From Streptococcus ruminantium (GTDB lineage Bacteria > Bacillota > Bacilli > Lactobacillales > Streptococcaceae), in NCBI RefSeq assembly GCF_003609975.1, contig NZ_AP018400.1, positions 818,501 through 882,500 of the forward strand: a DNA stretch of 64,000 bases, written 5' to 3'. The notes beneath the pieces were generated by a model that saw only the letters and a program-made list of their open reading frames with translations, was not told the origin of the DNA and did no database searches. Both the position numbers and the translations under genes were made by a program. Of this stretch, positions 1 through 64,000 are shown piece by piece. How positions within the stretch are numbered: position 1 is the stretch's first letter; each line of letters begins with the position of its first letter.

Positions 1-932
1 AGCTGAACTATGTGGTTGGTCCTAAGAATGGACCAAGTTTATTATTGATTCCTGCACAAATGGGTATGTGGGAAAGTTATAAGAAAGTACTTTTGCCACT
101 GTCAAAAATTTTTCAAGTATACGCCATAGATGTGAGAGGTCATGGAAAGTCTTCTTGGACACCGGGGTATTATTCATGGGGAATTATTGGTGAAGATATA
201 AAAATATTTGTAGAAAATGTAATAAAACAAAAAGTTATTATTAGTGGAAATTCATCAGGTGGCATTATCGCTCTTTGGTGTGCTGCTAATATTCAGGAAT
301 ATATTTCCGGAATTATTCTTGAGGACGCACCCATTTTTTCTGCTGAAATGCCACGATTTAAAGAACAAGATAAATTTGTATATAACGGACTAAAGCACCT
401 TGTTAATCAAATCGGAAATATACCAGATAGAGATTTAGCAAATTATTTTAAAGATATGGAAGTACCAGCCTCTGATAAGAGAATCAAAAGAATTCCAAAT
501 TGGTTTGTTAGTTGGTTGTCACGAAAGATAAAGAAGTTTCAAGATAAACACCCTGATAGTCCAGTCGAAATTGGATTCCCAGATAGTTTGCGTTTGCTAA
601 TTAAATCGTTATCTATGTTTGACCCGGATTTTGCCAGAGCCTTCGTTGATGGTAGATTTTATGATGGTATTGACCATGCAGAAGCTTTTGAGAAAACAAA
701 ATGCCCCATATTGCTTATTCAAGCCGATTGGAAGCGATACGAAAATCACGGACTTGTAGGAGCATTTGATGATGATGACGCTCAGCACGCTATTTCCTTA
801 GCTCCGCAAATAATATATAAAAAAGTTTCCGCTAATCATGTTATTCATACTTTCAAGCCCAAAGAGTATATTAAATTATTGTCAGAATTTAGAGAAATAG
901 TATCTGATAATTCTATATGTAATGGTGAATGA
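1..932 (+). CDS. Alpha/beta hydrolase, 5' end outside the window
   Basis: This is a probable alpha/beta-hydrolase-fold enzyme with unknown substrate. The frame is already open at the first base and reads L-N-Y before the GTG at 12, so the true start probably lies upstream. Counting from that GTG (306 residues), the protein shows the VRGHGKS oxyanion-side motif at about 41-47, a nucleophile elbow G-N-S-S-G at 79-83 (Ser81) and a C-terminal N-H-V-I-H stretch near 275-279 that can supply the catalytic His. A middle insert of about 100 residues is probably the lid or cap domain. The fold is well supported; the reaction (esterase, peptidase or dehalogenase type) cannot be told from sequence alone. 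Confidence 0.8.
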   Translation, partial: LNYVVGPKNGPSLLLIPAQMGMWESYKKVLLPLSKIFQVYAIDVRGHGKSSWTPGYYSWGIIGEDIKIFVENVIKQKVIISGNSSGGIIALWCAANIQEYISGIILEDAPIFSAEMPRFKEQDKFVYNGLKHLVNQIGNIPDRDLANYFKDMEVPASDKRIKRIPNWFVSWLSRKIKKFQDKHPDSPVEIGFPDSLRLLIKSLSMFDPDFARAFVDGRFYDGIDHAEAFEKTKCPILLIQADWKRYENHGLVGAFDDDDAQHAISLAPQIIYKKVSANHVIHTFKPKEYIKLLSEFREIVSDNSICNGE

Positions 933-965
933 TGAAGATGGTATCAACAGAAACTATTTATTGTT

Positions 966-1532
966 ATGACCGGGAATGAGCAATCATTAGATAAAAACAT
1001 CAGCGATTTATTGGGGTATATACAGTATAACAATTTTGAGGTGAGAGAAAGTCCGATTTATTCCATTTTTGATTATTTATATAAGCAATATGAGAAAGAG
1101 CGGAAAGAATACCTTAGTAAGCGTAAAAGACTATCTAGGTACGATTCTGAAAATTTGATGTATCATTTGATAAAAGAAATATTTACCAGTGATGAGAAAT
1201 ATAATAACTTAGATGTTATACATTCTTATAAATTGAGAAATCTTGTGAAAAATTTTGACTTACTAACAGAGTCTGAGGCAATTTATGCAAGTCATGGGAA
1301 TACTCATCTTGATTTCTTAATCACTAATAGATTAACGAAGGAGCCTGTTCTAGCTGTAGAGGTAGATGGTTATGCTTTTCATAAAGTTAACAGTACGCAA
1401 TTTAAACGCGATAGCATGAAGGATACTATTTTGGGAAAATGTGGTATTCCTTTGGTAAGATTTAAAACCAATGAGAGTCAGGAAAAACAAAGATTGATAA
1501 AAGTCTTGGACGAAGTATTAAGGAGAGAATAA
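966..1532 (+). pseudogene. DUF2726 (PD-(D/E)XK-like) C-terminal fragment
   Basis: These 188 residues end in a DUF2726-type domain, a restriction-endonuclease-like fold. It is seen as H-L-D-F-L-I, then A-V-E-V-D-G about 20 residues later, then a conserved G-I-P-L-V-R-F stretch. In streptococci this domain normally closes a much longer AAA/DEAD helicase-like protein. Here only the tail is present. The first ATG has no convincing ribosome binding site, and the frame stays open upstream only to 936 before a stop. I therefore read it as a remnant of a deleted nuclease-helicase gene, although a short expressed protein cannot be excluded. Confidence 0.55.
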
Positions 1533-1534
1533 AT

Positions 1535-1768
1535 ATGAACACAATCGACCTAAATCTGCCTGTGGCAGATATTATCAGTCAGCACCCCGAAGTTAAAGAA
1601 CTCTTAATTGACCTTGGTTTTAAGCCCCTAGCTAATCCTGCTATGCTACATACAGTTGGCAAGGTGACTAGTCTTAAGACAGGTTCTAAGATGACCAAGA
1701 TTCCACTTGAGCGTATCCAGCAGGTTCTGGAATACAATGGCTATGATGTGGTGGGAGAACAAGAATGA
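1535..1768 (+). CDS. DUF1858 domain protein
   Basis: This is a 77-residue protein of the DUF1858 family, recognisable by the opening D-L-N-L-P-V-A-D-I-I and the closing helix that carries I-P-L-E-R-I. DUF1858 proteins are small, probably redox- or cofactor-linked helical proteins whose biochemistry is not established. A good ribosome binding site (AAGGAGAG, 1520-1527) precedes the ATG. The stop overlaps the next start in an ATGA junction, so it is almost certainly translated together with the DUF438/hemerythrin gene that follows. That pairing is common in Firmicutes. Confidence 0.85.
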   Translation: MNTIDLNLPVADIISQHPEVKELLIDLGFKPLANPAMLHTVGKVTSLKTGSKMTKIPLERIQQVLEYNGYDVVGEQE

Positions 1769-3090
1769 ATAACCAACGTATTGAGATTTTGAAACGTATT
1801 CTTTTGGATTTGCACAATGGAGCGAACCCAGAAGAAGTCCAAGCTCAGTTTAATCAGCATTTTACGGGGGTTTCTGCCTTAGAAATCTCCATGATGGAAC
1901 ATGAGCTCATGTCTAGTGATACAGGAATTACCTTTGAGGATGTCATGAGTCTCTGCAATATCCATGCTAACCTCTTCAAGGGAGCGATTACTGATGTAGA
2001 AGTGGCGGATATTGATCAAGAAGGTCACCCTGTCTCTGTTTTTAAGCAAGAAAACCTTGCTCTACGGGCAGCACTACTTAGGATTCGTCGTATTTTAGAT
2101 CAATATGATCAAGTGAAAGAGTCAGAACTTCAAACCCAGCTCCTTCAAGGTTTGAAGCGCCAGTTTAGTCTTCTAGGACAGTTTGAAAACCACTATACTC
2201 GTAAGGAAAAAGTCTTCTTCCCTATTATGGAACGTTACGGTCATGATGCACCACCGAAGGTCATGTGGGGTGTGGATGATGAGATTCGTGACCTCTTTAA
2301 AATCGCCTATCAATCTTTAGAGAGTGGTGAGATGAGTGCTCTAAAAGAAAACTTTGAAGTTTTTGCTAAGGAATTCGAAGAAATGATTTTCAAGGAAGAG
2401 GCCATTCTTCTCATGATTTTACTTGAGATTTTCACTCAGGATGATTGGATCCAGGTGGCGGAAGATAGTAATGTTTACGGTTATGCTATTGTCAAACCGA
2501 CAGCCAAGTGGGTACCCCATCGGGAGGTTTTTGGAGAAATAGCAGAGCAGGAAGTGGAACCTCATCCTCCGAAAATCAATGCGCCAAATCAACAGATTAT
2601 CGACACGCCAGAAGGTCGGTTCACCATTACTTTTACACCGAAGGAAAAATCAGAACGGATTCAGGATCGAACTAGCCCGCAAACCTTTGGTAATGGATAC
2701 CTGTCTGTTGAACAAGCTAATTTAATTCTCAACCACTTACCGCTTGAACTGACATTTGTCAACAAGGATGATATTTTCCAATATTATAACGATAGCCACC
2801 CTGTTGAGGATATGATTTTTAAACGGACCCCCAGTCAAATCGGTCGCCATGTTGAACTTTGTCACCCGCCAAAAATTCTTGATAAGGTTAAGAAAATTTT
2901 TGATCTTCTCCGCACAGGACAAAAAGAACAGGTATCCATGTGGTTCAAGTCAGAAACCATGGGCAAATTTGTTTATGTAGTCTATAAGGCTGTTCGTGAT
3001 AATCAAGGTGAGTTTCAAGGAGTTCTGGAGTACGTTCAAGATATTCAACCCTTCTTTGATCTAGAGGGCGAGTTTCATCGGGATATATAA
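1765..3090 (+). CDS. DUF438/hemerythrin/PAS protein
   Basis: This 441-residue cytoplasmic protein has three parts in order. The first is an N-terminal DUF438-like helical region (about 1-80). The second is a hemerythrin HHE-type region (about 85-235) with E-N-H-Y-T-R-K-E as a likely diiron ligand stretch and later E-E-A-I and E-E-M-I helices. The third is a C-terminal PAS-like sensor (about 310-435) starting near Y-L-S-V-E-Q-A-N. The family is thought to sense oxygen, nitric oxide or redox state through the iron site; this is family knowledge and not shown here. The gene overlaps the DUF1858 gene by 4 nt. A hairpin terminator at 3100-3124 follows. Confidence 0.85.
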
Positions 3091-3098
3091 ATTCTTAT

Positions 3099-3125
3099 CG
3101 GACTGCTCACAAGAGTGGTCCTTTG
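3099..3125 (+). terminator. Rho-independent terminator after the DUF438 gene
   Basis: GGACTGCTC (3100-3108) pairs with GAGTGGTCC (3113-3121) through GGAC/GTCC and CTC/GAG, with a TG/TG internal mismatch and an ACAA loop. A short T-rich stretch follows. The structure directly abuts the truB extended -10 box, so terminator and promoter are packed together. Confidence 0.6.
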
Positions 3126-3141
3126 TGTTATAATGAAAGCA
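3126..3141 (+). promoter_or_regulatory. Extended -10 promoter of truB, predicted leaderless
   Basis: TGTTATAAT occupies 3126-3134. Seven bases after the last T of TATAAT is the A of the truB ATG at 3141. There is no room for a ribosome binding site, so the transcript should begin at the start codon. A weak -35 match (CTCACA, 3106-3111) sits 17 bp upstream. Confidence 0.7.
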
Positions 3142-4019
3142 TGATTTCAGGAATTATTAACCTAAAAAAAGAAGCAGGCATGACCTCGCATGATGCTGTA
3201 TTTAAGCTACGCAAGATATTGCAGGAAAAGAAGATCGGTCACGGTGGAACCCTAGATCCAGATGTGACAGGAGTTCTCCCCATTGCAGTCGGAAAGGCTA
3301 CTCGTATGATTGAGTTTATGCAAGAAGAGGGGAAAGTCTATGAGGGGGAAATTACCATTGGTTATTCGACTACAACAGAAGATGCTTCAGGTGATATTTT
3401 AGAGCAGACACCAGTTTTAGAGATAGCTGAGCAAGTAGTTGATGATGCCATGAAAGGTTTTGTTGGAACCATTACTCAAATTCCGCCTATGTATTCAGCA
3501 GTTAAGGTCAATGGACGTAAGTTGTACGACTATGCCCGTGCAGGTGAAGTAGTTGAACGGCCGAAACGTCAAGTTGATATTTATAGTTTTGAGCGAACTA
3601 GTCCTATCCAACTACTTAATAACTGTGCACGTTTCACATTTCGTGTTCGTTGTGGTAAGGGAACCTATATTCGAACTCTATCTGTTGATTTGGGGAGCAA
3701 GTTGGGCTATGCTAGCCACATGTCCAAGCTGGAGCGGACAGGCTCTGCGGGAATGAAGCTAGAAGATGCCTTGACATTAGAAGAAATTGCGAGGAAGGTA
3801 GCTCAAGGAGATCTTAGTTTCTTACAACCGATTGAACAGGGGATTGGAGATTTACCGATTATCGAGTTGACGGATGAACAAGTCATAGACGCCACATTTG
3901 GACGGTTTGTGGACCTGGACTCAGAGAAGGAACGGTTGGCTGGTTTTCATTCTGGTAAGCTCATTGCTGTTTTTGAAAAAAGAGACCAAGTCTATAAACC
4001 AAGCAAGGTTTTACTTTAA
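3141..4019 (+). CDS. truB: tRNA pseudouridine(55) synthase TruB
   Basis: TruB converts U55 of the tRNA T-loop to pseudouridine. The N-terminus [13 protein letters not shown] matches the family exactly, which fixes the ATG at 3141 and not the in-frame TTG at 3123. The catalytic motif G-G-T-L-D-P carries the essential Asp at residue 39, and the Y-S-A-V-K-V motif lies near residue 117. At 292 residues it is full length for streptococci. It is followed 31 nt later by ribF, the usual streptococcal pairing, although ribF also has its own promoter. The mRNA appears leaderless. Confidence 0.97.
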
Positions 4020-4033
4020 AAGATTTCTGTAAC

Positions 4034-4051
4034 TGTGATAAAATAAATATA
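4034..4051 (+). promoter_or_regulatory. Extended -10 promoter of ribF, predicted leaderless
   Basis: TGATAAAAT lies at 4036-4044, and the A of the ribF ATG at 4051 is exactly seven bases after the last T. No ribosome binding site is present between them. The geometry is the same as at truB, the gene at 19212, mutY and uvrB. Confidence 0.65.
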
Positions 4052-4977
4052 TGAAGATTACAACGATTAAAGACTATACAGAATTGCATCAAAACGAGCC
4101 AACGGTATTGGTTTTGGGCTACTTTGATGGGCTTCATCTTGGGCATAAAGCCTTGCTAGAACGAGCAAGAAAAATAGCAAACGAGCAGGGATTAACAGTG
4201 ACTGTCTTAACCTTTCCAGAGTCCCCTCGTTTGGCTTTTTCGCGTTTTGAGCCGGAACTTCTACTACATTTAACGAGTCAAGAGCAGCGCTATCTCTTAT
4301 TGGAGAAATACGGAGTGGATAATCTTTATTTAACGGCGTTTACCAGTGAGTTTGCTAGCAATACACCAGAGGAATTTGTAGAGCGTTATATCAAAGGAGT
4401 AAACGCCAAGGTTATAGTAGCTGGGTTTGATTATCATTTTGGTAATTGCAGAGCAAATGTGCAAGCTTTATCAACCCTATTTGAGGGGAGAGTGGAAGTT
4501 GTTGAGCAGGTTAGCTTAGGTGGTGAGAAAATATCTTCAACTCGTATTCGTCAGGCAATTCGATCAGGAGATGTTTCTTTAGCTAACCAACTTTTGGGCT
4601 ATTCTTTTATGACAGAAGGGCTTGTTGTTCATGGGGATGCCAGAGGTCGGACAATCGGTTATCCAACTGCTAATCTAGCTCCATTTGATCGAGTTCATCT
4701 GCCTTCTGATGGTGTTTACGTAGCAGATGTTGAAGTGGATGGTAGGCGTTACCGAGCTATGACGAGTGTAGGAAAGAATGTTACATTTGATGGGACTGAG
4801 CTACGGATTGAAGCCCATATTTTTGGATTCAATCGTTTTATTTACGGTAAAAAAATAACGATTTTTTGGTTAGAGAAAATTCGAGATATGATTAAGTTTG
4901 ATGGTATCAATAGTTTGATGGAGCAGATGAAATCTGACGAGAAGTTTGCTTTGCAGTGGGAAGACTATGTCCGTTGA
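4051..4977 (+). CDS. ribF: Bifunctional riboflavin kinase/FAD synthetase
   Basis: This enzyme phosphorylates riboflavin to FMN and adenylylates FMN to FAD. The N-terminal FAD synthetase half shows the nucleotidyltransferase motif G-Y-F-D-G-L-H-L-G-H (23-32) and the S-S-T-R-I-R-Q motif near residue 167. The C-terminal riboflavin kinase half starts about residue 185 and carries R-T-I-G-Y-P-T-A-N-L. The 308-residue length is normal. A 38-codon ORF begins inside its last codons at 4967 but has no supporting features. Confidence 0.96.
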   Translation: MKITTIKDYTELHQNEPTVLVLGYFDGLHLGHKALLERARKIANEQGLTVTVLTFPESPRLAFSRFEPELLLHLTSQEQRYLLLEKYGVDNLYLTAFTSEFASNTPEEFVERYIKGVNAKVIVAGFDYHFGNCRANVQALSTLFEGRVEVVEQVSLGGEKISSTRIRQAIRSGDVSLANQLLGYSFMTEGLVVHGDARGRTIGYPTANLAPFDRVHLPSDGVYVADVEVDGRRYRAMTSVGKNVTFDGTELRIEAHIFGFNRFIYGKKITIFWLEKIRDMIKFDGINSLMEQMKSDEKFALQWEDYVR

Positions 4978-5187
4978 AGCTCATGTAGCTGTCGAATCTA
5001 TTCAATTTGTCATCCCCCCCTCTCACCAAATTGTTAATACTGTGCTAGATGTACAAGTTCTCCTAGGCAGCAAAATACTTTGAAAAACACTAGTTGTGAA
5101 GATTGGCAAGTAGGTTGAACCTCTGAAATGATTAGAAAAAAAATAGAATCTTTAGAAGAATTAAGGGGAAATAGATTGGATTTTCTA

Positions 5188-5216
5188 TTGAAAACTCTCT
5201 TAAATTAGAGTATAAT
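5188..5216 (+). promoter_or_regulatory. Sigma-A promoter of spxA1
   Basis: TTGAAA (5188-5193), a 17-bp spacer, then TATAAT (5211-5216). This near-consensus promoter gives a leader of about 28 nt ending in a GAGGGG ribosome binding site. It is the best promoter in the otherwise unremarkable gap 4978-5250. Confidence 0.8.
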
Positions 5217-5250
5217 GAAATAGAGAAAGTCTATAGAGGGGATGGAAGGT

Positions 5251-5652
5251 ATGATCACTTTATTTTTGTCACCAAGTTGTACCAGTTGCCGTAAAGCTCG
5301 TGCTTGGTTGACAAGCCACGAAGTCCCTTTTACTGAGCATAATATTATGACCAGCCCTTTGACTGCTGAGGAATTAAAAAATATTTTAACACTGACAGAA
5401 AATGGGACGGATGATCTAATCTCAACTCGCTCGAAGGTTTTTCAAAAATTAGATGTTGATGTAGATGAGCTTTCTGTAGGGCAACTCATTGCGTTGATTG
5501 AAACCTATCCAAGTCTTTTGCGTCGTCCGATTATTCTGGATGAAAAGAGGATGCAGATTGGTTTTAACGAAGATGAAATTCGTGCGTTTCTTCCACGGAA
5601 ATATCGTAAACAAGAGTTGAAGAACGCTACACTGCGAGCAGAAATAGGATGA
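5251..5652 (+). CDS. spxA1: Transcriptional regulator Spx (SpxA1 type)
   Basis: Spx proteins bind the RNA polymerase alpha C-terminal domain and redirect transcription during disulfide and oxidative stress. The ArsC/thioredoxin-like fold and the redox switch C-T-S-C (Cys10, Cys13) are visible. So are the R-R-P-I-I-L-D motif and the typical tail R-K-Y-R-K-Q-E-L-K. The ATG at 5242 abuts the GAGGGG ribosome binding site, so the ATG at 5251 (M-I-T-L-F-L, 10 nt spacing) is the likely start; the protein has 133 residues. The neighbours UPF0223 and the SuhB-like gene match the locus of SpxA1, not SpxA2, in other streptococci. Confidence 0.92.
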
Positions 5653-5658
5653 GATGAT

Positions 5659-5937
5659 ATGAACAAAAATTATTCATATCCACTTGATTTTTCGTGGAGC
5701 ACAGAGGAGATTTCCTCCGTGCTTTCTTTTTTCAATCAAGTGGAAGCAGCTTACGAGAAGGGGATTGATGCGGCGACAGTATTGGCTGCTTACAAGATCT
5801 TTAAAGAAGTTGTCAAAAGCAAGGGACAGGAACGTCAGCTTGATCGTGATTTTGAGGCGGTTTCTGGATACTCGCTCTATCAAGTTGTCAAAGCAGCTAA
5901 AGAGAAAGGGAAAGGGGTGATTCGTTTTGGAAGGTAA
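5659..5937 (+). CDS. UPF0223 family protein
   Basis: This is a 92-residue protein of the UPF0223 (YktA-like) family, identified by [13 protein letters not shown] at the N-terminus and by length. It is a small helical cytoplasmic protein of unknown function. It starts 6 nt after spxA1 and overlaps the next gene by 11 nt, which makes a tight spxA1-UPF0223-phosphatase-methyltransferase operon. Confidence 0.9.
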
Positions 5938-6685
5938 ATATCAATTAGCGCAATCACTTGTCTTAGAGGCAGGAGAGTTCCTTCGTCAACATATAAACGA
6001 TGAACTCCAAATTGAAGAAAAAGCTGGTTTTACAGACTTGGTTACCCATCTTGATCGGCAAGTTCAAGAGCAACTAGCTCACCACATCCAATCCTGCTAT
6101 CCACAAGATAGGATTTTAGGAGAAGAAGGAAAAGATATTTTATCGGTTTCTGATGGGAATGTTTGGGTGATTGATCCAATTGATGGGACAGCTAATTTTA
6201 TTGCACAGAAAAATGATTTTGCTATTATGGTTGCCTATTTTGAAGATGGGGTAGGTCAGTTCGGTATCATTTACGATGTTATACGGGATAAACTTTTTCA
6301 TGGTGGCGGTGTGTTCCCAGTTTACTGCAATCAAAAACGACTGGAAAGCCCTGAATTACGCCCACTTCGTCAGAGTTTGATAGGGGTGAATGCTCAGTTA
6401 TATGCAGCCAACGAGCATGGAGTAGCAGATTTGGCTTTGCAGAGTCTTGGGACACGGTCTGTTGGTAGCGCAGGAATCGGTTTTTCTCATGTTTTTGAGG
6501 GCCGTTTGTTTGCTTATGCTTCCTGTCTTTGTCTCTGGGATTACGCAGCAGCTAGTATTATCGGCCATTCTTTAGATTTGACGATGCTAAGTTTTGAAGA
6601 ATTGGATCTTTCTTATGGTAAACGAGAGTTTGTTATGCTCGTGTCAAATGCTCATCTTGAGGAAGTAAAGGAGTATTTATTCTGA
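5927..6685 (+). CDS. Inositol monophosphatase family protein (SuhB-like)
   Basis: This is a Mg2+-dependent sugar-phosphate phosphatase of the inositol monophosphatase superfamily. Metal-binding motifs are G-E-E-G (65-68) and D-P-I-D-G-T (83-88), with the C-terminal C-L-W-D-Y-A-A-A motif near residue 204. At 252 residues it has family length. The start is TTG at 5927. GGGGTGA lies at 5914-5920, six bases upstream, and the preceding gene ends inside this one, so translational coupling is likely. The natural substrate (inositol phosphate, FBP, NADP or other) is not evident. Confidence 0.88.
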
Positions 6686-7986
6686 TGCAATTACCGCAGG
6701 ACTTTATTAAAAAATATAGTGATTTGCTTGGTACAGAAGCCCAGGCATTTTTTGAGGCCTTTCGTCAACCAGCAGTATCTGGTTTTCGCACCAATCCTCT
6801 CAAGGAAAATCAACAAAAGTTTGAGCAACCGATTCCTTATATGCCCTGGTCTTATTATGGGAAAATTTCAGGAAAATCTCCTGAACATGTAACTGGATTG
6901 GTTTATTCCCAAGAGCCGGCTGCCCAGATTGTTGGTCAGGTTGCGGCGCCAGAAAAAGGGATGAAAGTCTTAGATCTTGCGGCTGCACCTGGTGGAAAAA
7001 CGACCCATTTGCTATCTTATTTGGATAACACAGGGCTTTTAGTCAGCAATGAAATCTCAAACAAACGTGCAAAAATTTTGGTGGAAAATGTCGAACGTTT
7101 TGGCGCTAGAAACGTTGTTGTAACGAATGAATCAGCAGAGAGACTGGCTGGGATCTTCCCTTCATACTTTGATATGATTGTTTTGGACGCTCCATGCTCA
7201 GGCGAAGGAATGTTTCGAAAGGATCCTGATGCTATCCAATATTGGTCGAAGGATTATCCGGCTCAGTGCGCTAGTTTACAGAGAGATATTTTAGCGTCAG
7301 CTATGGATATGCTAGCTCCGAATGGCTATCTTATTTATTCCACTTGTACATGGGCGCCAGAAGAAAACGAAGAGATTGTGACTTGGCTTTTAGAACACTA
7401 CGATTTGGAACTGGTGGATATTCCTAAAATAAACGGAATGGTTGAAGGAATTGCTTACCCTGAAACAGCTCGAATGTACCCCCATCACTTTGATGGCGAA
7501 GGCCAATTCGTTGCTAAATTCAAATATTGTGGTGAAGGCAAGTCAAGAAAAATAAAAACAGGCAAGTCTAATCTCAGTAGAGAACAAGGGGAGTTATGGA
7601 ATGAATTTTCCAAAAAATACTTGGCTGTTCAGTTAGATGGATTGTTGCAGGTTTTTGGCGATAATCTCTATTTATTACCATCTGGTTTGCCTGACTTGTC
7701 TAAGATTAGGATTGCTCGAAATGGTCTTCACTTAGGTGTCTTTAAGAAGAAGCGATTTGAACCGAGTTTTGCACTAGGACTATCTTTACACAGCTCAGAG
7801 GTTAATTATAGGGTGGAGATTAGCTTACATGATTTTAAGACCTATGTCGCTGGTCATCCATTAGCAGTATCCAGAGATTTGGCTAATGGATGGTACCAAG
7901 TTGCCGTTCAAGGAAACGGTTTAACTTTCGCTAAGATTGTGTCTGGAACCTTAAAAAATACCTTCCCTAAAGGTCTAAGATTTTAA
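6685..7986 (+). CDS. RsmF/RsmB-type 16S rRNA m5C methyltransferase
   Basis: This is an NOL1/NOP2/Sun-family cytosine-5 RNA methyltransferase of 433 residues. The SAM-binding motif D-L-A-A-A-P-G-G-K-T is at 97-106. The two catalytic cysteines are Cys171 in D-A-P-C-S-G and Cys221 in S-T-C-T-W. A C-terminal PUA-like or RsmF-type domain follows from about 290. Its start overlaps the preceding stop (TGATG). The likely substrate is 16S rRNA, as for RsmF; this is inferred from the domain layout. Confidence 0.9.
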   Translation: MQLPQDFIKKYSDLLGTEAQAFFEAFRQPAVSGFRTNPLKENQQKFEQPIPYMPWSYYGKISGKSPEHVTGLVYSQEPAAQIVGQVAAPEKGMKVLDLAAAPGGKTTHLLSYLDNTGLLVSNEISNKRAKILVENVERFGARNVVVTNESAERLAGIFPSYFDMIVLDAPCSGEGMFRKDPDAIQYWSKDYPAQCASLQRDILASAMDMLAPNGYLIYSTCTWAPEENEEIVTWLLEHYDLELVDIPKINGMVEGIAYPETARMYPHHFDGEGQFVAKFKYCGEGKSRKIKTGKSNLSREQGELWNEFSKKYLAVQLDGLLQVFGDNLYLLPSGLPDLSKIRIARNGLHLGVFKKKRFEPSFALGLSLHSSEVNYRVEISLHDFKTYVAGHPLAVSRDLANGWYQVAVQGNGLTFAKIVSGTLKNTFPKGLRF

Positions 7987-8006
7987 ATAAATTAAGCAGA
8001 TTTTTT

Positions 8007-8035
8007 TTGCAACTTGTCTTTTTATATGATATAGT
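8007..8035 (+). promoter_or_regulatory. Promoter of the pst operon
   Basis: TTGCAA (8007-8012), 17 bp, TATAGT (8030-8035). The predicted start is near 8042, which leaves about 83 nt of leader before pstS. I could not define a convincing direct-repeat Pho box. Confidence 0.65.
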
Positions 8036-8124
8036 GGATGAGTGGAAATATCTTGTAAATTCTATGTAAAAATGCAATGATGAATAAGGGAGATTCCATT
8101 GAAAAATGTAAAGGAAAAAACGAA

Positions 8125-8994
8125 ATGAAAAAAAAGCAGAAACTTGGAATAGCAGCTTTCTTTCTTTTGGGTAGTCTAGTCTTTTCTGGTTGTTCTTCTT
8201 GGATTGATAGAGGAGAATCCATTACGGCTGTAGGTTCAACAGCTCTTCAACCACTCGTTGAGGCAGCGGCAGATGAATTTGCTAGTAGCAATATTGGTAA
8301 GTCTGTCAATGTTCAGGGAGGCGGTTCCGGTACGGGCTTATCTCAGGTTCAGTCAGGCGCTGTCCAGATTGGTAATTCTGATGTGTTTGCTGAAGAGAAG
8401 GAAGGTATTGATGCAGGTAAACTTGTTGATCATCAAGTTGCAGTTGCAGGTTTAGCAGTGATTGTCAATGAGAAGGTAACTGTTGGAGATATTACGACGG
8501 AAGAACTTCGTAAAATCTTCACAGGTGAGATTACCAACTGGAAGGAACTTGGAGGTGAGGATCTGCCAATTTCTATCATCAATCGTGCTGCTAGTTCAGG
8601 TTCACGAGCGACTTTCGATAGCGTCATAATGGATGGGAAACCTGCGGTACAGAGTCAAGAACAAGACTCAAATGGCATGGTGAAATCCATCGTAGCTCAA
8701 ACTCCAGGATCCATTTCTTATCTATCGTTTGCCTATGTTGACACGTCCGTTAAGACGATTAAGCTAAATGGCTTTGCGCCAACTACTGAGAATGTGGCGA
8801 CCAATGCTTGGCCAATTTGGTCTTATGAACATATGTACACTATGGGAAAACCAACCGAATTGACAAAAGAATTTTTAGAGTACATGATGTCAGATGAAGT
8901 GCAAAAGGGTATTGTTGAAAGTATGGGGTACATCTCTATCAACGATATGAAGGTTGTAAAAAGTGCGGATGGCACAGTGACGGAGAAGGAGTAA
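8125..8994 (+). CDS. pstS: Phosphate-binding lipoprotein PstS
   Basis: PstS is the extracytoplasmic phosphate receptor of the high-affinity Pst importer. The ATG at 8125 gives M-K-K-K-Q-K-L-G and a lipoprotein signal with the lipobox ending S-G-C (Cys23). Starting at 8077 would bury the signal behind 16 polar residues. Phosphate-site motifs are visible as V-G-S-T-A-L-Q near the mature N-terminus, G-G-G-S-G-T-G and R-A-A-S-S-G-S-R. The protein has 289 residues. It is the first gene of pstS-pstC-pstA-pstB1-pstB2-phoU and lies 2 nt before pstC. Confidence 0.96.
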
Positions 8995-8996
8995 GT

Positions 8997-9914
8997 ATGA
9001 AAAACGAACAACTTGCTAGAGAGCTATCATCGCCTTCTAAGAACTCTCGTTTAGAGAGGTTTGGTAAGGTGGTGACCTTTCTTTGTTTATCATTGATTGT
9101 CTTTATCGTTGCGATGATTTTGATTTTCGTAGCACAGCGTGGTTTGTCTACTTTCTTTGTGGACGGAGTTAGTATTGTCGAATTCCTATTTGGTAGCAAA
9201 TGGGAGCCAAGCTCGAAAATATTTGGTGCCTTGCCAATGATTTCAGGTTCCTTTATTGTTACGATTTTGTCAGCAGTTGTAGCAACCCCTATTGCAATTG
9301 GTGCAGCTGTATTTATGACGGAAATATCGCCAAAACGTGGGGCGAAAATCTTGCAACCAGTTATCGAACTCTTGGTTGGGATTCCATCGGTTGTATATGG
9401 TTTTATCGGTTTACAAGTAGTTGTACCATTCGTGCGCTCCATTTTTGGAGGTACAGGTTTTGGTATCTTGTCAGGGGTATTTGTACTCTTTGTAATGATT
9501 TTGCCAACAGTGACCTTTATGACAGTAGATAGCTTGCGTGCCGTTCCTCGTCATTATAGAGAAGCTAGTCTGGCAATGGGGGCTACTCGCTGGCAAACAA
9601 TTTGGCGCGTTATTTTAAATGCAGCTAAACCGGGTATTTTTACAGCAGTTATCTTTGGTATGGCGCGTGCCTTTGGTGAAGCTTTGGCTATTCAGATGGT
9701 AGTCGGTAATTCGGCTGTCATCCCAACTTCTCTAACAACACCAGCAGCAACTCTAACTTCCATATTGACAATGGGGATTGGTAACACGGTTATGGGAACA
9801 GTTCAAAACAATGTTCTTTGGTCCTTGGCTCTTGTCTTACTCTTGATGAGTCTTATCTTTAATATGATTATGAAATTTATTACGAGAGAGGGTAAGAAAA
9901 ACTATGCACGCTAA
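8997..9914 (+). CDS. pstC: Phosphate ABC transporter permease PstC
   Basis: PstC is one of the two membrane channel subunits of the Pst importer, with 305 residues and about six transmembrane segments. The binding-protein-dependent permease motif is visible as R-E-A-S-L-A-M-G-A-T-R-W-Q (about 191-203), which docks on the PstB ATPases. The ribosome binding site GAGAAGGAG precedes the ATG. The coding end overlaps pstA by 11 nt. Confidence 0.96.
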   Translation: MKNEQLARELSSPSKNSRLERFGKVVTFLCLSLIVFIVAMILIFVAQRGLSTFFVDGVSIVEFLFGSKWEPSSKIFGALPMISGSFIVTILSAVVATPIAIGAAVFMTEISPKRGAKILQPVIELLVGIPSVVYGFIGLQVVVPFVRSIFGGTGFGILSGVFVLFVMILPTVTFMTVDSLRAVPRHYREASLAMGATRWQTIWRVILNAAKPGIFTAVIFGMARAFGEALAIQMVVGNSAVIPTSLTTPAATLTSILTMGIGNTVMGTVQNNVLWSLALVLLLMSLIFNMIMKFITREGKKNYAR

Positions 9915-10791
9915 AAAATTTGATAAATTTGCGACGGGTATTCTTTACTCTATCGCTGGTGTGATTGTCGTTATTTTGACATCATTGATTCTCTATATTT
10001 TACTTCGCGGTTTGCCGCATGTCAGTTGGGATTTCTTGACTAGTAAGTCTTCTTCTTACAAGGCAGGAGGCGGTATCGGCATTCAGCTTTATAATTCTTT
10101 TTTCCTTTTGGTTATAACGCTTTTTATATCTGTTCCTTTATCGACCGGTGCAGGAATCTATCTAGCTGAATATGCTAAAAAAGGTCCCTTGACAAACTTC
10201 ATTCGTACCTGTATTGAAATCTTGTCCTCTTTACCATCTGTTGTGGTTGGTTTGTTTGGTTACTTGATTTTCGTAGTACAGTTTGAATACGGATTTTCTA
10301 TCTTATCAGGTGCTTTGGCCCTCACCGTTTTCAATTTGCCACAGATGACGCGGAATGTTGAAGACAGCCTTCGACACGTTCACCATACTCAGCGTGAGGC
10401 TGGCTTGGCTCTTGGGCTATCTCGGTGGGAAACAGTACTTCATGTTGTTATTCCCGAAGCACTTCCCGGTATTGTAACTGGTATTGTTTTGGCTTCTGGT
10501 CGTATCTTTGGTGAAGCGGCAGCTCTTATCTATACAGCGGGACAATCAGCGCCAGCTCTTGACTGGTCAAATTGGAATCCATTGAGCGTTACCAGTCCGA
10601 TTTCTATCTTCCGCCAATCAGAAACCCTTGCAGTGCATATCTGGAAAGTAAACAGTGAAGGTACTATTCCAGATGCAACTCAAGTTTCGGCAGGTTCTGC
10701 GGCCATCCTCTTGGTCTTCATCTTGATTTTCAATCTTTCTGCTCGTTATATTGGTAAGAAAATTCATGCGAAAATGACTTCTGCAGTTTAA
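9904..10791 (+). CDS. pstA: Phosphate ABC transporter permease PstA
   Basis: This is the second membrane subunit of the phosphate importer, with 295 residues. It has several transmembrane helices and the coupling motif R-E-A-G-L-A-L-G-L-S-R-W-E near residue 163. It overlaps pstC and is followed 25 nt later by the first pstB with its own ribosome binding site (AAGGAG). Confidence 0.96.
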   Translation: MHAKKFDKFATGILYSIAGVIVVILTSLILYILLRGLPHVSWDFLTSKSSSYKAGGGIGIQLYNSFFLLVITLFISVPLSTGAGIYLAEYAKKGPLTNFIRTCIEILSSLPSVVVGLFGYLIFVVQFEYGFSILSGALALTVFNLPQMTRNVEDSLRHVHHTQREAGLALGLSRWETVLHVVIPEALPGIVTGIVLASGRIFGEAAALIYTAGQSAPALDWSNWNPLSVTSPISIFRQSETLAVHIWKVNSEGTIPDATQVSAGSAAILLVFILIFNLSARYIGKKIHAKMTSAV

Positions 10792-10816
10792 AAGTCAGAC
10801 GTAATAAGGAGAAAAA

Positions 10817-11620
10817 ATGGCAGATTATAACTGGAATGAACGCCATATCATCACTTTCCCAGAAGAAAAAATTGCTCTTTCAACAAAAGATGTTCATGTT
10901 TACTACGGTAAAAATGAAGCTATAAAGGGCATTGATATGCAGTTCGAGAAAAATAGAATTACAGCCCTGATTGGCCCATCGGGTTGTGGAAAATCAACCT
11001 ACCTTCGTAGTCTCAATCGTATGAATGACACCATTGATATTGCAAAGGTTACAGGTCAAATCCTCTATGAAGGAATCGACATTAACAAGCCGGGAATGAA
11101 TGTTTATGAGGTTCGTAAACATATAGGAATGGTATTCCAACGTCCAAACCCCTTTGCAAAGTCCATTTATCGTAATATTACTTTTGCACATGAGCGTGCA
11201 GGTGTAAAGGATAAGAAGGTTTTGGATGAGATTGTTGAAACCTCTCTCAAACAGGCAGCTCTTTGGGATCAAGTTAAGGACGACTTGCATAAGTCAGCCT
11301 TCACCTTGTCAGGCGGACAACAACAGCGCTTGTGTATTGCTCGAGCAATCTCTGTAAAACCACAAATTTTATTGATGGATGAGCCGGCCTCAGCCTTAGA
11401 TCCAATTGCGACCATGCAGTTGGAAGAAACCATGTTTGAGTTGAAGAAAGAATATACGATTATCATCGTAACGCACAACATGCAACAAGCAGCGCGTGCA
11501 AGTGATTATACAGCCTTCTTCTATCTTGGAGACTTGATTGAGTACGATAAGACAGCGAACGTTTTCCAAAATGCAAAACTAAAATCTACTAGTGATTATG
11601 TTTCAGGACATTTTGGATAG
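10817..11620 (+). CDS. pstB1: Phosphate ABC transporter ATPase PstB1
   Basis: This is the nucleotide-binding subunit of the Pst importer, with 267 residues. Walker [10 protein letters not shown] is at 53-61. The signature L-S-G-G-Q-Q-Q-R and Walker B I-L-L-M-D-E-P are intact. The switch histidine is present in I-V-T-H-N-M-Q-Q-A. It has an N-terminal extension of about 20 residues compared with its neighbour PstB2. Two consecutive pstB genes are the normal streptococcal arrangement. Confidence 0.96.
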
Positions 11621-11628
11621 AAAGGAAG

Positions 11629-12390
11629 ATGATGACATCACCTATTTTACAAGTAAAAGATTTATCTGTTTACTACAATAAGAAAAGGGCTTTAAATAGT
11701 GTTTCAATTGATTTCTATCCAAATGAAATTACAGCCTTGATTGGTCCATCAGGTTCCGGTAAATCTACGCTTCTGCGTTCGATTAACCGAATGGGAGACC
11801 TGAATCCCGAAGTAACCTTGACTGGAGCAATTGATTATAACGGCAAGGATATTTACAGTCCTCGCACAGATACTGTTGATCTTCGTAAAGAAATCGGTAT
11901 GGTTTTCCAACAACCAAACCCGTTTCCAATGTCTATCTATGAAAATGTTGTTTATGGTCTTCGTATCAATGGTATTAAGGATAAAGCGGTTTTGGATGAA
12001 GCAGTTGAGCGCTCCTTGATTGGGGCATCCATTTGGAATGAAGTAAAGGATCGGTTGCACGATTCAGCAGTGGGACTGTCAGGGGGTCAGCAGCAGCGTG
12101 TTTGTGTTGCACGTGTGCTAGCAACCAGTCCTAAAATTATCCTTTTGGATGAACCAACATCTGCTCTTGATCCAATTTCAGCAGGCAAGATTGAAGATAC
12201 TCTGTATGGATTGAAGGATAAATATACCATGGTATTGGTAACTCGCTCCATGCAGCAAGCATCACGTATTTCTGACAAAACAGGCTTCTTCCTTGGTGGA
12301 AATCTGGTTGAATATAATTCGACAAAAGAAATGTTCTTAAATCCTGCTAATAAGGAAACAGAAGACTACATCACAGGTAAGTTCGGCTAA
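11629..12390 (+). CDS. pstB2: Phosphate ABC transporter ATPase PstB2, altered H-loop
   Basis: This is the second Pst ATPase, with 253 residues from ATG 11629; the adjacent ATG at 11632 is equally possible. Walker [10 protein letters not shown] (39-47), signature L-S-G-G-Q-Q-Q-R and Walker B I-L-L-D-E-P are intact. The H-loop reads V-T-R-S-M-Q-Q-A: Arg replaces the histidine found in V-T-H-N-M-Q-Q-A of PstB1. The pair may therefore work as a heterodimer with one atypical ATP site, or the Arg may be tolerated. It follows pstB1 by 8 nt. Confidence 0.95.
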
Positions 12391-12419
12391 GCCCCGCAAG
12401 AAAAAGAAAAGAGGTTTAC

Positions 12420-13076
12420 ATGTTAAGAGCTCAATTTGAAGAAGAATTAGGAAAACTTCATAACCAATTTTATGCGATGGGAAATGAAGTATTGGCTCAG
12501 ATCAACAATGCTGTTCGTGCCTTTACAACTCATGATCGTGAATTGGCTAAAGAAGTTATTGAAGCAGACAAGAAAATCAATGCTTTTGAAGTAAAACTAG
12601 AAAAAAAATCACTTGAAATCATTGCCCTTCAACAACCAGTTTCTACTGACCTTCGTCGTGTTATCACTGTTTTGAAGGCAACCAGTGATCTTGAACGTAT
12701 GGGAGACCATGCTGTTTCGGTTGCGAAAGCTGCTATCCGCATGAAGGGAGAGGTTCGCATTCCCATTGTTGAAGAAAAGATCAAAAAAATGGGACGTGAA
12801 GTTCGCCAGCTAGTAGAAGAAACGTTGGAACTTTACCTGAGTGATGACGAGATGGAAAGAGCTTATGAAGTGGCTGCTCGTGATGAAGTTGTAAATGAAT
12901 TTTACTCAGCCATTCAAGAGCTGACGACAGAGGAAATCAAGAAAAACCCAGAAGCCTTGATTGCAGGTCGTGACTACTACCAAGTACTAACTTACTTGGA
13001 GCGTACTGGTGACTATGCAAAAAATATTTGTGAGTGGGTTGTGTACCTTCGTACAGGCGATATTACAGAATTATAA
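12420..13076 (+). CDS. phoU: Phosphate signalling protein PhoU
   Basis: PhoU is a cytoplasmic protein with two repeated three-helix PhoU domains (about 1-105 and 115-215). It couples the Pst transporter to control of phosphate uptake and signalling. The acidic and basic metal-site motifs of the family are visible as D-L-E-R-M-G-D-H near 88 and L-E-R-T-G-D-Y-A-K-N near 196. At 218 residues it is full length. It is the last gene of the pst operon and a strong terminator follows at once. Confidence 0.95.
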   Translation: MLRAQFEEELGKLHNQFYAMGNEVLAQINNAVRAFTTHDRELAKEVIEADKKINAFEVKLEKKSLEIIALQQPVSTDLRRVITVLKATSDLERMGDHAVSVAKAAIRMKGEVRIPIVEEKIKKMGREVRQLVEETLELYLSDDEMERAYEVAARDEVVNEFYSAIQELTTEEIKKNPEALIAGRDYYQVLTYLERTGDYAKNICEWVVYLRTGDITEL

Positions 13077-13077
13077 G

Positions 13078-13105
13078 ATAGGGCTTATAGAAGCTCTATT
13101 TTTAA
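13078..13105 (+). terminator. Terminator of the pst operon
   Basis: ATAGGGCTT (13078-13086) pairs with AAGCTCTAT (13091-13099), with one G-U pair and an ATAG loop. TTTTTAATTTT follows. It lies directly after the phoU stop. Confidence 0.85.
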
Positions 13106-13423
13106 TTTTAGACAAGTTTAAGAAAGTTACTGTATAGTCTAGAGTAGACGAACTAAGTAGTGTTATTCTTGATGGCAGTTGAAAACTACGCTAAATACAA
13201 AGAGCTAAACTCCCATGTTCAAAAAATGATTACTAGTACGATTTTTAAGAAAATATACTTCAGAAATTGATATGGTAACTGTTTTATGGGACAATAGATA
13301 AAATAGTTTTTGTTTTTTTCATTCCATGATATAATAAACTTATTATAAGGATAGAAAAGGAAATCGTCCAAATCAAGTATAGTTTTTGGGTCTACGATTT
13401 TAAGAGTAATTTAGGAGGGAAAA
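13106..13423 (+). promoter_or_regulatory. Intergenic phoU-ciaR with ciaR promoter
   Basis: This gap contains an extended -10 box TGATATAAT (13327-13335) and so a ciaR leader of about 80 nt. TTTAAG-AGTAA-TTTAGG lies at 13399-13415. It resembles the CiaR direct repeat TTTAAG-N5-TTTAAG with one mismatch and overlaps the ribosome binding site. A 32-codon ORF (13172-13270) has no ribosome binding site and is probably chance or a remnant. I recognise nothing else in the stretch. Confidence 0.5.
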
Positions 13424-14098
13424 ATGATTAAAATCTTATTGATAGAAGATGATTTGAGTCTATCCAATTCAGTCTTTGATTTTTTGGATGACTTTGCAGA
13501 TGTCATGCAAGTCTTTGATGGCGAAGAAGGAATCTATGAAGCAGAGATGGGGATTTACGATTTGATTCTCTTAGACTTGATGTTGCCTGAAAAGGATGGT
13601 TTCCAAGTATTGAAAGAGTTACGTGAGAAGGGTGTGGTAACGCCAGTTCTCATCACTACAGCTAAAGAAAGCTTGGAAGATAAAGGTCATGGTTTTGAAT
13701 TGGGAGCAGATGATTACCTCATTAAGCCATTTTACTTAGAGGAGCTGAAAATGCGCATTCAAGCCCTATTAAAACGGGCTGGTAAATTTAATGAGGAAAG
13801 CACACTGAGTTTTGGAGATATCTTAGTTGATTTGTCCACGAACACGACAACCGTGAATGGTCAACCAGTTGAATTGCTGGGGAAAGAATTTGATTTGTTA
13901 GTCTACTTCCTACAGAATCAGAATGTTATTCTGCCTAAAACACAAATTTTTGATCGCATTTGGGGATTTGACAGTGACACTACCATTTCAGTCGTTGAAG
14001 TCTACGTATCTAAGGTTCGGAAAAAATTGAAAGGGACGGCTTTTGGGGAACATCTTCAAACCCTTCGTAGTGTCGGTTATATTTTGAAGAATGACTAA
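13424..14098 (+). CDS. ciaR: Response regulator CiaR
   Basis: CiaR is an OmpR/PhoB-family response regulator. In streptococci it controls cell-envelope stress, competence and small csRNAs. The receiver domain has acidic E-D-D at 8-10 and the phosphorylation site Asp51 in L-L-D-L-M-L-P. The winged-helix DNA-binding domain (about 125-222) ends with V-R-K-K-L-K-G and R-S-V-G-Y. It is nearly identical in layout to the pneumococcal protein (224 residues). An AGGAGGG ribosome binding site precedes the ATG. It overlaps ciaH by 8 nt. Confidence 0.96.
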
Positions 14099-15461
14099 GC
14101 GATTTAGAAAGCTAGTTTACACGGATAAATTTTCTTTCTTTATCCGCTATTTTGCAGTCTTTACTCTGATTTTTGGTCTGATGACAGCTATCATCTTTCA
14201 ATTGATGCGTTCAACCATGTATGAAAATTCGGATGACACGCTACATCGAATCAAAGAAGAACCTGCAATGGCAGTTGGACTGGCAGTGGCGAGAGCCTAT
14301 CAACCGAATTCAGAACTCACTCTCCAAGACAATTCAAATAGGAATACGACGGCTTCCATTTTGGATGATACGATGACGCCCCAAAGCGGAAATGGGGAAC
14401 AATTGAGGTTGGGAGTGAATACTCACGTACTGCTGTATAACAAGAATGGTGAAATCATTAACCCTGATAAATTCACCGGCTTATCAAGGTTGACCTTAGA
14501 CAAGGAAAATTTAGATGAAATTAGGGAAACGACCGTTAAATCTTCTTTTGGACTGAATGAAAATTATCGTTATGTAACGATTAAACTGGTAGTCGAGGAA
14601 CTCGGTCATTATGCGGTTTACGATATAAAGTATGCAACTATCCTAGTGAATGTTAGCCAAATTAAATCATCTATTGAGAAGTATGAAGCAACAGTTGCTG
14701 TTGTAATGGTTTCTGCTTGGTTGATTTCTATCTTGGCAAGTATTTACTTGTCCAATCTTAGTATGCGTCCTATTTTGACTAGCTATCAGAAACAAAAGGA
14801 TTTTGTGGAAAATGCCAGTCATGAGCTACGTACACCATTAGCTGTTTTACAGAACCGCTTGGAAGGGTTGTTCCGTCATCCTGAAACGACCATTTTGGAA
14901 AGTAGCGAAAGTATCGGATCTAGTTTGGAGGAGGTCCGCAATATGCGGTTACTGACGACCAATTTGCTCAATCTCGCACGCCGGGATGATGGTTTTAAAC
15001 TAGATATGGTAGAAGTACCTCCTACCTATTTTGATGAAATATTTGATAACTATATTATAATTGCTGAAGAAAACGGCAAGAAGGTGACTGTCAACAATTT
15101 AATTAGCCAGTCTATTCGAACGGACAAAGTTTTAATTAAGCAATTGCTGACCATCTTATTTGATAATGCAATGAAATACACCGATGATGATTGCGATATT
15201 CAAATTACAGCCAGTATAAAAGATAAATTAGTCTGCTTTACCATTGCGGATAATGGCTTAGGAATTACCGACAACGACAAAAAGAAAATATTTGATCGTT
15301 TCTATCGGGTTGATAAGGCTAGAACACGTCAAAAAGGTGGATTCGGTCTAGGCTTATCTTTGGCGCAGCAGATTATCAAGGCTCTGAATGGAGAAATTTT
15401 CGTTAGGGATAATCAGCCTAAAGGGACTGTTTTTGAGGTGCAACTTCCAATCAAAAAATAA
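14091..15461 (+). CDS. ciaH: Sensor histidine kinase CiaH
   Basis: CiaH is the membrane partner of CiaR, with 456 residues. It has transmembrane segments at about 18-40 and 200-222, with an extracytoplasmic sensor of about 160 residues between them. The H-box N-A-S-H-E-L-R-T-P carries the phosphorylated His244. The N-box F-D-N-A-M-K-Y and G-boxes D-N-G-L-G-I and G-G-F-G-L-G-L-S are intact. The gene is translationally coupled to ciaR and ends in a terminator. Confidence 0.96.
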
Positions 15462-15517
15462 GGCCTAATAAGAGTAAGCGTAAAAAGCTTTGCTTCTTAT
15501 CAGGTCTTTTTTTTCGA
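15462..15517 (+). terminator. Terminator of ciaRH
   Basis: GGCCTAATAAGA (starting at 15463) pairs with TCTTATCAGGTC, leaving one mismatch. A long loop encloses a small AAGC/GCTT hairpin, and a run of eight T follows. Confidence 0.8.
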
Positions 15518-15631
15518 GTCAGAAAGGAATAAGTTCACATAGTGTCAACCGATAGTACTTAACTTTTAGTGGTTTAGATGGTAGAATTATCACATACCAA
15601 AATGCTAAAAAAAAAAAAGGAGAGTTAAATT

Positions 15632-16396
15632 ATGTCAGAAACTACACTAAAGGGAACAGCAAGAAGGGCTCTGTATACCATGCTTGCTTCTTGGGGAAAT
15701 ATTATTTTGTTTACAGGTTTTGCTTTTTTTCTGACGAAGTTCATACTAGGTCAAGTTGGAACAGGACGAGGTGGATCAGATGGTACCAAAATACTGATTG
15801 CCATAGGAGTTTTCCTTTTCTGTATGTTACTTGCTTCTTTAGGCTTATACACGCTGAAAAGCTCGCAAACCATCTATTACTTTAAAGATGGATTTACTAT
15901 TGGTAAAAATGGTGAAAAAATCCTTTACCAAGGGCTTCAGTATCACTTTGTTCCAGGAACAACACCAGATAGAGTGATGGCTATTTTTTACAAATCTGCT
16001 GGTAAAATAAAAAGAATTCCCGCAGTTTCGTATGCAACGAATGCTTTTGCTACTTTTCAGGAGGATGTTGTTGAGGCGAACTTGCCACAGGCTATTCAAA
16101 AAATTGAAAATGGTGGAACAGTTGAGTTTAGAGCTGTAGGAAAAGGTAGTGCCACCGTGAAAAATCTAGAGAAAAAACTCGAAAATGGTATCAAAATCAA
16201 GGTCAATACAGAAAGCATTACCTTTGATGATGAGGTATATAACTGGGCGGATTATACCATCATTTCAGATTATGTTGGTTTGGTCGTTGTCTTAGACTCA
16301 GAAACAAATAAAAAAATCATGAGCTTTAATCAAAAATATTTAGTGGAGCAACCACACATTCTGACAGGTTTGGTAAATATTCTTGGAGGACGTTAG
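15632..16396 (+). CDS. Two-helix membrane protein of unknown function
   Basis: This is a 254-residue protein. Two predicted transmembrane helices (about 15-38 and 52-72) flank a short Gly-rich extracellular loop, and a soluble domain of about 180 residues follows. I recognise no family. The soluble part alternates strands and helices and has K-N-L-E-K-K-L-E-N-G-I-K-I-K-V near its centre. The ribosome binding site GGAGAG is preceded by an uninterrupted run of twelve A (15607-15618). It ends on the start of the next gene, so the two are probably co-translated. Confidence 0.75.
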   Translation: MSETTLKGTARRALYTMLASWGNIILFTGFAFFLTKFILGQVGTGRGGSDGTKILIAIGVFLFCMLLASLGLYTLKSSQTIYYFKDGFTIGKNGEKILYQGLQYHFVPGTTPDRVMAIFYKSAGKIKRIPAVSYATNAFATFQEDVVEANLPQAIQKIENGGTVEFRAVGKGSATVKNLEKKLENGIKIKVNTESITFDDEVYNWADYTIISDYVGLVVVLDSETNKKIMSFNQKYLVEQPHILTGLVNILGGR

Positions 16397-17583
16397 TGAA
16401 AAATCATTTTAGAGGAACGGTGTCCCCTTGGACTATCCGCAAGGTTAATAAATGGTTAGCTTTTCTTGGTAGTCTATCGGGCTTTATTATTGCAACCATA
16501 GCATTGTACCTTTTTGCTATTTGGGGATATGCAAATAATCGTCTTGTCTTACTTGCTCTTTTACCATTGACCGGTACAGTTTGGTTTTCAACATTTGATA
16601 AGAAACAGTCAAGATCATCTTCTTCAGATGATTATTGGGATTTTGGCAAAGCGGAGAAAAAGAAGTCAAAATTTGATAAAGTAGATCCTAGCATAGATTG
16701 GTTCGGTGCGGTCGTTAGTATTGTTTTTGCCTATCTATCAATTTATTTATCCGAAGTCTTGGTTTTAGTTCATGCCTATCAAAAAGCGGGCTGGCAGAAT
16801 GGCTTTTTCTCTTTGTTTACTGGTATTTTTACCAACATCTTGAGAATGGATGAGGCTAGCAAATATCTGTGGAAGCATTGGATTGGTTTGACAATAGTTC
16901 TTATGGTTGTTATTGTCGGTCTGTCTTTTCATTACATTTATATGAGAATGAATGTGACTCCTGGTCGCAAATTAACGGATGCAGAAAAAGCAAAATTAGC
17001 CTATGGAGCTGTTCTATTTACAAGAAATGGCTTATCTTATGATTATTTGCTGGGCTACTTGCCAACAGGCCGAATCAAAGCCAAAGAAGCAAAAGAGATG
17101 CTGGCCCGTGATTGGGACATTCATAATAAGAATGATGTTCTTCAGATTGTCAATGACTTATTGGACAAGAATTCCATCATTGGCGATTTAGATCAACTGT
17201 TGCAAAATATCCGTGATGGACAAGCGGATGTAGAGGATCAAGCTATTTATGACGATATTATCAGCAATCTAATGGCTCATTATCAATATACTGATAAAGA
17301 GTTGGAAAAAGTTCAAACTCTGGGTGCATGGAATAGTGATCGCCTAGTGAATTTAGTGCGGTATGCCTATGCTGCTAGGTACATCTCAGAAAAGGAGATG
17401 TGGGATATGGTTGATCAAGCAATTATCTATGCTAAGCATAGGTATGGTACATGGAGAGAATACTTTGCGGCTGTTATCCTTGGGCGAAGTCTTGGCTGGG
17501 GTGGTGATTTTGAAAGCAATCGAATAGTTGCTATGAAATTATTGAACAATCCCAATAGCATCTACAAACAATATCCCTTCTAA
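16396..17583 (+). CDS. Membrane-anchored DUF1266-like protein
   Basis: This protein has 395 residues. It starts at GTG 16396, eight bases after a GGAGG ribosome binding site, with the GTG overlapping the previous stop. Four hydrophobic segments (about 20-43, 48-66, 96-120 and 155-178) precede a cytoplasmic C-terminal domain (about 200-395). That domain resembles DUF1266: W-N-S-D-R-L-V-N-L-V-R, then Y-I-S-E-K-E-M-W, then S-L-G-W-G-G-D. DUF1266 proteins are unstudied and often occur near secreted or toxin systems; here the only partner is the preceding membrane protein. Confidence 0.75.
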   Translation: MKNHFRGTVSPWTIRKVNKWLAFLGSLSGFIIATIALYLFAIWGYANNRLVLLALLPLTGTVWFSTFDKKQSRSSSSDDYWDFGKAEKKKSKFDKVDPSIDWFGAVVSIVFAYLSIYLSEVLVLVHAYQKAGWQNGFFSLFTGIFTNILRMDEASKYLWKHWIGLTIVLMVVIVGLSFHYIYMRMNVTPGRKLTDAEKAKLAYGAVLFTRNGLSYDYLLGYLPTGRIKAKEAKEMLARDWDIHNKNDVLQIVNDLLDKNSIIGDLDQLLQNIRDGQADVEDQAIYDDIISNLMAHYQYTDKELEKVQTLGAWNSDRLVNLVRYAYAARYISEKEMWDMVDQAIIYAKHRYGTWREYFAAVILGRSLGWGGDFESNRIVAMKLLNNPNSIYKQYPF

Positions 17584-17780
17584 TACCATATCCATACCAC
17601 CACATTCTTGAATGCTTTGTCTTCTAAAAGTTTCTTTGGCGATTAACTTTCAACTTCAATGACAAGCCATAAAGTTTTCTTGTCAACATGGTGTTGTTAT
17701 CCATCGTGTTAGACTTGATTGTTTCATTCGTTTTTCTATCATTTGTCAGAAGTGGTAGTTTTTTCAAGGATATTATTTTA

Positions 17781-17814
17781 GAAGACAGTACTTTTGAGCT
17801 ACTGTCTTCTTTTC
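17781..17814 (+). terminator. Terminator after the DUF1266-like gene
   Basis: GAAGACAGTA (17781-17790) pairs perfectly with TACTGTCTTC (17800-17809) around a 9-nt loop, followed by TTTTCT. Confidence 0.88.
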
Positions 17815-17844
17815 TATCTATTTAGGTAACATCTTTTTAATATA

Positions 17845-17876
17845 AAGAAAAACAGCCCTACGGACTGTTTTTTAAG
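17845..17876 (-). terminator. Terminator of rpsT
   Basis: On the minus strand AAACAGTCC, GTA, GGGCTGTTT forms a stem with one G-U pair and is followed by a T run. It begins at the rpsT stop. Confidence 0.8.
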
Positions 17877-18105
17877 CAAGTTTTGATGCAAGACGTGCTT
17901 TATCGCGGCTTGCTTTATTTTTGTGAATCAAACCTTTAGTTTCTGCTTTATCAATTGCTGAGCTAGCAGCACGGAAAAGCTCTTCAGATGGGTTAGCTTC
18001 AAATGCTTTGATTGCAGTACGCATAGCTGATTTTTGTGCTGAGTTTTTCGCGTTTTGTTTAACGTTCAATTCAGCGCGTTTGATAGCTGACTTAATGTTT
18101 GCCAA
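17872..18105 (-). CDS. rpsT: 30S ribosomal protein S20, TTG start
   Basis: S20 binds 16S rRNA early in 30S assembly. The 77-residue sequence (starting [13 protein letters not shown] after the initiator, ending R-L-A-S-K-L-A) matches streptococcal S20. The codon at the conserved Met position is TTG at 18105, five bases after a GGAGGTG ribosome binding site. The in-frame upstream TTG at 18171 lies before the predicted transcription start, so it cannot be used. E. coli rpsT also starts with UUG, where this codon takes part in autogenous control. Confidence 0.95.
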
Positions 18106-18142
18106 TGGTTTCACCTCCACCCTTTCTTGTACTAACCATACC

Positions 18143-18171
18143 ATTATATCTGAAAAGATGGGTTTTGACAA
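18143..18171 (-). promoter_or_regulatory. Promoter of rpsT
   Basis: On the minus strand TTGTCA (18171-18166), a 17-bp spacer and TATAAT (18148-18143). The transcript should start near 18136, which gives a leader of about 31 nt. Confidence 0.85.
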
Positions 18172-18178
18172 GTGAAAT

Positions 18179-19099
18179 TTATTTTTTTAGATAAATTTTG
18201 TCAATCTCATGATTTTCAGCCTTATGCAGAATAATATCTGCTCGATTTCTTGTTGGCTCAATGAATTTTTCTAGGTTGGCCAAATTGATATTTTTCCAAG
18301 TATTTTGTGCGATGGATAAAATTTCAGGATAGGTCATCTGCGTGAAGCGATGGTAATAATTATTTGGATCATTTTTAGCAAGAGTTAATAATTTTTGGAA
18401 ACGCTCTAAATACCAGGTTTCAATGTGCTCAACATCTGCATCCACATAGATTGATAAGTCAAAGTAGTCGCTAACGTAGAGTCGTTGGTTTTGTGGATTT
18501 TGAAAAACGTTAATCCCTTCAACAATCAAAAAATCTGGAGCCGTTATCTCCTGTGATTCACCAGCAACAATATCGTAGATCTCATGCGAATAGACAGGAA
18601 TTTGACAATCGTAGCCATTTTTAATCTTATCTAGGAAGTCAATCAAACGTTCCATATCGTATGATTCTGGAAACCCTTTTTTATTCAGTAACTGGCGTTC
18701 TTCCAAAATAGCATTTGGATATAAGAAGCCATCTGTTGTTACCAGTTCGACCTTGGCATGTTTAAATGTCCGAGCAATAAGAATTTGCAATAGTCTACTG
18801 GTTGTTGATTTACCTACAGCGACACTTCCAGAAACACCGATGATGAAGGGTTGCGGCTTAATCGTCTTTTGTAGAAAGAGACTCTTGGTAAAATTTAAGT
18901 CCTTTCTGGCCTTTCGATAGATATGGATGAGGTTGATTAAGGGAAGATAAATATCAGATACTTCATGCAACTGTATACGGTCATTGAAACTTTTTATGGA
19001 GTTCAGCTCGCTCTGACTCAAGGGGATAGTTGTTTTACGATGAAGCTGTTGCCAAGTGGTTCGATCAATTTGTTCAAAATTTAAAAATTCATTTTTCAT
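18179..19099 (-). CDS. coaA: Type I pantothenate kinase
   Basis: CoaA phosphorylates pantothenate, the first step of coenzyme A synthesis. The P-loop [12 protein letters not shown] is at 88-99. The E-P-T-R-N-R-A-D motif near the C-terminus and the ending E-I-D-K-I-Y-L-K-K match the streptococcal enzyme. Two ATGs are close together. I chose 19099 (306 residues, the family length) over 19105 because AGGA is better spaced from it. Confidence 0.94.
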
Positions 19100-19176
19100 G
19101 TACATGTATTCCTATATCTGGTAAGCGTTTTAAAGATTGTAACCATTCTATCATATTTTTCATACTAAAAAAACTC

Positions 19177-19205
19177 TTGAAAACGTTTTTAAGAAGTGTT
19201 ATAAT
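19177..19205 (+). promoter_or_regulatory. Promoter of the nucleoside operon with overlapping cre
   Basis: TTGAAA (19177-19182), 17 bp, TATAAT (19200-19205) with an upstream TG. TGAAAACGTTTTTA (19178-19191) matches the CcpA cre consensus at 13 of 14 positions and covers the -35, the usual place for catabolite repression. The A of the first ATG (19212) is seven bases after TATAAT, so the mRNA should be leaderless. Confidence 0.75.
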
Positions 19206-19211
19206 AAACAC

Positions 19212-19802
19212 ATGTCCAATATGTATTATGAACAAAATCCTATAGTAGCACATGATATTCATGAAGTCCAGATTCGTTTGCTAGATACCCCAATGTCATT
19301 TTGGACAGATGCAGGTGTTTTTAGCAAGAAAATGGTTGATTATGGTAGTCAAGTGCTTTTAAAAACCCTTCATTTTGAAAAAGGGGAATCGGTGCTGGAT
19401 GTTGGCTGTGGTTATGGTCCCATTGGTTTGACCCTATCCAAGGTTTTCTCTGTGCGGTCTACCCTGATTGACATCAATAGCAGAGCTTTGGATTTGGCTA
19501 GAAAAAATGCTGAGAGGAATGGTGTAGCTGCTGAGATTTATCACTCCAATCTTTATGAAAATGTAATTGGAACTTTTCATCATATCGTTTCCAATCCACC
19601 AATTCGAGCCGGTAAGATGGTTGTGCATGAAGTAATTGCTGGAGCCTTTCAACACTTAGAGGTAAACGGAACCTTGACGATTGTTATTCAAAAAAAACAA
19701 GGGGCTCCGAGTGCTAAAGCTAAGATGGAGGAAGTTTTTGGCAACTGCCAAATTATTAAGAAAGACAAAGGATACTATATCCTTGAAAGCGTGAAAGAAT
19801 GA
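19212..19802 (+). CDS. Class I SAM-dependent methyltransferase (RsmC-like)
   Basis: This 196-residue protein is of the small-domain RsmC/MTS methyltransferase family. The SAM site V-L-D-V-G-C-G-Y-G-P is at 61-70 and the catalytic N-P-P-I at 128-131, typical of enzymes that methylate exocyclic amines of nucleic-acid bases. The target may be 16S rRNA guanine, but this is not proven by sequence. It opens the nucleoside operon and overlaps pdp by 4 nt (ATGA). The ATG coincides with the predicted transcription start. Confidence 0.9.
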   Translation: MSNMYYEQNPIVAHDIHEVQIRLLDTPMSFWTDAGVFSKKMVDYGSQVLLKTLHFEKGESVLDVGCGYGPIGLTLSKVFSVRSTLIDINSRALDLARKNAERNGVAAEIYHSNLYENVIGTFHHIVSNPPIRAGKMVVHEVIAGAFQHLEVNGTLTIVIQKKQGAPSAKAKMEEVFGNCQIIKKDKGYYILESVKE

Positions 19803-21076
19803 GAACAGTTGATCTAATTCAAAAAAAACGAGATGGCTTAGAACTATCTTCTGAGGAAATCAAGTGGTTAGTGGATGGTTATGTAGCCGGTACAGTTCCA
19901 GACTATCAGATGGCGGCATTGGCTATGGCTATCTACTTCAAAGGCATGTCAACGCGAGAAATTTCTGATTTGACCATGTCTATGGTTGCTACAGGAGAGC
20001 AGATTGACTTGTCGGCCATTCCCGGTATTAAAGTAGACAAACATTCTACTGGAGGGGTAGGTGATAAAGTTACCCTAATTTTGGCACCACTGGTAGCAAG
20101 TTTTAATGTTCCAGTAGCCAAGATGAGCGGGCGAGGTTTAGGACATACAGGTGGTACTCTTGACAAGCTAGAGTCTATCAAAGGTTATAAAATTGAAGTC
20201 AGTCAAGAGGAATTCATCAAACAGGTTCAAAATACTGGTGTTGCTGTCATCGGTCAGTCAGACAATCTCGTCAAAGCTGACAAGTTGCTCTACGCACTCC
20301 GTGATGTAACAGCAACGGTTGATACGATTCCGCTGATTGCAAGCTCTGTGATGTCTAAGAAGATTGCAGCTGGTGCTGATGCCATCCTCCTTGACGTGAC
20401 AGTCGGTGAAGGTGCCTTCATGAAAACAGTCGAAGAGGCGCGTGTGTTGGCTCAGACAATGGTAGATCTTGGAAAAGCAGTAGGGCGTAAAACAGTGGCT
20501 GTTCTGACCGATATGTCCCAACCAGTAGGGACGAGCATCGGAAATCGTTTGGAGATTTTAGAAGCTCTTGAAATTCTACAAGGTAGAGGCAGGGAAGATA
20601 TTACAGAGTTTATCTGTGAACTAGCTCATATTATGTTGGGACTTGCTAATGTAGAAAAAACGGTCGAAGAGGTTCGTCAACATATTGAAAATGGAGCAGC
20701 TCTTAAGAAATTTGAAGAGATGGTTGTAGCGCAAGGTGGAGATTTAGAGGATCTTTATCGTCCTGTTCAGGTTGCACATCAGATTCCTGTTTTCGCTGAG
20801 GAAGATGGTTACATTGTCGGACTCCCAGCTCTAGAGTTTGGACTTTTCGCCATGAAACTTGGTGCAGGTCGTGCAGTCAAAACAGACTCTTTGGACTATG
20901 AAACAGGTGTCGTTTTCCATAAGAAAGTTGGTGAAGCAGTTTCTAAAGGAGAACAGGTTGCAACGATTTATGCCAATGAAAATATTTCGGAAAATATGCT
21001 TACAAATTTCCAAAAAAATGTTAAAATAGATAGAGTGAGTGTAAAAACGAAAGAAATTATTGAAATCATTTCTTAA
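19799..21076 (+). CDS. pdp: Pyrimidine-nucleoside phosphorylase
   Basis: This enzyme splits uridine, thymidine and deoxyuridine with phosphate, releasing base and (deoxy)ribose 1-phosphate. The signature S-G-R-G-L-G-H-T-G-G-T-L-D-K-L-E lies near residues 110-125 and the phosphate loop K-H-S-T-G-G-V-G-D-K near 81-90. At 425 residues it has the length of the Firmicute Pdp. It was often annotated deoA in older records. It lies upstream of deoC and cdd, so its products feed into central metabolism. Confidence 0.94.
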   Translation: MRTVDLIQKKRDGLELSSEEIKWLVDGYVAGTVPDYQMAALAMAIYFKGMSTREISDLTMSMVATGEQIDLSAIPGIKVDKHSTGGVGDKVTLILAPLVASFNVPVAKMSGRGLGHTGGTLDKLESIKGYKIEVSQEEFIKQVQNTGVAVIGQSDNLVKADKLLYALRDVTATVDTIPLIASSVMSKKIAAGADAILLDVTVGEGAFMKTVEEARVLAQTMVDLGKAVGRKTVAVLTDMSQPVGTSIGNRLEILEALEILQGRGREDITEFICELAHIMLGLANVEKTVEEVRQHIENGAALKKFEEMVVAQGGDLEDLYRPVQVAHQIPVFAEEDGYIVGLPALEFGLFAMKLGAGRAVKTDSLDYETGVVFHKKVGEAVSKGEQVATIYANENISENMLTNFQKNVKIDRVSVKTKEIIEIIS

Positions 21077-21091
21077 TGTACGGAGAAAACT

Positions 21092-21754
21092 ATGAAATTG
21101 AATAAATATATTGACCACACAATCTTAAAACCTGAAACCACGCAAGAACAAGTTGAGAAGATTCTAGCAGAAGCAAAAGAGTACGATTTTGCTAGTGTAT
21201 GTGTCAATCCGACATGGGTCGCTTTGGCTGCTGAAAGTTTGAAAGACAGTGATGTAAAAGTTTGTACTGTTATTGGTTTCCCTCTTGGGGCAAATACCCC
21301 TGCTGTCAAAGCCTTTGAAACTAAAGATGCTATCGCAAATGGTGCAGATGAGATTGATATGGTTATCAATATCGGTGCTTTGAAATCAGGAAACTACGAT
21401 TTAGTTTTTGAAGACATTAAGGCTGTGGTTGAGGCAAGCAACAACAAACTTGTTAAGGTAATTATTGAAACGTGCCTTCTGACAGAGGATGAAAAAGTAA
21501 AGGCCTGCCAGTTATCACAAGAAGCTGGTGCTGACTATGTTAAAACTTCTACAGGATTTTCTACAGGTGGTGCTACCGTAGCAGATGTTGCCTTGATGAG
21601 AAAAACTGTAGGACCAGATTTGGGTGTTAAAGCCTCCGGTGGAGCGCGCTCTTATGAAGATGCTATTGCTTTTATCGAAGCTGGTGCAACTCGTATTGGT
21701 GCATCATCAGGCGTTGCTATCATGAATGGAGTGCAGGCGGATGGCGACTACTGA
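21092..21754 (+). CDS. deoC: Deoxyribose-phosphate aldolase
   Basis: DeoC cleaves deoxyribose 5-phosphate to acetaldehyde and glyceraldehyde 3-phosphate. The Schiff-base lysine is Lys151 in V-K-T-S-T-G-F. The helper residues Asp89 (E-I-D-M-V-I-N) and Lys180 (V-K-A-S-G-G) are all present in 220 residues. It lies 15 nt after pdp and overlaps cdd by 14 nt. Confidence 0.96.
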
Positions 21755-22130
21755 TTTAATAAAATTAGCTGTGAGCAATAGCCAGAAGGCTTATGTTCCC
21801 TACTCAAAATTTCCTGTTAGTGCAGTTTTGGTGTCAAAAGATGGACAAGTGTTCACGGGGGTAAATATCGAAAATGCTAGCTTTGGATTGACGAACTGCG
21901 CCGAGAGAACAGCCATCTTCAAGGCCGTTTCTGAAGGCGTACGAGAGTTTTCAGAAATCATTATATATGGTGAAACAGGAGAGCCCATATCGCCATGTGG
22001 TGCCTGTCGTCAGGTAATGGCGGAATTTTTTGAACAGGATTTAAAAGTGACCTTGGTCGCTAAGGATCAATCGACAGTCGAGATGACAGTCGGGGAGTTA
22101 CTTCCATATTCCTTTACAGACCTCACATAG
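21741..22130 (+). CDS. cdd: Cytidine deaminase
   Basis: Cdd deaminates cytidine and deoxycytidine to uridine and deoxyuridine, which pdp then splits. The zinc site is complete: Cys53-Ala-Glu55 and P-C-G-A-C (Cys86, Cys89). The start at 21741 (M-A-T-T-D-L, 129 residues) fits the family and follows GGAG at 21728-21731. The in-frame ATG at 21726 would add five unrelated residues. Confidence 0.95.
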
Positions 22131-22138
22131 TCTGTATG

Positions 22139-22183
22139 ACAGTCATTTGACTGTACCATTATTACTCTGCAACTACGGTTGCA
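22139..22183 (+). other. Two tandem hairpins before the nucleoside-binding lipoprotein
   Basis: ACAGTC-ATTT-GACTGT (22139-22154) and TGCAAC-TACG-GTTGCA (22168-22183) are two perfect 6-bp stems. The second is capped by a UNCG-type tetraloop (C-UACG-G). They lie between cdd and the TAGGAGGG ribosome binding site of the next gene. Neither has a T run, so they look like processing or stability elements and not terminators. Confidence 0.5.
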
Positions 22184-22207
22184 AAAATATTTTAGGAGGG
22201 TTCAGAA

Positions 22208-23275
22208 ATGAACAAGAAACTTGTTGGACTTGGTCTAGCAGCTGTTGCGGCTCTATCATTGGCTGCGTGTGGTAACCGTGCTTCAAAAAGCGGTAGCTCA
22301 GAATCTTCAAAGTCAGCAGACTCAACTGTCAAGGCTGCTATTGTCACAGACCTTGGTGGTATTGATGACCGTTCGTTCAACCAATCCGCTTGGGAAGGTT
22401 TGACAGCTTGGGGGAAAGAAAATAATCTCGAAAAAAATAAAGGTTATGCCTACTTCCAATCAAATAGTGAATCAGACTATGTAACGAACCTTGACTCAGC
22501 TGTTTCTGGCGGATACAATCTTGTGTTCGGTATCGGTTTTGCCTTGGAGAGTGCTATTGCAGAAGTTGCTCCAAACAACCCTAAGACACATTATGTAATT
22601 GTGGATAGCACTGTTCCAAATCAAGACAATGTTGTCAGTGTTGGCTTTGCAGACCATGAAGCATCATATCTTGCAGGTGTTGCAGCAGCTAAATCAACCA
22701 AAACAAACCATGTAGGTTTCATTGGTGGTATGCAAGGTGTTATCATCGACCGCTTTGAAGCTGGTTTTGTTGCAGGTGCTAAATCTGTGAATAAAGATAT
22801 TAAGATTACAGTAGATTATGCTGGTTCATTCGGTGATGCAGCTAAAGGTCAAACAATTGCTGCGACTCAATATGCAGCAGGTGCTGATGTTATTTTCCAT
22901 GCTTCAGGTGGTACTGGTAACGGTGTATTTGCTGCGGCGAAAGCAGAAAATGCTACTCGTAATGAAGCAGATAAGGTATGGGTAATCGGTGTTGACCGTG
23001 ACCAATCAGCAGAAGGTGCATATAAGTCTAAAGATGGAAAAGAATCCAACTTTGTTCTGGCATCAACTTTGAAACAAGTTGGTACTTCTGTTAAAAATAT
23101 TGCAAACCAAGCCCTTAAAGGTGAGTTTCCTGGTGGAAAAGTTCTCCAATTCAAATTGGCTGATGGTGGTGTAGAATTGGCTGAAACAAACCTTTCATCA
23201 GAAGCTTCTAAAGCAGTTGCTGATGCTAAAAAAGCTATCCTAGACGGTAAAGTGGAAGTTCCAGAAAAACCTTAA
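22208..23275 (+). CDS. pnrA: Nucleoside-binding BMP-family lipoprotein (PnrA-like)
   Basis: This is the substrate-binding lipoprotein of a nucleoside ABC importer, with 355 residues. The signal peptide ends in the lipobox L-A-A-C, and a Ser-rich linker follows. The BMP-family motif T-D-L-G-G-I-D-D-R-S-F-N-Q-S and the conserved V-I-G-V-D-R-D-Q stretch line the nucleoside pocket. The pneumococcal PnrA and the S. mutans RnsB/BmpA systems are close counterparts; cdd upstream and ATPase plus two permeases downstream match the S. mutans order. Confidence 0.92.
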   Translation: MNKKLVGLGLAAVAALSLAACGNRASKSGSSESSKSADSTVKAAIVTDLGGIDDRSFNQSAWEGLTAWGKENNLEKNKGYAYFQSNSESDYVTNLDSAVSGGYNLVFGIGFALESAIAEVAPNNPKTHYVIVDSTVPNQDNVVSVGFADHEASYLAGVAAAKSTKTNHVGFIGGMQGVIIDRFEAGFVAGAKSVNKDIKITVDYAGSFGDAAKGQTIAATQYAAGADVIFHASGGTGNGVFAAAKAENATRNEADKVWVIGVDRDQSAEGAYKSKDGKESNFVLASTLKQVGTSVKNIANQALKGEFPGGKVLQFKLADGGVELAETNLSSEASKAVADAKKAILDGKVEVPEKP

Positions 23276-23299
23276 ATACTTTTTTAGACTATTCCGACT

Positions 23300-23326
23300 C
23301 GGCGACCTGACGGGTCGCCGTTTTTG
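23300..23326 (+). terminator. Terminator/attenuator between the lipoprotein and the ABC genes
   Basis: CGGCGACC (23300-23307) pairs with GGTCGCCG (23313-23320), followed by TTTTT. Being inside the operon, it probably lets the binding protein be made in excess over the membrane parts. Confidence 0.88.
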
Positions 23327-23471
23327 GTTGAGATTTCTCTCAGTAAAGCCTATCAATGTACCGTGATGGTAGGTTTCACTGACAAAAATGATATGGTCTT
23401 TGGAACATTTTACGAGTCACATAGACCCTGATCAATGTTTCGGAAGACTGTAGTCAGAAAGGAAATAGATT

Positions 23472-24993
23472 ATGACAAAGGATTATGTCATTGAGATGCG
23501 CAATATCACCAAAATATTTGGTGAGTTTGTTGCAAATGACCACATCAATTTAAATGTCAGACGTGGTGAAATTCATGCCCTTCTCGGTGAAAATGGGGCA
23601 GGAAAGTCTACTCTGATGAATATGCTTGCTGGTTTGTTGGAACCTACAAGCGGTGAAATTGCTATCAATGGTCAATCTGTAAAGATTGATTCTCCCTCTA
23701 AGGCAGCGCAATTGGGGATTGGTATGGTTCACCAACATTTCATGCTGGTTGATGCTTTTACAGTTGCTGAGAATATTATTCTTGGATCCGAGACCACCAA
23801 AGGTGGAGTGATTGACCTTAAGAAAGCTATTGCTGAAATTAAGGAACTCTCTGCTAAGTATGGTCTTGAAGTTGATCCCACAGCTAGAGTTGCGGATATT
23901 TCTGTTGGTGCTCAGCAGCGTGTAGAAATCCTTAAAACCCTCTATCGTGGTGCAAATTGAGCCTACAGCCGTTTTAACTCCAGCAGAAATTGCAGAGCTT
24001 TTAAAGATTATGAAAGCCTTGGTAGAGGAAGGAAAATCTATTATTTTAATCACGCACAAGCTGGATGAAATACGCGCAGTTGCTGACAGTGTAACGGTTA
24101 TCCGTCGTGGTAAGTCGATTGAAACAGTTGCCGTAGAAGGTGCTACTAACCAAGATTTGGCAGAGTGGATGGTTGGTCGTTCTGTATCTTTCAAGACAGA
24201 GAAGATAAAAGCCAATCCAAAAGAAGTCATTTTATCAATTAAAGATTTAGTAGTAAATGAAAACCGAGGGATCCCAGCGGTCAAAGGTTTATCCCTAGAT
24301 GTTCGTGCAGGTGAAGTTGTTGGTATAGCTGGGATTGATGGTAACGGTCAAAGTGAACTAATCCAGGCCATTACTGGTCTGCGGAAGGTGAAATCTGGTT
24401 CTATCACTATCAAGGGTGAAGAAGTTGTCGGCAAAACACCACGTAAGATTACAGAAATGCAAGTTAGTCATGTGCCAGAAGATCGCCATCGTGATGGCCT
24501 TGTCCTTCCGATGACTGTAGCAGAAAATATTTCCTTACAAACATATTATAAAGAGCCGATTTCTAAAAATGGTATTTTGAACTATGGTACTATTAACGAG
24601 AAGGCACGCTCGTTGATGGAAGAGTTTGATGTTCGTGGTGCTAGTGAATTGGTTCCGGTTAAGGCACTTTCGGGTGGTAACCAGCAAAAAGCTATTATTG
24701 CCCGCGAGATTGACCGCAACCCAGACCTCCTCATTGTCAGTCAGCCAACACGTGGTTTGGATGTCGGTGCTATCGAATATATTCGTAAACGTCTCATAGC
24801 AGAACGTGATAAGGGTAAGGCTGTTCTTGTTGTCAGCTTCGAACTGGATGAAATATTGGATGTATCAGATAGAATTGCTGTTATCCATGATGGGGTCATC
24901 CATGGGATTGTTGAACCTGCTAAGACCAATAAACAAGAATTGGGTGTATTGATGGCAGGTGGACATATTGAGAAGGGAGAAGAACATGCTTAA
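23472..24993 (+). pseudogene. Nucleoside ABC importer ATPase, broken by a small deletion
   Basis: This gene should encode a sugar/nucleoside-type ATPase with two nucleotide-binding domains. Domain 1 starts normally (Walker A G-E-N-G-A-G-K-S-T, signature S-V-G-A-Q-Q-R) up to L-Y-R-G-A. It then hits a stop at 23958-23960. The rest continues in another frame from E-P-T-A-V-L-T-P (second domain signature L-S-G-G-N-Q-Q-K). Relatives have about six residues (D-I-L-I-F-D) between R-G-A and E-P-T; here only 4 nt remain, which implies loss of about 14 nt, including Walker B. Either nucleoside uptake is lost in this strain or there is an assembly error. Confidence 0.88.
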
Positions 24994-26047
24994 AAAATAT
25001 AAGAATTTAACTCTTCCAATGTTGGCGGTGGTCAGTGGTATCCTACTTGGAGCGATTGTCATGCTTGTGTTTGGTTACGATCCAATTTGGGGTTATGAAG
25101 AGTTATTCTATTCGGCTTTCGGTAATATCAAGTCTATTGGTGAAATTTTCCGTGCGATGGCACCTCTTGTATTTACCGCTCTTGGTTTTGCTGTGGCTAG
25201 TCGTGCAGGCTTCTTTAATGTTGGTCTTTCAGGTCAAGCATATGTTGGTTGGGTTTTTGCAGGCTGGTTCGCTCTGGCGAATCCGGATTTGCCACGTCCA
25301 GTCTTAATTTTTGCAACAGTTGTGATTGCAATGTTGGCCGGTGGTATCGCTGGTGCTATTCCCGGTGTCCTTCGTGCTTATTTAGGAACGAGTGAAGTTA
25401 TCGTTACCATTATGATGAACTATATCTTGCTCTATTCATGTAATTACATCATCCGTGATGTTTTTGCAGATAATTTGATGAAAAATACAGATTCGACTAT
25501 CAACGTATCAGCTAATGCTTCTTATCAGACAGAATGGCTTCGTGCATTGACGGATAATTCTCGGATGAATATTGGTATCTTTTTTGCCCTTATCGCAGTT
25601 TTTGTTATTTGGTTTCTATTAACGAAGACAACACTTGGTTTTGAAATTCGTTCGGTAGGTCTCAATCCGACAGCTTCTGATTATGCTGGTATGTCTGCCA
25701 AGCGTACCATTATTCTGTCTATGATTATTTCAGGTGCTCTTGCTGGTCTCGGTGGTGCTATTCAAGGTTTGGGGACGTTCCAAAATGTTTATATCCAAAG
25801 TGGTAACTTAGACATCGGTTTTAATGGGATGTCTGTAGCGCTCTTGGCCTCAAATTCACCGCTTGGTATCCCACTAGCTGCCTTCCTTTTTGGGGTCTTG
25901 TCAGTAGGTTCTCCAGGTATGGTTCGGGCACAGATTCCGCCAGAATTGATTAACGTAGTCACTGCGTCTATCATCTTCTTCATCGGTGTGAAATTCATTT
26001 TTGAACAGTTGTTAAAATCTAGAAATAAAGCGAAAGGAGCGAAATAA
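24986..26047 (+). CDS. Nucleoside ABC importer permease 1
   Basis: This is a BmpC/YufP-type membrane subunit of 353 residues with about eight to ten transmembrane helices. The permease motif is seen in E-I-R-S-V-G-L-N-P-T-A-S-D-Y-A-G (about 222-237). The ATG at 24986 has GGGAG upstream and overlaps the ATPase frame by 8 nt. A TTG at 24959 would add charged residues before the first helix and is rejected. It works with the next permease as a heterodimeric channel, but its ATPase partner is broken. Confidence 0.92.
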   Translation: MLKKYKNLTLPMLAVVSGILLGAIVMLVFGYDPIWGYEELFYSAFGNIKSIGEIFRAMAPLVFTALGFAVASRAGFFNVGLSGQAYVGWVFAGWFALANPDLPRPVLIFATVVIAMLAGGIAGAIPGVLRAYLGTSEVIVTIMMNYILLYSCNYIIRDVFADNLMKNTDSTINVSANASYQTEWLRALTDNSRMNIGIFFALIAVFVIWFLLTKTTLGFEIRSVGLNPTASDYAGMSAKRTIILSMIISGALAGLGGAIQGLGTFQNVYIQSGNLDIGFNGMSVALLASNSPLGIPLAAFLFGVLSVGSPGMVRAQIPPELINVVTASIIFFIGVKFIFEQLLKSRNKAKGAK

Positions 26048-26048
26048 G

Positions 26049-27002
26049 ATGAATGTTTCAATGCTTGCCTTACTCATTTCGCAAATGCTGATTTATTCTG
26101 CACCTTTGATTTTTACCAGTCTTGGAGGAGTTTTCTCTGAGCGCGGTGGTATCGTAAACGTTGGTCTAGAAGGAATCATGGTGATTGGTGCCTTTGCTGG
26201 TGTTGTATTCAACATTGAGTTTGCAGAAACTTTTGGTAAAGCGACTCCATTGGTGGCAGTTTTGGTCGGTGGTTTAGCCGGTATCCTATTTGCTGCTATC
26301 CATGCGATGGCAACGATTAACTTCCGTGCGGATCATGTTGTGTCTGGTACTGTACTGAATTTGCTTGCACCTGCGCTAAGCGTCTTTCTTGTAAAAGTTA
26401 TGTATCACAAGGGACAGACTGATAGCATAACACAATCATTTGGGAAGTTTTCATTCCCTATCTTGGCTGACATCCCTATCATCGGAGATATTTTCTTCAA
26501 AAATACTAGTTTGATGGGGTATGTTGCCATTGCAACAGCCTTTGTGGCATGGTTTGTCCTCTATAAAACAAAGTTTGGTTTGCGTCTTCGCTCAGTGGGT
26601 GAACATCCACAAGCTGCAGATACCTTAGGTATCAATGTCTATGCCATGCGTTATGCAGGGGTTTTGCTAGCTGGTTTTCTAGGTGGTGTTGGTGGTGCCG
26701 TAAGTGCCCAGTCAGTTAATATCAATTTTTCTGCTACGACAATTGTTGGTTCAGGTTTTATAGCCTTAGCGGCAGTTATCTTTGGTAAATGGAACCCAAT
26801 CGGTGCCATGCTTGCTAGTCTATTCTTTGGACTTTCACAAAGTTTGGCAGTAATTGGTAGTCAGTTGCCTGGTTTGAAGGATATTCCAACTGTTTATCTT
26901 CAAATTGCACCCTATCTTGTGACAGTGATTGCGCTATCTGCCTTCTTTGGTAAAGCAGTAGCTCCTAAAGCAGACGGAATTAACTACATCAAGTCTAAGT
27001 AA
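26049..27002 (+). CDS. Nucleoside ABC importer permease 2
   Basis: This is a BmpD/YufQ-type membrane subunit of 317 residues. It has about eight transmembrane helices and the conserved L-R-S-V-G-E-H-P-Q-A-A-D-T-L-G-I coupling motif (about 180-195). It begins one base after the stop of permease 1 and is the last gene of the operon. A long inverted-repeat element follows. Confidence 0.92.
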   Translation: MNVSMLALLISQMLIYSAPLIFTSLGGVFSERGGIVNVGLEGIMVIGAFAGVVFNIEFAETFGKATPLVAVLVGGLAGILFAAIHAMATINFRADHVVSGTVLNLLAPALSVFLVKVMYHKGQTDSITQSFGKFSFPILADIPIIGDIFFKNTSLMGYVAIATAFVAWFVLYKTKFGLRLRSVGEHPQAADTLGINVYAMRYAGVLLAGFLGGVGGAVSAQSVNINFSATTIVGSGFIALAAVIFGKWNPIGAMLASLFFGLSQSLAVIGSQLPGLKDIPTVYLQIAPYLVTVIALSAFFGKAVAPKADGINYIKSK

Positions 27003-27010
27003 TCATATAG

Positions 27011-27168
27011 AGCTTGGGACAAAAAGATTTTCAATTTTGAAAATCTCAATTATCAAGTCCTTTAGATTTATAATTGAACAAAAAAAGCGAACAAAACTAG
27101 TTTTCTGACAATCAGAATCTTGGTTTGTTCGCTTTTTATATATGAGATTGGACTATTGTCCCAACCTC
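27011..27168. repeat. Nested inverted-repeat element between convergent operons
   Basis: The outer arms TTGGGACAA (27014-27022) and TTGTCCCAA (27156-27164) enclose three further structures. These are AGATTTTC-AATTTT-GAAAATCT, a CAATTAT/ATAATTG pair, and a perfect 14-bp stem AAAAAGCGAACAAA (27082-27095) with TTTGTTCGCTTTTT (27124-27137). The A and T tracts let it terminate both the nucleoside operon and ldh. The modular layout suggests a dispersed streptococcal intergenic repeat. Confidence 0.75.
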
Positions 27169-27233
27169 TTATGACTATGCTTGAAAGTAGAAAAAGGCAG
27201 ACCGTTAGGTCCACCTTCTCTTAGGCTTGATGA

Positions 27234-28329
<1,096 letters not shown>

Positions 28330-28363
28330 TGCCATTTCCAACAAAGAAATTTACTTCACAATG

Positions 28364-28372
28364 TGATATAAT
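28364..28372 (+). promoter_or_regulatory. Extended -10 promoter of gyrA
   Basis: TGATATAAT at 28364-28372 gives a leader of about 26 nt before the gyrA ATG, with GAAAGAGG as ribosome binding site. The -35 is weak. Confidence 0.65.
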
Positions 28373-28404
28373 AGAAGCACAATGACTGTTGAAAGAGGCA
28401 TATA

Positions 28405-30849
28405 ATGCAAGATAAGAATTTAGTGACGGTTAATCTGACCAAGGAGATGAAATCATCCTTTATTGACTATGCGATGAGTGTTATCGTTTCGCGTGCTCTT
28501 CCAGATGTACGTGATGGTCTGAAGCCCGTGCACCGCCGTATTTTATACGGAATGAATGAACTAGGAATTACACCAGATAAGCCACATAAAAAATCTGCCC
28601 GTATTACAGGGGATGTTATGGGTAAGTATCATCCACATGGTGACAGTGCCATTTATGAAGCTATGGTTCGTATGGCGCAATGGTGGAGTTATCGTCACAT
28701 GCTGGTAGATGGCCATGGAAACTTTGGTTCTATGGATGGTGATGGTGCTGCTGCCCAACGTTACACAGAGGCTCGTATGAGCAAGATTGCGTTGGAGATG
28801 CTTCGTGATATTAACAAGAATACAGTTAATTTTGCCGACAACTATGATGCTAGCGAACGGGAGCCGGAAGTATTGCCAGCTCGTTTCCCAAATCTATTAG
28901 TTAATGGTACAACTGGTATTGCTGTGGGGATGGCAACCAACATTCCTCCTCACAACTTGGGAGAAACAATTGAAGCAGTTAAATTGGTGATGGACAATCC
29001 AGAGGTGACAACGCGTGAAATCATGGAAGTCCTACCTGGTCCGGATTTTCCAACCGGTGCTCTTGTTATGGGGAAATCAGGTATTCATCGTGCCTATGAA
29101 ACTGGTAAGGGATCCATTGTTCTGCGTTCTCGCACGGAGATTGAAGAATATGGAAATGGTCGCGAACGGATTGTTGTTACAGAGTTTCCTTACATGGTCA
29201 ACAAATCCAAGGTCCAAGAGCATATCGTTAAGCTGGTGCAGGAAAAGCGTATTGAAGGGATTACAGCAGTTCGTGACGAGTCCAACCGTGAGGGGGTTCG
29301 CTTTGTTATTGAGGTACGCAGAGATGCGTCTGCTAATGTTATCTTGAACAATCTTTTCAAGCAAACTCAACTGCAGACTAATTTTAGCTTCAATATGTTG
29401 GCTATTCAAAATGGTGTACCAAAGATTTTATCTGTTCGCCAGATTTTAGAGTCCTACATTGAACACCAAAAAGAAGTAGTTACCCGCCGTACGCAGTTTG
29501 ATAAGGAAAAAGCGGAAGCGCGCGCCCATATTTTGGAAGGGTTGCTGATTGCTCTTGATCATATTGATGAAGTAATCCGTATTATTCGCAATTCAGAGAC
29601 GGATGCGATTGCACAAGCTGAATTGATGACTAAGTTTCATTTGTCAGAGCGTCAAAGTCAAGCTATCCTTGATATGCGTCTCCGTCGTCTGACAGGTTTG
29701 GAACGTGATAAGATTCAATCCGAATATGATGAACTGATTGCCTTGATTGCTGACTTGACTGATATTTTAGCTAAGCCTGAGCGTGTTGTTTATATCATTA
29801 AAGAAGAATTAGAAGAAGTGAAGCGTAAGTACGCTGATAGTCGTCGTACAGAATTGATGGTTGGTGAAGTTCTTTCTCTCGAAGATGAGGATCTGATTGA
29901 AGAAACAGATATCCTAATCACCCTGTCAAACCAAGGCTATATCAAACGCTTGGCTCAAGATGAGTTTCAAGCACAAAAACGTGGTGGACGTGGTGTACAA
30001 GGTACAGGTGTTAAAGATGATGATTTTGTACGTGAATTGGTATCCACTAGTACTCATGATCGTCTCCTTTTCTTTACAAATAAGGGGCGTGTTTATCGAT
30101 TGAAAGGTTATGAAATCCCTGAGTATGGTCGTACTGCCAAGGGACTTCCGGTAGTTAATCTGCTCAAGCTAGAAGAGAACGAGTCTATTCAGACCATTAT
30201 CAATGTGACGAAAGATCAAGAAGCAGATTGTTACCTATTTTTTGCAACTCGTCAAGGTGTAGTTAAACGTACCAGTGTTTCAGAATTTGCTAATATCCGT
30301 CAGAGCGGTTTGAAGGCTTTGAATCTGAAAGAATATGATGAACTTATTAACGTATTCTTGACAAATGGGCAGGCAGATGTTATCATGGGAACCAAATTTG
30401 GTTATTCCGTTCGATTTGCGGAAACAGCCGTCCGCAATATGGGACGAACAGCAACAGGTGTGCGTGGTATCACCCTTCGTGATGGAGACCAATTGGTTGG
30501 AGCTACCATGATTTCGGATGAACAAGAAGTTCTTGTCTTGACTGAAAAGGGCTTTGGGAAGCGCACTCCAGCTAGTGAGTACCCTACAAAAGGACGTGGT
30601 GGTAAGGGGATTAAAACCCTTAAAGTTGCTGAGAAAAATGGTCCGCTTGCAGGGCTGACAACCGTTTCTGGTGCTGAGGATATTATGGTAATCACAGATA
30701 CTGGTGTCATTATTCGTACAAGTGTGGCTAATATCTCACAAACCGGTCGCTCTACCATGGGTGTTAAGGTAATGCGTCTCAATGATGAAGCGAAAATTAT
30801 GACTTTTGCCTTGGTTGAAGCTGCTGAGATTAAAGAGGAAAAGGAATAA
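28405..30849 (+). CDS. gyrA: DNA gyrase subunit A
   Basis: GyrA is the DNA-breaking and rejoining subunit of gyrase, acting as an A2B2 complex with GyrB. The catalytic Tyr120 is in A-Q-R-Y-T-E-A-R-M. The quinolone-determining region reads H-P-H-G-D-S81-A-I-Y-E85, that is, unmutated at the two common resistance positions. The C-terminal beta-pinwheel contains the GyrA box-like Q-K-R-G-G-R-G. At 814 residues it is full length. srtA follows after 6 nt. Confidence 0.98.
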
Positions 30850-30855
30850 GCAGTC

Positions 30856-31602
30856 ATGTCTAAACGTGAAAAGAAGAAGCGAAAGGGTTCTTTTTGGCGT
30901 AAACTTCTAACAGTTTTATTGGTATTGATTTCTCTGGCTTTGATATTTAATGCTCCTATCCGTAATTTTATCATTGGATGGAATACCAATAAATATCAAA
31001 TCAAAAATGTTACTACAGAGGATATTGAGAAAAATAAACAAGCTGAAACGACTTTTGATTTTAATCAAGTTGAATCCGTTTCGACAGAGGCTATTTTGAA
31101 AGCCCAATGGGAAGCACAGCGTCTACCGGTAATTGGTGGAATTGCCGTTCCAGAACTTGGTATCAATCTTCCTATCTTTAAAGGTGTCTTTAATACCTCT
31201 CTTATGTACGGTGCAGGTACAATGAAGGAAAATCAGGAAATGGGAAAGGGGAATTATGCGTTAGCCAGTCATCATATTTTTGGAGTAACTGGTGCAGCGG
31301 ACGTTCTTTTCTCACCGCTTGATCGTGCCAAAAATGGTATGAAGATTCATATTACCGATAAGACAACCGTCTATACGTATGTAATCGATAGTGTGCAGAT
31401 TGTTCCTCCGGAAAGTGTACATGTTATTGACGATGTTGCTGGAAGAACAGAGATTACCTTGGTAACATGTACTGATTATTATGCTACAGAACGTATCATT
31501 GTAAAGGGAGTTCTTGAGTCAACAACTCCATACAAACAGTCACCAAAGGAAGTATTGGATGCATTTACAAAGAGCTACAATCAGTATGATTATGGTCAAT
31601 AG
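30856..31602 (+). CDS. srtA: Class A sortase
   Basis: SrtA links LPXTG surface proteins to the peptidoglycan cross-bridge. It has one N-terminal membrane anchor (about 15-33). The catalytic triad is visible: His139 in L-A-S-H-H, Cys205 in T-L-V-T-C and Arg213 in A-T-E-R. It has 248 residues. Its position directly after gyrA is conserved across streptococci, so housekeeping sortase and gyrase are co-transcribed. Confidence 0.95.
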   Translation: MSKREKKKRKGSFWRKLLTVLLVLISLALIFNAPIRNFIIGWNTNKYQIKNVTTEDIEKNKQAETTFDFNQVESVSTEAILKAQWEAQRLPVIGGIAVPELGINLPIFKGVFNTSLMYGAGTMKENQEMGKGNYALASHHIFGVTGAADVLFSPLDRAKNGMKIHITDKTTVYTYVIDSVQIVPPESVHVIDDVAGRTEITLVTCTDYYATERIIVKGVLESTTPYKQSPKEVLDAFTKSYNQYDYGQ

Positions 31603-31709
31603 GATTGGCTCGCCCCAACATTCTTAATTCCTAACGAGTAGGATAGTGGCTAATTGGTGCAGACTGTGGTAGTCGGTTTTTAAGGCGAATACAGTAAATT
31701 AACTTTGTG

Positions 31710-31757
31710 GGGGTGGTACAGAATTGCTATTCTAATTCTGTACCACCCCTATTTTTT
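31710..31757 (+). terminator. Strong terminator after srtA
   Basis: GGGGTGGTACAGAATT (31710-31725) pairs perfectly over 16 bp with AATTCTGTACCACCCC (31734-31749) around an 8-nt loop. ATTTTTT follows. The remainder of the gap 31603-31792 shows nothing else recognisable. Confidence 0.92.
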
Positions 31758-31792
31758 ATCCACCTTACGAATAGATAAGTGAGGAGGAAATT

Positions 31793-32473
31793 ATGTATCA
31801 AATTGATTTTAAAGAAGAATCTCTGCTCCCTCGTGAACGTCTTATGGAAGTAGGGGCTGAACGACTTAGTAATCAAGAATTATTAGCTATTTTTATTCGA
31901 ACCGGAACAAAAAAAGAGCCTGTTTCCATTCTTTCCAATAATTTATTAAATCGCTTGGAGAACTTGGCGGCTTTAAGAGAATTGTCTATAGAAGAATTGC
32001 AGACTTTAACAGGAATCGGTCGTGTGAAAGCAATTGAAATCAAGGCCATGATTGAGTTGGGAAAACGGATCAACCAGTCTGAATTGCTCTTAAATGAACG
32101 TATTTTGGGTAGTGAGAAGCTTGGGCGCAAGATGATCCAAGAACTCGGCGATAAGAAACAAGAACATCTGCTTGCTCTTTATCTAAATACACAAAATCAG
32201 ATTATCAGTCAAAAGACTATTTTTATTGGTAGTGTTAACCGCAGTATTGCAGAACCACGTGAAATTTTGCATTATGCAGTCAAATGCATGGCAACATCTA
32301 TTATTATCGTACACAATCATCCATCGGGTTCAGTGCAACCTAGTAAAAATGATTTACTTTTCACAGAGAATTTAAAAAAATCCTGCGAAACGCTAGGATT
32401 GGTTTTATTAGACCACTTAATTGTAGGTTGCAAGGGATATTATTCTTTTAGGGAAGAAAGTGAGTTATTCTAA
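31793..32473 (+). CDS. radC: RadC family protein
   Basis: RadC proteins (UPF0758) carry an N-terminal helix-hairpin-helix (G-I-G-R-V-K-A near 79) and a JAMM metal site H-N-H-P-S-G-x7-D, complete here. The name comes from an old repair phenotype; the biochemical role is unsettled. It has 226 residues and a GAGGAGG ribosome binding site. It is monocistronic and convergent with the rex cluster. Confidence 0.92.
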
Positions 32474-32753
32474 ATAGTTGTTTTAATAGTTTTGACGGGA
32501 TAATGTCGTACATAGGAAATCAAGAGAGAGCTTTTTGTAGTATAGTGAGCTATACAAGGAAAGCTTTAAAGAAAATGTAAGATTGTCCATCATGGTGTAA
32601 CAGCTTGAAATATGATATTAAAAAACTGAATTGCAAAGTTGTTATTTTACCATGGATAAAAATGTTATAGCAGATAAGGTACTTTTAGTTGGGATATTGA
32701 GTTGAAGAGAGCATGATTAAATTGTTCTAAAATAAAACAAGTGGAGCAATTTT
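32474..32753. other. Gene-free stretch between radC and rex
   Basis: This AT-rich sequence between convergent genes has no ORF with a ribosome binding site. A small imperfect hairpin around GTATAG-TGA-GCTATAC (near 32537-32553) is the only structure I see before the shared terminator. Confidence 0.4.
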
Positions 32754-32784
32754 AAAACCAGTCCTCAAAACATGGACTGGTTTT
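32754..32784. terminator. Bidirectional terminator radC/rex
   Basis: AAAACCAGTCC (32754-32764) pairs perfectly with GGACTGGTTTT (32774-32784). The flanking A and T tracts can serve radC on the plus strand and rex on the minus strand. Confidence 0.85.
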
Positions 32785-32874
32785 GGTTATTTTTAGAAAA
32801 ACTAGCTGCACGATAGACAGGGCAGCATGCGATAGGTTTTATTCGTGGGTTCATTTTCTGACATGCACCAATCA

Positions 32875-33513
32875 TTATCCTTTGCGTATAAAGTAGAGCA
32901 AGGTTTGTAACTCGCTAGTCAAATCAACATATTGTACAACTACATCTTTTGGGACAGAGAGATTAACTGGTGAAAAACTGAGGATACCCTTAATACCAGC
33001 TTCAACAAGGATGTCTGTTACCTCCTGAGCTTTGATGCTCGGTACCGTTAAGATAGCTGTTTGTGAGTTGGCCTCTTGAATACGATCTTTAATATCTGAA
33101 ATGGCATGAATAGGAATATTTTCGTCTATAGTGCCGACCGCAGGGCTGTCATCGGCCTCGAATGCCATGACAATCTTCATTTTATTCCGTTCGTGAAAGC
33201 GGTAGTGAAGCAAGGCGCGTCCCATATTTCCAACACCAACTAATATCACATTGGTAATGGAAGTATCGTTTAAAATATCCGCAAAAAAATCCATCAGCTC
33301 CTTGACATTGTAGCCAAAACCGCGCCGACCGAGTTCTCCAAAGTAAGAAAAATCACGGCGCACAGTTGCGGAATCTATGCCAATGGCTTCGGCGATTTCT
33401 TTAGAACTAGCTTTTTCAATATTACCTGCATAAAAACGCTTGAAAATACGGTAGTAAAGGGATAGACGTTTGGCAGTAGCGCGTGGAATATCTGATTTTT
33501 TATCGTTTTTCAC
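32875..33513 (-). CDS. rex: Redox-sensing repressor Rex
   Basis: Rex binds DNA when NAD+ dominates and lets go when NADH rises, which controls fermentation genes. It has an N-terminal winged helix (about 10-80, S-A-T-V-R-R-D-F type reading D-S-A-T-V-R-R-D) and a Rossmann domain with G-V-G-N-M-G-R-A. The protein has 212 residues. The start is GTG at 33513, preceded by AAGGAG at a good distance. Confidence 0.95.
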
Positions 33514-33636
33514 TTTGGACTCCTTTATTTTTTATATCGATGATTCGTATGTTAAATAATTCTTTCCTCTATTCTAGTCCAAGTTTGTGAAAAAATCAAC
33601 AGATTGATTTTAAAAAAGACCAAACAGAGAACCTGT

Positions 33637-33840
33637 TTAGTCTAGTGTCTGTAAATAAAGATAGAGGTCACCGATTGTTCCTTTGAAATCCAATTCCTTC
33701 CCATCTTTGATAATGCTAGAGATAGGATAGTAATCCGGTAGAGTAAGGCAACCAGAGAAGGCTAAAACTGCTGCCTCCTTATTTTCAAATGTCTGGCTAC
33801 GCTCTTTTTTATAAGCATCACGATAATGGACTTCAATCAT
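33637..33840 (-). CDS. DUF4649 family protein
   Basis: This is a 67-residue protein resembling the streptococcal DUF4649 family (M-I-E-V-H-Y-R-D-A-Y, then L-P-D-Y-Y-P-I). Its function is unknown. It is 2 nt downstream of the DUF1831 gene and belongs to the cysteine desulfurase operon. Family assignment rests on length, context and recall of the sequence type only. Confidence 0.75.
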   Translation of the reverse strand: MIEVHYRDAYKKERSQTFENKEAAVLAFSGCLTLPDYYPISSIIKDGKELDFKGTIGDLYLYLQTLD

Positions 33841-33842
33841 TT

Positions 33843-34187
33843 TTATGCTTCTTTCGTAAAGATGTCACGATCAATCAAGCTATCCATAAGGAAGTAAAAC
33901 TTTTCCTGAATGACCTTATTGCTCTCTGGTTTAAAAATGTTAACCAAGTGTAGACCGGATTTATCTGTGATATTGATTTTAAAACCTGTCAAGTCCTGAT
34001 TGATAATAATTTTTAAGAGGAAACCCTGGTTTGAGTTTGGAATTTCTTCCAGAAGACGAGTCAGTTGATAATGTCCTGCTTTGGTTTGTTCAAACGTATT
34101 GTCACGCAGTGTATATTTTTTGACAACAGGACTAATATGATAAGTAAAGTTACAATCTTTCAAGGTAACAGATTTTTGGAATGCCAT
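33843..34187 (-). CDS. DUF1831 family protein
   Basis: This is a 114-residue protein of the DUF1831 family (A-F-Q-K-S-V at the N-terminus, alternating strands, acidic C-terminal helix). Function is unknown. It lies 2 nt from the cysteine desulfurase gene, a linkage shared by many lactic acid bacteria, which suggests a role near sulfur transfer or tRNA thiolation. Confidence 0.82.
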   Translation of the reverse strand: MAFQKSVTLKDCNFTYHISPVVKKYTLRDNTFEQTKAGHYQLTRLLEEIPNSNQGFLLKIIINQDLTGFKINITDKSGLHLVNIFKPESNKVIQEKFYFLMDSLIDRDIFTKEA

Positions 34188-34189
34188 TT

Positions 34190-35305
34190 TTAACCTCCAA
34201 TTATTTTTTTTAATTCTACGATAAGAGTATCTATTTCTTGTTTTGTGTTGGTTTCTGAAAGGCTGATACGGATAGACTCCTTCAACCGAGGAGATTCTTT
34301 TCCATACATAGCTTCCAATACATGGCTGTTTTGAACAATGCCAGCAGTACAGGCAGAACCGCTAGATACAGCAATACCGACTAGATCTAATTGCATAAGT
34401 AGTTGTTCGTTTAGCTTGCCTGGGAAACCAATATTGAGGATATGGGGGAGATGGGAGCCAGACTGATTGATATAATAGTCTAATCCATGTAACCCTTCAA
34501 TAAGTTGTTTTCTGAGTTGACTGATGTAGTTGCTATTTTTGTCTAATTCGGTAATTTGCTCCGTTAGAGCAGTTGCCATAGCAGCAATGGCTGGGAGATT
34601 TTCGGTTCCTGCTCGATGTTGAGCTTCCTGCTTTCCACCATGGATTAAGGAGTCAAACCGGTGAATTTTACTGTATAGAAAACCACTTCCTTTCGGGCCA
34701 TGGAATTTATGGCCTGCAGCAGTAAGAAAATCAATCCCATATTCAATCGGGTGTAGCTCTACCTTTCCAACAGCTTGGACAGCATCAACATGAAAGACAG
34801 CTTGATGCCCAGAGAGAACTTGACCAATTTCCTTAATGGGAAGTAGTTGCCCAGTTTCATTATTGGCGAACATAACACTGACAAGGATAGTATCTGGTCG
34901 TAGGGCTTTTTTTATTTGTTGAGCAGTGATGACCTGATCTATCGGCTGAATATAGGTTACCTCAAAACCAAAATGTTCTTCTAAGTACTGCATGGTATGA
35001 AGGACGGCATGATGTTCAATGGCTGTTGTAATCAGGTGTTTGCCCTTATCTTTATGAGCAAGGGCATAACCCTTGATCGCTAAATTATTCGCTTCGGAAC
35101 CGCCGGAGGTAAAAATGAGCTGATCGGGCGAAACAGCTAAAACTTGGGCAATATCCTGACGTGCCTGACGAAGAATTTGGTTAGCATTGCGGCCAGCATG
35201 GTGAATACTGGATGGGTTGCCATAACTTTCTTGAGCAACTTCCATCATTCGTTGGAGAGCAATGGGAGAAGCGGGAGTGGTTGCTGCATGGTCTAAATAA
35301 ATCAA
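34190..35305 (-). CDS. Cysteine desulfurase (NifS/IscS-like)
   Basis: This is a PLP enzyme that takes sulfur from cysteine to form a protein persulfide for tRNA thiolation or Fe-S assembly. The PLP lysine is in A-A-G-H-K-F-H-G-P-K-G, and the mobile-loop cysteine in S-S-G-S-A-C-T-A-G. It has 371 residues. It lacks a nearby scaffold protein (IscU/SufU), so a dedicated tRNA-thiolation role is plausible, as an inference. It sits 11 nt downstream of prs2 on the minus strand. Confidence 0.92.
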   Translation of the reverse strand: MIYLDHAATTPASPIALQRMMEVAQESYGNPSSIHHAGRNANQILRQARQDIAQVLAVSPDQLIFTSGGSEANNLAIKGYALAHKDKGKHLITTAIEHHAVLHTMQYLEEHFGFEVTYIQPIDQVITAQQIKKALRPDTILVSVMFANNETGQLLPIKEIGQVLSGHQAVFHVDAVQAVGKVELHPIEYGIDFLTAAGHKFHGPKGSGFLYSKIHRFDSLIHGGKQEAQHRAGTENLPAIAAMATALTEQITELDKNSNYISQLRKQLIEGLHGLDYYINQSGSHLPHILNIGFPGKLNEQLLMQLDLVGIAVSSGSACTAGIVQNSHVLEAMYGKESPRLKESIRISLSETNTKQEIDTLIVELKKIIGG

Positions 35306-35316
35306 AAAGTAGACTC

Positions 35317-36294
35317 CTAGTTTTCTTTTATCGGATTAGTAAACTTGAAGAGTGGGCTGAGTGGCTGATGTTCTTGAATACGGTGAATTGCATTTGCGAT
35401 TAAGTCACTAGCTGTTAAGAAGGCAATGTTCTTTGGATGTTGCTCCTTGCTAGAAACAGAGTCGGTCACTAGGATTTCTTTGATTGGCGCTTCGTCTAGT
35501 AACTGCGCGGCTGTTCCTGCAAAGAGGCCATGGCTGGCAACAGCATAAATTTCAGTAGCTCCACCTTCTTGTACAATTTTTGAAGCTTGTGAAAAGGTGC
35601 GACCAGTATTGAGAATGTCATCTACCAAGATCGCTTTTTTACCAGCCACATCGCCGATGATGTATCCTTCGGAACGCTCAGAATCATCTTGAGCATAATC
35701 AATAATAGCAATCGGAGCATTTAAAAATTCTGCGATATTGCGAGCACGTTTGATACCTGAGTTTTTAGGGCTAACAATGACCACATCTTCTTTGCAAAGA
35801 CCTTTTTCCATATAGTAGTGAGCAAAGAGAGGCTCAGTAAGGAGATTGTCTACTGGAATATCAAAGAAACCTTGGATTTGTGAAGCATGTAAATCAAGAG
35901 TTAATACGCGATCTACGCCAGCTTTAACTAGCATATTAGCAACTAACTTAGCTGTAATTGGTTCACGTGGAGAAGCAGTACGATCTTGACGCGCATAGCC
36001 AAAATAAGGGATAACAGCAGTGACGGTGTTAGCACTAGCGCGTTTACATGCATCGATCATAATCAATAGTTCCCACAGGTGGTTATTGACCGGATAACTA
36101 GTTGATTGGATGATGTAAACATCTACGCCACGTACAGATTCTTCAATGTTAATTTGGATTTCTCCATCTGAAAACTGACGAGAAGAAAGTTTCCCAAGAG
36201 GAATTCCAGCAGACTCTGCAATTTTTTCAGCAATGTCGCGATTGCTATTGAGTGAGAATAATTTTACGTTGTGTTCACCGAGAGGTTGCACCAT
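35317..36294 (-). CDS. prs2: Ribose-phosphate pyrophosphokinase, second type (Prs2)
   Basis: This enzyme makes PRPP for nucleotide, His and Trp synthesis. The PRPP loop [10 protein letters not shown] and the N-terminal R-Q-F-S-D-G-E motif are present. The sequence (for example [11 protein letters not shown] and D-Y-A-Q-D-D-S-E-R) matches the second streptococcal PRPP synthase, which differs from the main Prs1. The ATG at 36294 is 9 nt after AGGAG; a TTG at 36300 is possible but too close. The protein has 325 residues. Confidence 0.92.
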
Positions 36295-36404
36295 TTTCAA
36301 GTAACTCCTTTAATACACTGAGCTTTTATGAAGATCATAAAAGTATTTTTTACAATAGATAATTTTATTTTACCAAAAAATTGAAAAATTTTCAGCAGAG
36401 AAAT

Positions 36405-36434
36405 AAAAAATCAGTCCTATTGAACTGATTTTTT
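36405..36434. terminator. Terminator overlapping the CYTH gene stop
   Basis: AAAAAATCAGT (36405-36415) pairs with ACTGATTTTTT (36424-36434) around an 8-nt loop. Read on the minus strand, one arm encodes the last residues of the CYTH protein and its TAG stop lies in the loop. The T runs work in both directions. Confidence 0.8.
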
Positions 36435-36992
36435 ATAGGCAGCTGTTCGAGCAACTTTGCTGCTGGCATATTTGAATTGGATAGATTTTTTTTTGAGAAA
36501 TTCATCAAATAGAATTTTCCCTTCATCGGCATCTGTAACCTCAACTTCTAGCTCGTAGTCTGTTTGATCAAGATAATCATTTTTATCCAGAGCCATGAGC
36601 CCGATAGATGTCTCTTTTTCATAGCGCTCAGTGGTTAAGCTACCCCAGACAGCAAGTCTATTGAGAGGAATAGCGGTGATTGAAATAATATCTGCAATCT
36701 GACCTGTTGGAAGTTGAAAATGTGTAAGTAAGGCTCTAGCGGTCTGAATATCCAGAGCTTGATTGTATTCTTGGTTGCCAATTTCCTGAGGAATTTTTAA
36801 TGTTAGCTCTGCCATTTCTTCAAAGGTACGAATTCGGAGAGAAAGACGGTTATTTTTCAGATCAAAGTCTGGGGTATCAATATAGTGATTGGTTTGAAAA
36901 ACGGGATTTACATCAGAAAAATCAGGCAAGAGGCGTTTGTATTCCGATTTGGTCAATAGTGTTTTGTACTCGATTTCTAGATGGTTTTTCAT
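36417..36992 (-). CDS. CYTH-domain protein
   Basis: This 191-residue CYTH (triphosphate tunnel metalloenzyme) protein carries the hallmark N-terminal E-I-E-Y-K (ExExK) and later acidic and basic strand residues of the tunnel. Such enzymes hydrolyse inorganic triphosphate or related substrates. It is divergent from relQ, an alarmone synthetase; this neighbourhood is conserved in Firmicutes and hints at nucleotide or polyphosphate metabolism. GAAAGGG precedes the ATG. Confidence 0.9.
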   Translation of the reverse strand: MKNHLEIEYKTLLTKSEYKRLLPDFSDVNPVFQTNHYIDTPDFDLKNNRLSLRIRTFEEMAELTLKIPQEIGNQEYNQALDIQTARALLTHFQLPTGQIADIISITAIPLNRLAVWGSLTTERYEKETSIGLMALDKNDYLDQTDYELEVEVTDADEGKILFDEFLKKKSIQFKYASSKVARTAAYKKSVQ

Positions 36993-37041
36993 GCAGTAAA
37001 CCCTTTCATATGTTATAATAGATTAGTCTTTGTGTTATCTT

Positions 37042-37192
37042 AACACTCTTTGAAAATCAAAATGAAATCTTGTTACTTCGTCTTGATGAGTGTCTTATCT
37101 GATGGAAGACTTTAGCTGCTGCTTGAAATTTAAAAAGTAGTAGAGTTCCATCTTTGACTTTATTGCTCATCTATTTTTGATTTTTTATTGAG
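37042..37192. repeat. Degenerate intergenic inverted-repeat element
   Basis: The gap between the CYTH gene and relQ begins with CTCTTTGAAAATCAAAA (37046-37062) and ends with TTTTTGATTTTTTATTGAG (37174-37191). These are imperfect inverted ends resembling a common streptococcal intergenic repeat. A related GAAAATCAAAATGA string recurs near 48799-48813. The relQ -10 (TATAAT, 37193-37198) starts at the right end. Confidence 0.4.
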
Positions 37193-37231
37193 TATAATAC
37201 AATTTAAAAGTTTTGACAAGAAAGGGATCAT

Positions 37232-37903
37232 ATGGATTTTAATTGGGAAGAATTTTTAGACCCTTACATCCAGACAGTTGGCGAACTGAAGATCAAATTG
37301 CGAGGAATTCGTAAGCAGTATCGGAAGGCCAATCAGCATTCTCCAATTGAGTTTGTAACAGGACGAGTGAAGCCAATCGAGTCTATTAAAGAAAAGATGA
37401 CCTTGAGACATATAAAATTGGAAAATCTTGCTCAAGATATGCAGGACATTGCTGGTCTTCGGATTATGGTCCAATTTGTTGATGATATAGAAGAAGTTCT
37501 AGCGATTTTAAGGAAACGAAAAGATATGCAGATTGTTCATGAGCGGGACTATATCAATCACATGAAGGCTTCTGGCTATCGTTCTTATCATGTAGTGATT
37601 GAGTACCCAGTGGACACCATAAATGGTAATGAGACGGTTTTGGCAGAGATTCAAATTCGTACCCTATCCATGAACTTTTGGGCAACGATTGAACACTCTC
37701 TCAATTACAAATATAGGGGAAACTTTCCCGAAGAAATCAAGAAGCGCTTGGAAGTTACAGCGAAAATTGCCTATGAATTAGATGAGGAGATGCGAAAAAT
37801 CCGCAACGATATACAGGAAGCGCAGGTCTTATTTGATCCTGGCTATCGTAAACTGAATGATGGTGTTGGAAATAGTGATGATACAGATGAAGAATACAGG
37901 TAG
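37232..37903 (+). CDS. relQ: Small alarmone synthetase RelQ
   Basis: RelQ is a single-domain (p)ppGpp synthetase of the RelA/SpoT family with 223 residues. It has no hydrolase, TGS or ACT domain. Synthetase motifs are R-G-I-R-K-Q-Y, the D-I-A-G-L-R stretch near 74, G-Y-R-S-Y-H and E-I-Q-I-R-T. It is the first gene of relQ-nadK-rluD-pta, an order conserved in streptococci, and overlaps nadK by 17 nt. Confidence 0.95.
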
Positions 37904-38705
37904 AAAAAAAATCGCTCTGCTTGCAAGTCGAAATCCTAAGAGTGAAGCAGTGTCCAGAGAATTGTGGACAAAATTAAGGGAAGCAAATTTTATTTTAACC
38001 GCAAAAAATCCAGATATTGTCATCTCTATTGGAGGTGATGGGATGTTGTTATCAGCTTTTCATAAGTATGAGAAGTTGATTGATCGTGTCCGTTTTGTTG
38101 GTATTCACACGGGACATTTAGGATTTTATACGGATTATCGTGATTTTGAAGTTGATAAGCTGATTGAGAATCTCAAGCTTGATACGGGTGCACGAGTTTC
38201 CTATCCAATCTTAAATATTAAGGTCAAGATGACAGATGATCGGACGATTGAGGCGCGTGCTCTGAATGAAGCGACTATCAAGCGCTTATCTAAGACCATG
38301 GTCGCAGATATTATCATCAACAACGTTCCCTTTGAACGTTTTCGAGGTGATGGGATTTCGGTGTCTACTCCGACAGGCTCAACAGCTTATAACAAGTCTC
38401 TTGGTGGCGCTGTCTTACATCCGACAATTGAAGCCTTGCAGATTGCTGAGGTGGCTAGTTTGAACAATCGTGTTTATCGAACGTTGGGTTCCTCTATTGT
38501 TGTCCCCAAAAAGGATAAGATTGTGATAGAGCCTAAACACAATGACCGTTACTCGATTGCAGTAGACAATAAGACTTTCACTTACGACAATATCAAAACC
38601 ATTGAGTATCAGATTGATAATAGCAAGATTCATTTTGTTGCTACCTCAAGCCATACTAGTTTTTGGAATAGGGTCAAAGATGCTTTTATTGGAGAGGTGG
38701 AGTGA
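37887..38705 (+). CDS. nadK: NAD kinase
   Basis: NadK phosphorylates NAD to NADP. The G-G-D-G motif (49-52) and the N-E-A-T-I-K-R stretch are visible. The start M-K-N-T-G-R-K at 37887 aligns with the pneumococcal enzyme, giving 272 residues. The frame is open to an ATG at 37857, but that would add ten unrelated residues. It lies inside the relQ operon and shares bases with the next start. Confidence 0.94.
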
Positions 38706-39598
38706 TGCGCTTTGAATATATAGCTGACCAGCATATAAAAATCAAGACATTTCTTAAAAAATATGGTGTTTCCAAGAGTCTACTCGCCAAAATTAAGTAC
38801 ATGGGTGGCAATATCTGGGTCAACGATATAGAACGCAATGCAACTTACTTGCTTGATATTGGAGATAGAGTTACAATTGATATACCGGCTGAGGAGGATG
38901 TTACGGGAAGTTTGAAACCGATTTCCTTTCCACTGGACATTGTTTATGAAGATGACCATTTCTTGGCTATCAATAAACCAGTTGGTTATGCATCAATTCC
39001 ATCTGTTTTACATTCCTCAACGATTGCTAATTTTGTCAAGGGATACTTGATTGCTCAGGATTATGAAAATAAGCAGGTTCACATTGTAACGCGTCTGGAT
39101 AGAGATACTTCTGGTGTGATGCTGTTTGCAAAGCATGGCTATGCCCATGCTCGTCTGGATAAACAGTTGCAGGCGAAATCGATTCAGAAACGTTACTATG
39201 CTCTAATCAAGGGAAATGGAGTCTTGAAAGTTCAAGGTGATATTATTGCTCCGATTGGGCGACCAGAAGATAGTATTATTACTCGCTGTGTGACCAATAC
39301 GGGGAAGTATGCCCATACTTCCTATCGTGTTGTCCAATCATGGAATGACATTCATTTAGTAGATATTCAACTCCATACAGGTCGAACGCATCAAATTCGT
39401 GTTCATTTTGCTCACATTGGTTTTCCATTGCTGGGAGATGACATGTATGGAGGGAGTTTAGAATGTGGGATAGAGCGTCAGGCTCTGCATTGTCATCATT
39501 TGGTCTTTGACAATCCTTTTTCAGCCGAAAGGATTGATTTGGAAGTGTCTCTTCCAGATGATTTTCAGGCTGTTATCAATCAGTTAACAAGTAAATAA
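38705..39598 (+). CDS. RluD-family pseudouridine synthase
   Basis: This is a 23S rRNA pseudouridine synthase of the RluA/RluC/RluD family. It has an S4-like N-terminal domain (about 10-60) and the catalytic motif R-L-D-R-D-T-S-G with Asp132. The protein has 297 residues from the ATG at 38705, which overlaps the nadK stop (TGATG); GTG 38702 is less likely. The exact target uridines cannot be assigned from sequence. Confidence 0.93.
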   Translation: MRFEYIADQHIKIKTFLKKYGVSKSLLAKIKYMGGNIWVNDIERNATYLLDIGDRVTIDIPAEEDVTGSLKPISFPLDIVYEDDHFLAINKPVGYASIPSVLHSSTIANFVKGYLIAQDYENKQVHIVTRLDRDTSGVMLFAKHGYAHARLDKQLQAKSIQKRYYALIKGNGVLKVQGDIIAPIGRPEDSIITRCVTNTGKYAHTSYRVVQSWNDIHLVDIQLHTGRTHQIRVHFAHIGFPLLGDDMYGGSLECGIERQALHCHHLVFDNPFSAERIDLEVSLPDDFQAVINQLTSK

Positions 39599-39615
39599 TT
39601 TTAAGGAGTTTGTTC

Positions 39616-40590
39616 ATGAAAATTTTTGAGCAATTAGCTACAAAGCTAGAGGGTAAAAAAGTTCGTATCGTATTGCCAGAAGGCGAAGAACCACGCATCT
39701 TGCAAGCGACAAAACGTTTGGTTAACGAATCAGATGTAGTACCAGTCTTGCTTGGAAACCCTGAACGTATTAAAATTTACCTAGACATCGAAGGGATTAC
39801 AGAAGGTTTTGAAATTATTGACCCTGCTCACTATGACAAGTATGATGAGATGGTAGCAGCATTGGTGGAGCGCCGTAAGGGCAAAGTGACTGAAGAACAA
39901 GCACATGAATTGTTGAAAGATGTGAACTACTTCGGTGTGATGCTGGTCTATATGGGGGTTGTAGAAGGAATGGTTTCAGGTGCCATTCATTCTACAGCTT
40001 CAACAGTTCGTCCAGCCCTCCAGATTATCAAAACCGAGCCAGGAGTGTCTAAGACGTCGGGAGCTTTCTTGATGGTCAAAGGTGAAGAACGTTATATTTT
40101 TGGTGATTGTGCGATTAACATTGACCCGGATGCTCAAACACTTGCAGAGATTGCGATTAACTCGGCTCGTACTGCTAAGATGTTTGGTATTGATCCCAAA
40201 GTGGCCATGCTCAGCTATTCGACAAAGGGCTCAGGTTCAGGGCCTAAGGTTGATAAGGTTGTAGAAGCGACCAAGATTGCTCAGAAATTGCGTCCAGAGT
40301 TAGATTTGGATGGGGAATTGCAATTTGATGCAGCTTTTGTTCCAACGACTGGAAAGTTGAAGGCACCAGGTTCAAATGTAGCAGGTCAGGCAACAGTATT
40401 TATTTTCCCAGGTATCTCAGCAGGTAATATTGGTTACAAGATTGCAGAGCGTATGGGTGGTTTTGCTGCAGTTGGTCCTGTTTTGCAGGGACTTAATCAG
40501 CCTGTAAACGACCTGTCTCGTGGTTGTAATCCGGATGATGTTTACAATTTGACCTTGATTACTGCGGTTCAAGCCTTGGAGCACCGTTAA
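39616..40590 (+). CDS. pta: Phosphate acetyltransferase
   Basis: Pta interconverts acetyl-CoA and acetyl phosphate in mixed-acid fermentation. The family start K-I-F-E-Q-L and the signatures V-R-I-V-L-P-E-G-E and G-A-I-H-S-T-A-S-T-V-R-P are present. It has 324 residues. The ATG at 39616 follows AAGGAG at a proper distance; the TTG at 39610 is too close. It is the last member of the relQ cluster before the ABC exporter genes. Confidence 0.96.
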   Translation: MKIFEQLATKLEGKKVRIVLPEGEEPRILQATKRLVNESDVVPVLLGNPERIKIYLDIEGITEGFEIIDPAHYDKYDEMVAALVERRKGKVTEEQAHELLKDVNYFGVMLVYMGVVEGMVSGAIHSTASTVRPALQIIKTEPGVSKTSGAFLMVKGEERYIFGDCAINIDPDAQTLAEIAINSARTAKMFGIDPKVAMLSYSTKGSGSGPKVDKVVEATKIAQKLRPELDLDGELQFDAAFVPTTGKLKAPGSNVAGQATVFIFPGISAGNIGYKIAERMGGFAAVGPVLQGLNQPVNDLSRGCNPDDVYNLTLITAVQALEHR

Positions 40591-40591
40591 T

Positions 40592-42331
40592 ATGAAATTT
40601 TTATCACGATATTTTAAGGATTATACAAAGGAATCCATACTTGGTCCATTTTTCAAGCTATTAGAGGCCTGTTTTGAACTTCTAGTACCATTGATTATTG
40701 CCAATATCGTTGATACAATTATTCCAAATGGCAGCCGGGGAGACCTGGTTGCTATGCTTTTTTTGCTGGTTACTTTTGCTGGTATCGGAGTTGTTGTTGC
40801 GCTTGTGGCACAATATTTTTCAGCTAAAGTGGCAGTTGGAGTGACAAAAGAGTTAACGGAAGATTTGTATCAAAAGGTGCTTTCCCTTCCCAAATCTAGT
40901 CGAGATAGGTTATCTTCTTCAAGTTTACTGACTCGATTAACAAGCGATACCTTACAGATTCAGACGGGGATCAATATTTTTTTACGTTTGTTTTTGCGTG
41001 CTCCGATTGTGGTATTTGGTGCCCTTATCATGGCCTTTTATCTCAGTCCTAGTCTGTCTCTTTATTTTATGGGGATGATTTTTATCTTGCTTGTGCTTGT
41101 GACAGGTATCTCCTTGATTACCAGCCGTATTTATCAAAGCTTGCGAAAAAAATTAGATAGTTTGGTCGGTCAAGTACGTGAAACTATGACAGGTTGGCGA
41201 GTTATTCGTGCTTTTGGGCAGAAAGAGCGTGAAATCAAGGCATTTCAGACAATCAATCAAGAGTATGAAAAGCAGCAGTTACAAGCTGGCTTTTGGTCCA
41301 GTCTTTTATCGCCACTAACATTTTTAGTAGTCAATATCACCTTGGTGGTTTTGATATGGCAGGGAAATGAGGCGATTTCTAGTAATGGATTGGAACAAGG
41401 GATGCTGGTTGCTCTCATCAATTACCTTTTACAAATTTTAGTGGAATTGGTCAAGATGGTGATGGTGGTTTCAACCCTCAATCAGACTTACATTTCAGCT
41501 CAGCGAATTCAAGAGGTGTTTGAGCAAGAATCAGAAGATATAGAAGCTCCATTACCCAAGATAACCTGTAAAGATAGGAACCTTATTTTTTCTGTCCAAC
41601 ATCTTTCTTTTTCCTACCCTCGGTCATCGGAAGCCTCTTTGTTAGATATTACTTTTAACTTGTATAAGGGGCAATTTATGGGAATTATTGGTGGTACAGG
41701 TGCTGGTAAGTCTACACTGGTAGACTTATTGCAGGCTCTCTATCCAGTGCCAGCTGATCAGTTATCCTTGTTTATAGATGGGGGGAATCCAGAAAATTTG
41801 AGGCTTTGGAGACAGCAGTTAGCCTTGGTTCCCCAGCAGGCTCAGCTTTTTGCTGGCACTGTCCGTTCTAATCTATCATTGGGGCTTAAACAGGTTTCTG
41901 ATAGTGATGTGTGGGCTGCCTTAGACATTGCTCAAGCTAGAGATTTTATTGAGGAAAAGGGAGGTTTGGAGAGTCCAGTTGAAGCATTTGGTAAGAACTT
42001 TTCTGGAGGTCAACGTCAGCGTCTAACCATTGCGCGTGCTGTTTTACAGCAGGCATCGGTATTGATACTAGATGATGCAACTTCGGCTTTGGACTATATG
42101 ACAGAAAGTCGTCTCTTATCTGCTATTCGCAAACATTTACCTGAAAAAACCTTGATAATGATATCGCAGCGGACCAATAGTTTGCGGTTGGCGGATCAAA
42201 TTTTAGTATTAGATCAAGGACAGCAAGTGGGGCTTGGTCGTCATGAGGATTTGCTAAGAATCTCAGCGGTTTACCAAGAAATCAATCAGTCACAAGAAGT
42301 CGAGGAGGTTAGTCATCATGCAGGAATCTAG
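40592..42331 (+). CDS. ABC exporter subunit A, degenerate ATP site
   Basis: This is a half-transporter of 579 residues with six transmembrane helices (about 1-310) and one ATPase domain. Walker A is G-G-T-G-A-G-K-S-T and the signature F-S-G-G-Q-R-Q-R. The residue after Walker B is Asp (L-I-L-D-D-A-T-S-A-L-D) where catalytic Glu is expected, and the H-loop reads I-S-Q-R (Gln for His). This marks the non-catalytic partner of a heterodimeric LmrCD/BmrCD-type exporter. Its end overlaps subunit B by 14 nt. Confidence 0.92.
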   Translation: MKFLSRYFKDYTKESILGPFFKLLEACFELLVPLIIANIVDTIIPNGSRGDLVAMLFLLVTFAGIGVVVALVAQYFSAKVAVGVTKELTEDLYQKVLSLPKSSRDRLSSSSLLTRLTSDTLQIQTGINIFLRLFLRAPIVVFGALIMAFYLSPSLSLYFMGMIFILLVLVTGISLITSRIYQSLRKKLDSLVGQVRETMTGWRVIRAFGQKEREIKAFQTINQEYEKQQLQAGFWSSLLSPLTFLVVNITLVVLIWQGNEAISSNGLEQGMLVALINYLLQILVELVKMVMVVSTLNQTYISAQRIQEVFEQESEDIEAPLPKITCKDRNLIFSVQHLSFSYPRSSEASLLDITFNLYKGQFMGIIGGTGAGKSTLVDLLQALYPVPADQLSLFIDGGNPENLRLWRQQLALVPQQAQLFAGTVRSNLSLGLKQVSDSDVWAALDIAQARDFIEEKGGLESPVEAFGKNFSGGQRQRLTIARAVLQQASVLILDDATSALDYMTESRLLSAIRKHLPEKTLIMISQRTNSLRLADQILVLDQGQQVGLGRHEDLLRISAVYQEINQSQEVEEVSHHAGI

Positions 42332-44048
42332 TTTTAAAGGTCTTGTAAAATTGGTTGTGAAACAACCTTTAAGACTCAGCTTGCTTCTGATTGGAACCTT
42401 TGTACAGGTTGTGCTGACGGTTTATCTACCGATTTTAATTGGTCAAGCGGTAGATGCTACACTTTTAGCGGATAGCCAATTCTTATTTAAGATTGTTCAG
42501 CGGATGTTGCTTCTTATTCTGCTGAATACCATGGTTCAGTGGTGGCTGCCTCTAATAACCAATCGTTTGGTCTATGGTATAGTGACAAATTTGAGAGAAC
42601 AGGTCTATGTCAAACTTCATCATATGCCTTTATCTTATTTAGATAGTCAGTCTGTAGGGGATCTGGTTGCCCGTTTCTCAAGCGATAGTGAACAACTGAC
42701 CAATGGATTGTTGATGATTTTCAACCAATTTTTTATTGGAGTTTTGACGATTATCTTTACTATTTTTACCATGGCAGGACTGGATTTGACGATGATGCTA
42801 TTGGTAGTTGCTTTGACTCCGGTTTCACTTCTGGTTTCACGCTATATCGCTAAAAAAAGCTATGGTTACTATAGAAAACAGACTCAGGCACGTGGACGGC
42901 AATCTCAACTTCTAGAAGAGTCTATAAACCAATTGACTCTCATTCAATCCTTTAATGCTCAAGATCAGTTTGCAAGTGACTTTCAGTCTGTCAATGATAG
43001 CTATGCAACCTATTCTCAGCAGGCTATTTTTGCTTCTTCGACTGTCAATCCCAGCACTCGTTTCATCAACGCTGTCATTTATGCTTTTCTGGCGGGACTT
43101 GGAGCTTTACGGATTATGATGGGAAACTTTACCGTTGGATCTTTGACAACTTTCCTCCATTATGCTAGTCAGTATAGTAAACCCTTTAATGATATTTCTT
43201 CGGTCCTTTCAGAGTTGCAGAGCGCGTTGGCTTGTGCAGATAGATTATTTACTATTTTAGCTTTAGATGGTTTGGCAGAACAGGCAGAGCGAACAATCAA
43301 TCCCGAGGAGTTGAAAGGAGCTGTCTCTTTTGAAAATGTGTCCTTTTCATATCGCAGTGACCGTTCCCTGATTGAACATCTGGATATTCAAGTCAAATCA
43401 GGTCAGAAGGTAGCTATTGTTGGACCAACTGGAGCAGGCAAATCTACAATGATTAACTTGCTCATGCGCTTTTACGATGTGACAGCAGGTCAGATTGTGT
43501 TAGATGGCGTTCCGATTAGTCAGTACAGTCGTGAGGAACTCCGAAAGCAAATTGGGATGGTATTACAAGAAACATGGATAAAGTCGGGAACAATCCATGA
43601 TACCATCTCCTATGGTTATCCCAATGCTACACGAGAATCAGTTATAGAGGCAGCCAAAGCAGCCAATGCTGACTTTTTCATTCGTCAACTACCACAAGGA
43701 TATGATACGATTTTAACGGATGGAGGACGTTCCCTATCTCAAGGACAACGTCAGCTCCTATCCATTGCGCGTGTCTTCATTAAAATTCCTAAAATCCTAA
43801 TTTTGGATGAAGCAACCTCCTCCATTGATACAAGAACTGAGATTTTGGTACAAGAAGCCTTTGCAAAATTGATGAAAGGACGAACCAGCTTCATTATTGC
43901 TCACAGATTATCCACTATTCAATCGGCAGATTTGATCTTAGTTATGGTTGACGGAAAAATTGTAGAACAGGGGAATCATATAGAGTTAATGGCTCGTCAG
44001 GGTATTTATTATAAGATGCAGATGAGCCAGCAAGCAAAAGGAGAATGA
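42318..44048 (+). CDS. ABC exporter subunit B, catalytic
   Basis: This is the partner half-transporter with 576 residues. It has six transmembrane helices and an ATPase domain with Walker A G-P-T-G-A-G-K-S-T, Walker B L-I-L-D-E-A-T-S-S-I-D (catalytic Glu present) and the H-loop I-A-H-R. Its signature is the atypical L-S-Q-G-Q, which fits the asymmetric dimer because it faces the degenerate site. The substrate is unknown; relatives export drugs, lipids or peptides. Confidence 0.92.
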   Translation: MQESSFKGLVKLVVKQPLRLSLLLIGTFVQVVLTVYLPILIGQAVDATLLADSQFLFKIVQRMLLLILLNTMVQWWLPLITNRLVYGIVTNLREQVYVKLHHMPLSYLDSQSVGDLVARFSSDSEQLTNGLLMIFNQFFIGVLTIIFTIFTMAGLDLTMMLLVVALTPVSLLVSRYIAKKSYGYYRKQTQARGRQSQLLEESINQLTLIQSFNAQDQFASDFQSVNDSYATYSQQAIFASSTVNPSTRFINAVIYAFLAGLGALRIMMGNFTVGSLTTFLHYASQYSKPFNDISSVLSELQSALACADRLFTILALDGLAEQAERTINPEELKGAVSFENVSFSYRSDRSLIEHLDIQVKSGQKVAIVGPTGAGKSTMINLLMRFYDVTAGQIVLDGVPISQYSREELRKQIGMVLQETWIKSGTIHDTISYGYPNATRESVIEAAKAANADFFIRQLPQGYDTILTDGGRSLSQGQRQLLSIARVFIKIPKILILDEATSSIDTRTEILVQEAFAKLMKGRTSFIIAHRLSTIQSADLILVMVDGKIVEQGNHIELMARQGIYYKMQMSQQAKGE

Positions 44049-44437
44049 ACTTGATAGATAAATTGAAATTAACCCCTATCACAGCTCTGGATGATTACCA
44101 GACCGAGATGATTAACAAACGTGAAGTGTTATTGACTGCTAAAGTTACTGAAAAATCGCTGAATCCATATGGTATGGCGCACGGTGGTTATCTTTTTACC
44201 TTGGCAGATTCTGTAGCTGGATTGACAACTGTTGCAGGTGGAGTTTACTCAGTCACTCTTCAGTCCAATATTCATTACATGAAAGCAGCAAAGCTAGAAG
44301 ATACCCTATCAGTAACTGGTCGCTGTACCCATGATGGTAGCAGGACAAAGGTTGTTGAAGTAACGATACAAAATCAAGATAAAAAGTTGATAGCGACAGC
44401 GAGTTTTACCATGTTTGTGACAGGGAAAGTAGAATAA
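44045..44437 (+). CDS. PaaI-type hotdog thioesterase
   Basis: This is a 130-residue hotdog-fold acyl-CoA thioesterase of the PaaI family. The active-site helix motif is G-M-A-H-G-G-Y-L-F-T-L-A-D (about 44-56). The ATGA overlap with the exporter gene suggests co-translation. The substrate is unknown. Confidence 0.88.
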   Translation: MNLIDKLKLTPITALDDYQTEMINKREVLLTAKVTEKSLNPYGMAHGGYLFTLADSVAGLTTVAGGVYSVTLQSNIHYMKAAKLEDTLSVTGRCTHDGSRTKVVEVTIQNQDKKLIATASFTMFVTGKVE

Positions 44438-44616
44438 ATTAGCAGGTGCTTCGTTACTGAGTATCAGGCAACAAATCATAGTTCTAAGGATACAAATGGT
44501 TTGAGAAGCTACCTTTAGCTGAGCATTAAGTTGAAAAACAAAGTGTGGAAGGTTTTAGAAGAAGAACTTGCGGTAGCAAGACATTTCTATAGATTGCTAT
44601 AAATTATATACAAAAA

Positions 44617-44652
44617 GATAAACTGGGAGACTACAGCAGTCCCCAGTTTATC
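44617..44652 (+). terminator. Hairpin between the thioesterase gene and mutY
   Basis: GATAAACTGGG (44617-44627) with CCCAGTTTATC (44642-44652), plus GAC/GTC inside after a one-base bulge. Only a weak T tract (TACTTTAT) follows, so termination may be partial. The stem stops 10 bp before the mutY -10. Confidence 0.6.
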
Positions 44653-44659
44653 TACTTTA

Positions 44660-44675
44660 TGCTATACTAGGTATA
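44660..44675 (+). promoter_or_regulatory. Extended -10 promoter of mutY, predicted leaderless
   Basis: TGCTATACT at 44660-44668. The A of the mutY ATG at 44675 is seven bases after the last T and no ribosome binding site fits between. The -35 region falls in a hairpin and is poor. Confidence 0.65.
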
Positions 44676-45826
44676 TGTTAGATTTGAAAAAATATGAAAT
44701 AGAAATGTGGCCGAAAGAGAAGATTGTAGCTTTTCGCAAGGCACTTTTGGATTGGTACGATGCGAATAAACGTGACCTTCCTTGGCGAAGAACAAGAGAT
44801 CCTTACGCTATTTGGCTATCAGAAGTCATGCTTCAGCAGACTAGGGTAGATACTGTGATTCCCTATTATGAACGATTTCTCTACCATTTGCCGACTATCA
44901 GTGATCTAGCTGCTGCTCCAGAAGAAGTCATACTTAAACTTTGGGAGGGCTTGGGCTACTATTCACGTGTTCGGAACATGCAAAAAGCTGCTCAACAGAT
45001 GGTCGCAGATTTTGGTGGCCACTTTCCAAAAACGCATGCAGAAATTTCCAGATTAAAAGGAATCGGTCCCTATACTGCTGGGGCTATTGCAAGTATTGCT
45101 TTTGATTTACCAGAACCTGCTGTAGATGGTAATGTTATGCGGGTTCTCAGTCGTCTGTTTGAGGTAAATTACGATATAGGTTTGCCGGCAAATCGTAAGA
45201 TTTTTCAAGCTATGATGGAGCTTTTGATTGATCCTGATAGACCAGGAGATTTCAACCAAGCTCTGATGGATTTGGGTTCTGATATTGAATCCCCGGTGAA
45301 TCCCCGGCCAGAAGATAGCCCAGTCAAGGAATTTAGTGCGGCCTATCTCAACGGAACGATGGATAAATATCCTATCAAAGCTCCAAAGAAAAAGCCCTTG
45401 CCTGTAGCCTATCACGGATTTCTTATCAGAAATAAGGACAATCAATTTTTGCTGGAAAAAAACACAGATGCAGGACTTTTATCCGGTTTTTGGTCCTTTC
45501 CACTTTTGAAAAAAGGGACAATCGTAGACAAGCAGGTATCTCTTTTTGAAATAGCAGAAGAACCTATTCAACCAGATATTCGGCAGAGCTTTACGGAACT
45601 TTATGGACTAACCATCGATTGGCAAGAGCAAGAATTTGACTCCGTTCAACATGTTTTTAGTCACCGCAAATGGCAGATAGATTTAACAGAAGGTCTAGCA
45701 AGGACAGCTAAACTCCCAACCAATCGAGAAATTAGGTGGGTATCTGTGGAGGATTTTCATTCTTATCCTTTTGCTAAACCACAGCAGAAGATGTGGGATT
45801 CCTTTCTCCGTGGAAAAGAAAGATAA
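44675..45826 (+). CDS. mutY: A/G-specific adenine glycosylase without Fe-S ligands
   Basis: MutY removes A mispaired with 8-oxoG. The helix-hairpin-helix L-K-G-I-G-P-Y-T-A-G and the catalytic Asp in V-D-G-N-V are present, and a NUDIX-like recognition domain follows from about residue 240; the protein has 383 residues. The segment where the four [4Fe-4S] cysteines normally sit reads D-I-E-S-P-V-N-P-R-P-E-D-S-P-V-K-E-F-S. No cysteine remains, so this is a clusterless MutY, a type reported from lactic acid bacteria. ATG 44675 coincides with the predicted transcription start. Confidence 0.93.
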   Translation: MLDLKKYEIEMWPKEKIVAFRKALLDWYDANKRDLPWRRTRDPYAIWLSEVMLQQTRVDTVIPYYERFLYHLPTISDLAAAPEEVILKLWEGLGYYSRVRNMQKAAQQMVADFGGHFPKTHAEISRLKGIGPYTAGAIASIAFDLPEPAVDGNVMRVLSRLFEVNYDIGLPANRKIFQAMMELLIDPDRPGDFNQALMDLGSDIESPVNPRPEDSPVKEFSAAYLNGTMDKYPIKAPKKKPLPVAYHGFLIRNKDNQFLLEKNTDAGLLSGFWSFPLLKKGTIVDKQVSLFEIAEEPIQPDIRQSFTELYGLTIDWQEQEFDSVQHVFSHRKWQIDLTEGLARTAKLPTNREIRWVSVEDFHSYPFAKPQQKMWDSFLRGKER

Positions 45827-46508
45827 AAAAGTAGCGTTTAGAGCGTATAAATATTTGAAAGCGTTTTACAAACGTGGTATAATCTAATTGAAAAGGAGAT
45901 ATGTCATTTGAGATGTCGAACGCCATCTGACCTAAAGAAAGGAGTCTGAAAGCGTTCAATGATGAAGACTACTGGCTCGCCTTCTCCAATAAAAAAGGGA
46001 GGCAGCTAATAGAGGAAAAGTTCATTACCCCTGTTTTATATATCTATTTGTATACCTATTATCAAATGCGCAGCATGAATTCGTTGTTTAGCCTTGCTAC
46101 CCAGTTCAATCAAAAGTAGGCTAGACTAATCGTTTGGTAACCACTGTATTAAAGAAAAAAATTTTGGAATATAATCACGGAAAATCATGAAGACCTCTAG
46201 TGATTTTCGTTATAGTAAGCAATCTCCATGCTTTAAGCAAATAGTACGAGGACAATTACAGACATAAGGGTAGCAGAATAATTATTTAATCATTAACTTA
46301 TCGCCGAATGACGGTAATGAACTTTTCCGTTTTTAGATATGAGAAGGGGTGGTTGTGTTTTCCAGATTAAAGACAAACATTGTGTTAGTATCTACTTCAT
46401 AGAAGTGCTACCCTTTGGGTAGCCCCCACTTAGTTTTTGATTCACAAGAAGATGAAATGAGTATTTTAACTGATGTCGGTTTAGAGAACTTGTAGCAATG
46501 GTTGCTAA
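45827..46508 (+). other. Gene-free accessory stretch with an orphan promoter
   Basis: No intact gene is visible. An extended -10 box TGGTATAAT (45875-45883) is preceded by a LacI/CcpA-operator-like palindrome TTGAAAGCGTTTTACAA (45855-45871), with a second related motif TGAAAGCGTTCA at 45948-45959. The ORFs behind it are only 9-16 codons long. A hairpin at 46403-46438 (AAGTG-CTACCC-TTT-GGGTAG-CCCC-CACTT, then TTTTT) looks like a terminator. This appears to be debris of a lost, carbon-regulated operon. Confidence 0.45.
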
Positions 46509-46658
46509 AGTTGGAAAACACCAAGCAAAGACAAAATTAAAGAAAGCAGAGTTTTGGATGATGCTTTAAACTTAACCTCTCCTGGTTATCATATTGCTAA
46601 ATATTGGGATAACCATGATAAATATCCAGGAAATGGTAGAATTAACTTTGAGTGGTGA
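46509..46658 (+). pseudogene. Remnant C-terminal tail of a toxin-like protein
   Basis: A 49-codon open frame after a stop at 46506-46508 encodes S-W-K-T-P-S-K-D-K-I and ends with L-T-S-P-G-Y-H-I-A-K-Y-W-D-N-H and then K-Y-P-G-N-G-R-I-N-F-E-W. It has no start codon or ribosome binding site. The short, Trp/His/Asn/Gly-rich tail looks like the end of a polymorphic-toxin C-terminal domain. The small membrane ORF that overlaps its stop supports this, as an inference. I cannot name the family. Confidence 0.4.
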
Positions 46659-46825
46659 TTGTCTTGAAGAAAAATTTTATAATTATTATTTATATTTTAT
46701 TATCTTTGTTTGGTAGTTTTCTCATATTTTCACTACTAGATTTAGATTTTAAATGGTGGACCACTTTAGCCATAAGTACGAGTTTTATATATACCTATCT
46801 CAGTTCAAAAAATGATGGCAAATGA
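46655..46825 (+). CDS. Small two-helix membrane protein, possible immunity protein
   Basis: This is a 53-56 residue ORF starting at GTG 46655 or TTG 46664 and ending S-S-K-N-D-G-K. Two hydrophobic segments (I-I-I-I-Y-I-L-L-S-L-F-G-S-F-L and T-T-L-A-I-S-T-S-F-I-Y) are separated by D-L-D-F-K-W-W. The GTG overlaps the stop of the toxin-like tail, the usual arrangement of toxin and immunity genes. There is no strong ribosome binding site. It is too short to identify by homology here. Confidence 0.4.
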   Translation: MIVLKKNFIIIIYILLSLFGSFLIFSLLDLDFKWWTTLAISTSFIYTYLSSKNDGK

Positions 46826-47111
46826 CCTTAACTAAATTGCTTTACAGTCATGATGTAAAGTGCCTTTAAACAAGATCAGTCTTTTGTTGAAGCGATAGCG
46901 GACAGATGAAAAGCCGTGGCGGAGATTGATTGCGATAAATAGTAAAAGAAGTATATTGAAAAAGTTCCAGAATAGCTACTTGATTAGGCTTACATTCTGG
47001 AACTTTCTTTTTGGTATAGAGGATGATTGATAATCATGATATAAAGTATATGGGAGTATTTAGAGTGTTATACCTCTTAAAATATACCCTTTCACATCTG
47101 TGTATTCAGAA
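46826..47111. other. Gene-free stretch before the ABC-F gene
   Basis: No gene is visible. A perfect 13-bp hairpin AAAGTTCCAGAAT (46961-46973) with ATTCTGGAACTTT (46994-47006) followed by CTTTTTGG is a plus-strand terminator and may also end the minus-strand ABC-F transcript. Confidence 0.6.
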
Positions 47112-48653
47112 TCATTCCAAATTTTCTAATTCGATTTCTTCCAATCCTTTTTCTGTTAATCTATAAATCTTATTACAAACTTCTCTTAGAAACCGTCTAT
47201 CATGGGAAACGCAGACTAGACCGCCAGAGTAATTTGTAAATAATTGTCGAATATAGGGTTGAGATGTCGGTGAGAAGTTGCGACTAGGTTCATCTAGCAG
47301 GAGGAAGTTTGCACGATCAAGCACCATTTTGAGTAACAGCAGCTTGGCTTTTTGTCCACCAGACAATTCACTAATTTTATGATGAACTTCTTGACGGGTA
47401 AATTGGAGACTGGCAAGATGTGTCAAAATGATTTGCTCTTGTTCACGGTTACCCTGAGGTGATAGAAATGTGAGAGGTGAAACAGATTCATCCAGTAAAT
47501 CTTCATAATGTTGAGGCATATACCCCAATATAATATCTGGTCGTTGGCTGAGTTGCTGATAGAGAATGTTGAGAAAGGTTGATTTTCCTATCCCGTTGGA
47601 GCCGATAATTCCGATTTTATCTTGGGCATTTAGGTAAAAATGAATCTGCTTAGCTAGTATCTGGTCGCCTATTTCTAGTTTAAAATTCTCATATTGTAAG
47701 AGTTGCTTTCTTGGTGGAAGGGGAGAAATATCTGAGAAAAATAGAGCGATGGTATCTTCGTGAAAGGGAACCTGAGTCAGATTTTCTTTCATTTTCTCAT
47801 AGCGTTTTTCATGAGAGAGAACATTTTTCATTTTTTTAGCAATCAAGCGCCCCAGAGTCGCATCGTGGGTTTTTAATAGAGTATCGCGAACCTGAGATTT
47901 CTGTCGTAGGTGTTTAGCCATGACTTTATCAAATTCCTTGCGATCATTTTGAGCCTGTTGCTTTTGTTTCTGATAGGCTTCCTGACGTTGTCGACTGTAG
48001 TTCTGATAATCAACTTGTCGAACTTGTGTCTGGGCAAGCGTTTTTTTCTTGACGGATTCCAAATGGATAACCTTTGTAGCTGTTTTAGCAAGAAAGTCCT
48101 CATCGTGAGAGACAAAGATGATTGCCTGAGAGCTGGTTATGATGTAATTTTCCAGCCAAAGCAAGGTATCCAAGTCTAGATCGTTAGATGGTTCATCTAG
48201 GAAAATAAGCTCCGCAGGACTGGCTAGTGATTTAATTAATTGAATTTTTAGCTTTTCTCCCCCTGACAGGCTAGCAATAATCTGTTGACTAGCAAAACGG
48301 TTGCTGTCAAATTGTAGCTGCTCAGCGTAGAGATAAAGTAAACCATAATCCAAATTGGCATCCATATCCCCAAAGAAGTAGTCGTTCAGAGTTAGCTCTG
48401 CTATTTCTTTGGAAATACTTTGAGGAATGTAGATAAAGGAATGAAAATTTCTCTGTATAGTACCAGTCATGAGTAGATAGTGAGCAACTAGTGATGAGTC
48501 CATTAGAGCTTGTAGCAGACTGGATTTACCATTTCCTTCTTCTCCTATAATAGCCACTTTATCGCCAGGATTAACAATTAAATTTAGATCCTGTACCAAG
48601 TTTCGTAGATCTTTTTGATGGTCAAGGGAGAGGTGTTGAGTAGTTAGCAGCAT
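47112..48653 (-). CDS. ABC-F family ATPase
   Basis: This is a 513-residue protein of two tandem ATPase domains and no membrane part, the layout of ABC-F proteins that act on the ribosome. Domain 1 has Walker A G-E-E-G-N-G-K-S-S, signature S-L-S-G-G-E and Walker B L-I-F-L-D-E-P. Domain 2 has G-S-N-G-I-G-K-S-T, L-S-G-G-Q and F-L-L-L-D-E-P. A charged linker of about 80 residues separates them. It could be an antibiotic-resistance ABC-F (Lsa/Vga-like) or a translation factor; the regulated leader favours the former. AAAGGAGG precedes the ATG. Confidence 0.88.
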   Translation of the reverse strand: MLLTTQHLSLDHQKDLRNLVQDLNLIVNPGDKVAIIGEEGNGKSSLLQALMDSSLVAHYLLMTGTIQRNFHSFIYIPQSISKEIAELTLNDYFFGDMDANLDYGLLYLYAEQLQFDSNRFASQQIIASLSGGEKLKIQLIKSLASPAELIFLDEPSNDLDLDTLLWLENYIITSSQAIIFVSHDEDFLAKTATKVIHLESVKKKTLAQTQVRQVDYQNYSRQRQEAYQKQKQQAQNDRKEFDKVMAKHLRQKSQVRDTLLKTHDATLGRLIAKKMKNVLSHEKRYEKMKENLTQVPFHEDTIALFFSDISPLPPRKQLLQYENFKLEIGDQILAKQIHFYLNAQDKIGIIGSNGIGKSTFLNILYQQLSQRPDIILGYMPQHYEDLLDESVSPLTFLSPQGNREQEQIILTHLASLQFTRQEVHHKISELSGGQKAKLLLLKMVLDRANFLLLDEPSRNFSPTSQPYIRQLFTNYSGGLVCVSHDRRFLREVCNKIYRLTEKGLEEIELENLE

Positions 48654-48998
48654 AGAGCCTCCTTTACAAGAAAATATACACTACCTATTTGGTAGTGTAT
48701 GTGCATCCGCTCAAAAAGACCCTATCCGGAGAATAGAGAGTGCAGAAAAAAGACACAAGAAAACCACCAAATAAGCGTAGAACTTAGTTTGATGCTCTCG
48801 AAAATCAAAATGATAGGAAACCATTCGTCCAGTTCCAAAACAAACAATCTCCAGACTGTTTAGGTTTTAGGTATCTCGACATCGTTTCTATATCCAGATG
48901 ATATTCATTGAGCATAGGTTTACTTGTTACTGTCCATTTCTCCTTACCCCACAATTACAATTTTCATTTAGTATATCATGTCTGAATAGACCTGTCAA
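48654..48998 (-). promoter_or_regulatory. Promoter and 310-nt leader of the ABC-F gene
   Basis: On the minus strand TTGACA (48998-48993), exactly 17 bp, TATACT (48975-48970). The start is near 48963, so the leader is about 310 nt. It holds a 5-codon ORF (M-D-S-N-K, 48937-48920) with AAGGAG only two bases before the ATG, then an overlapping 36-codon ORF without a good ribosome binding site. A perfect 10-bp hairpin, 48676-48685 with 48691-48700, lies just before the ribosome binding site of the ABC-F gene. This resembles antibiotic-responsive attenuation. Confidence 0.6.
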
Positions 48999-49009
48999 GC
49001 CTATAGTTT

Positions 49010-49240
49010 TTGAATATCAAAACGATTTTAAGGGCTTTGATAGGTGATAAGCGTTATTGGAAAAAGGGACTTGGCTTTAAGGTGCTAGAGCGTATGATTG
49101 AGCGGGCCAAAGAACTGAATTTTAAAGAAATAATTGTCGAAGAAATTTACGATTGGAATGAAGGCTCTCGTAAGTTATTTGAAAAATGTGGCTTTATAGC
49201 TGTAAGAAAACTGCAAAAGGCTGGTCCTATAAGAAGGTAA
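49010..49240 (+). pseudogene. GNAT acetyltransferase fragment
   Basis: These 76 codons match only the C-terminal half of a GNAT N-acetyltransferase. W-K-K-G-L-G-F-K-V-L-E resembles the acetyl-CoA loop region, and F-E-K-C-G-F is the typical final strand. The N-terminal half is missing and no ribosome binding site is present; the upstream DNA is the promoter of the divergent ABC-F gene. I regard it as a dead remnant. Confidence 0.7.
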
Positions 49241-49370
49241 TACAATAAGACATCAAGATTATTGGTCATTCAGCTGGGGAAAATCTCTTATTAGCCATCA
49301 GAGAAATACCAAGATAAGAAAAATTATATTTATATGGATAAAAAGAGGTGAGTAATTGCTGAGTACATCG

Positions 49371-49397
49371 AAAAAACCTTGACAGTTTGTCAAGATT
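49371..49397 (-). terminator. Terminator of the glutamine transporter operon
   Basis: CTTGACA-AAC-TGTCAAG on the minus strand followed by GTTTTTTC, just after the stop of the ATPase gene. Confidence 0.88.
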
Positions 49398-49405
49398 TTA
49401 AGTAT

Positions 49406-50146
49406 TTAAACATTCAAAACTTTATCTAGGAAGTCTTTGAGACGAGGATGTTGCGGATTATCAAAGATTTGCTCAGGAGTGCCATCTTCAAGGAATTCAC
49501 CACCATCCGTAAAGATAACACGGTTGGCAACCTTGCGAGCAAAGCCCATTTCGTGGGTAACAATCAGCATTGTCATTCCTTGTTCAGCGAGGTCCTTCAT
49601 GACCTTCAGTACATCACCGACCATCTCAGGGTCAAGGGCTGAAGTTGGTTCATCAAAGAGCATGATGTCTGGATTCATAGCTAGGGCACGAGCGATGGCT
49701 ACACGCTGTTTCTGTCCGCCAGAGAGACTATCAGGCATGGCATCGCGCTTGTCTGATAAACCAACCTTTTCTAATAATTCCATACCGACCTTTTCAGCCT
49801 GAGTCTTGTCTAGCAACTTGTGTTCAATGGGAGCAAAGGTAATGTTGTCTAGCACGGACATATGCGGGAAAAGGTTAAAGTGTTGGAATACCATACCGAC
49901 ATTTGAGCGGAAGGCATCAACATCTGTTTTTGGATCTGTTAAATCATAACCATCAACAGTTACTTGACCACTGGTAATCGTTTCAAGCAAGTTCATTGTG
50001 CGAAGGAAGGTAGATTTACCAGAACCGGAAGGACCGATGATACAAACGACATCTCCCTCGTAGAACTTAGCAGTAATTCCTTTGAGAACTTCATTTTTAC
50101 CATAGTACTTGTGTAAATCGTGGACGTTGATTTTTAATTGAGCCAT
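49406..50146 (-). CDS. glnQ: Amino acid (glutamine) ABC transporter ATPase
   Basis: This is a polar-amino-acid importer ATPase of 246 residues. Walker A is G-P-S-G-S-G-K-S-T (36-44), the signature L-S-G-G-Q-K-Q-R, Walker B I-M-L-F-D-E-P and the switch His in V-T-H-E-M. Its ATG shares a base with the stop of the upstream glnP fusion (TAATG) and follows AAAGGAGG. A GlnR box before the operon supports glutamine or glutamate as substrate. Confidence 0.93.
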
Positions 50147-52344
50147 TATTTACCTCCTTTTTCAAGTTTACGAGCCAAGCGAGTCAAGAGTGTGATAACT
50201 ACCAAGTAGATGATAGCAAGGATGGCATACATACGGAATGATTGATAGTTACGGGCGATAATGATTTTCCCTGCTTGGAAGAGTTCAACCAAACCAATTG
50301 CAGAAATGATGGTTGTATCTTTTAAAGTGATGACAAATTGGTTGATGAAGTTTGGCAACATGATTTTCCCTGCTTGTGGCAAGATAATCTTCCGCATGGT
50401 TGTTCCATAGGAAATACCCAGACTTCGAGAGGCTTCCATTTGACCAGTTGGAACAGCTTGGATACCACCGCGAACAATTTCAGCAATATAGGCACCTGAG
50501 TTGAGCGAGAGGGCAATTGTTCCAGCAACAAAGTCGTTGATTGGTGCTTGTTGGCCTGTCATGGACTCAATCAGGTTTGGAATTCCCCAGAAGATAAAGG
50601 CTGCGACAATCATTAGTGGAATACCACGAACTACATCGACAAATATAGATGAAGTGACGCGGAGTACTTTGATTGGGCTAACCGCAAACATCCCAAAGAT
50701 AATACCAATAACAATAGCGATAGTAAATGAAAGAAGGGCAAGACCAATCGTAATGCCAAGTCCTGAGAACAATTGACCGTAATTATTTTTTAACAGACCG
50801 AAAATAGTTGTTTCATCAACAGTTGAGGTTGAAGTATCGGTCTTTTTGGTTGAATTGAAGTACTTGTTTAAGATTTCATCGTATTTGCCAGATTTTACAA
50901 GGGCAGCTAAACCGTTGTTGAACATTTCAATCAATTCAGGATTTGTCCCTTTTTTGACCGCAAATCCGTACTCACCAGATTTTTCACCTGGAATTGGCGT
51001 AGCAAAGTCGCGTCCTTGTTGGATGGCGTAGAGGAGAACTGCTTCGTCATCCATCAAAGCGGCAATTGATCCGGAATTTAAGCTGTCATACATGCTTGAA
51101 GCTTCATCAAAAGCTTTTAGCGTATAACCGTACTTGGATTTGTTTTCTTCTAGGAAGGTATAGGAGGCAGTACCATTTTTTGCGCCGACAATCTTACCTT
51201 TCAAGTCTTTGTAGGAAGCAATCTCACTCCCGTTTTTGACAGCAAGTAGGATATTGGAAGTGTAGTAGGCATTTGAGAAATCAAAAATTTCTTTACGTGC
51301 ATTGGTGATAGACATACCAGCGATGACAGCATCGGCTTGTCCTGCTTGAACGGCATTCAGAGCTGCATCAAAGCCAGGATTTTGAATGGAAATGGTAAAA
51401 CCTTGTTGTTCAGCGATAGCCTTAATCAATTCCATGTCAATACCGACATAATTGCCAGACTTATCTTGGTACTCGAATGGTGCAAATGATGAATCGGCTA
51501 CGATGGTATAACTAGCTTTAGCCGGTGTTGCTTTGACTGTAGCACTTCCTGTTAAATTGAGCCGAGATGAATAATCCGTAGTCTCTGAAGTGGTAGTTGA
51601 TGATCCTAACCATTTGTTCATGATAGTTTCATAAGTACCGTCTTTCTTCATTTCCGCTAGAGCCTTGTTGAAGTCTTTTACAAGGTATTCGTATTGACTA
51701 CCCTTTTTGACAGAAAATCCAAATGAACCGATAGCTTCACCAGCAATATCAATGCTGAGATCCTGTCCTTGTTGGATAGCATATTTGATGACTGCTTCAT
51801 CATCCATAACCGCATCAACAGCGCCTGTTGAAAGGCTATTGTACATCAGGTCACCTGTATCAAAAGTCTTGATATGATATCCATATTTACCCTTGTTTTC
51901 ATCAAGGAAAGCTTGAGCAGCTGTACCATTTTTAACACCGACAGTTTTTCCTTTTAAATCCTTGTATGATGAAATCGTGTTTGCCTTGGTTGTCGCAACC
52001 ACAATCTTTGTATCAAAGTAAGGATCTGAGAAGGTGAATACTTTTTTTCGTGCCTCAGTAATGGTTGTACCAGCCATGAGAGCATCAGCAGAACCAGCTT
52101 GGACTGCATTGACTGCAGCATCGAAGCCAGGGAAACTCTTAGTAATCGTCCAACCAGAACGTCTCGCTACTTCGTTGATAATATCAACATCCAATCCTTT
52201 ATAGACCTGATCTGAATCTTTAAACTCGAATGGGGCATAAGCATTGTCAAATACAATATCAATTGCATCGTTAGCCTTTGTACCGGTAAAGATAAAGAAT
52301 GCTGGCAAAATACTTGCCAATAACATGAATAATTTTTTCTTCAT
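50146..52344 (-). CDS. glnP: GlnP: two fused binding domains plus permease
   Basis: This is a 732-residue fusion protein for glutamine/glutamate uptake. It has an N-terminal signal ([13 protein letters not shown]), solute-binding domain 1 (about 25-245, D-N-A-Y-A-P-F-E-F) and solute-binding domain 2 (about 265-490, D-S-S-F-A-P-F-E-Y). The membrane permease domain follows (about 510-725, coupling motif [11 protein letters not shown]). This matches lactococcal GlnP, whose tandem domains deliver substrate to one channel. The ATG at 52344 has AGGAG 7 nt upstream. Confidence 0.93.
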
Positions 52345-52376
52345 TTCCATACTCCTTCTATTTAGATAACTGTCCC

Positions 52377-52439
52377 AGTATACCATATTCTGGGCATTAT
52401 TGCAAAAACAGGAATCGGACCATGTTACATTTTGTGACA
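52377..52439 (-). promoter_or_regulatory. glnP promoter with GlnR box
   Basis: On the minus strand TTGCAA (52405-52400), 17 bp, TATACT (52382-52377) with an upstream TGG. TGTTACATTTTGTGACA (52423-52439) is a full match to the GlnR consensus TGTNA-N7-TNACA and ends 17 bp upstream of the -35. GlnR of pneumococcus controls its glutamine importer through such boxes. Confidence 0.8.
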
Positions 52440-52524
52440 TGAAAGGTTATTGAATTGTGAGAAAATGTAATATTCTTGAAATATTTATCAGAGGAATCGA
52501 ATGTTTCACCATGAAATAAAGTTA

Positions 52525-52540
52525 TGATAAAATAGAAGTA
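52525..52540 (+). promoter_or_regulatory. Extended -10 promoter of uvrB, predicted leaderless
   Basis: TGATAAAAT at 52525-52533. The A of the uvrB ATG at 52540 is seven bases after the last T, and no ribosome binding site is present. TTCACC (52505-52510) is a possible -35 at 17-bp spacing. Confidence 0.65.
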
Positions 52541-54525
52541 TGATAAACAGAAGTAATGAAAATCAATTCAAATTAGTATCTAACTATTCTCCATCAGGAG
52601 ACCAACCTCAAGCGATTGAAACCTTAGTGGACAATATTGAAGGGGGAGAAAAAGCTCAGATTCTCATGGGGGCGACTGGTACAGGTAAGACCTATACCAT
52701 GAGTCAGGTGATTGCTAGGGTCAATAAGCCAACCTTGGTTATCGCTCATAACAAAACCTTGGCTGGTCAATTGTACAGTGAGTTTAAGGAATTTTTCCCT
52801 GAAAATGCGGTGGAATATTTTGTCTCTTACTACGATTATTATCAGCCCGAGGCCTATGTACCTTCTAGCGATACCTATATCGAAAAGGATAGTTCAGTTA
52901 ATGATGAGATTGATAAATTGAGACACTCAGCGACATCAGCCTTGCTAGAACGTAATGATGTGATTGTAGTAGCCTCAGTTTCTTGCATCTATGGTTTGGG
53001 CTCACCAAAGGAATACTCAGATAGTGTAGTTAGTCTACGACCAGGTCAGGAGATTTCTCGTGATGAGCTTTTGAATGCTCTGGTGGATATTCAGTTTGAG
53101 CGCAATGATATTGACTTTCAGCGGGGACGTTTTCGTGTTCGAGGTGATGTGGTGGAGGTTTTTCCAGCTTCGCGTGATGAACATGCCTTTCGAGTAGAAT
53201 TTTTCGGTGATGAAATTGACCGCATTCGAGAGATTGAAAGCCTGACAGGGAAAGTTTTAGGTGATGTGGAACACTTGGCAATTTTTCCAGCTACCCACTT
53301 TGTGACGAATGATGACCACATGGAGATGGCTATTGCGAAGATTCAGGCGGAACTGGAGGAACAGCTTAAGGTTTTTGAGGCAGAAGGTAAACTCTTAGAA
53401 GCTCAGCGATTGAAACAACGTACCGACTATGATATTGAGATGCTGCGGGAGATGGGCTACACTAATGGTGTTGAGAACTATTCTCGTCACATGGATGGTC
53501 GTAGTGAAGGAGAGCCGCCGTATACGCTGTTAGACTTTTTCCCCGAGGATTTTCTTATCATGATTGACGAGAGTCACATGACCATGGGGCAGATTAAGGG
53601 GATGTATAATGGTGACCGCTCACGTAAGGAAATGCTGGTTAACTACGGTTTTCGTCTACCGAGTGCGTTGGACAACCGTCCGCTGCGCAGAGAAGAATTT
53701 GAGAGTCATATCCACCAGATTGTCTATGTTTCAGCAACTCCAGGTGACTATGAGATGGAACAGACAGATACTATTGTCGAGCAAATCATTCGACCGACTG
53801 GACTCTTGGATCCCGAGGTGGAGGTTCGACCAACCATGGGACAGATGGACGATCTTTTAGAGGAAATCACTGTTCGAGCGGAGAAGGGCGAGCGAACCTT
53901 TATCACGACTCTTACCAAGAAAATGGCAGAAGATCTGACTGATTACCTGAAAGAAATGGGTGTCAAGGTCAAGTACATGCATTCGGATATTAAGACATTG
54001 GAGCGGACAGAGATTATTCGTGATCTTCGCTTGGGGGTTTTTGATGTTTTGATTGGGATTAACCTACTTCGTGAGGGAATTGATGTACCAGAAGTCAGCC
54101 TGGTCGCTATCTTAGATGCTGACAAGGAAGGTTTTCTTCGCAACGAACGTGGTCTCATCCAGACAATTGGACGGGCAGCACGAAACTCTGAAGGTCATGT
54201 TATCATGTATGCTGATAAGATTACAGAATCCATGCGCAAGGCTATTGATGAAACTGCTCGGCGCCGTCAGATTCAAATGGCCTATAATGAAAAGCATGGT
54301 ATTGTACCACAGACTATTAAGAAAGAAATTCGTGATCTAATTAGTGTTACTAAGGTTGTTACACAAGATAAGGAAGAAGTCATTGACTTCCATGCCCTCA
54401 ACAAGGAAGAACGTAAAGCTATGATCAGAAAACTAGAAGGTCAAATGCAGGAGGCGGCAGAAGTTCTTGACTTTGAATTGGCAGCACAGATTCGGGATAT
54501 GGTGATTGAACTGAAGAATCTGTAA
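52540..54525 (+). CDS. uvrB: Excinuclease ABC subunit B
   Basis: UvrB is the damage-verifying helicase-like subunit of nucleotide excision repair, working with UvrA and UvrC. Walker A G-A-T-G-T-G-K-T is at 44-51. The beta-hairpin region [10 protein letters not shown] and the helicase motifs up to Q-T-I-G-R-A-A-R-N are intact. The C-terminal UVR motif that binds UvrC ([16 protein letters not shown]) closes the protein. The length of 661 residues is standard. The transcript seems to begin at the ATG. Confidence 0.97.
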
Positions 54526-54550
54526 TATCATCTGTCGAAAGGGATTTACA

Positions 54551-55036
54551 ATGCGCATTAAAAAGATGGAAACAGAAGTAGAAATAGAAGGCAAAGCCTA
54601 TGTTCATTGGAAAGCCTAGCAGGAGACTTATGTTGGCTTATTGCCGCAGGAGTTTCTTGAAAATATCCGTACACTAGATCGCTGTCGGGACTGGGCCACT
54701 CGCTATCCTCAAAATGCTCTAGTTGTTTTGGTGGATAATCAGGCCATTGGATTTGTTTGCTATGGTGTGTCTAATCAGGCAGATTTAGAAAATGCAGGCG
54801 AGCTCTATGCTCTCTACGTTTTGGCTGATTATTATGGAAAAAGATTGGCTATCAGCTCATGCAAGTAGATTTGAAAAAAAATGCAGAGTTTTGATAAGAT
54901 TGCTCTCTGGGTACTAGAGGGGAATGTGCGTGCCATTGCTTTTTACGAAAAAATTGGTTTTCGCTTTGATGGAGTCACCAAGACTGTGAAATTAGGAGTA
55001 GATCGAGTAGAACATAGGATGGTGTTTAGGAAGTAG
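54551..55036 (+). pseudogene. GNAT acetyltransferase pseudogene
   Basis: An open frame starts M-R-I-K-K-M-E and reads A-Y-V-H-W-K-A, then an in-frame TAG, then Q-E-T-Y-V-G-L. Relatives have W-K-A-W-Q, so TGG has become TAG. It continues to L-A-D-Y-Y-G-K, where the frame shifts, and then as L-M-Q-V and F-D-K-I-A-L-W-V-L to F-R-K at 55033. At least two lesions break the gene. Confidence 0.85.
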
Positions 55037-55178
55037 TTTTGTTTAGTTAGCGATGCAAATCATCACAAGCTTGCCTTACATGACTATATCTCTGAATCGG
55101 ATAATAATCTCCTCTAAATGATTGGTCATGAATTGACCCATCAAAGTGAACTTTTCTTGACCATGAGAAAGAAACCAT

Positions 55179-55462
55179 GTGGTTTTAAGAGGGATGGTAG
55201 GAGATAGCGGTTATCGCTATTTTCTAGCTGATACGAACTCTATCAACCAGTGGTTAGAAGAAAAATATAGTTATCATCCTTTATCAGAATTTGGTAGAAA
55301 ATCTTATAGAGGGAATTATGTTTCTATCTTTTGTGAATATTGGCGGACTTTTCTGGTTATTGGCTGCTAGTTGAACAGTTAGGGTCAGTTAAAAATGTGT
55401 TTGTAACTGACCATTGTTGGGATAAAAATGGAAGAACAGTTGATTTAACATTACCATCATAA
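55179..55462 (+). pseudogene. Remnant of an unidentified protein
   Basis: One frame gives G-D-S-G-Y-R-Y-F-L-A-D-T-N and Q-W-L-E-E-K-Y. After a frameshift near 55355 a second frame gives Y-W-L-L-V-E-Q-L and D-H-C-W-D-K-N-G-R-T-V, ending at 55462. No start or ribosome binding site is convincing. Family unknown. Confidence 0.4.
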
Positions 55463-55830
55463 TATCTAGAGGAAGAGGAGACCAAGGTATAATATTGTTA
55501 TTGAGGCAAGAACATTTGAGAATGTTTTCGCCTTTTTTTAGTTTAAGGAAGACAAGCGAACATTTTAAGAATTGCAGGAACTAACAATATCCTTGGATAA
55601 TCATTGTTCTCAGATCCTAATTTTATCCAAGCATTTTTCCAAAAGGTTAGTCATGTAGATAGAAGTTCTTTAAAAAAGCCATTATACAGTAAAAAACGAA
55701 CATTCGATAGGCATCAGTATAAGAAAATGTATCGAAGTGATATACTAATAGTGTCTGGTTATGGCAGACAAATTTTAAAACATAATATCTAAATAATAAA
55801 AATTAGAAAGGGCCTTTGTTAGCCAATAAA
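55463..55830 (+). other. Gene-free stretch before the ADP-ribosyltransferase
   Basis: It contains a terminator hairpin (AGGC-AAGAACATT-TGAG-AATGTTTTC-GCCT, 55505-55534, then TTTTTT). An ORF at 55604-55792 has no start signal or recognisable similarity. No clear promoter for the next gene could be fixed. Confidence 0.45.
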
Positions 55831-56580
55831 ATGAACAAAAAATTACACAAACTAATACTTACACTGCTTTCCATCTTTTTCTTATTTACTGAGCAAAATC
55901 ATGTATTTGCAATCGATCATTATGATGAAACAGATTCGGTAGTATTTGAGAATGATAGGGCATATTTTAAGTTTAATGATTCGGATATTACTAACTATAT
56001 TGTTAATAACTGGTGGACAAAAAATATTGTATTTACAGAAGCGGAAAAAAAGATTATGCATGATTATACCTATAACCAAGCTACTCCAATAAATACAGCA
56101 ATCGAAACTGTCAAAGGAGATATTGAACAACTATCTCCCGAAATAAAGCAACAGGTTGTTTTGCTAGATCAAGCAACCCATAAACTGGCAATTCCTTGGG
56201 ATATTATTGTTTATCGCTATGTGTATGAAACTTTTTTATTAGACTTAGGACTAACTCAGTCTGACTTAAATCAATATTATAAGGATAAGCGGTTTGATCC
56301 AGAGATATTGAGCAAAATAAAATCTGGGACTCAATATAAAAAATATAGTTTTATGAGTACTACTGCATTAAAATACGGAGCACTAACACACAGGCCTATA
56401 GAGCTACGATTGAGAGTTAAGCAAGGAAGTTATGCAGCATTTGTTGCACCCTATTCCTATTTTCCTTCAGAGCTTGAATTTCTCTTCCCAAGAGGAGGTC
56501 AATTGGAGGTGATAGGAGCCTACTTGTCGGAAGACAATAAAAGATTGAATATAGAAGTTCACTTTAAGGGGAGTTTATAA
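55831..56580 (+). CDS. Secreted SpyA-like (C3-family) ADP-ribosyltransferase
   Basis: This is a 249-residue secreted enzyme closely resembling SpyA of S. pyogenes, which ADP-ribosylates host cytoskeletal proteins such as vimentin and actin. The signal peptide ends about V-F-A (residue 27). The R-S-E catalytic set is complete: Arg129 in V-Y-R-Y-V, S-T-T at 176-178 in F-M-S-T-T-A-L, and the Glu pair E214-L-E216 in P-S-E-L-E-F-L-F-P-R-G. The end H-F-K-G-S-L also matches. The ATG at 55831 has a distant AAAGGG; TTG 55816 is an alternative. It stands alone among remnants, which suggests acquisition by transfer. Confidence 0.88.
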   Translation: MNKKLHKLILTLLSIFFLFTEQNHVFAIDHYDETDSVVFENDRAYFKFNDSDITNYIVNNWWTKNIVFTEAEKKIMHDYTYNQATPINTAIETVKGDIEQLSPEIKQQVVLLDQATHKLAIPWDIIVYRYVYETFLLDLGLTQSDLNQYYKDKRFDPEILSKIKSGTQYKKYSFMSTTALKYGALTHRPIELRLRVKQGSYAAFVAPYSYFPSELEFLFPRGGQLEVIGAYLSEDNKRLNIEVHFKGSL

Positions 56581-57136
56581 GTTATACTAACTTATGGAGG
56601 CTGGTCAAAAAAAGTCAATTTTAGTCAATCGTTGCGGAGAATTATCTGAAAAAAAGCAAGGATTTCCAATAAATGCATTATTTTTTATGCATAAATATTG
56701 AAATATTCAGGTAATGAATGAGAGGGAAGGTTGCTGGATTCACAGGTCAGATTCGATTAAGTGAGCTTAAATTAAGGCTCATTGGTTCTGGATACTGTAA
56801 AAAGGCATAAATGTAATTATATACAATAAAAATAGCAATAGTGAATTAGGGAATAAGTTTAAAAGAAATCAATCTAAAAAACATGCAAATGATTTTTTGA
56901 TAGATTAAACAAAACACATATATAGAACGAATGAATAGGGGTAAATATTTTTTAATGCACTCTATTCATTCGTTTTTTGTCATTCAAGTATTCATTTCTT
57001 ATTTTTAGTTAAGATGTTGTAATTGGAGTATTTGTGTATTTTATAAAGGATATTGTATATATAGTCTGTTGTTATTTGTAAGAAACTAGTCTATTTTTTA
57101 TTTTCATTTCTTTTTTTCTGTTAAAAATATTCTTTG
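56581..57136 (+). other. Gene-free AT-rich stretch with a terminator
   Basis: No gene is visible. AACGAATGAATAG (56926-56938) pairs perfectly with CTATTCATTCGTT (56962-56974) and TTTTG follows: a strong plus-strand terminator 350 nt after the ADP-ribosyltransferase gene. It leaves room for a long 3' UTR or a small RNA. Confidence 0.5.
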
Positions 57137-57173
57137 TGAAAACGTTGACAATTAAGAAATTGTATATTAAGAT
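57137..57173 (+). promoter_or_regulatory. cre site over the -35 of the cut-locus regulator
   Basis: TGAAAACGTTGACA (57137-57150) fits the cre consensus TGWAANCGNTNWCA at all 14 positions. Its end forms the -35 TTGACA (57145-57150), followed after 17 bp by TAAGAT (57168-57173). CcpA bound here would block transcription, so glucose should silence the regulator. Confidence 0.8.
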
Positions 57174-57218
57174 GATTTGTGTGATGAGATTTACAAATAT
57201 AGAATAGGGGGGGATAAC

Positions 57219-58085
57219 ATGGGAGTAGATAATTTGTTTTCAATTGGTAGAGCGGCTGCTATGAGTGGTGTTTCAACAAAAACATTGCGCTACTACGAAA
57301 GTCTAGATCTAATCCATCCTAAGCATATTTCCAGTGAGAATGGCTACCGCTATTATGATAAAGATGCTCTGTTGCTGATACCATTGATTAAGTATTATCA
57401 GCAAGTTGGGTTAAGTTTAAAAAGAATTAAAGAGCTGATTCATGTAGCTGGGTGCTCTACTCACTATCATCATCTCAAGAAAAGGCGCGACGAGATCAAT
57501 GCCGAGCGTGAAGAGCTATCTATCGCACTATCATCCGTGGATGATTGGTTAGAATTGATTGTTGAGGGTGAGATGTGCCTGCAAAGTAGGAAGCATCATC
57601 CTGGAGCAAACATAGAGCAGATGATTAGTGTAAAATATTATTCTGAGCAGGCAAGTTATTGTTATTTGGAACAGCCTTATAGCTATAATTACAAAGAGTC
57701 GATCATCAATTTGGAGTGGATTAGGCATTTAGAAGCACATCATTTAGAAGTTTCAGGGCCGGTTATTTTGAAATATAACTCTTATCTAAAAAAGATGAAG
57801 GGGGAAAGTAAATTCGCAACTATCTTGCAGCATTGTTTTCCAGAGTCGGAAACTTTTTCAAAATTTGGCGGTTTTATGGCTTTAACCTGCTATCACATTG
57901 GTCCACTAGAAAGTATTGCTGAGACATATAAGTATTTGCTACACTATGCAGAGAAGCATAAATATAGCCTAAAAGATGAGTGTTATGAACGCCATGTCAT
58001 TGATTATTGGGTAACTCAGGACCACAATGAGTTTGTAACAGAGATTATTATTCCTGTTGTCACGCAGGATGAGCTTTATCAATAA
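57219..58085 (+). CDS. MerR-family regulator of the cut locus
   Basis: This is a 288-residue regulator. The N-terminal MerR winged helix (about 5-75) shows I-G-R-A-A-A-M-S-G-V-S and T-L-R-Y-Y-E-S-L. A dimer coiled coil follows (about 80-115), then a large C-terminal effector-like domain of about 165 residues. The ATG at 57219 follows a ribosome binding site made of seven G (57207-57213). Its position before shell and CutC genes, and a 19-bp-spaced promoter downstream, suggest it activates the locus, perhaps with choline or a derivative as effector. Confidence 0.88.
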   Translation: MGVDNLFSIGRAAAMSGVSTKTLRYYESLDLIHPKHISSENGYRYYDKDALLLIPLIKYYQQVGLSLKRIKELIHVAGCSTHYHHLKKRRDEINAEREELSIALSSVDDWLELIVEGEMCLQSRKHHPGANIEQMISVKYYSEQASYCYLEQPYSYNYKESIINLEWIRHLEAHHLEVSGPVILKYNSYLKKMKGESKFATILQHCFPESETFSKFGGFMALTCYHIGPLESIAETYKYLLHYAEKHKYSLKDECYERHVIDYWVTQDHNEFVTEIIIPVVTQDELYQ

Positions 58086-58101
58086 AATAGTTAATAGATG
58101 G

Positions 58102-58143
58102 ACGGTTTGAAGAATGTAAAGAGCATCTTCAGGCCGTTTTTTA
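58102..58143 (+). terminator. Terminator of the MerR gene
   Basis: ACGGTTTGAAGA (58102-58113) pairs with TCTTCAGGCCGT (58126-58137), with G-U pairs in the middle, followed by TTTTTT. The regulator is thus a separate transcript from the shell genes. Confidence 0.8.
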
Positions 58144-58428
58144 TATTTTCCAGTTAACGAATCAGTTAATTAGGGGAGATGTCATGATGTTTGACTGATA
58201 AATAGTTGTTCAGTTCACAAAACTTTACCCCTAGGATAAAGTTTTGTGAGCATATTTCTTGCAAAAATAAAGATAATGTGCTTGTTTGTTAAAATTGTTA
58301 AAATTCTCTAATATATTTTTCCTTTAAAATACCTGAGTGAGAGTACTGCCATGTCATAGAAAAATAGTGCAATTATTTATACATTTTCAAAAAACTAAAA
58401 ATAATTTTGTAAAAATTAAAAAAAATGA
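58144..58428 (+). other. Intergenic hairpin region before the shell operon
   Basis: TCACAAAACTTTA (58215-58227) and TAAAGTTTTGTGA (58237-58249) form a perfect 13-bp stem with a 9-nt loop and no T run. This may be an operator or an RNA structure. The rest is AT-rich with no gene. Confidence 0.45.
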
Positions 58429-58459
58429 TTGACTTTGACTTTGTGGAAGGGTTTACAAT
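58429..58459 (+). promoter_or_regulatory. MerR-type promoter of the shell/cut operon
   Basis: TTGACT (58429-58434) and TACAAT (58454-58459) are separated by 19 bp, the stretched spacing typical of MerR-activated promoters. A leader of about 100 nt leads to the AAAGGAGG of the first shell gene. Confidence 0.6.
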
Positions 58460-58567
58460 GTTGTTATGTAGGGAATATAGAGATTTTTTACAATTGTGCA
58501 AAAAGTAAAATTTATATGTGTTTTTGTGTTAAATTTAGTATAAAAAATATATAAAGGAGGTAGTATC

Positions 58568-58846
58568 ATGAGTTCCGAAGCATTGGGAATGATTGAAACT
58601 AAGGGATTAGTCGGCTCAATAGAGGCGGCAGATGCAATGGTTAAAGCAGCAAATGTTACTTTAATCGGGAAAGAACATGTTGGTGGTGGTTTAGTAACCG
58701 TCCTTGTTCGAGGAGATGTCGGAGCAGTTAAGGCGGCAACAGATGCTGGTGCTGCTGCTGCACAACGAATCGGTGAGTTAGTCTCTGTTCATGTTATTCC
58801 ACGTCCGCACGGGGAAGTAGAGACAATCTTGCCTGGTTCTAAATAA
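58568..58846 (+). CDS. Microcompartment hexameric shell protein 1
   Basis: This is a 92-residue single-domain BMC (PduA/CcmK-like) protein that forms hexamers tiling the shell of a bacterial microcompartment. The opening A-L-G-M-I-E-T-K-G and the helix [11 protein letters not shown] are classic. The pore loop reads V-G-G-G-L (Gly39-41), a small-residue pore fit for small metabolites. It is the first gene of the operon. Confidence 0.95.
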
Positions 58847-58882
58847 TGGCTCTCTATTTTAAAGAGATTAGGAGGTATTTTT

Positions 58883-59878
58883 ATGGGACAAACGACAAGT
58901 ACTATTGCACAACAAAAAATGAATGAAACGACCAAAAAATTCCGTATTGCAGGTATTCGAAGCGGAATTGTTTCTGGCTTATTTTATGGATTATACTCCT
59001 TTGTTATTATGATTCTTCAGAGATTTGATCCGATTAAGTCAGCGGTGGGCATTTTAGCAGCTCCCTTTGTAATGGGCGCGATAAATGATTTTTTGGGTGG
59101 TTGTGTGCTCTTGCTTGCAGCGATAAGAAATGGGAAATTCAAAGAATTGGGGCGTACATTAGCTACTAAACCAGGGAAAATTATGTTGCTCGGCTATATT
59201 TTGGGCGGTCCAGTAGCAAATGGTGCTTACCTAGTTGGTCTTTATTTAGCGGGAGCTTTTGCTATTCCAATTTCAGCGACAACGGCTGCGTTTGGTGCTC
59301 TTTTCTCAGCTATTTTCTTAAAACAAAAATTAAACATGCGCGTTGTTGCTGGGATGTTGATGTGTGTGGCTGGCGCGGTTGTTATCAATCTGGTAAAACC
59401 TGAGGGAGCTCCTAATTTTACACTAGGAATTATCCTGGCTGTAGTGGCTGCAATATGCTGGGGATTGGAAGGAACGATTTCAAGTTTTGGTGGTGCAATG
59501 CTTGACTCAGAAGTTACTGTAACCCTACGTCAATTGGTTTCTGGTTTAATTCAAATGGTTATCATTGTCCCAATTATTGGAGCGACGGGTCTATTTACAG
59601 CAACCTTAACTTCACCGTTTTTAGTATTTCTCCTACTGATTTCCGGTACATTGGTTGGTATTTCATATATGGAATGGTATCGTTCAAATGCTATGGTTGG
59701 TACTGCGATTGGTATGTCCTTAAATATTACCTATGCTTTCTGGGGTGTTCTACTTAGTGTTTTATTCCTTGGACAAGCAATTACAACAACTATTGTTGTT
59801 GGTTCGTTGGTGATTATCACAGGTGCTATTCTAGTAACGACGAATCCACTAGATTTTTTTAGAAAAGATGAGGTATAG
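58883..59878 (+). CDS. DMT/EamA-family transporter of the cut locus
   Basis: This is a 331-residue membrane protein with about ten helices and the two-repeat layout of the drug/metabolite transporter superfamily. A charged N-terminus of about 25 residues precedes the first helix. Many cut loci carry small EmrE-type transporters instead. Here a ten-helix member lies between shell genes and probably takes up choline or exports trimethylamine or ethanol; this is an inference from position. GGAGG precedes the ATG. Confidence 0.88.
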   Translation: MGQTTSTIAQQKMNETTKKFRIAGIRSGIVSGLFYGLYSFVIMILQRFDPIKSAVGILAAPFVMGAINDFLGGCVLLLAAIRNGKFKELGRTLATKPGKIMLLGYILGGPVANGAYLVGLYLAGAFAIPISATTAAFGALFSAIFLKQKLNMRVVAGMLMCVAGAVVINLVKPEGAPNFTLGIILAVVAAICWGLEGTISSFGGAMLDSEVTVTLRQLVSGLIQMVIIVPIIGATGLFTATLTSPFLVFLLLISGTLVGISYMEWYRSNAMVGTAIGMSLNITYAFWGVLLSVLFLGQAITTTIVVGSLVIITGAILVTTNPLDFFRKDEV

Positions 59879-59881
59879 TCC

Positions 59882-60184
59882 ATGAAATTATTACCAGCAA
59901 GAACAGCAGTGCTAAATTATATGAGTACAGTAGAAGAGGCGGATGTATTTCAAGTTATGTCAGCCTTGGAACCTCTATTTGGCAGTGAAAAACAGTTCAG
60001 AGAGGACTTGTTTTTAGAACATTTGATGTCGTTAGAGTGCAATGGTTATCTCGTTCAGACGGGATTTAATTTGGATGAAAACGGAAAGTTGAGAATCCGC
60101 TATCAAATAAATGATGATGGAAGATACGCAGTGGAAAAATATATTGCAAAAGAATTTCGAAATGTAGAAGGAGGAGCGATATGA
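59882..60184 (+). CDS. Small winged-helix-like protein of the cut locus
   Basis: This is a 100-residue soluble protein with predicted helix-helix-helix then two strands (Y-L-V-Q-T-G-F-N-L-D and K-L-R-I-R-Y-Q-I-N), which resembles a winged helix. I do not recognise a family. It begins 3 nt after the transporter and overlaps the second shell gene by 4 nt (ATGA), so it is made with the microcompartment. It might be a regulator or an assembly or cargo factor. Confidence 0.8.
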   Translation: MKLLPARTAVLNYMSTVEEADVFQVMSALEPLFGSEKQFREDLFLEHLMSLECNGYLVQTGFNLDENGKLRIRYQINDDGRYAVEKYIAKEFRNVEGGAI

Positions 60185-60477
60185 GGTATCATGGTGGTCA
60201 GGCATTAGGACTTGTGGAAACAGTTGGTTTGGTGCCAGCTTTGGAAGCATGCGATAAGATGTTAAAAGCCAGCAATGTCAAATTGATTTCCTACGAGAAT
60301 GTTGGTTCTACATTGGTTACAATCATGGTAGTTGGTGATGTAGCTGCTGTTGAGGCTGCTGTTGAGGCTGGAGCACGTGCAGCTGAAGCAATTGGTAAAT
60401 TAACTGCTCATAATGTAATGCCAAGGCCAATCTCTTCTGTTGGGGACATGGTTTCTGTACATGATATTGATAATTGA
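60181..60477 (+). CDS. Microcompartment hexameric shell protein 2
   Basis: This is a 98-residue BMC-domain protein (A-L-G-L-V-E-T-V-G-L-V-P-A-L-E-A). The pore loop is V-G-S-T (Ser43). The C-terminus is a short acidic tail. It is coupled to the preceding small gene and followed 14 nt later by a third shell gene with GGAGGAG. Confidence 0.95.
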   Translation: MRYHGGQALGLVETVGLVPALEACDKMLKASNVKLISYENVGSTLVTIMVVGDVAAVEAAVEAGARAAEAIGKLTAHNVMPRPISSVGDMVSVHDIDN

Positions 60478-60491
60478 TAAAGGAGGAGACA

Positions 60492-60809
60492 ATGGAAAGA
60501 TATCAAGCAATTGGTGCTGTGGAGACATTTGGTCTTGTATATGCACTTGAGGCAGCAGATGCAATGGTAAAGGCTTCAGATGTTGAAGTAATTGCTTATG
60601 TCAACACTGCATCCGGTTATATTGCAGTTATTGTCCAAGGTGAAACGGCAGCTTGCAAGACAGCTGTTGATGCGGGAGTTAGTGCGGTAGAAAAAATGGG
60701 GACTGAGGTATATAGTAGTGTTGTCATTCCAGGACCACATGAAGATTTAAAGAAAATCATCGATCGCTACTCATTAGAAATGATGTTCCCAGAAGAAGCA
60801 ACAGAGTAG
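60492..60809 (+). CDS. Microcompartment hexameric shell protein 3
   Basis: This is a 105-residue BMC-domain protein (A-I-G-A-V-E-T-F-G-L-V-Y-A-L-E-A-A-D). The pore loop N-T-A-S-G (38-42) differs from the other two shell proteins. A C-terminal tail of about 20 residues (R-Y-S-L-E-M-M-F-P-E-E) extends beyond the usual fold. The ATG at 60492 has GGAGGAG six bases before it; the TTG at 60474 overlapping the previous gene is rejected. Confidence 0.95.
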   Translation: MERYQAIGAVETFGLVYALEAADAMVKASDVEVIAYVNTASGYIAVIVQGETAACKTAVDAGVSAVEKMGTEVYSSVVIPGPHEDLKKIIDRYSLEMMFPEEATE

Positions 60810-60815
60810 GAAAGT

Positions 60816-62186
60816 GTGAACGAAATGAGATATATTGACAAAGATTTGGAATCAATTCAAGAAATAAGAAATTTGCTTCTGAATGGTCAAATGTCTTTTG
60901 TTCACTTGCAGAAGTACAGTCAAAGTGATTTGGATGTCGTGACTTCTATCTTTATCAAAACTTTGCTGGACAAAACAAGCGACTATGTCCACGAGTTTGT
61001 GACTGGTAATGATTACGGTGTGGAAGAGGATGAGCATTTTTTATGTACACATTTTCTGAAACGTTTCGAGGAAACTCTTCAGAAGGAGTCATATATCGGT
61101 ATCATCGGTGGAAATTCTACAGAAAAAGTTATCGAAATTGGAGCGCCGATGGGGGTTGTTGCGGTTTTGTTACCAGCTCGCCCAACCTTTACCTTATTGG
61201 TTAATGTCTGTTTACTAGCGATGAAAACAGGAAATTCTCTGGTATTCATTGCTAATCGGCAGTCAACAAGGTCAACTCTTCATAGTTTGAAAAAACTAAT
61301 TACGCTTGCCGAAGAGTCTGGTTATCCTGAAGATGGTATCAGTCTAGGTGAGACAATTAGCGATGCAGGAATACTGGAATTGTTGGCCAGCGATAAGGTT
61401 TCTCTACTCATCAATATTGGCTGCCCAGAATACATTTCAAATAAGTTTGTCACCAATATACCTTTATTATATGGTGGGGATTCATCTGGACCAGTATTTG
61501 TAGAAAGAACCGCAAACATCGAGAAAGCTGTTAGTGATGTCATTCATTCGAGAAGTTTTCAAAATGGTATCTTACCCGGTGCAGAGCAATTTCTAGTTAC
61601 TGAAAATGTTATTGCAGATCAAATCAAAGATAGCCTAGAAAAGAATGGAGCTCATTTGCTGACGGAGTCAGAGACTAGGAAGCTGATTGCATTTCTAACA
61701 GCTTCAGAGAAGAATATTAAGGAAAATTATATTGGGAAGTCAGCTATCTGGTTGGCAGAAAAATCCGGCATATCTGTTCCGGCAGAAACAAAGGTTCTTG
61801 TATCTGTCCAAGATTACATGAATGAAGAGGATTTTTTTAGTCGAAAATTACTCTGTCCAGTGATTGTAGTCTACTTGGAACCGGATTGGACCTTAGCTTG
61901 TGTTAAATGTATGAACTTGCTAGATGAGTTAAAAATGGGACATACGTTAACCATACATTCCAAAGATTGGAAAATCATCAGAGAGTTTGCCTTAGTCAAA
62001 AAGGTTGGGAGAATTGTGGTAAATGCACCTACAGTTTGTGTCGCTACAGGTATTGTTTCTAACTTCCCGACATCATTGATATTGGGTGGTATCACAACTG
62101 GTAAAGGATATAGCTCGGAAAATATCACACCGAAACATTTGACTTATACCCGTCAGGTTGGTTTTGAAGTTAATAATAAGTCATGA
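60816..62186 (+). CDS. Aldehyde dehydrogenase homologue without catalytic Cys
   Basis: This is a 456-residue member of the CoA-acylating aldehyde dehydrogenase family found in microcompartments. The segment that normally reads F-D-N-G-x-x-C-x-x-E-Q is F-Q-N-G-I-L-P-G-A-E-Q: Pro254 replaces the nucleophilic Cys. It is thus probably inactive as a dehydrogenase and may be structural or regulatory. A second, active enzyme would be expected past the window end. GTG 60816 has AGGA close by; the ATG at 60825 is possible. Confidence 0.88.
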   Translation: MNEMRYIDKDLESIQEIRNLLLNGQMSFVHLQKYSQSDLDVVTSIFIKTLLDKTSDYVHEFVTGNDYGVEEDEHFLCTHFLKRFEETLQKESYIGIIGGNSTEKVIEIGAPMGVVAVLLPARPTFTLLVNVCLLAMKTGNSLVFIANRQSTRSTLHSLKKLITLAEESGYPEDGISLGETISDAGILELLASDKVSLLINIGCPEYISNKFVTNIPLLYGGDSSGPVFVERTANIEKAVSDVIHSRSFQNGILPGAEQFLVTENVIADQIKDSLEKNGAHLLTESETRKLIAFLTASEKNIKENYIGKSAIWLAEKSGISVPAETKVLVSVQDYMNEEDFFSRKLLCPVIVVYLEPDWTLACVKCMNLLDELKMGHTLTIHSKDWKIIREFALVKKVGRIVVNAPTVCVATGIVSNFPTSLILGGITTGKGYSSENITPKHLTYTRQVGFEVNNKS

Positions 62187-62218
62187 ATTGATTGTTCGAA
62201 AGAGAGGAAATATTCAAT

Positions 62219-64000
62219 ATGGATATGAAGGAATTTACAGCTAAGCTGGAAGAAGCTACGAAGAAACTAAGTGCGGAAGAACGTGCATCACTGGTAAAAA
62301 TTTTCCAAAGTGTTTCTGATGATATTACAAAGCCAGAAGTTAGTTTTGCAAATGTAGAACCGCTTGTGTCAGAAGGTACAGATGTACCAGAGGGAATTAC
62401 ACCTCGATTGCAGGCCTTAAAAAACCAATATTTGAAAGCTCAACCAACGATCTCTTTAATTCGTGCGGTAAACCTGACACGAATTTCTAAAGAGAATGAA
62501 GGTATGCCAAAAGCAATCCTACGCGGAACTGCTTTCAAGGAATTTTGTAAAATTGCTCCAGTAGTCATTCAGGATAATGAATTATTGGTAGGTGCACCGA
62601 ATGGTGGCGCACGTTTTGGTGCCTTTTCTCCAGATATTTCATGGCGTTGGCTTCGCGATGAAATTGATACGATTTCAACTCGTCCGCAGGACCCATACGC
62701 CTTGTCTGAAGAAGATAAAAAGGTTCTAAGAGAAGAAATTTTCCCATATTGGGAAGGACGTTCTGTAGATGAAGCCTGTGAGTCACAATACCGTGAAGCG
62801 GGTGCTTGGGAACTTTCTGGTGAATCATTTGTCTCTGATTGTTCTTATCATGCTTGTTCTGGTGGTGGTGACTCAAATCCAGGATACGATGTGGTAGGGA
62901 TGAAAAAAGGTATGCTAGATATTAAGGCTGAAGCAGAAGCCCACCTAGCAAAACTGGACTATGCTAATCCAGATGATTTGGAGAAAATCTATTTCTACAA
63001 ATCGCAAATTCTAACAGCAGAAGGTGTTATGATTTATGCGAAGCGTATGTCTGAGTACGCAGCAGAATTAGCCGCAAAAGAATCCAATCCAAAACGCAGA
63101 GCAGAATTGGAGATGATTTCTCGCGTCAATGCCAATGTTCCTGCGCATAAACCAGAGACTTTCTGGGAAGCGATGCAATACGTTGTAACAATTCAGCACC
63201 TACTACTCTGTGAAGAAAACCAGACAGGTCTTTCAATTGGTCGTGTTGACCAGTATATGTATCCGCTTTATAAAAAGGATATTGAATCTGGCCGGATGAA
63301 TGATTATCAAGCTTTTGAATTAGCCGGCTGTATGTTTATTAAGATGTCAGAAATGATGTGGTTAACATCAGAGGGATCTTCTAAATTCTTTGCAGGTTAT
63401 CAACCATTTGTAAACATGTGTGTCGGTGGGGTAACACGTGAAGGGCGTGATGCAACAAATGATTTGACCTATCTTTTGATGGATGCGATTCGCCATGTGA
63501 AGGTTTATCAACCAACCTTGGCAACTCGTATCAATAACAAATCGCCACGTAAGTACTTGAAGAAAATTGTTGATGTTGTCCGTGCAGGAATTGGTTTCCC
63601 TGCGTGTCACTTTGACGACGCTCACATCAAAATGATGTTGGCAAAAGGTGTTTCAATGGAGGATGCACGTGATTACTGCTTAATGGGATGCGTAGAACCA
63701 CAAAAATCGGGTCGTCTCTATCAATGGACATCAACAGCCTACACTCAATGGCCAATCTTAATCGAAACAACGTTGAACCATGGTATTCCATTATGGTACG
63801 GAAAACCAGTTACTCCAGATATGGGACCTCTTGAGCAATACAAAACATTTGAACAATTTGAAGCCGCTGTTAAAGAGACAATCAAGTATGTTACCAAATG
63901 GACTTCTGTTATGACCGTCATCTCTCAGCGTGTCCAACGTGAGTTAGCACCGGCACCATTGATGTCCATGATGTATGAAGGTACGATGGAAAATGGTCGT
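62219..64000 (+). CDS. cutC: Choline trimethylamine-lyase CutC (3' end outside window)
   Basis: CutC is a glycyl-radical enzyme that splits choline into trimethylamine and acetaldehyde inside the microcompartment. The window holds 594 codons. Active-site residues match those of Desulfovibrio CutC at a constant offset of two: Tyr210, Asp218 ([10 protein letters not shown]), Cys491 and Glu493 (G-C-V-E-P), Thr504 and Tyr508. The C-terminal glycyl-radical loop lies outside. The N-terminus lacks the long extension of enterobacterial type II enzymes. AGAGGAAA precedes the ATG. The activase CutD should follow. Confidence 0.95.

What the first reader, a model, noticed from the sequence alone, without database searches (positions are those of the whole stretch)
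57137..64000. Streptococcal choline-degradation microcompartment locus with its own gene order
MerR, BMC-H, DMT transporter, winged-helix-like protein, BMC-H, BMC-H, pseudo-aldehyde dehydrogenase, CutC. CutC has every choline-pocket residue I could check and a short N-terminus. The layout (an EamA-type transporter in place of EmrE pairs, an unknown 100-residue gene) differs from the well-known enterobacterial locus. It would make this organism a potential trimethylamine producer using choline from host membranes.
Basis: partly seen in the sequence, partly recalled or inferred. Interest (0 to 1): 0.7.

Follow-up and report, generated by a model that had tools for sequence, protein, structure and literature searches.

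The report
Choline organelle with own electron source
This streptococcus carries a complete set of genes for a protein-shelled organelle that breaks choline down to trimethylamine, and, unlike nearly all related loci outside its genus that were examined, it adds a dedicated electron-producing enzyme that looks tagged for the organelle, which bears on how such organelles switch on their oxygen-sensitive key enzyme.

Summary
In detail: this is the 5' half of a complete glycyl-radical choline microcompartment locus (GRM1, "type I cut") that runs 14 kb past the window. The unusual part lies past the window end. All 13 cutC-bearing genomes among 284 Streptococcus genomes differ from other GRM1 loci in three ways. 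Their loci lack the accessory Fe-S proteins GrpU and PduS (one or both in 85 of 87 other loci; one of the remaining two is truncated). They carry a pyruvate:flavodoxin oxidoreductase (PFOR), which only one further genome of the 284 has, also beside a glycyl-radical microcompartment locus. Their activase CutD has lost most cysteines of its auxiliary Fe-S domain. The PFOR ends in a conserved short hydrophobic-pattern tail after a variable linker (12 of 12 intact genes; 0 of 40 control PFORs). Best reading: this PFOR, docked to or inside the shell, makes the low-potential electrons with which CutD activates CutC, replacing the shell relay. The genomics is shown; location and electron flow are inferred.

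The parts
57219..58085 (+). MerR-family regulator (MerR HTH + GyrI-like effector domain)
   Evidence: Pfam MerR_1 1.3e-16, GyrI-like 7.4e-9; best NCBIfam hit NF053782 choline utilization transcriptional activator, 226 bits, below its cut-off of 450
58429..58459 (+). MerR-type promoter TTGACT-19 nt-TACAAT
   Evidence: same element, 19-nt spacer, upstream of the first BMC-H in 11 of 13 streptococcal genomes; the other two (G075, G275) were not examined; that a 19-nt spacer is typical of MerR-type promoters is recalled
58568..58846 (+). BMC-H shell protein
   Evidence: PF00936 6.4e-30
58883..59878 (+). DMT-superfamily transporter, LicB-like (predicted choline importer)
   Evidence: EamA 1.5e-14; the only PDB sequence hit at E 0.01 is LicB 7b0k, 2.9e-25
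59882..60184 (+). 100-residue winged-helix protein, PadR-like fold
60181..60477 (+). BMC-H shell protein
   Evidence: PF00936 8e-26
60489..60809 (+). BMC-H shell protein (start codon not settled)
   Evidence: PF00936 9.4e-22
60816..62186 (+). catalytically dead acylating aldehyde dehydrogenase homologue (catalytic Cys is Pro)
   Evidence: TIGR02518 280.6 bits, cut-off 620; alignment with the intact AldDH of the same locus
62219..64000 (+). cutC, choline trimethylamine-lyase; continues past the window to 64765. Past the window, coordinates continued (L009 position + 53499, L010 position + 67499): cutD 64839-65825; EutS-like BMC-H to 66194; EutP/PduV 66191-66637; Fe-ADH 66634-67767; 202-aa protein without family 67818-68426; EutJ 68404-69246; EutN vertex 69256-69555; EutQ 69568-70200; BMC-H with extension 70217-70819; acylating AldDH 70835-72490; PTAC 72502-73212; three near-identical BMC-H 73226-74094; PFOR 74205-77834; terminator-like hairpin 77842-77885
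   Evidence: TIGR04394 1534.8 bits; 5fau alignment; downstream genes; hairpin

Best explanation
A complete GRM1 choline-utilisation microcompartment locus of a streptococcal sub-type. A LicB-like transporter imports choline; CutC inside the shell cleaves it to trimethylamine and acetaldehyde; AldDH, PTAC and Fe-ADH turn acetaldehyde into acetyl-phosphate and ethanol with internal cofactor recycling (established GRM1 chemistry, inferred here from gene content). New step: the last enzyme gene encodes a PFOR that oxidises pyruvate and passes low-potential electrons (via flavodoxin or directly) to the activase CutD, which installs the glycyl radical on CutC. A C-terminal tail on a variable linker tethers this PFOR to the shell or enzyme core. 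It takes the place of the shell Fe-S relay GrpU and of PduS, and CutD's electron-input domain has been reduced accordingly. Shown: gene content, co-occurrence, tail conservation, cysteine losses. Inferred: encapsulation, electron route, functional replacement.
For: CutC over cut-off in 13 of 284 Streptococcus genomes; PFOR (TIGR02176) matched in 14 of 284, once per genome (in G275 as pieces): the same 13 plus G085, where it sits beside another glycyl-radical enzyme, its activase and the shell protein PduB. 48 of 284 have BMC proteins over cut-off; 34 of those 48 have no PFOR. GrpU and PduS give no hit in the streptococcal loci; GrpU is absent genome-wide in the 13, while two positive-control genomes gave a hit. 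GrpU and/or PduS are in 69 of 71 named non-streptococcal loci, GrpU in 26 of 26 shell-bearing loci of the order-level set; 10 of these 26 repeat named loci (identical CutD), so 85 of 87 distinct loci. Strict tail motif in 12 of 12 intact streptococcal PFORs and 0 of 40 controls, one of which is L044's PFOR, nor in G085's; it ends 4 of 608 ORFs not matched by locus proteins, spurious frames included. Linker identity 0.18-0.26, tail block 0.47, body 0.70. CutD auxiliary domain: none of the two CxxCxxCxxxC motifs in 22 of 22 streptococcal rows (13 genomes), both in 97 of 97 non-streptococcal rows (87 distinct). PFOR Fe-S cysteines intact. No terminator-like hairpin between the last BMC-H and PFOR, a 20-pair one right after PFOR; in G075 and G275 the transporter gene lies directly after PFOR. 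G000 and G012 locus proteins are 93-100% identical (PFOR 99) while UvrB is 88%. Flavodoxin in all 13.
Against: The streptococcal PFORs are one clade, so the counts reflect essentially one evolutionary event. Other glycyl-radical enzymes occur in many streptococci without PFOR, so activation as such does not need it. GRM2 lacks GrpU/PduS (PMC6325248, passages) yet the three GRM2 CutDs examined keep both motifs. L044, the other complete locus without GrpU and PduS, has PFOR next door but divergent, without tail and with an intact CutD. The tail's hydrophobic moment is not extreme against shuffles (fractions 0.001-0.16). A looser tail motif, met by 22 of 22 streptococcal AldDH rows, is not specific: outside Streptococcus it also ends 33 of 70 EutN and 24 of 57 MerR ORFs. 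PduS was not sought genome-wide. No structure of the tail or of CutD could be predicted.
Confidence: 0.62

Rival explanations
1. PFOR stays in the cytosol; it is carried with the locus because streptococci lack another strong pyruvate-to-flavodoxin route, and its tail docks to flavodoxin or another partner rather than to the shell.
For: PFOR adjacent but divergent and tail-less in L044 and G085, where encapsulation has no sequence support; the flavodoxin gene found in the own genome lies far from the locus.
Against: The strict tail is restricted, among the PFORs examined, to the in-operon streptococcal ones, and has the short-stretch-after-variable-linker form described for encapsulation peptides.
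Confidence: 0.25
2. PFOR serves carbon metabolism (extra acetyl-CoA and redox balance from pyruvate during choline growth), not CutC activation.
For: PFOR makes acetyl-CoA (established), the product also expected of the locus AldDH and the substrate of PTAC.
Against: Choline cleavage alone balances redox by acetaldehyde dismutation (established pathway); absence of GrpU/PduS and remodelling of CutD in the same genomes point to the electron input.
Confidence: 0.1
3. An ordinary GRM1 choline locus; PFOR, the GrpU loss and the CutD changes are lineage-specific accidents of one ancestral streptococcal locus without functional linkage.
For: One clade for PFOR; 13 genomes are not 13 independent events.
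Against: In the few kb of flank compared, several genomes share no neighbours, yet PFOR stays with the locus; the tail is conserved while its linker is not; two further genomes, L044 (one clade with the streptococcal PFORs rejected, p-AU 0.019) and G085 (not resolved, p-AU 0.305), also have their only PFOR beside a glycyl-radical microcompartment locus.
Confidence: 0.1

Closest known systems
GRM1 / type I cut locus (Clostridium, Enterococcus, Vagococcus and others)
   Same: CutC with short N-terminus, CutD, dead second AldDH, AldDH, PTAC, Fe-ADH, EutJ, EutP, EutQ, EutN, BMC-H set, backbone gene order
   Different: no GrpU, no PduS; PFOR at the end; CutD with 5 instead of 8-9 auxiliary cysteines
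GRM2 / type II cut locus (Klebsiella, E. coli, Proteus)
   Same: choline lyase and activase; no GrpU/PduS (PMC6325248, passages)
   Different: GRM2 has a ~350-aa CutC N-terminal extension (same passages) and SMR transporters (Klebsiella); its CutD keeps both cysteine motifs in the three examined
Pyruvate:flavodoxin oxidoreductase (NifJ/YdbK type), a donor route for pyruvate formate-lyase activation in E. coli (Blaschkowski 1982, seen only as a title in the reference list of PMC6325248)
   Same: TIGR02176 at 1731.8 bits (cut-off 911), Fe-S cysteines present
   Different: encoded inside a microcompartment locus, with a C-terminal tail absent from 40 control PFORs
LicB choline importer (7b0k)
   Same: only PDB hit of the DMT gene, 2.9e-25
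   Different: sits in a catabolic locus; transport not tested

Membership tests
GRM1 (type I cut) microcompartment locus | choline trimethylamine-lyase CutC plus cognate activase CutD | tested here: met
   TIGR04394 1534.8/1050 and TIGR04395 435.4/360 bits
GRM1 (type I cut) microcompartment locus | short N-terminal extension on CutC, no ~350-aa extension | tested here: met
   849 aa; family match starts at residue 61
GRM1 (type I cut) microcompartment locus | second AldDH with catalytic Cys replaced by Ser or Pro | tested here: met
   Cys to Pro; hallmark from PMC4207490 passages
GRM1 (type I cut) microcompartment locus | shell (BMC-H, BMC-P), AldDH, PTAC, ADH, EutP, EutJ, EutQ | tested here: met
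   gene order
GRM1 (type I cut) microcompartment locus | GrpU (about 85% of GRM1) or PduS/PduT (about 25%) per PMC6325248; common, not defining | tested here: not met
   no GrpU or PduS hit in the streptococcal loci; no GrpU genome-wide in 13 genomes; own genome: 8 BMC hits, each in its own short ORF, so no tandem BMC-T such as PduT; PduS not sought genome-wide
GRM2 (type II cut) | long CutC N-terminal extension and SMR transporters | tested here: not met
   849-aa CutC; DMT transporter instead
Pyruvate:flavodoxin/ferredoxin oxidoreductase | full-length family match and Fe-S ligands | tested here: met
   TIGR02176 1731.8/911 bits; two CxxCxxCxxxC motifs and Cys816, 819, 844, 1077 (that these four bind the third cluster is recalled)
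BMC cargo with terminal encapsulation peptide | short predicted helix at a terminus after a poorly conserved linker | tested here: inconclusive
   conserved tail in 12 of 12 intact genes, linker identity 0.18-0.26; helix not modelled, hydrophobic moment only modestly above shuffles
BMC cargo with terminal encapsulation peptide | protein found inside the compartment | not testable with these tools
   needs purified compartments
PadR-like winged-helix proteins (100-aa gene) | winged-helix fold | tested here: met
PadR-like winged-helix proteins (100-aa gene) | Pfam PadR over cut-off / DNA binding | tested here: inconclusive
   window protein 15.3 bits against a cut-off of 27; DNA binding not tested

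The most novel reading that the evidence does not exclude
Streptococcal GRM1 organelles carry their own electron generator: a PFOR docked inside the shell turns pyruvate into low-potential electrons for the encapsulated activase, so the pore-bound Fe-S relay GrpU became dispensable and CutD shed one auxiliary cluster. If so, GrpU/PduS in other glycyl-radical organelles are electron inlets for CutD-type activases, and PFOR is a non-homologous replacement.
Probability: 0.45. Interest if true: 0.85.

Novelty: new variant of a known kind. Interest (0 to 1): 0.66.

Why it matters
How an encapsulated radical-SAM activase gets its electron, and what GrpU, PduS and PduT do in glycyl-radical microcompartments, is stated as open in the 2019 review (PMC6325248, passages and section 14), which allows for "other unidentified factors". 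The streptococcal loci look like a natural replacement experiment: both accessory proteins gone, a pyruvate-driven electron source with a putative targeting tail gained, and the activase's Fe-S input domain reduced. That turns the question into a knock-out and a tail-fusion test, and suggests that trimethylamine formation by these streptococci may depend on a PFOR.

Tried and rejected
"Own gene order": rejected by comparison with 71 named non-streptococcal loci (66 with the same seven-gene run; exceptions L023, L037, L055, L067, L088). DMT transporter as a marker of novelty: rejected, it is LicB-like and part of that run. The 100-aa protein as a strict transporter partner: weakened, because G075 and G275 keep it at its usual place while the transporter gene lies after PFOR; it is also kept with the transporter in five cutC-cutD clusters without a shell set. 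My early reading that G085's PFOR neighbour is not a microcompartment locus (notes) was wrong: PduB follows. Hydrophobic moment as proof of amphipathicity: only weakly unusual. The looser tail motif as a cargo mark: not specific. One origin of the L044 and streptococcal PFORs: rejected (p-AU 0.019); for G085 not rejected (p-AU 0.305) (groups were named after the first tree was seen, and 8 of 12 streptococcal rows and 20 of 40 controls were used there). In the order-level set the nearest same-contig distance from PFOR to cutD is about 66 kb. Thirty of the 80 named genomes were not given to, 9 of them streptococcal. In G086 PFOR and cutC lie on different contigs, each locus end at a contig end, so adjacency is directly seen in 12 of 13 genomes. 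Literature: nine searches returned no listing that I saw to link PFOR/NifJ to a cut or GRM locus, or to describe a CutD without the second auxiliary motif; only listings and the passages named were read, and papers not held (e.g. Martinez-del Campo 2015, asked for) may say so.
Full report
WHAT IS THERE. The window is G000:C1:818501-882500 of a single-contig 2.09-Mb genome, placed by its relatives in Streptococcus. The locus continues 14 kb past the window: cutC ends at 64765 (coordinates continued), then cutD, a EutS-like BMC-H, EutP/PduV, Fe-ADH, a 202-aa protein without family, EutJ, the EutN vertex protein, EutQ, a BMC-H with an extension of about 120 residues, an intact acylating AldDH, PTAC, three near-identical BMC-H genes (265-268 of 270 bases identical between pairs) and a 1209-aa pyruvate:flavodoxin oxidoreductase. 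No terminator-like hairpin was found between the last BMC-H and PFOR, and a 20-pair hairpin starts 8 bases after the last base of the PFOR stop codon. A promoter with a 19-nt spacer (TTGACT...TACAAT) precedes the first BMC-H in the 11 streptococcal genomes examined of 13, fitting control by the MerR protein (that 19 nt is typical of MerR promoters is recalled).

WHAT KIND OF LOCUS. CutC and CutD are over their curated cut-offs, CutC aligns almost full length with a solved choline lyase, the first AldDH has Pro for the catalytic Cys. Gene content and order match the GRM1/type I loci: one scan gave 291 relatives of CutC, of which 80 loci were kept, 9 of them streptococcal. Transporter, 100-aa gene, BMC-H, BMC-H, AldDH homologue, cutC, cutD run in this order in 66 of the 71 others; the exceptions are two Hungatella loci without the transporter/100-aa pair at that place, one with two AldDH pieces, one without an AldDH hit, and one truncated contig. 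The transporter's only PDB sequence hit is LicB. The 100-aa gene has a confident winged-helix model with PadR/MarR-type folds among its best matches.

FIRST ODDITY: PFOR. In 284 Streptococcus genomes CutC is over the cut-off in 13 and PFOR is matched in 14: the same 13 plus G085. In G085 the PFOR stands divergent to a small gene, a glycyl-radical enzyme, a short activase and a PduB shell protein. 48 of the 284 have BMC proteins over the cut-off, so PFOR goes with these loci and not with microcompartments in general. In 31 non-streptococcal Lactobacillales with CutD (of 395 genomes searched; 4 further CutD genomes were streptococci) PFOR is present in 28, nowhere closer to cutD than about 66 kb on the same contig. 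Among 71 named non-streptococcal loci only L044 (a Lactobacillus MAG) shows PFOR within the fetched stretch. The 12 intact streptococcal PFORs form one clade (SH-aLRT 100, quick tree) among Lactobacillales PFORs; L044's is a separate lineage (p-AU 0.019) and G085's placement is unresolved (p-AU 0.305). PFOR and CutC distances correlate over 12 genomes (Mantel r 0.73, 0 of 5000 permutations). G000 and G012 have 93-100% identical locus proteins (PFOR and CutC 99%) but 88% in UvrB, which suggests recent transfer of the locus with PFOR. In G075 and G275 the transporter gene lies directly behind PFOR.

SECOND ODDITY: A TAIL. All 12 intact streptococcal PFORs end in [LIF]xxI[ILF]xxLx. after a linker of 0.18-0.26 identity, while the body has 0.70 and the tail block 0.47; two of the 12 (G000, G012) are near-copies. 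The third reading-frame piece of G275's broken PFOR ends in a looser form of it. None of 40 control PFORs has it, one of them L044's own, nor has G085's. The strict motif ends 4 of 608 ORFs of 150 residues or more that no locus protein matched, spurious frames included; a looser form ends 30 of these 608, 22 of 22 streptococcal and 90 of 99 other AldDH-matching ORFs, but also 33 of 70 EutN and 24 of 57 MerR ORFs outside Streptococcus, so only the strict form is informative. A short stretch at a terminus behind a poorly conserved linker is how the GRM review describes encapsulation peptides (PMC6325248, passages). Against it: the hydrophobic moment beats shuffles only modestly, and no model of the tail exists.

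THIRD ODDITY: GrpU AND PduS ARE NOT THERE. A profile from 54 GrpU ORFs and one from the PduS ORFs found GrpU (over 100 bits) in 64 and PduS in 15 of 71 named non-streptococcal loci, at least one in 69; the two without are L044 and the 6-kb contig L067. In the order-level set GrpU is in 26 of 26 shell-bearing loci; the other 5 of 31 are clusters of cutC, transporter, 100-aa gene and cutD, without GrpU and without a shell set (one of them, L207, has a single BMC-H and a PTAC hit elsewhere in the stretch). Ten of the 26 repeat named loci, so 87 distinct loci, 85 positive. The streptococcal loci give no hit to either profile, and GrpU is absent from the 13 whole genomes and from L044's genome, while both positive-control genomes gave a hit. 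PduS was not sought outside the loci. The GrpU alignment shows the published pore motif GxCPQN/H.

FOURTH ODDITY: CutD. Outside Streptococcus the auxiliary domain of CutD has two CxxCxxCxxxC motifs in 97 of 97 rows (87 distinct loci); in Streptococcus none in 22 of 22 rows (13 genomes, 9 seen twice). The five shell-less and three GRM2 CutDs keep two. Streptococcal CutD keeps C62, C68, C72 and C117 and has a fifth cysteine in a longer segment. By the ligand pattern of two-cluster ferredoxins (recalled) one cluster has lost three of its four ligands and the other keeps three. G085's activase has no auxiliary cysteines.

HOW IT MOST LIKELY WORKS. CutD-type activases need a low-potential electron, in E. 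coli supplied to the pyruvate formate-lyase activase by flavodoxin (review passages). The streptococci with this locus encode a flavodoxin and one PFOR only. A PFOR that is co-encoded with the shell, bears a conserved tail, and appears where GrpU/PduS are missing and CutD's Fe-S input has shrunk is best read as the electron source for CutC activation at or inside the shell. That other glycyl-radical enzymes in streptococci manage without PFOR argues that the need is special to the compartment. The weak points: one clade, no protein data, L044 with an intact CutD and a tail-less PFOR, and GRM2 that lacks the accessory proteins yet keeps the CutD motifs. I give 0.62 to the whole statement and 0.45 to the strongest form (PFOR inside the lumen, non-homologous replacement of GrpU).

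NOVELTY. Known: the GRM1 locus, its dead AldDH, streptococcal trimethylamine formation. Not seen in the nine literature searches listed under Tried and rejected: a PFOR in a GRM locus, a tailed PFOR, or a CutD without the second auxiliary motif. I file it as a new variant of a known kind.

Noticed in passing
window 55834-56580 (+): Gene for a secreted-looking protein with an ADP-ribosyltransferase exoenzyme domain (PF03496, 5.3e-38) just upstream of the choline locus.
   Followed up: no
window 58216-58248: Perfect 12-bp inverted repeat with a 9-nt loop in the 482-bp gap between merR and the first BMC-H, without a T-run (read).
   Followed up: no
L203-L207 (five genomes of group g19; Enterococcus, because other g19 genomes share contigs with named Enterococcus loci): Cluster of cutC, DMT transporter, 100-aa winged-helix gene and cutD without a shell set; the transporter/winged-helix pair stays with cutC there too.
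   Followed up: partly
L130 (G085:C51): Second type of streptococcal glycyl-radical microcompartment locus: HbpS-like gene, glycyl-radical enzyme of unknown substrate, short activase without auxiliary cysteines, PduB; PFOR divergent. The contig ends there.
   Followed up: partly
G275:C4:80637-87755 (L134): In this draft genome PFOR is split over reading-frame pieces, and a second, partial cutC with an in-frame stop lies further downstream.
   Followed up: no
G136, G052, G043, G015: Four streptococcal loci show no merR hit in the fetched upstream stretch yet keep the MerR-type promoter.
   Followed up: no
G000:C1:1149321-1151693 (-): A second glycyl-radical enzyme of the own genome, 525.6 bits against the CutC model, below its cut-off; similar ones occur in many streptococci without PFOR.
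   Followed up: no
L054, L057, L060, L064, L080, L090 (Clostridium and relatives): The transporter/100-aa gene pair is present twice in tandem.
   Followed up: no
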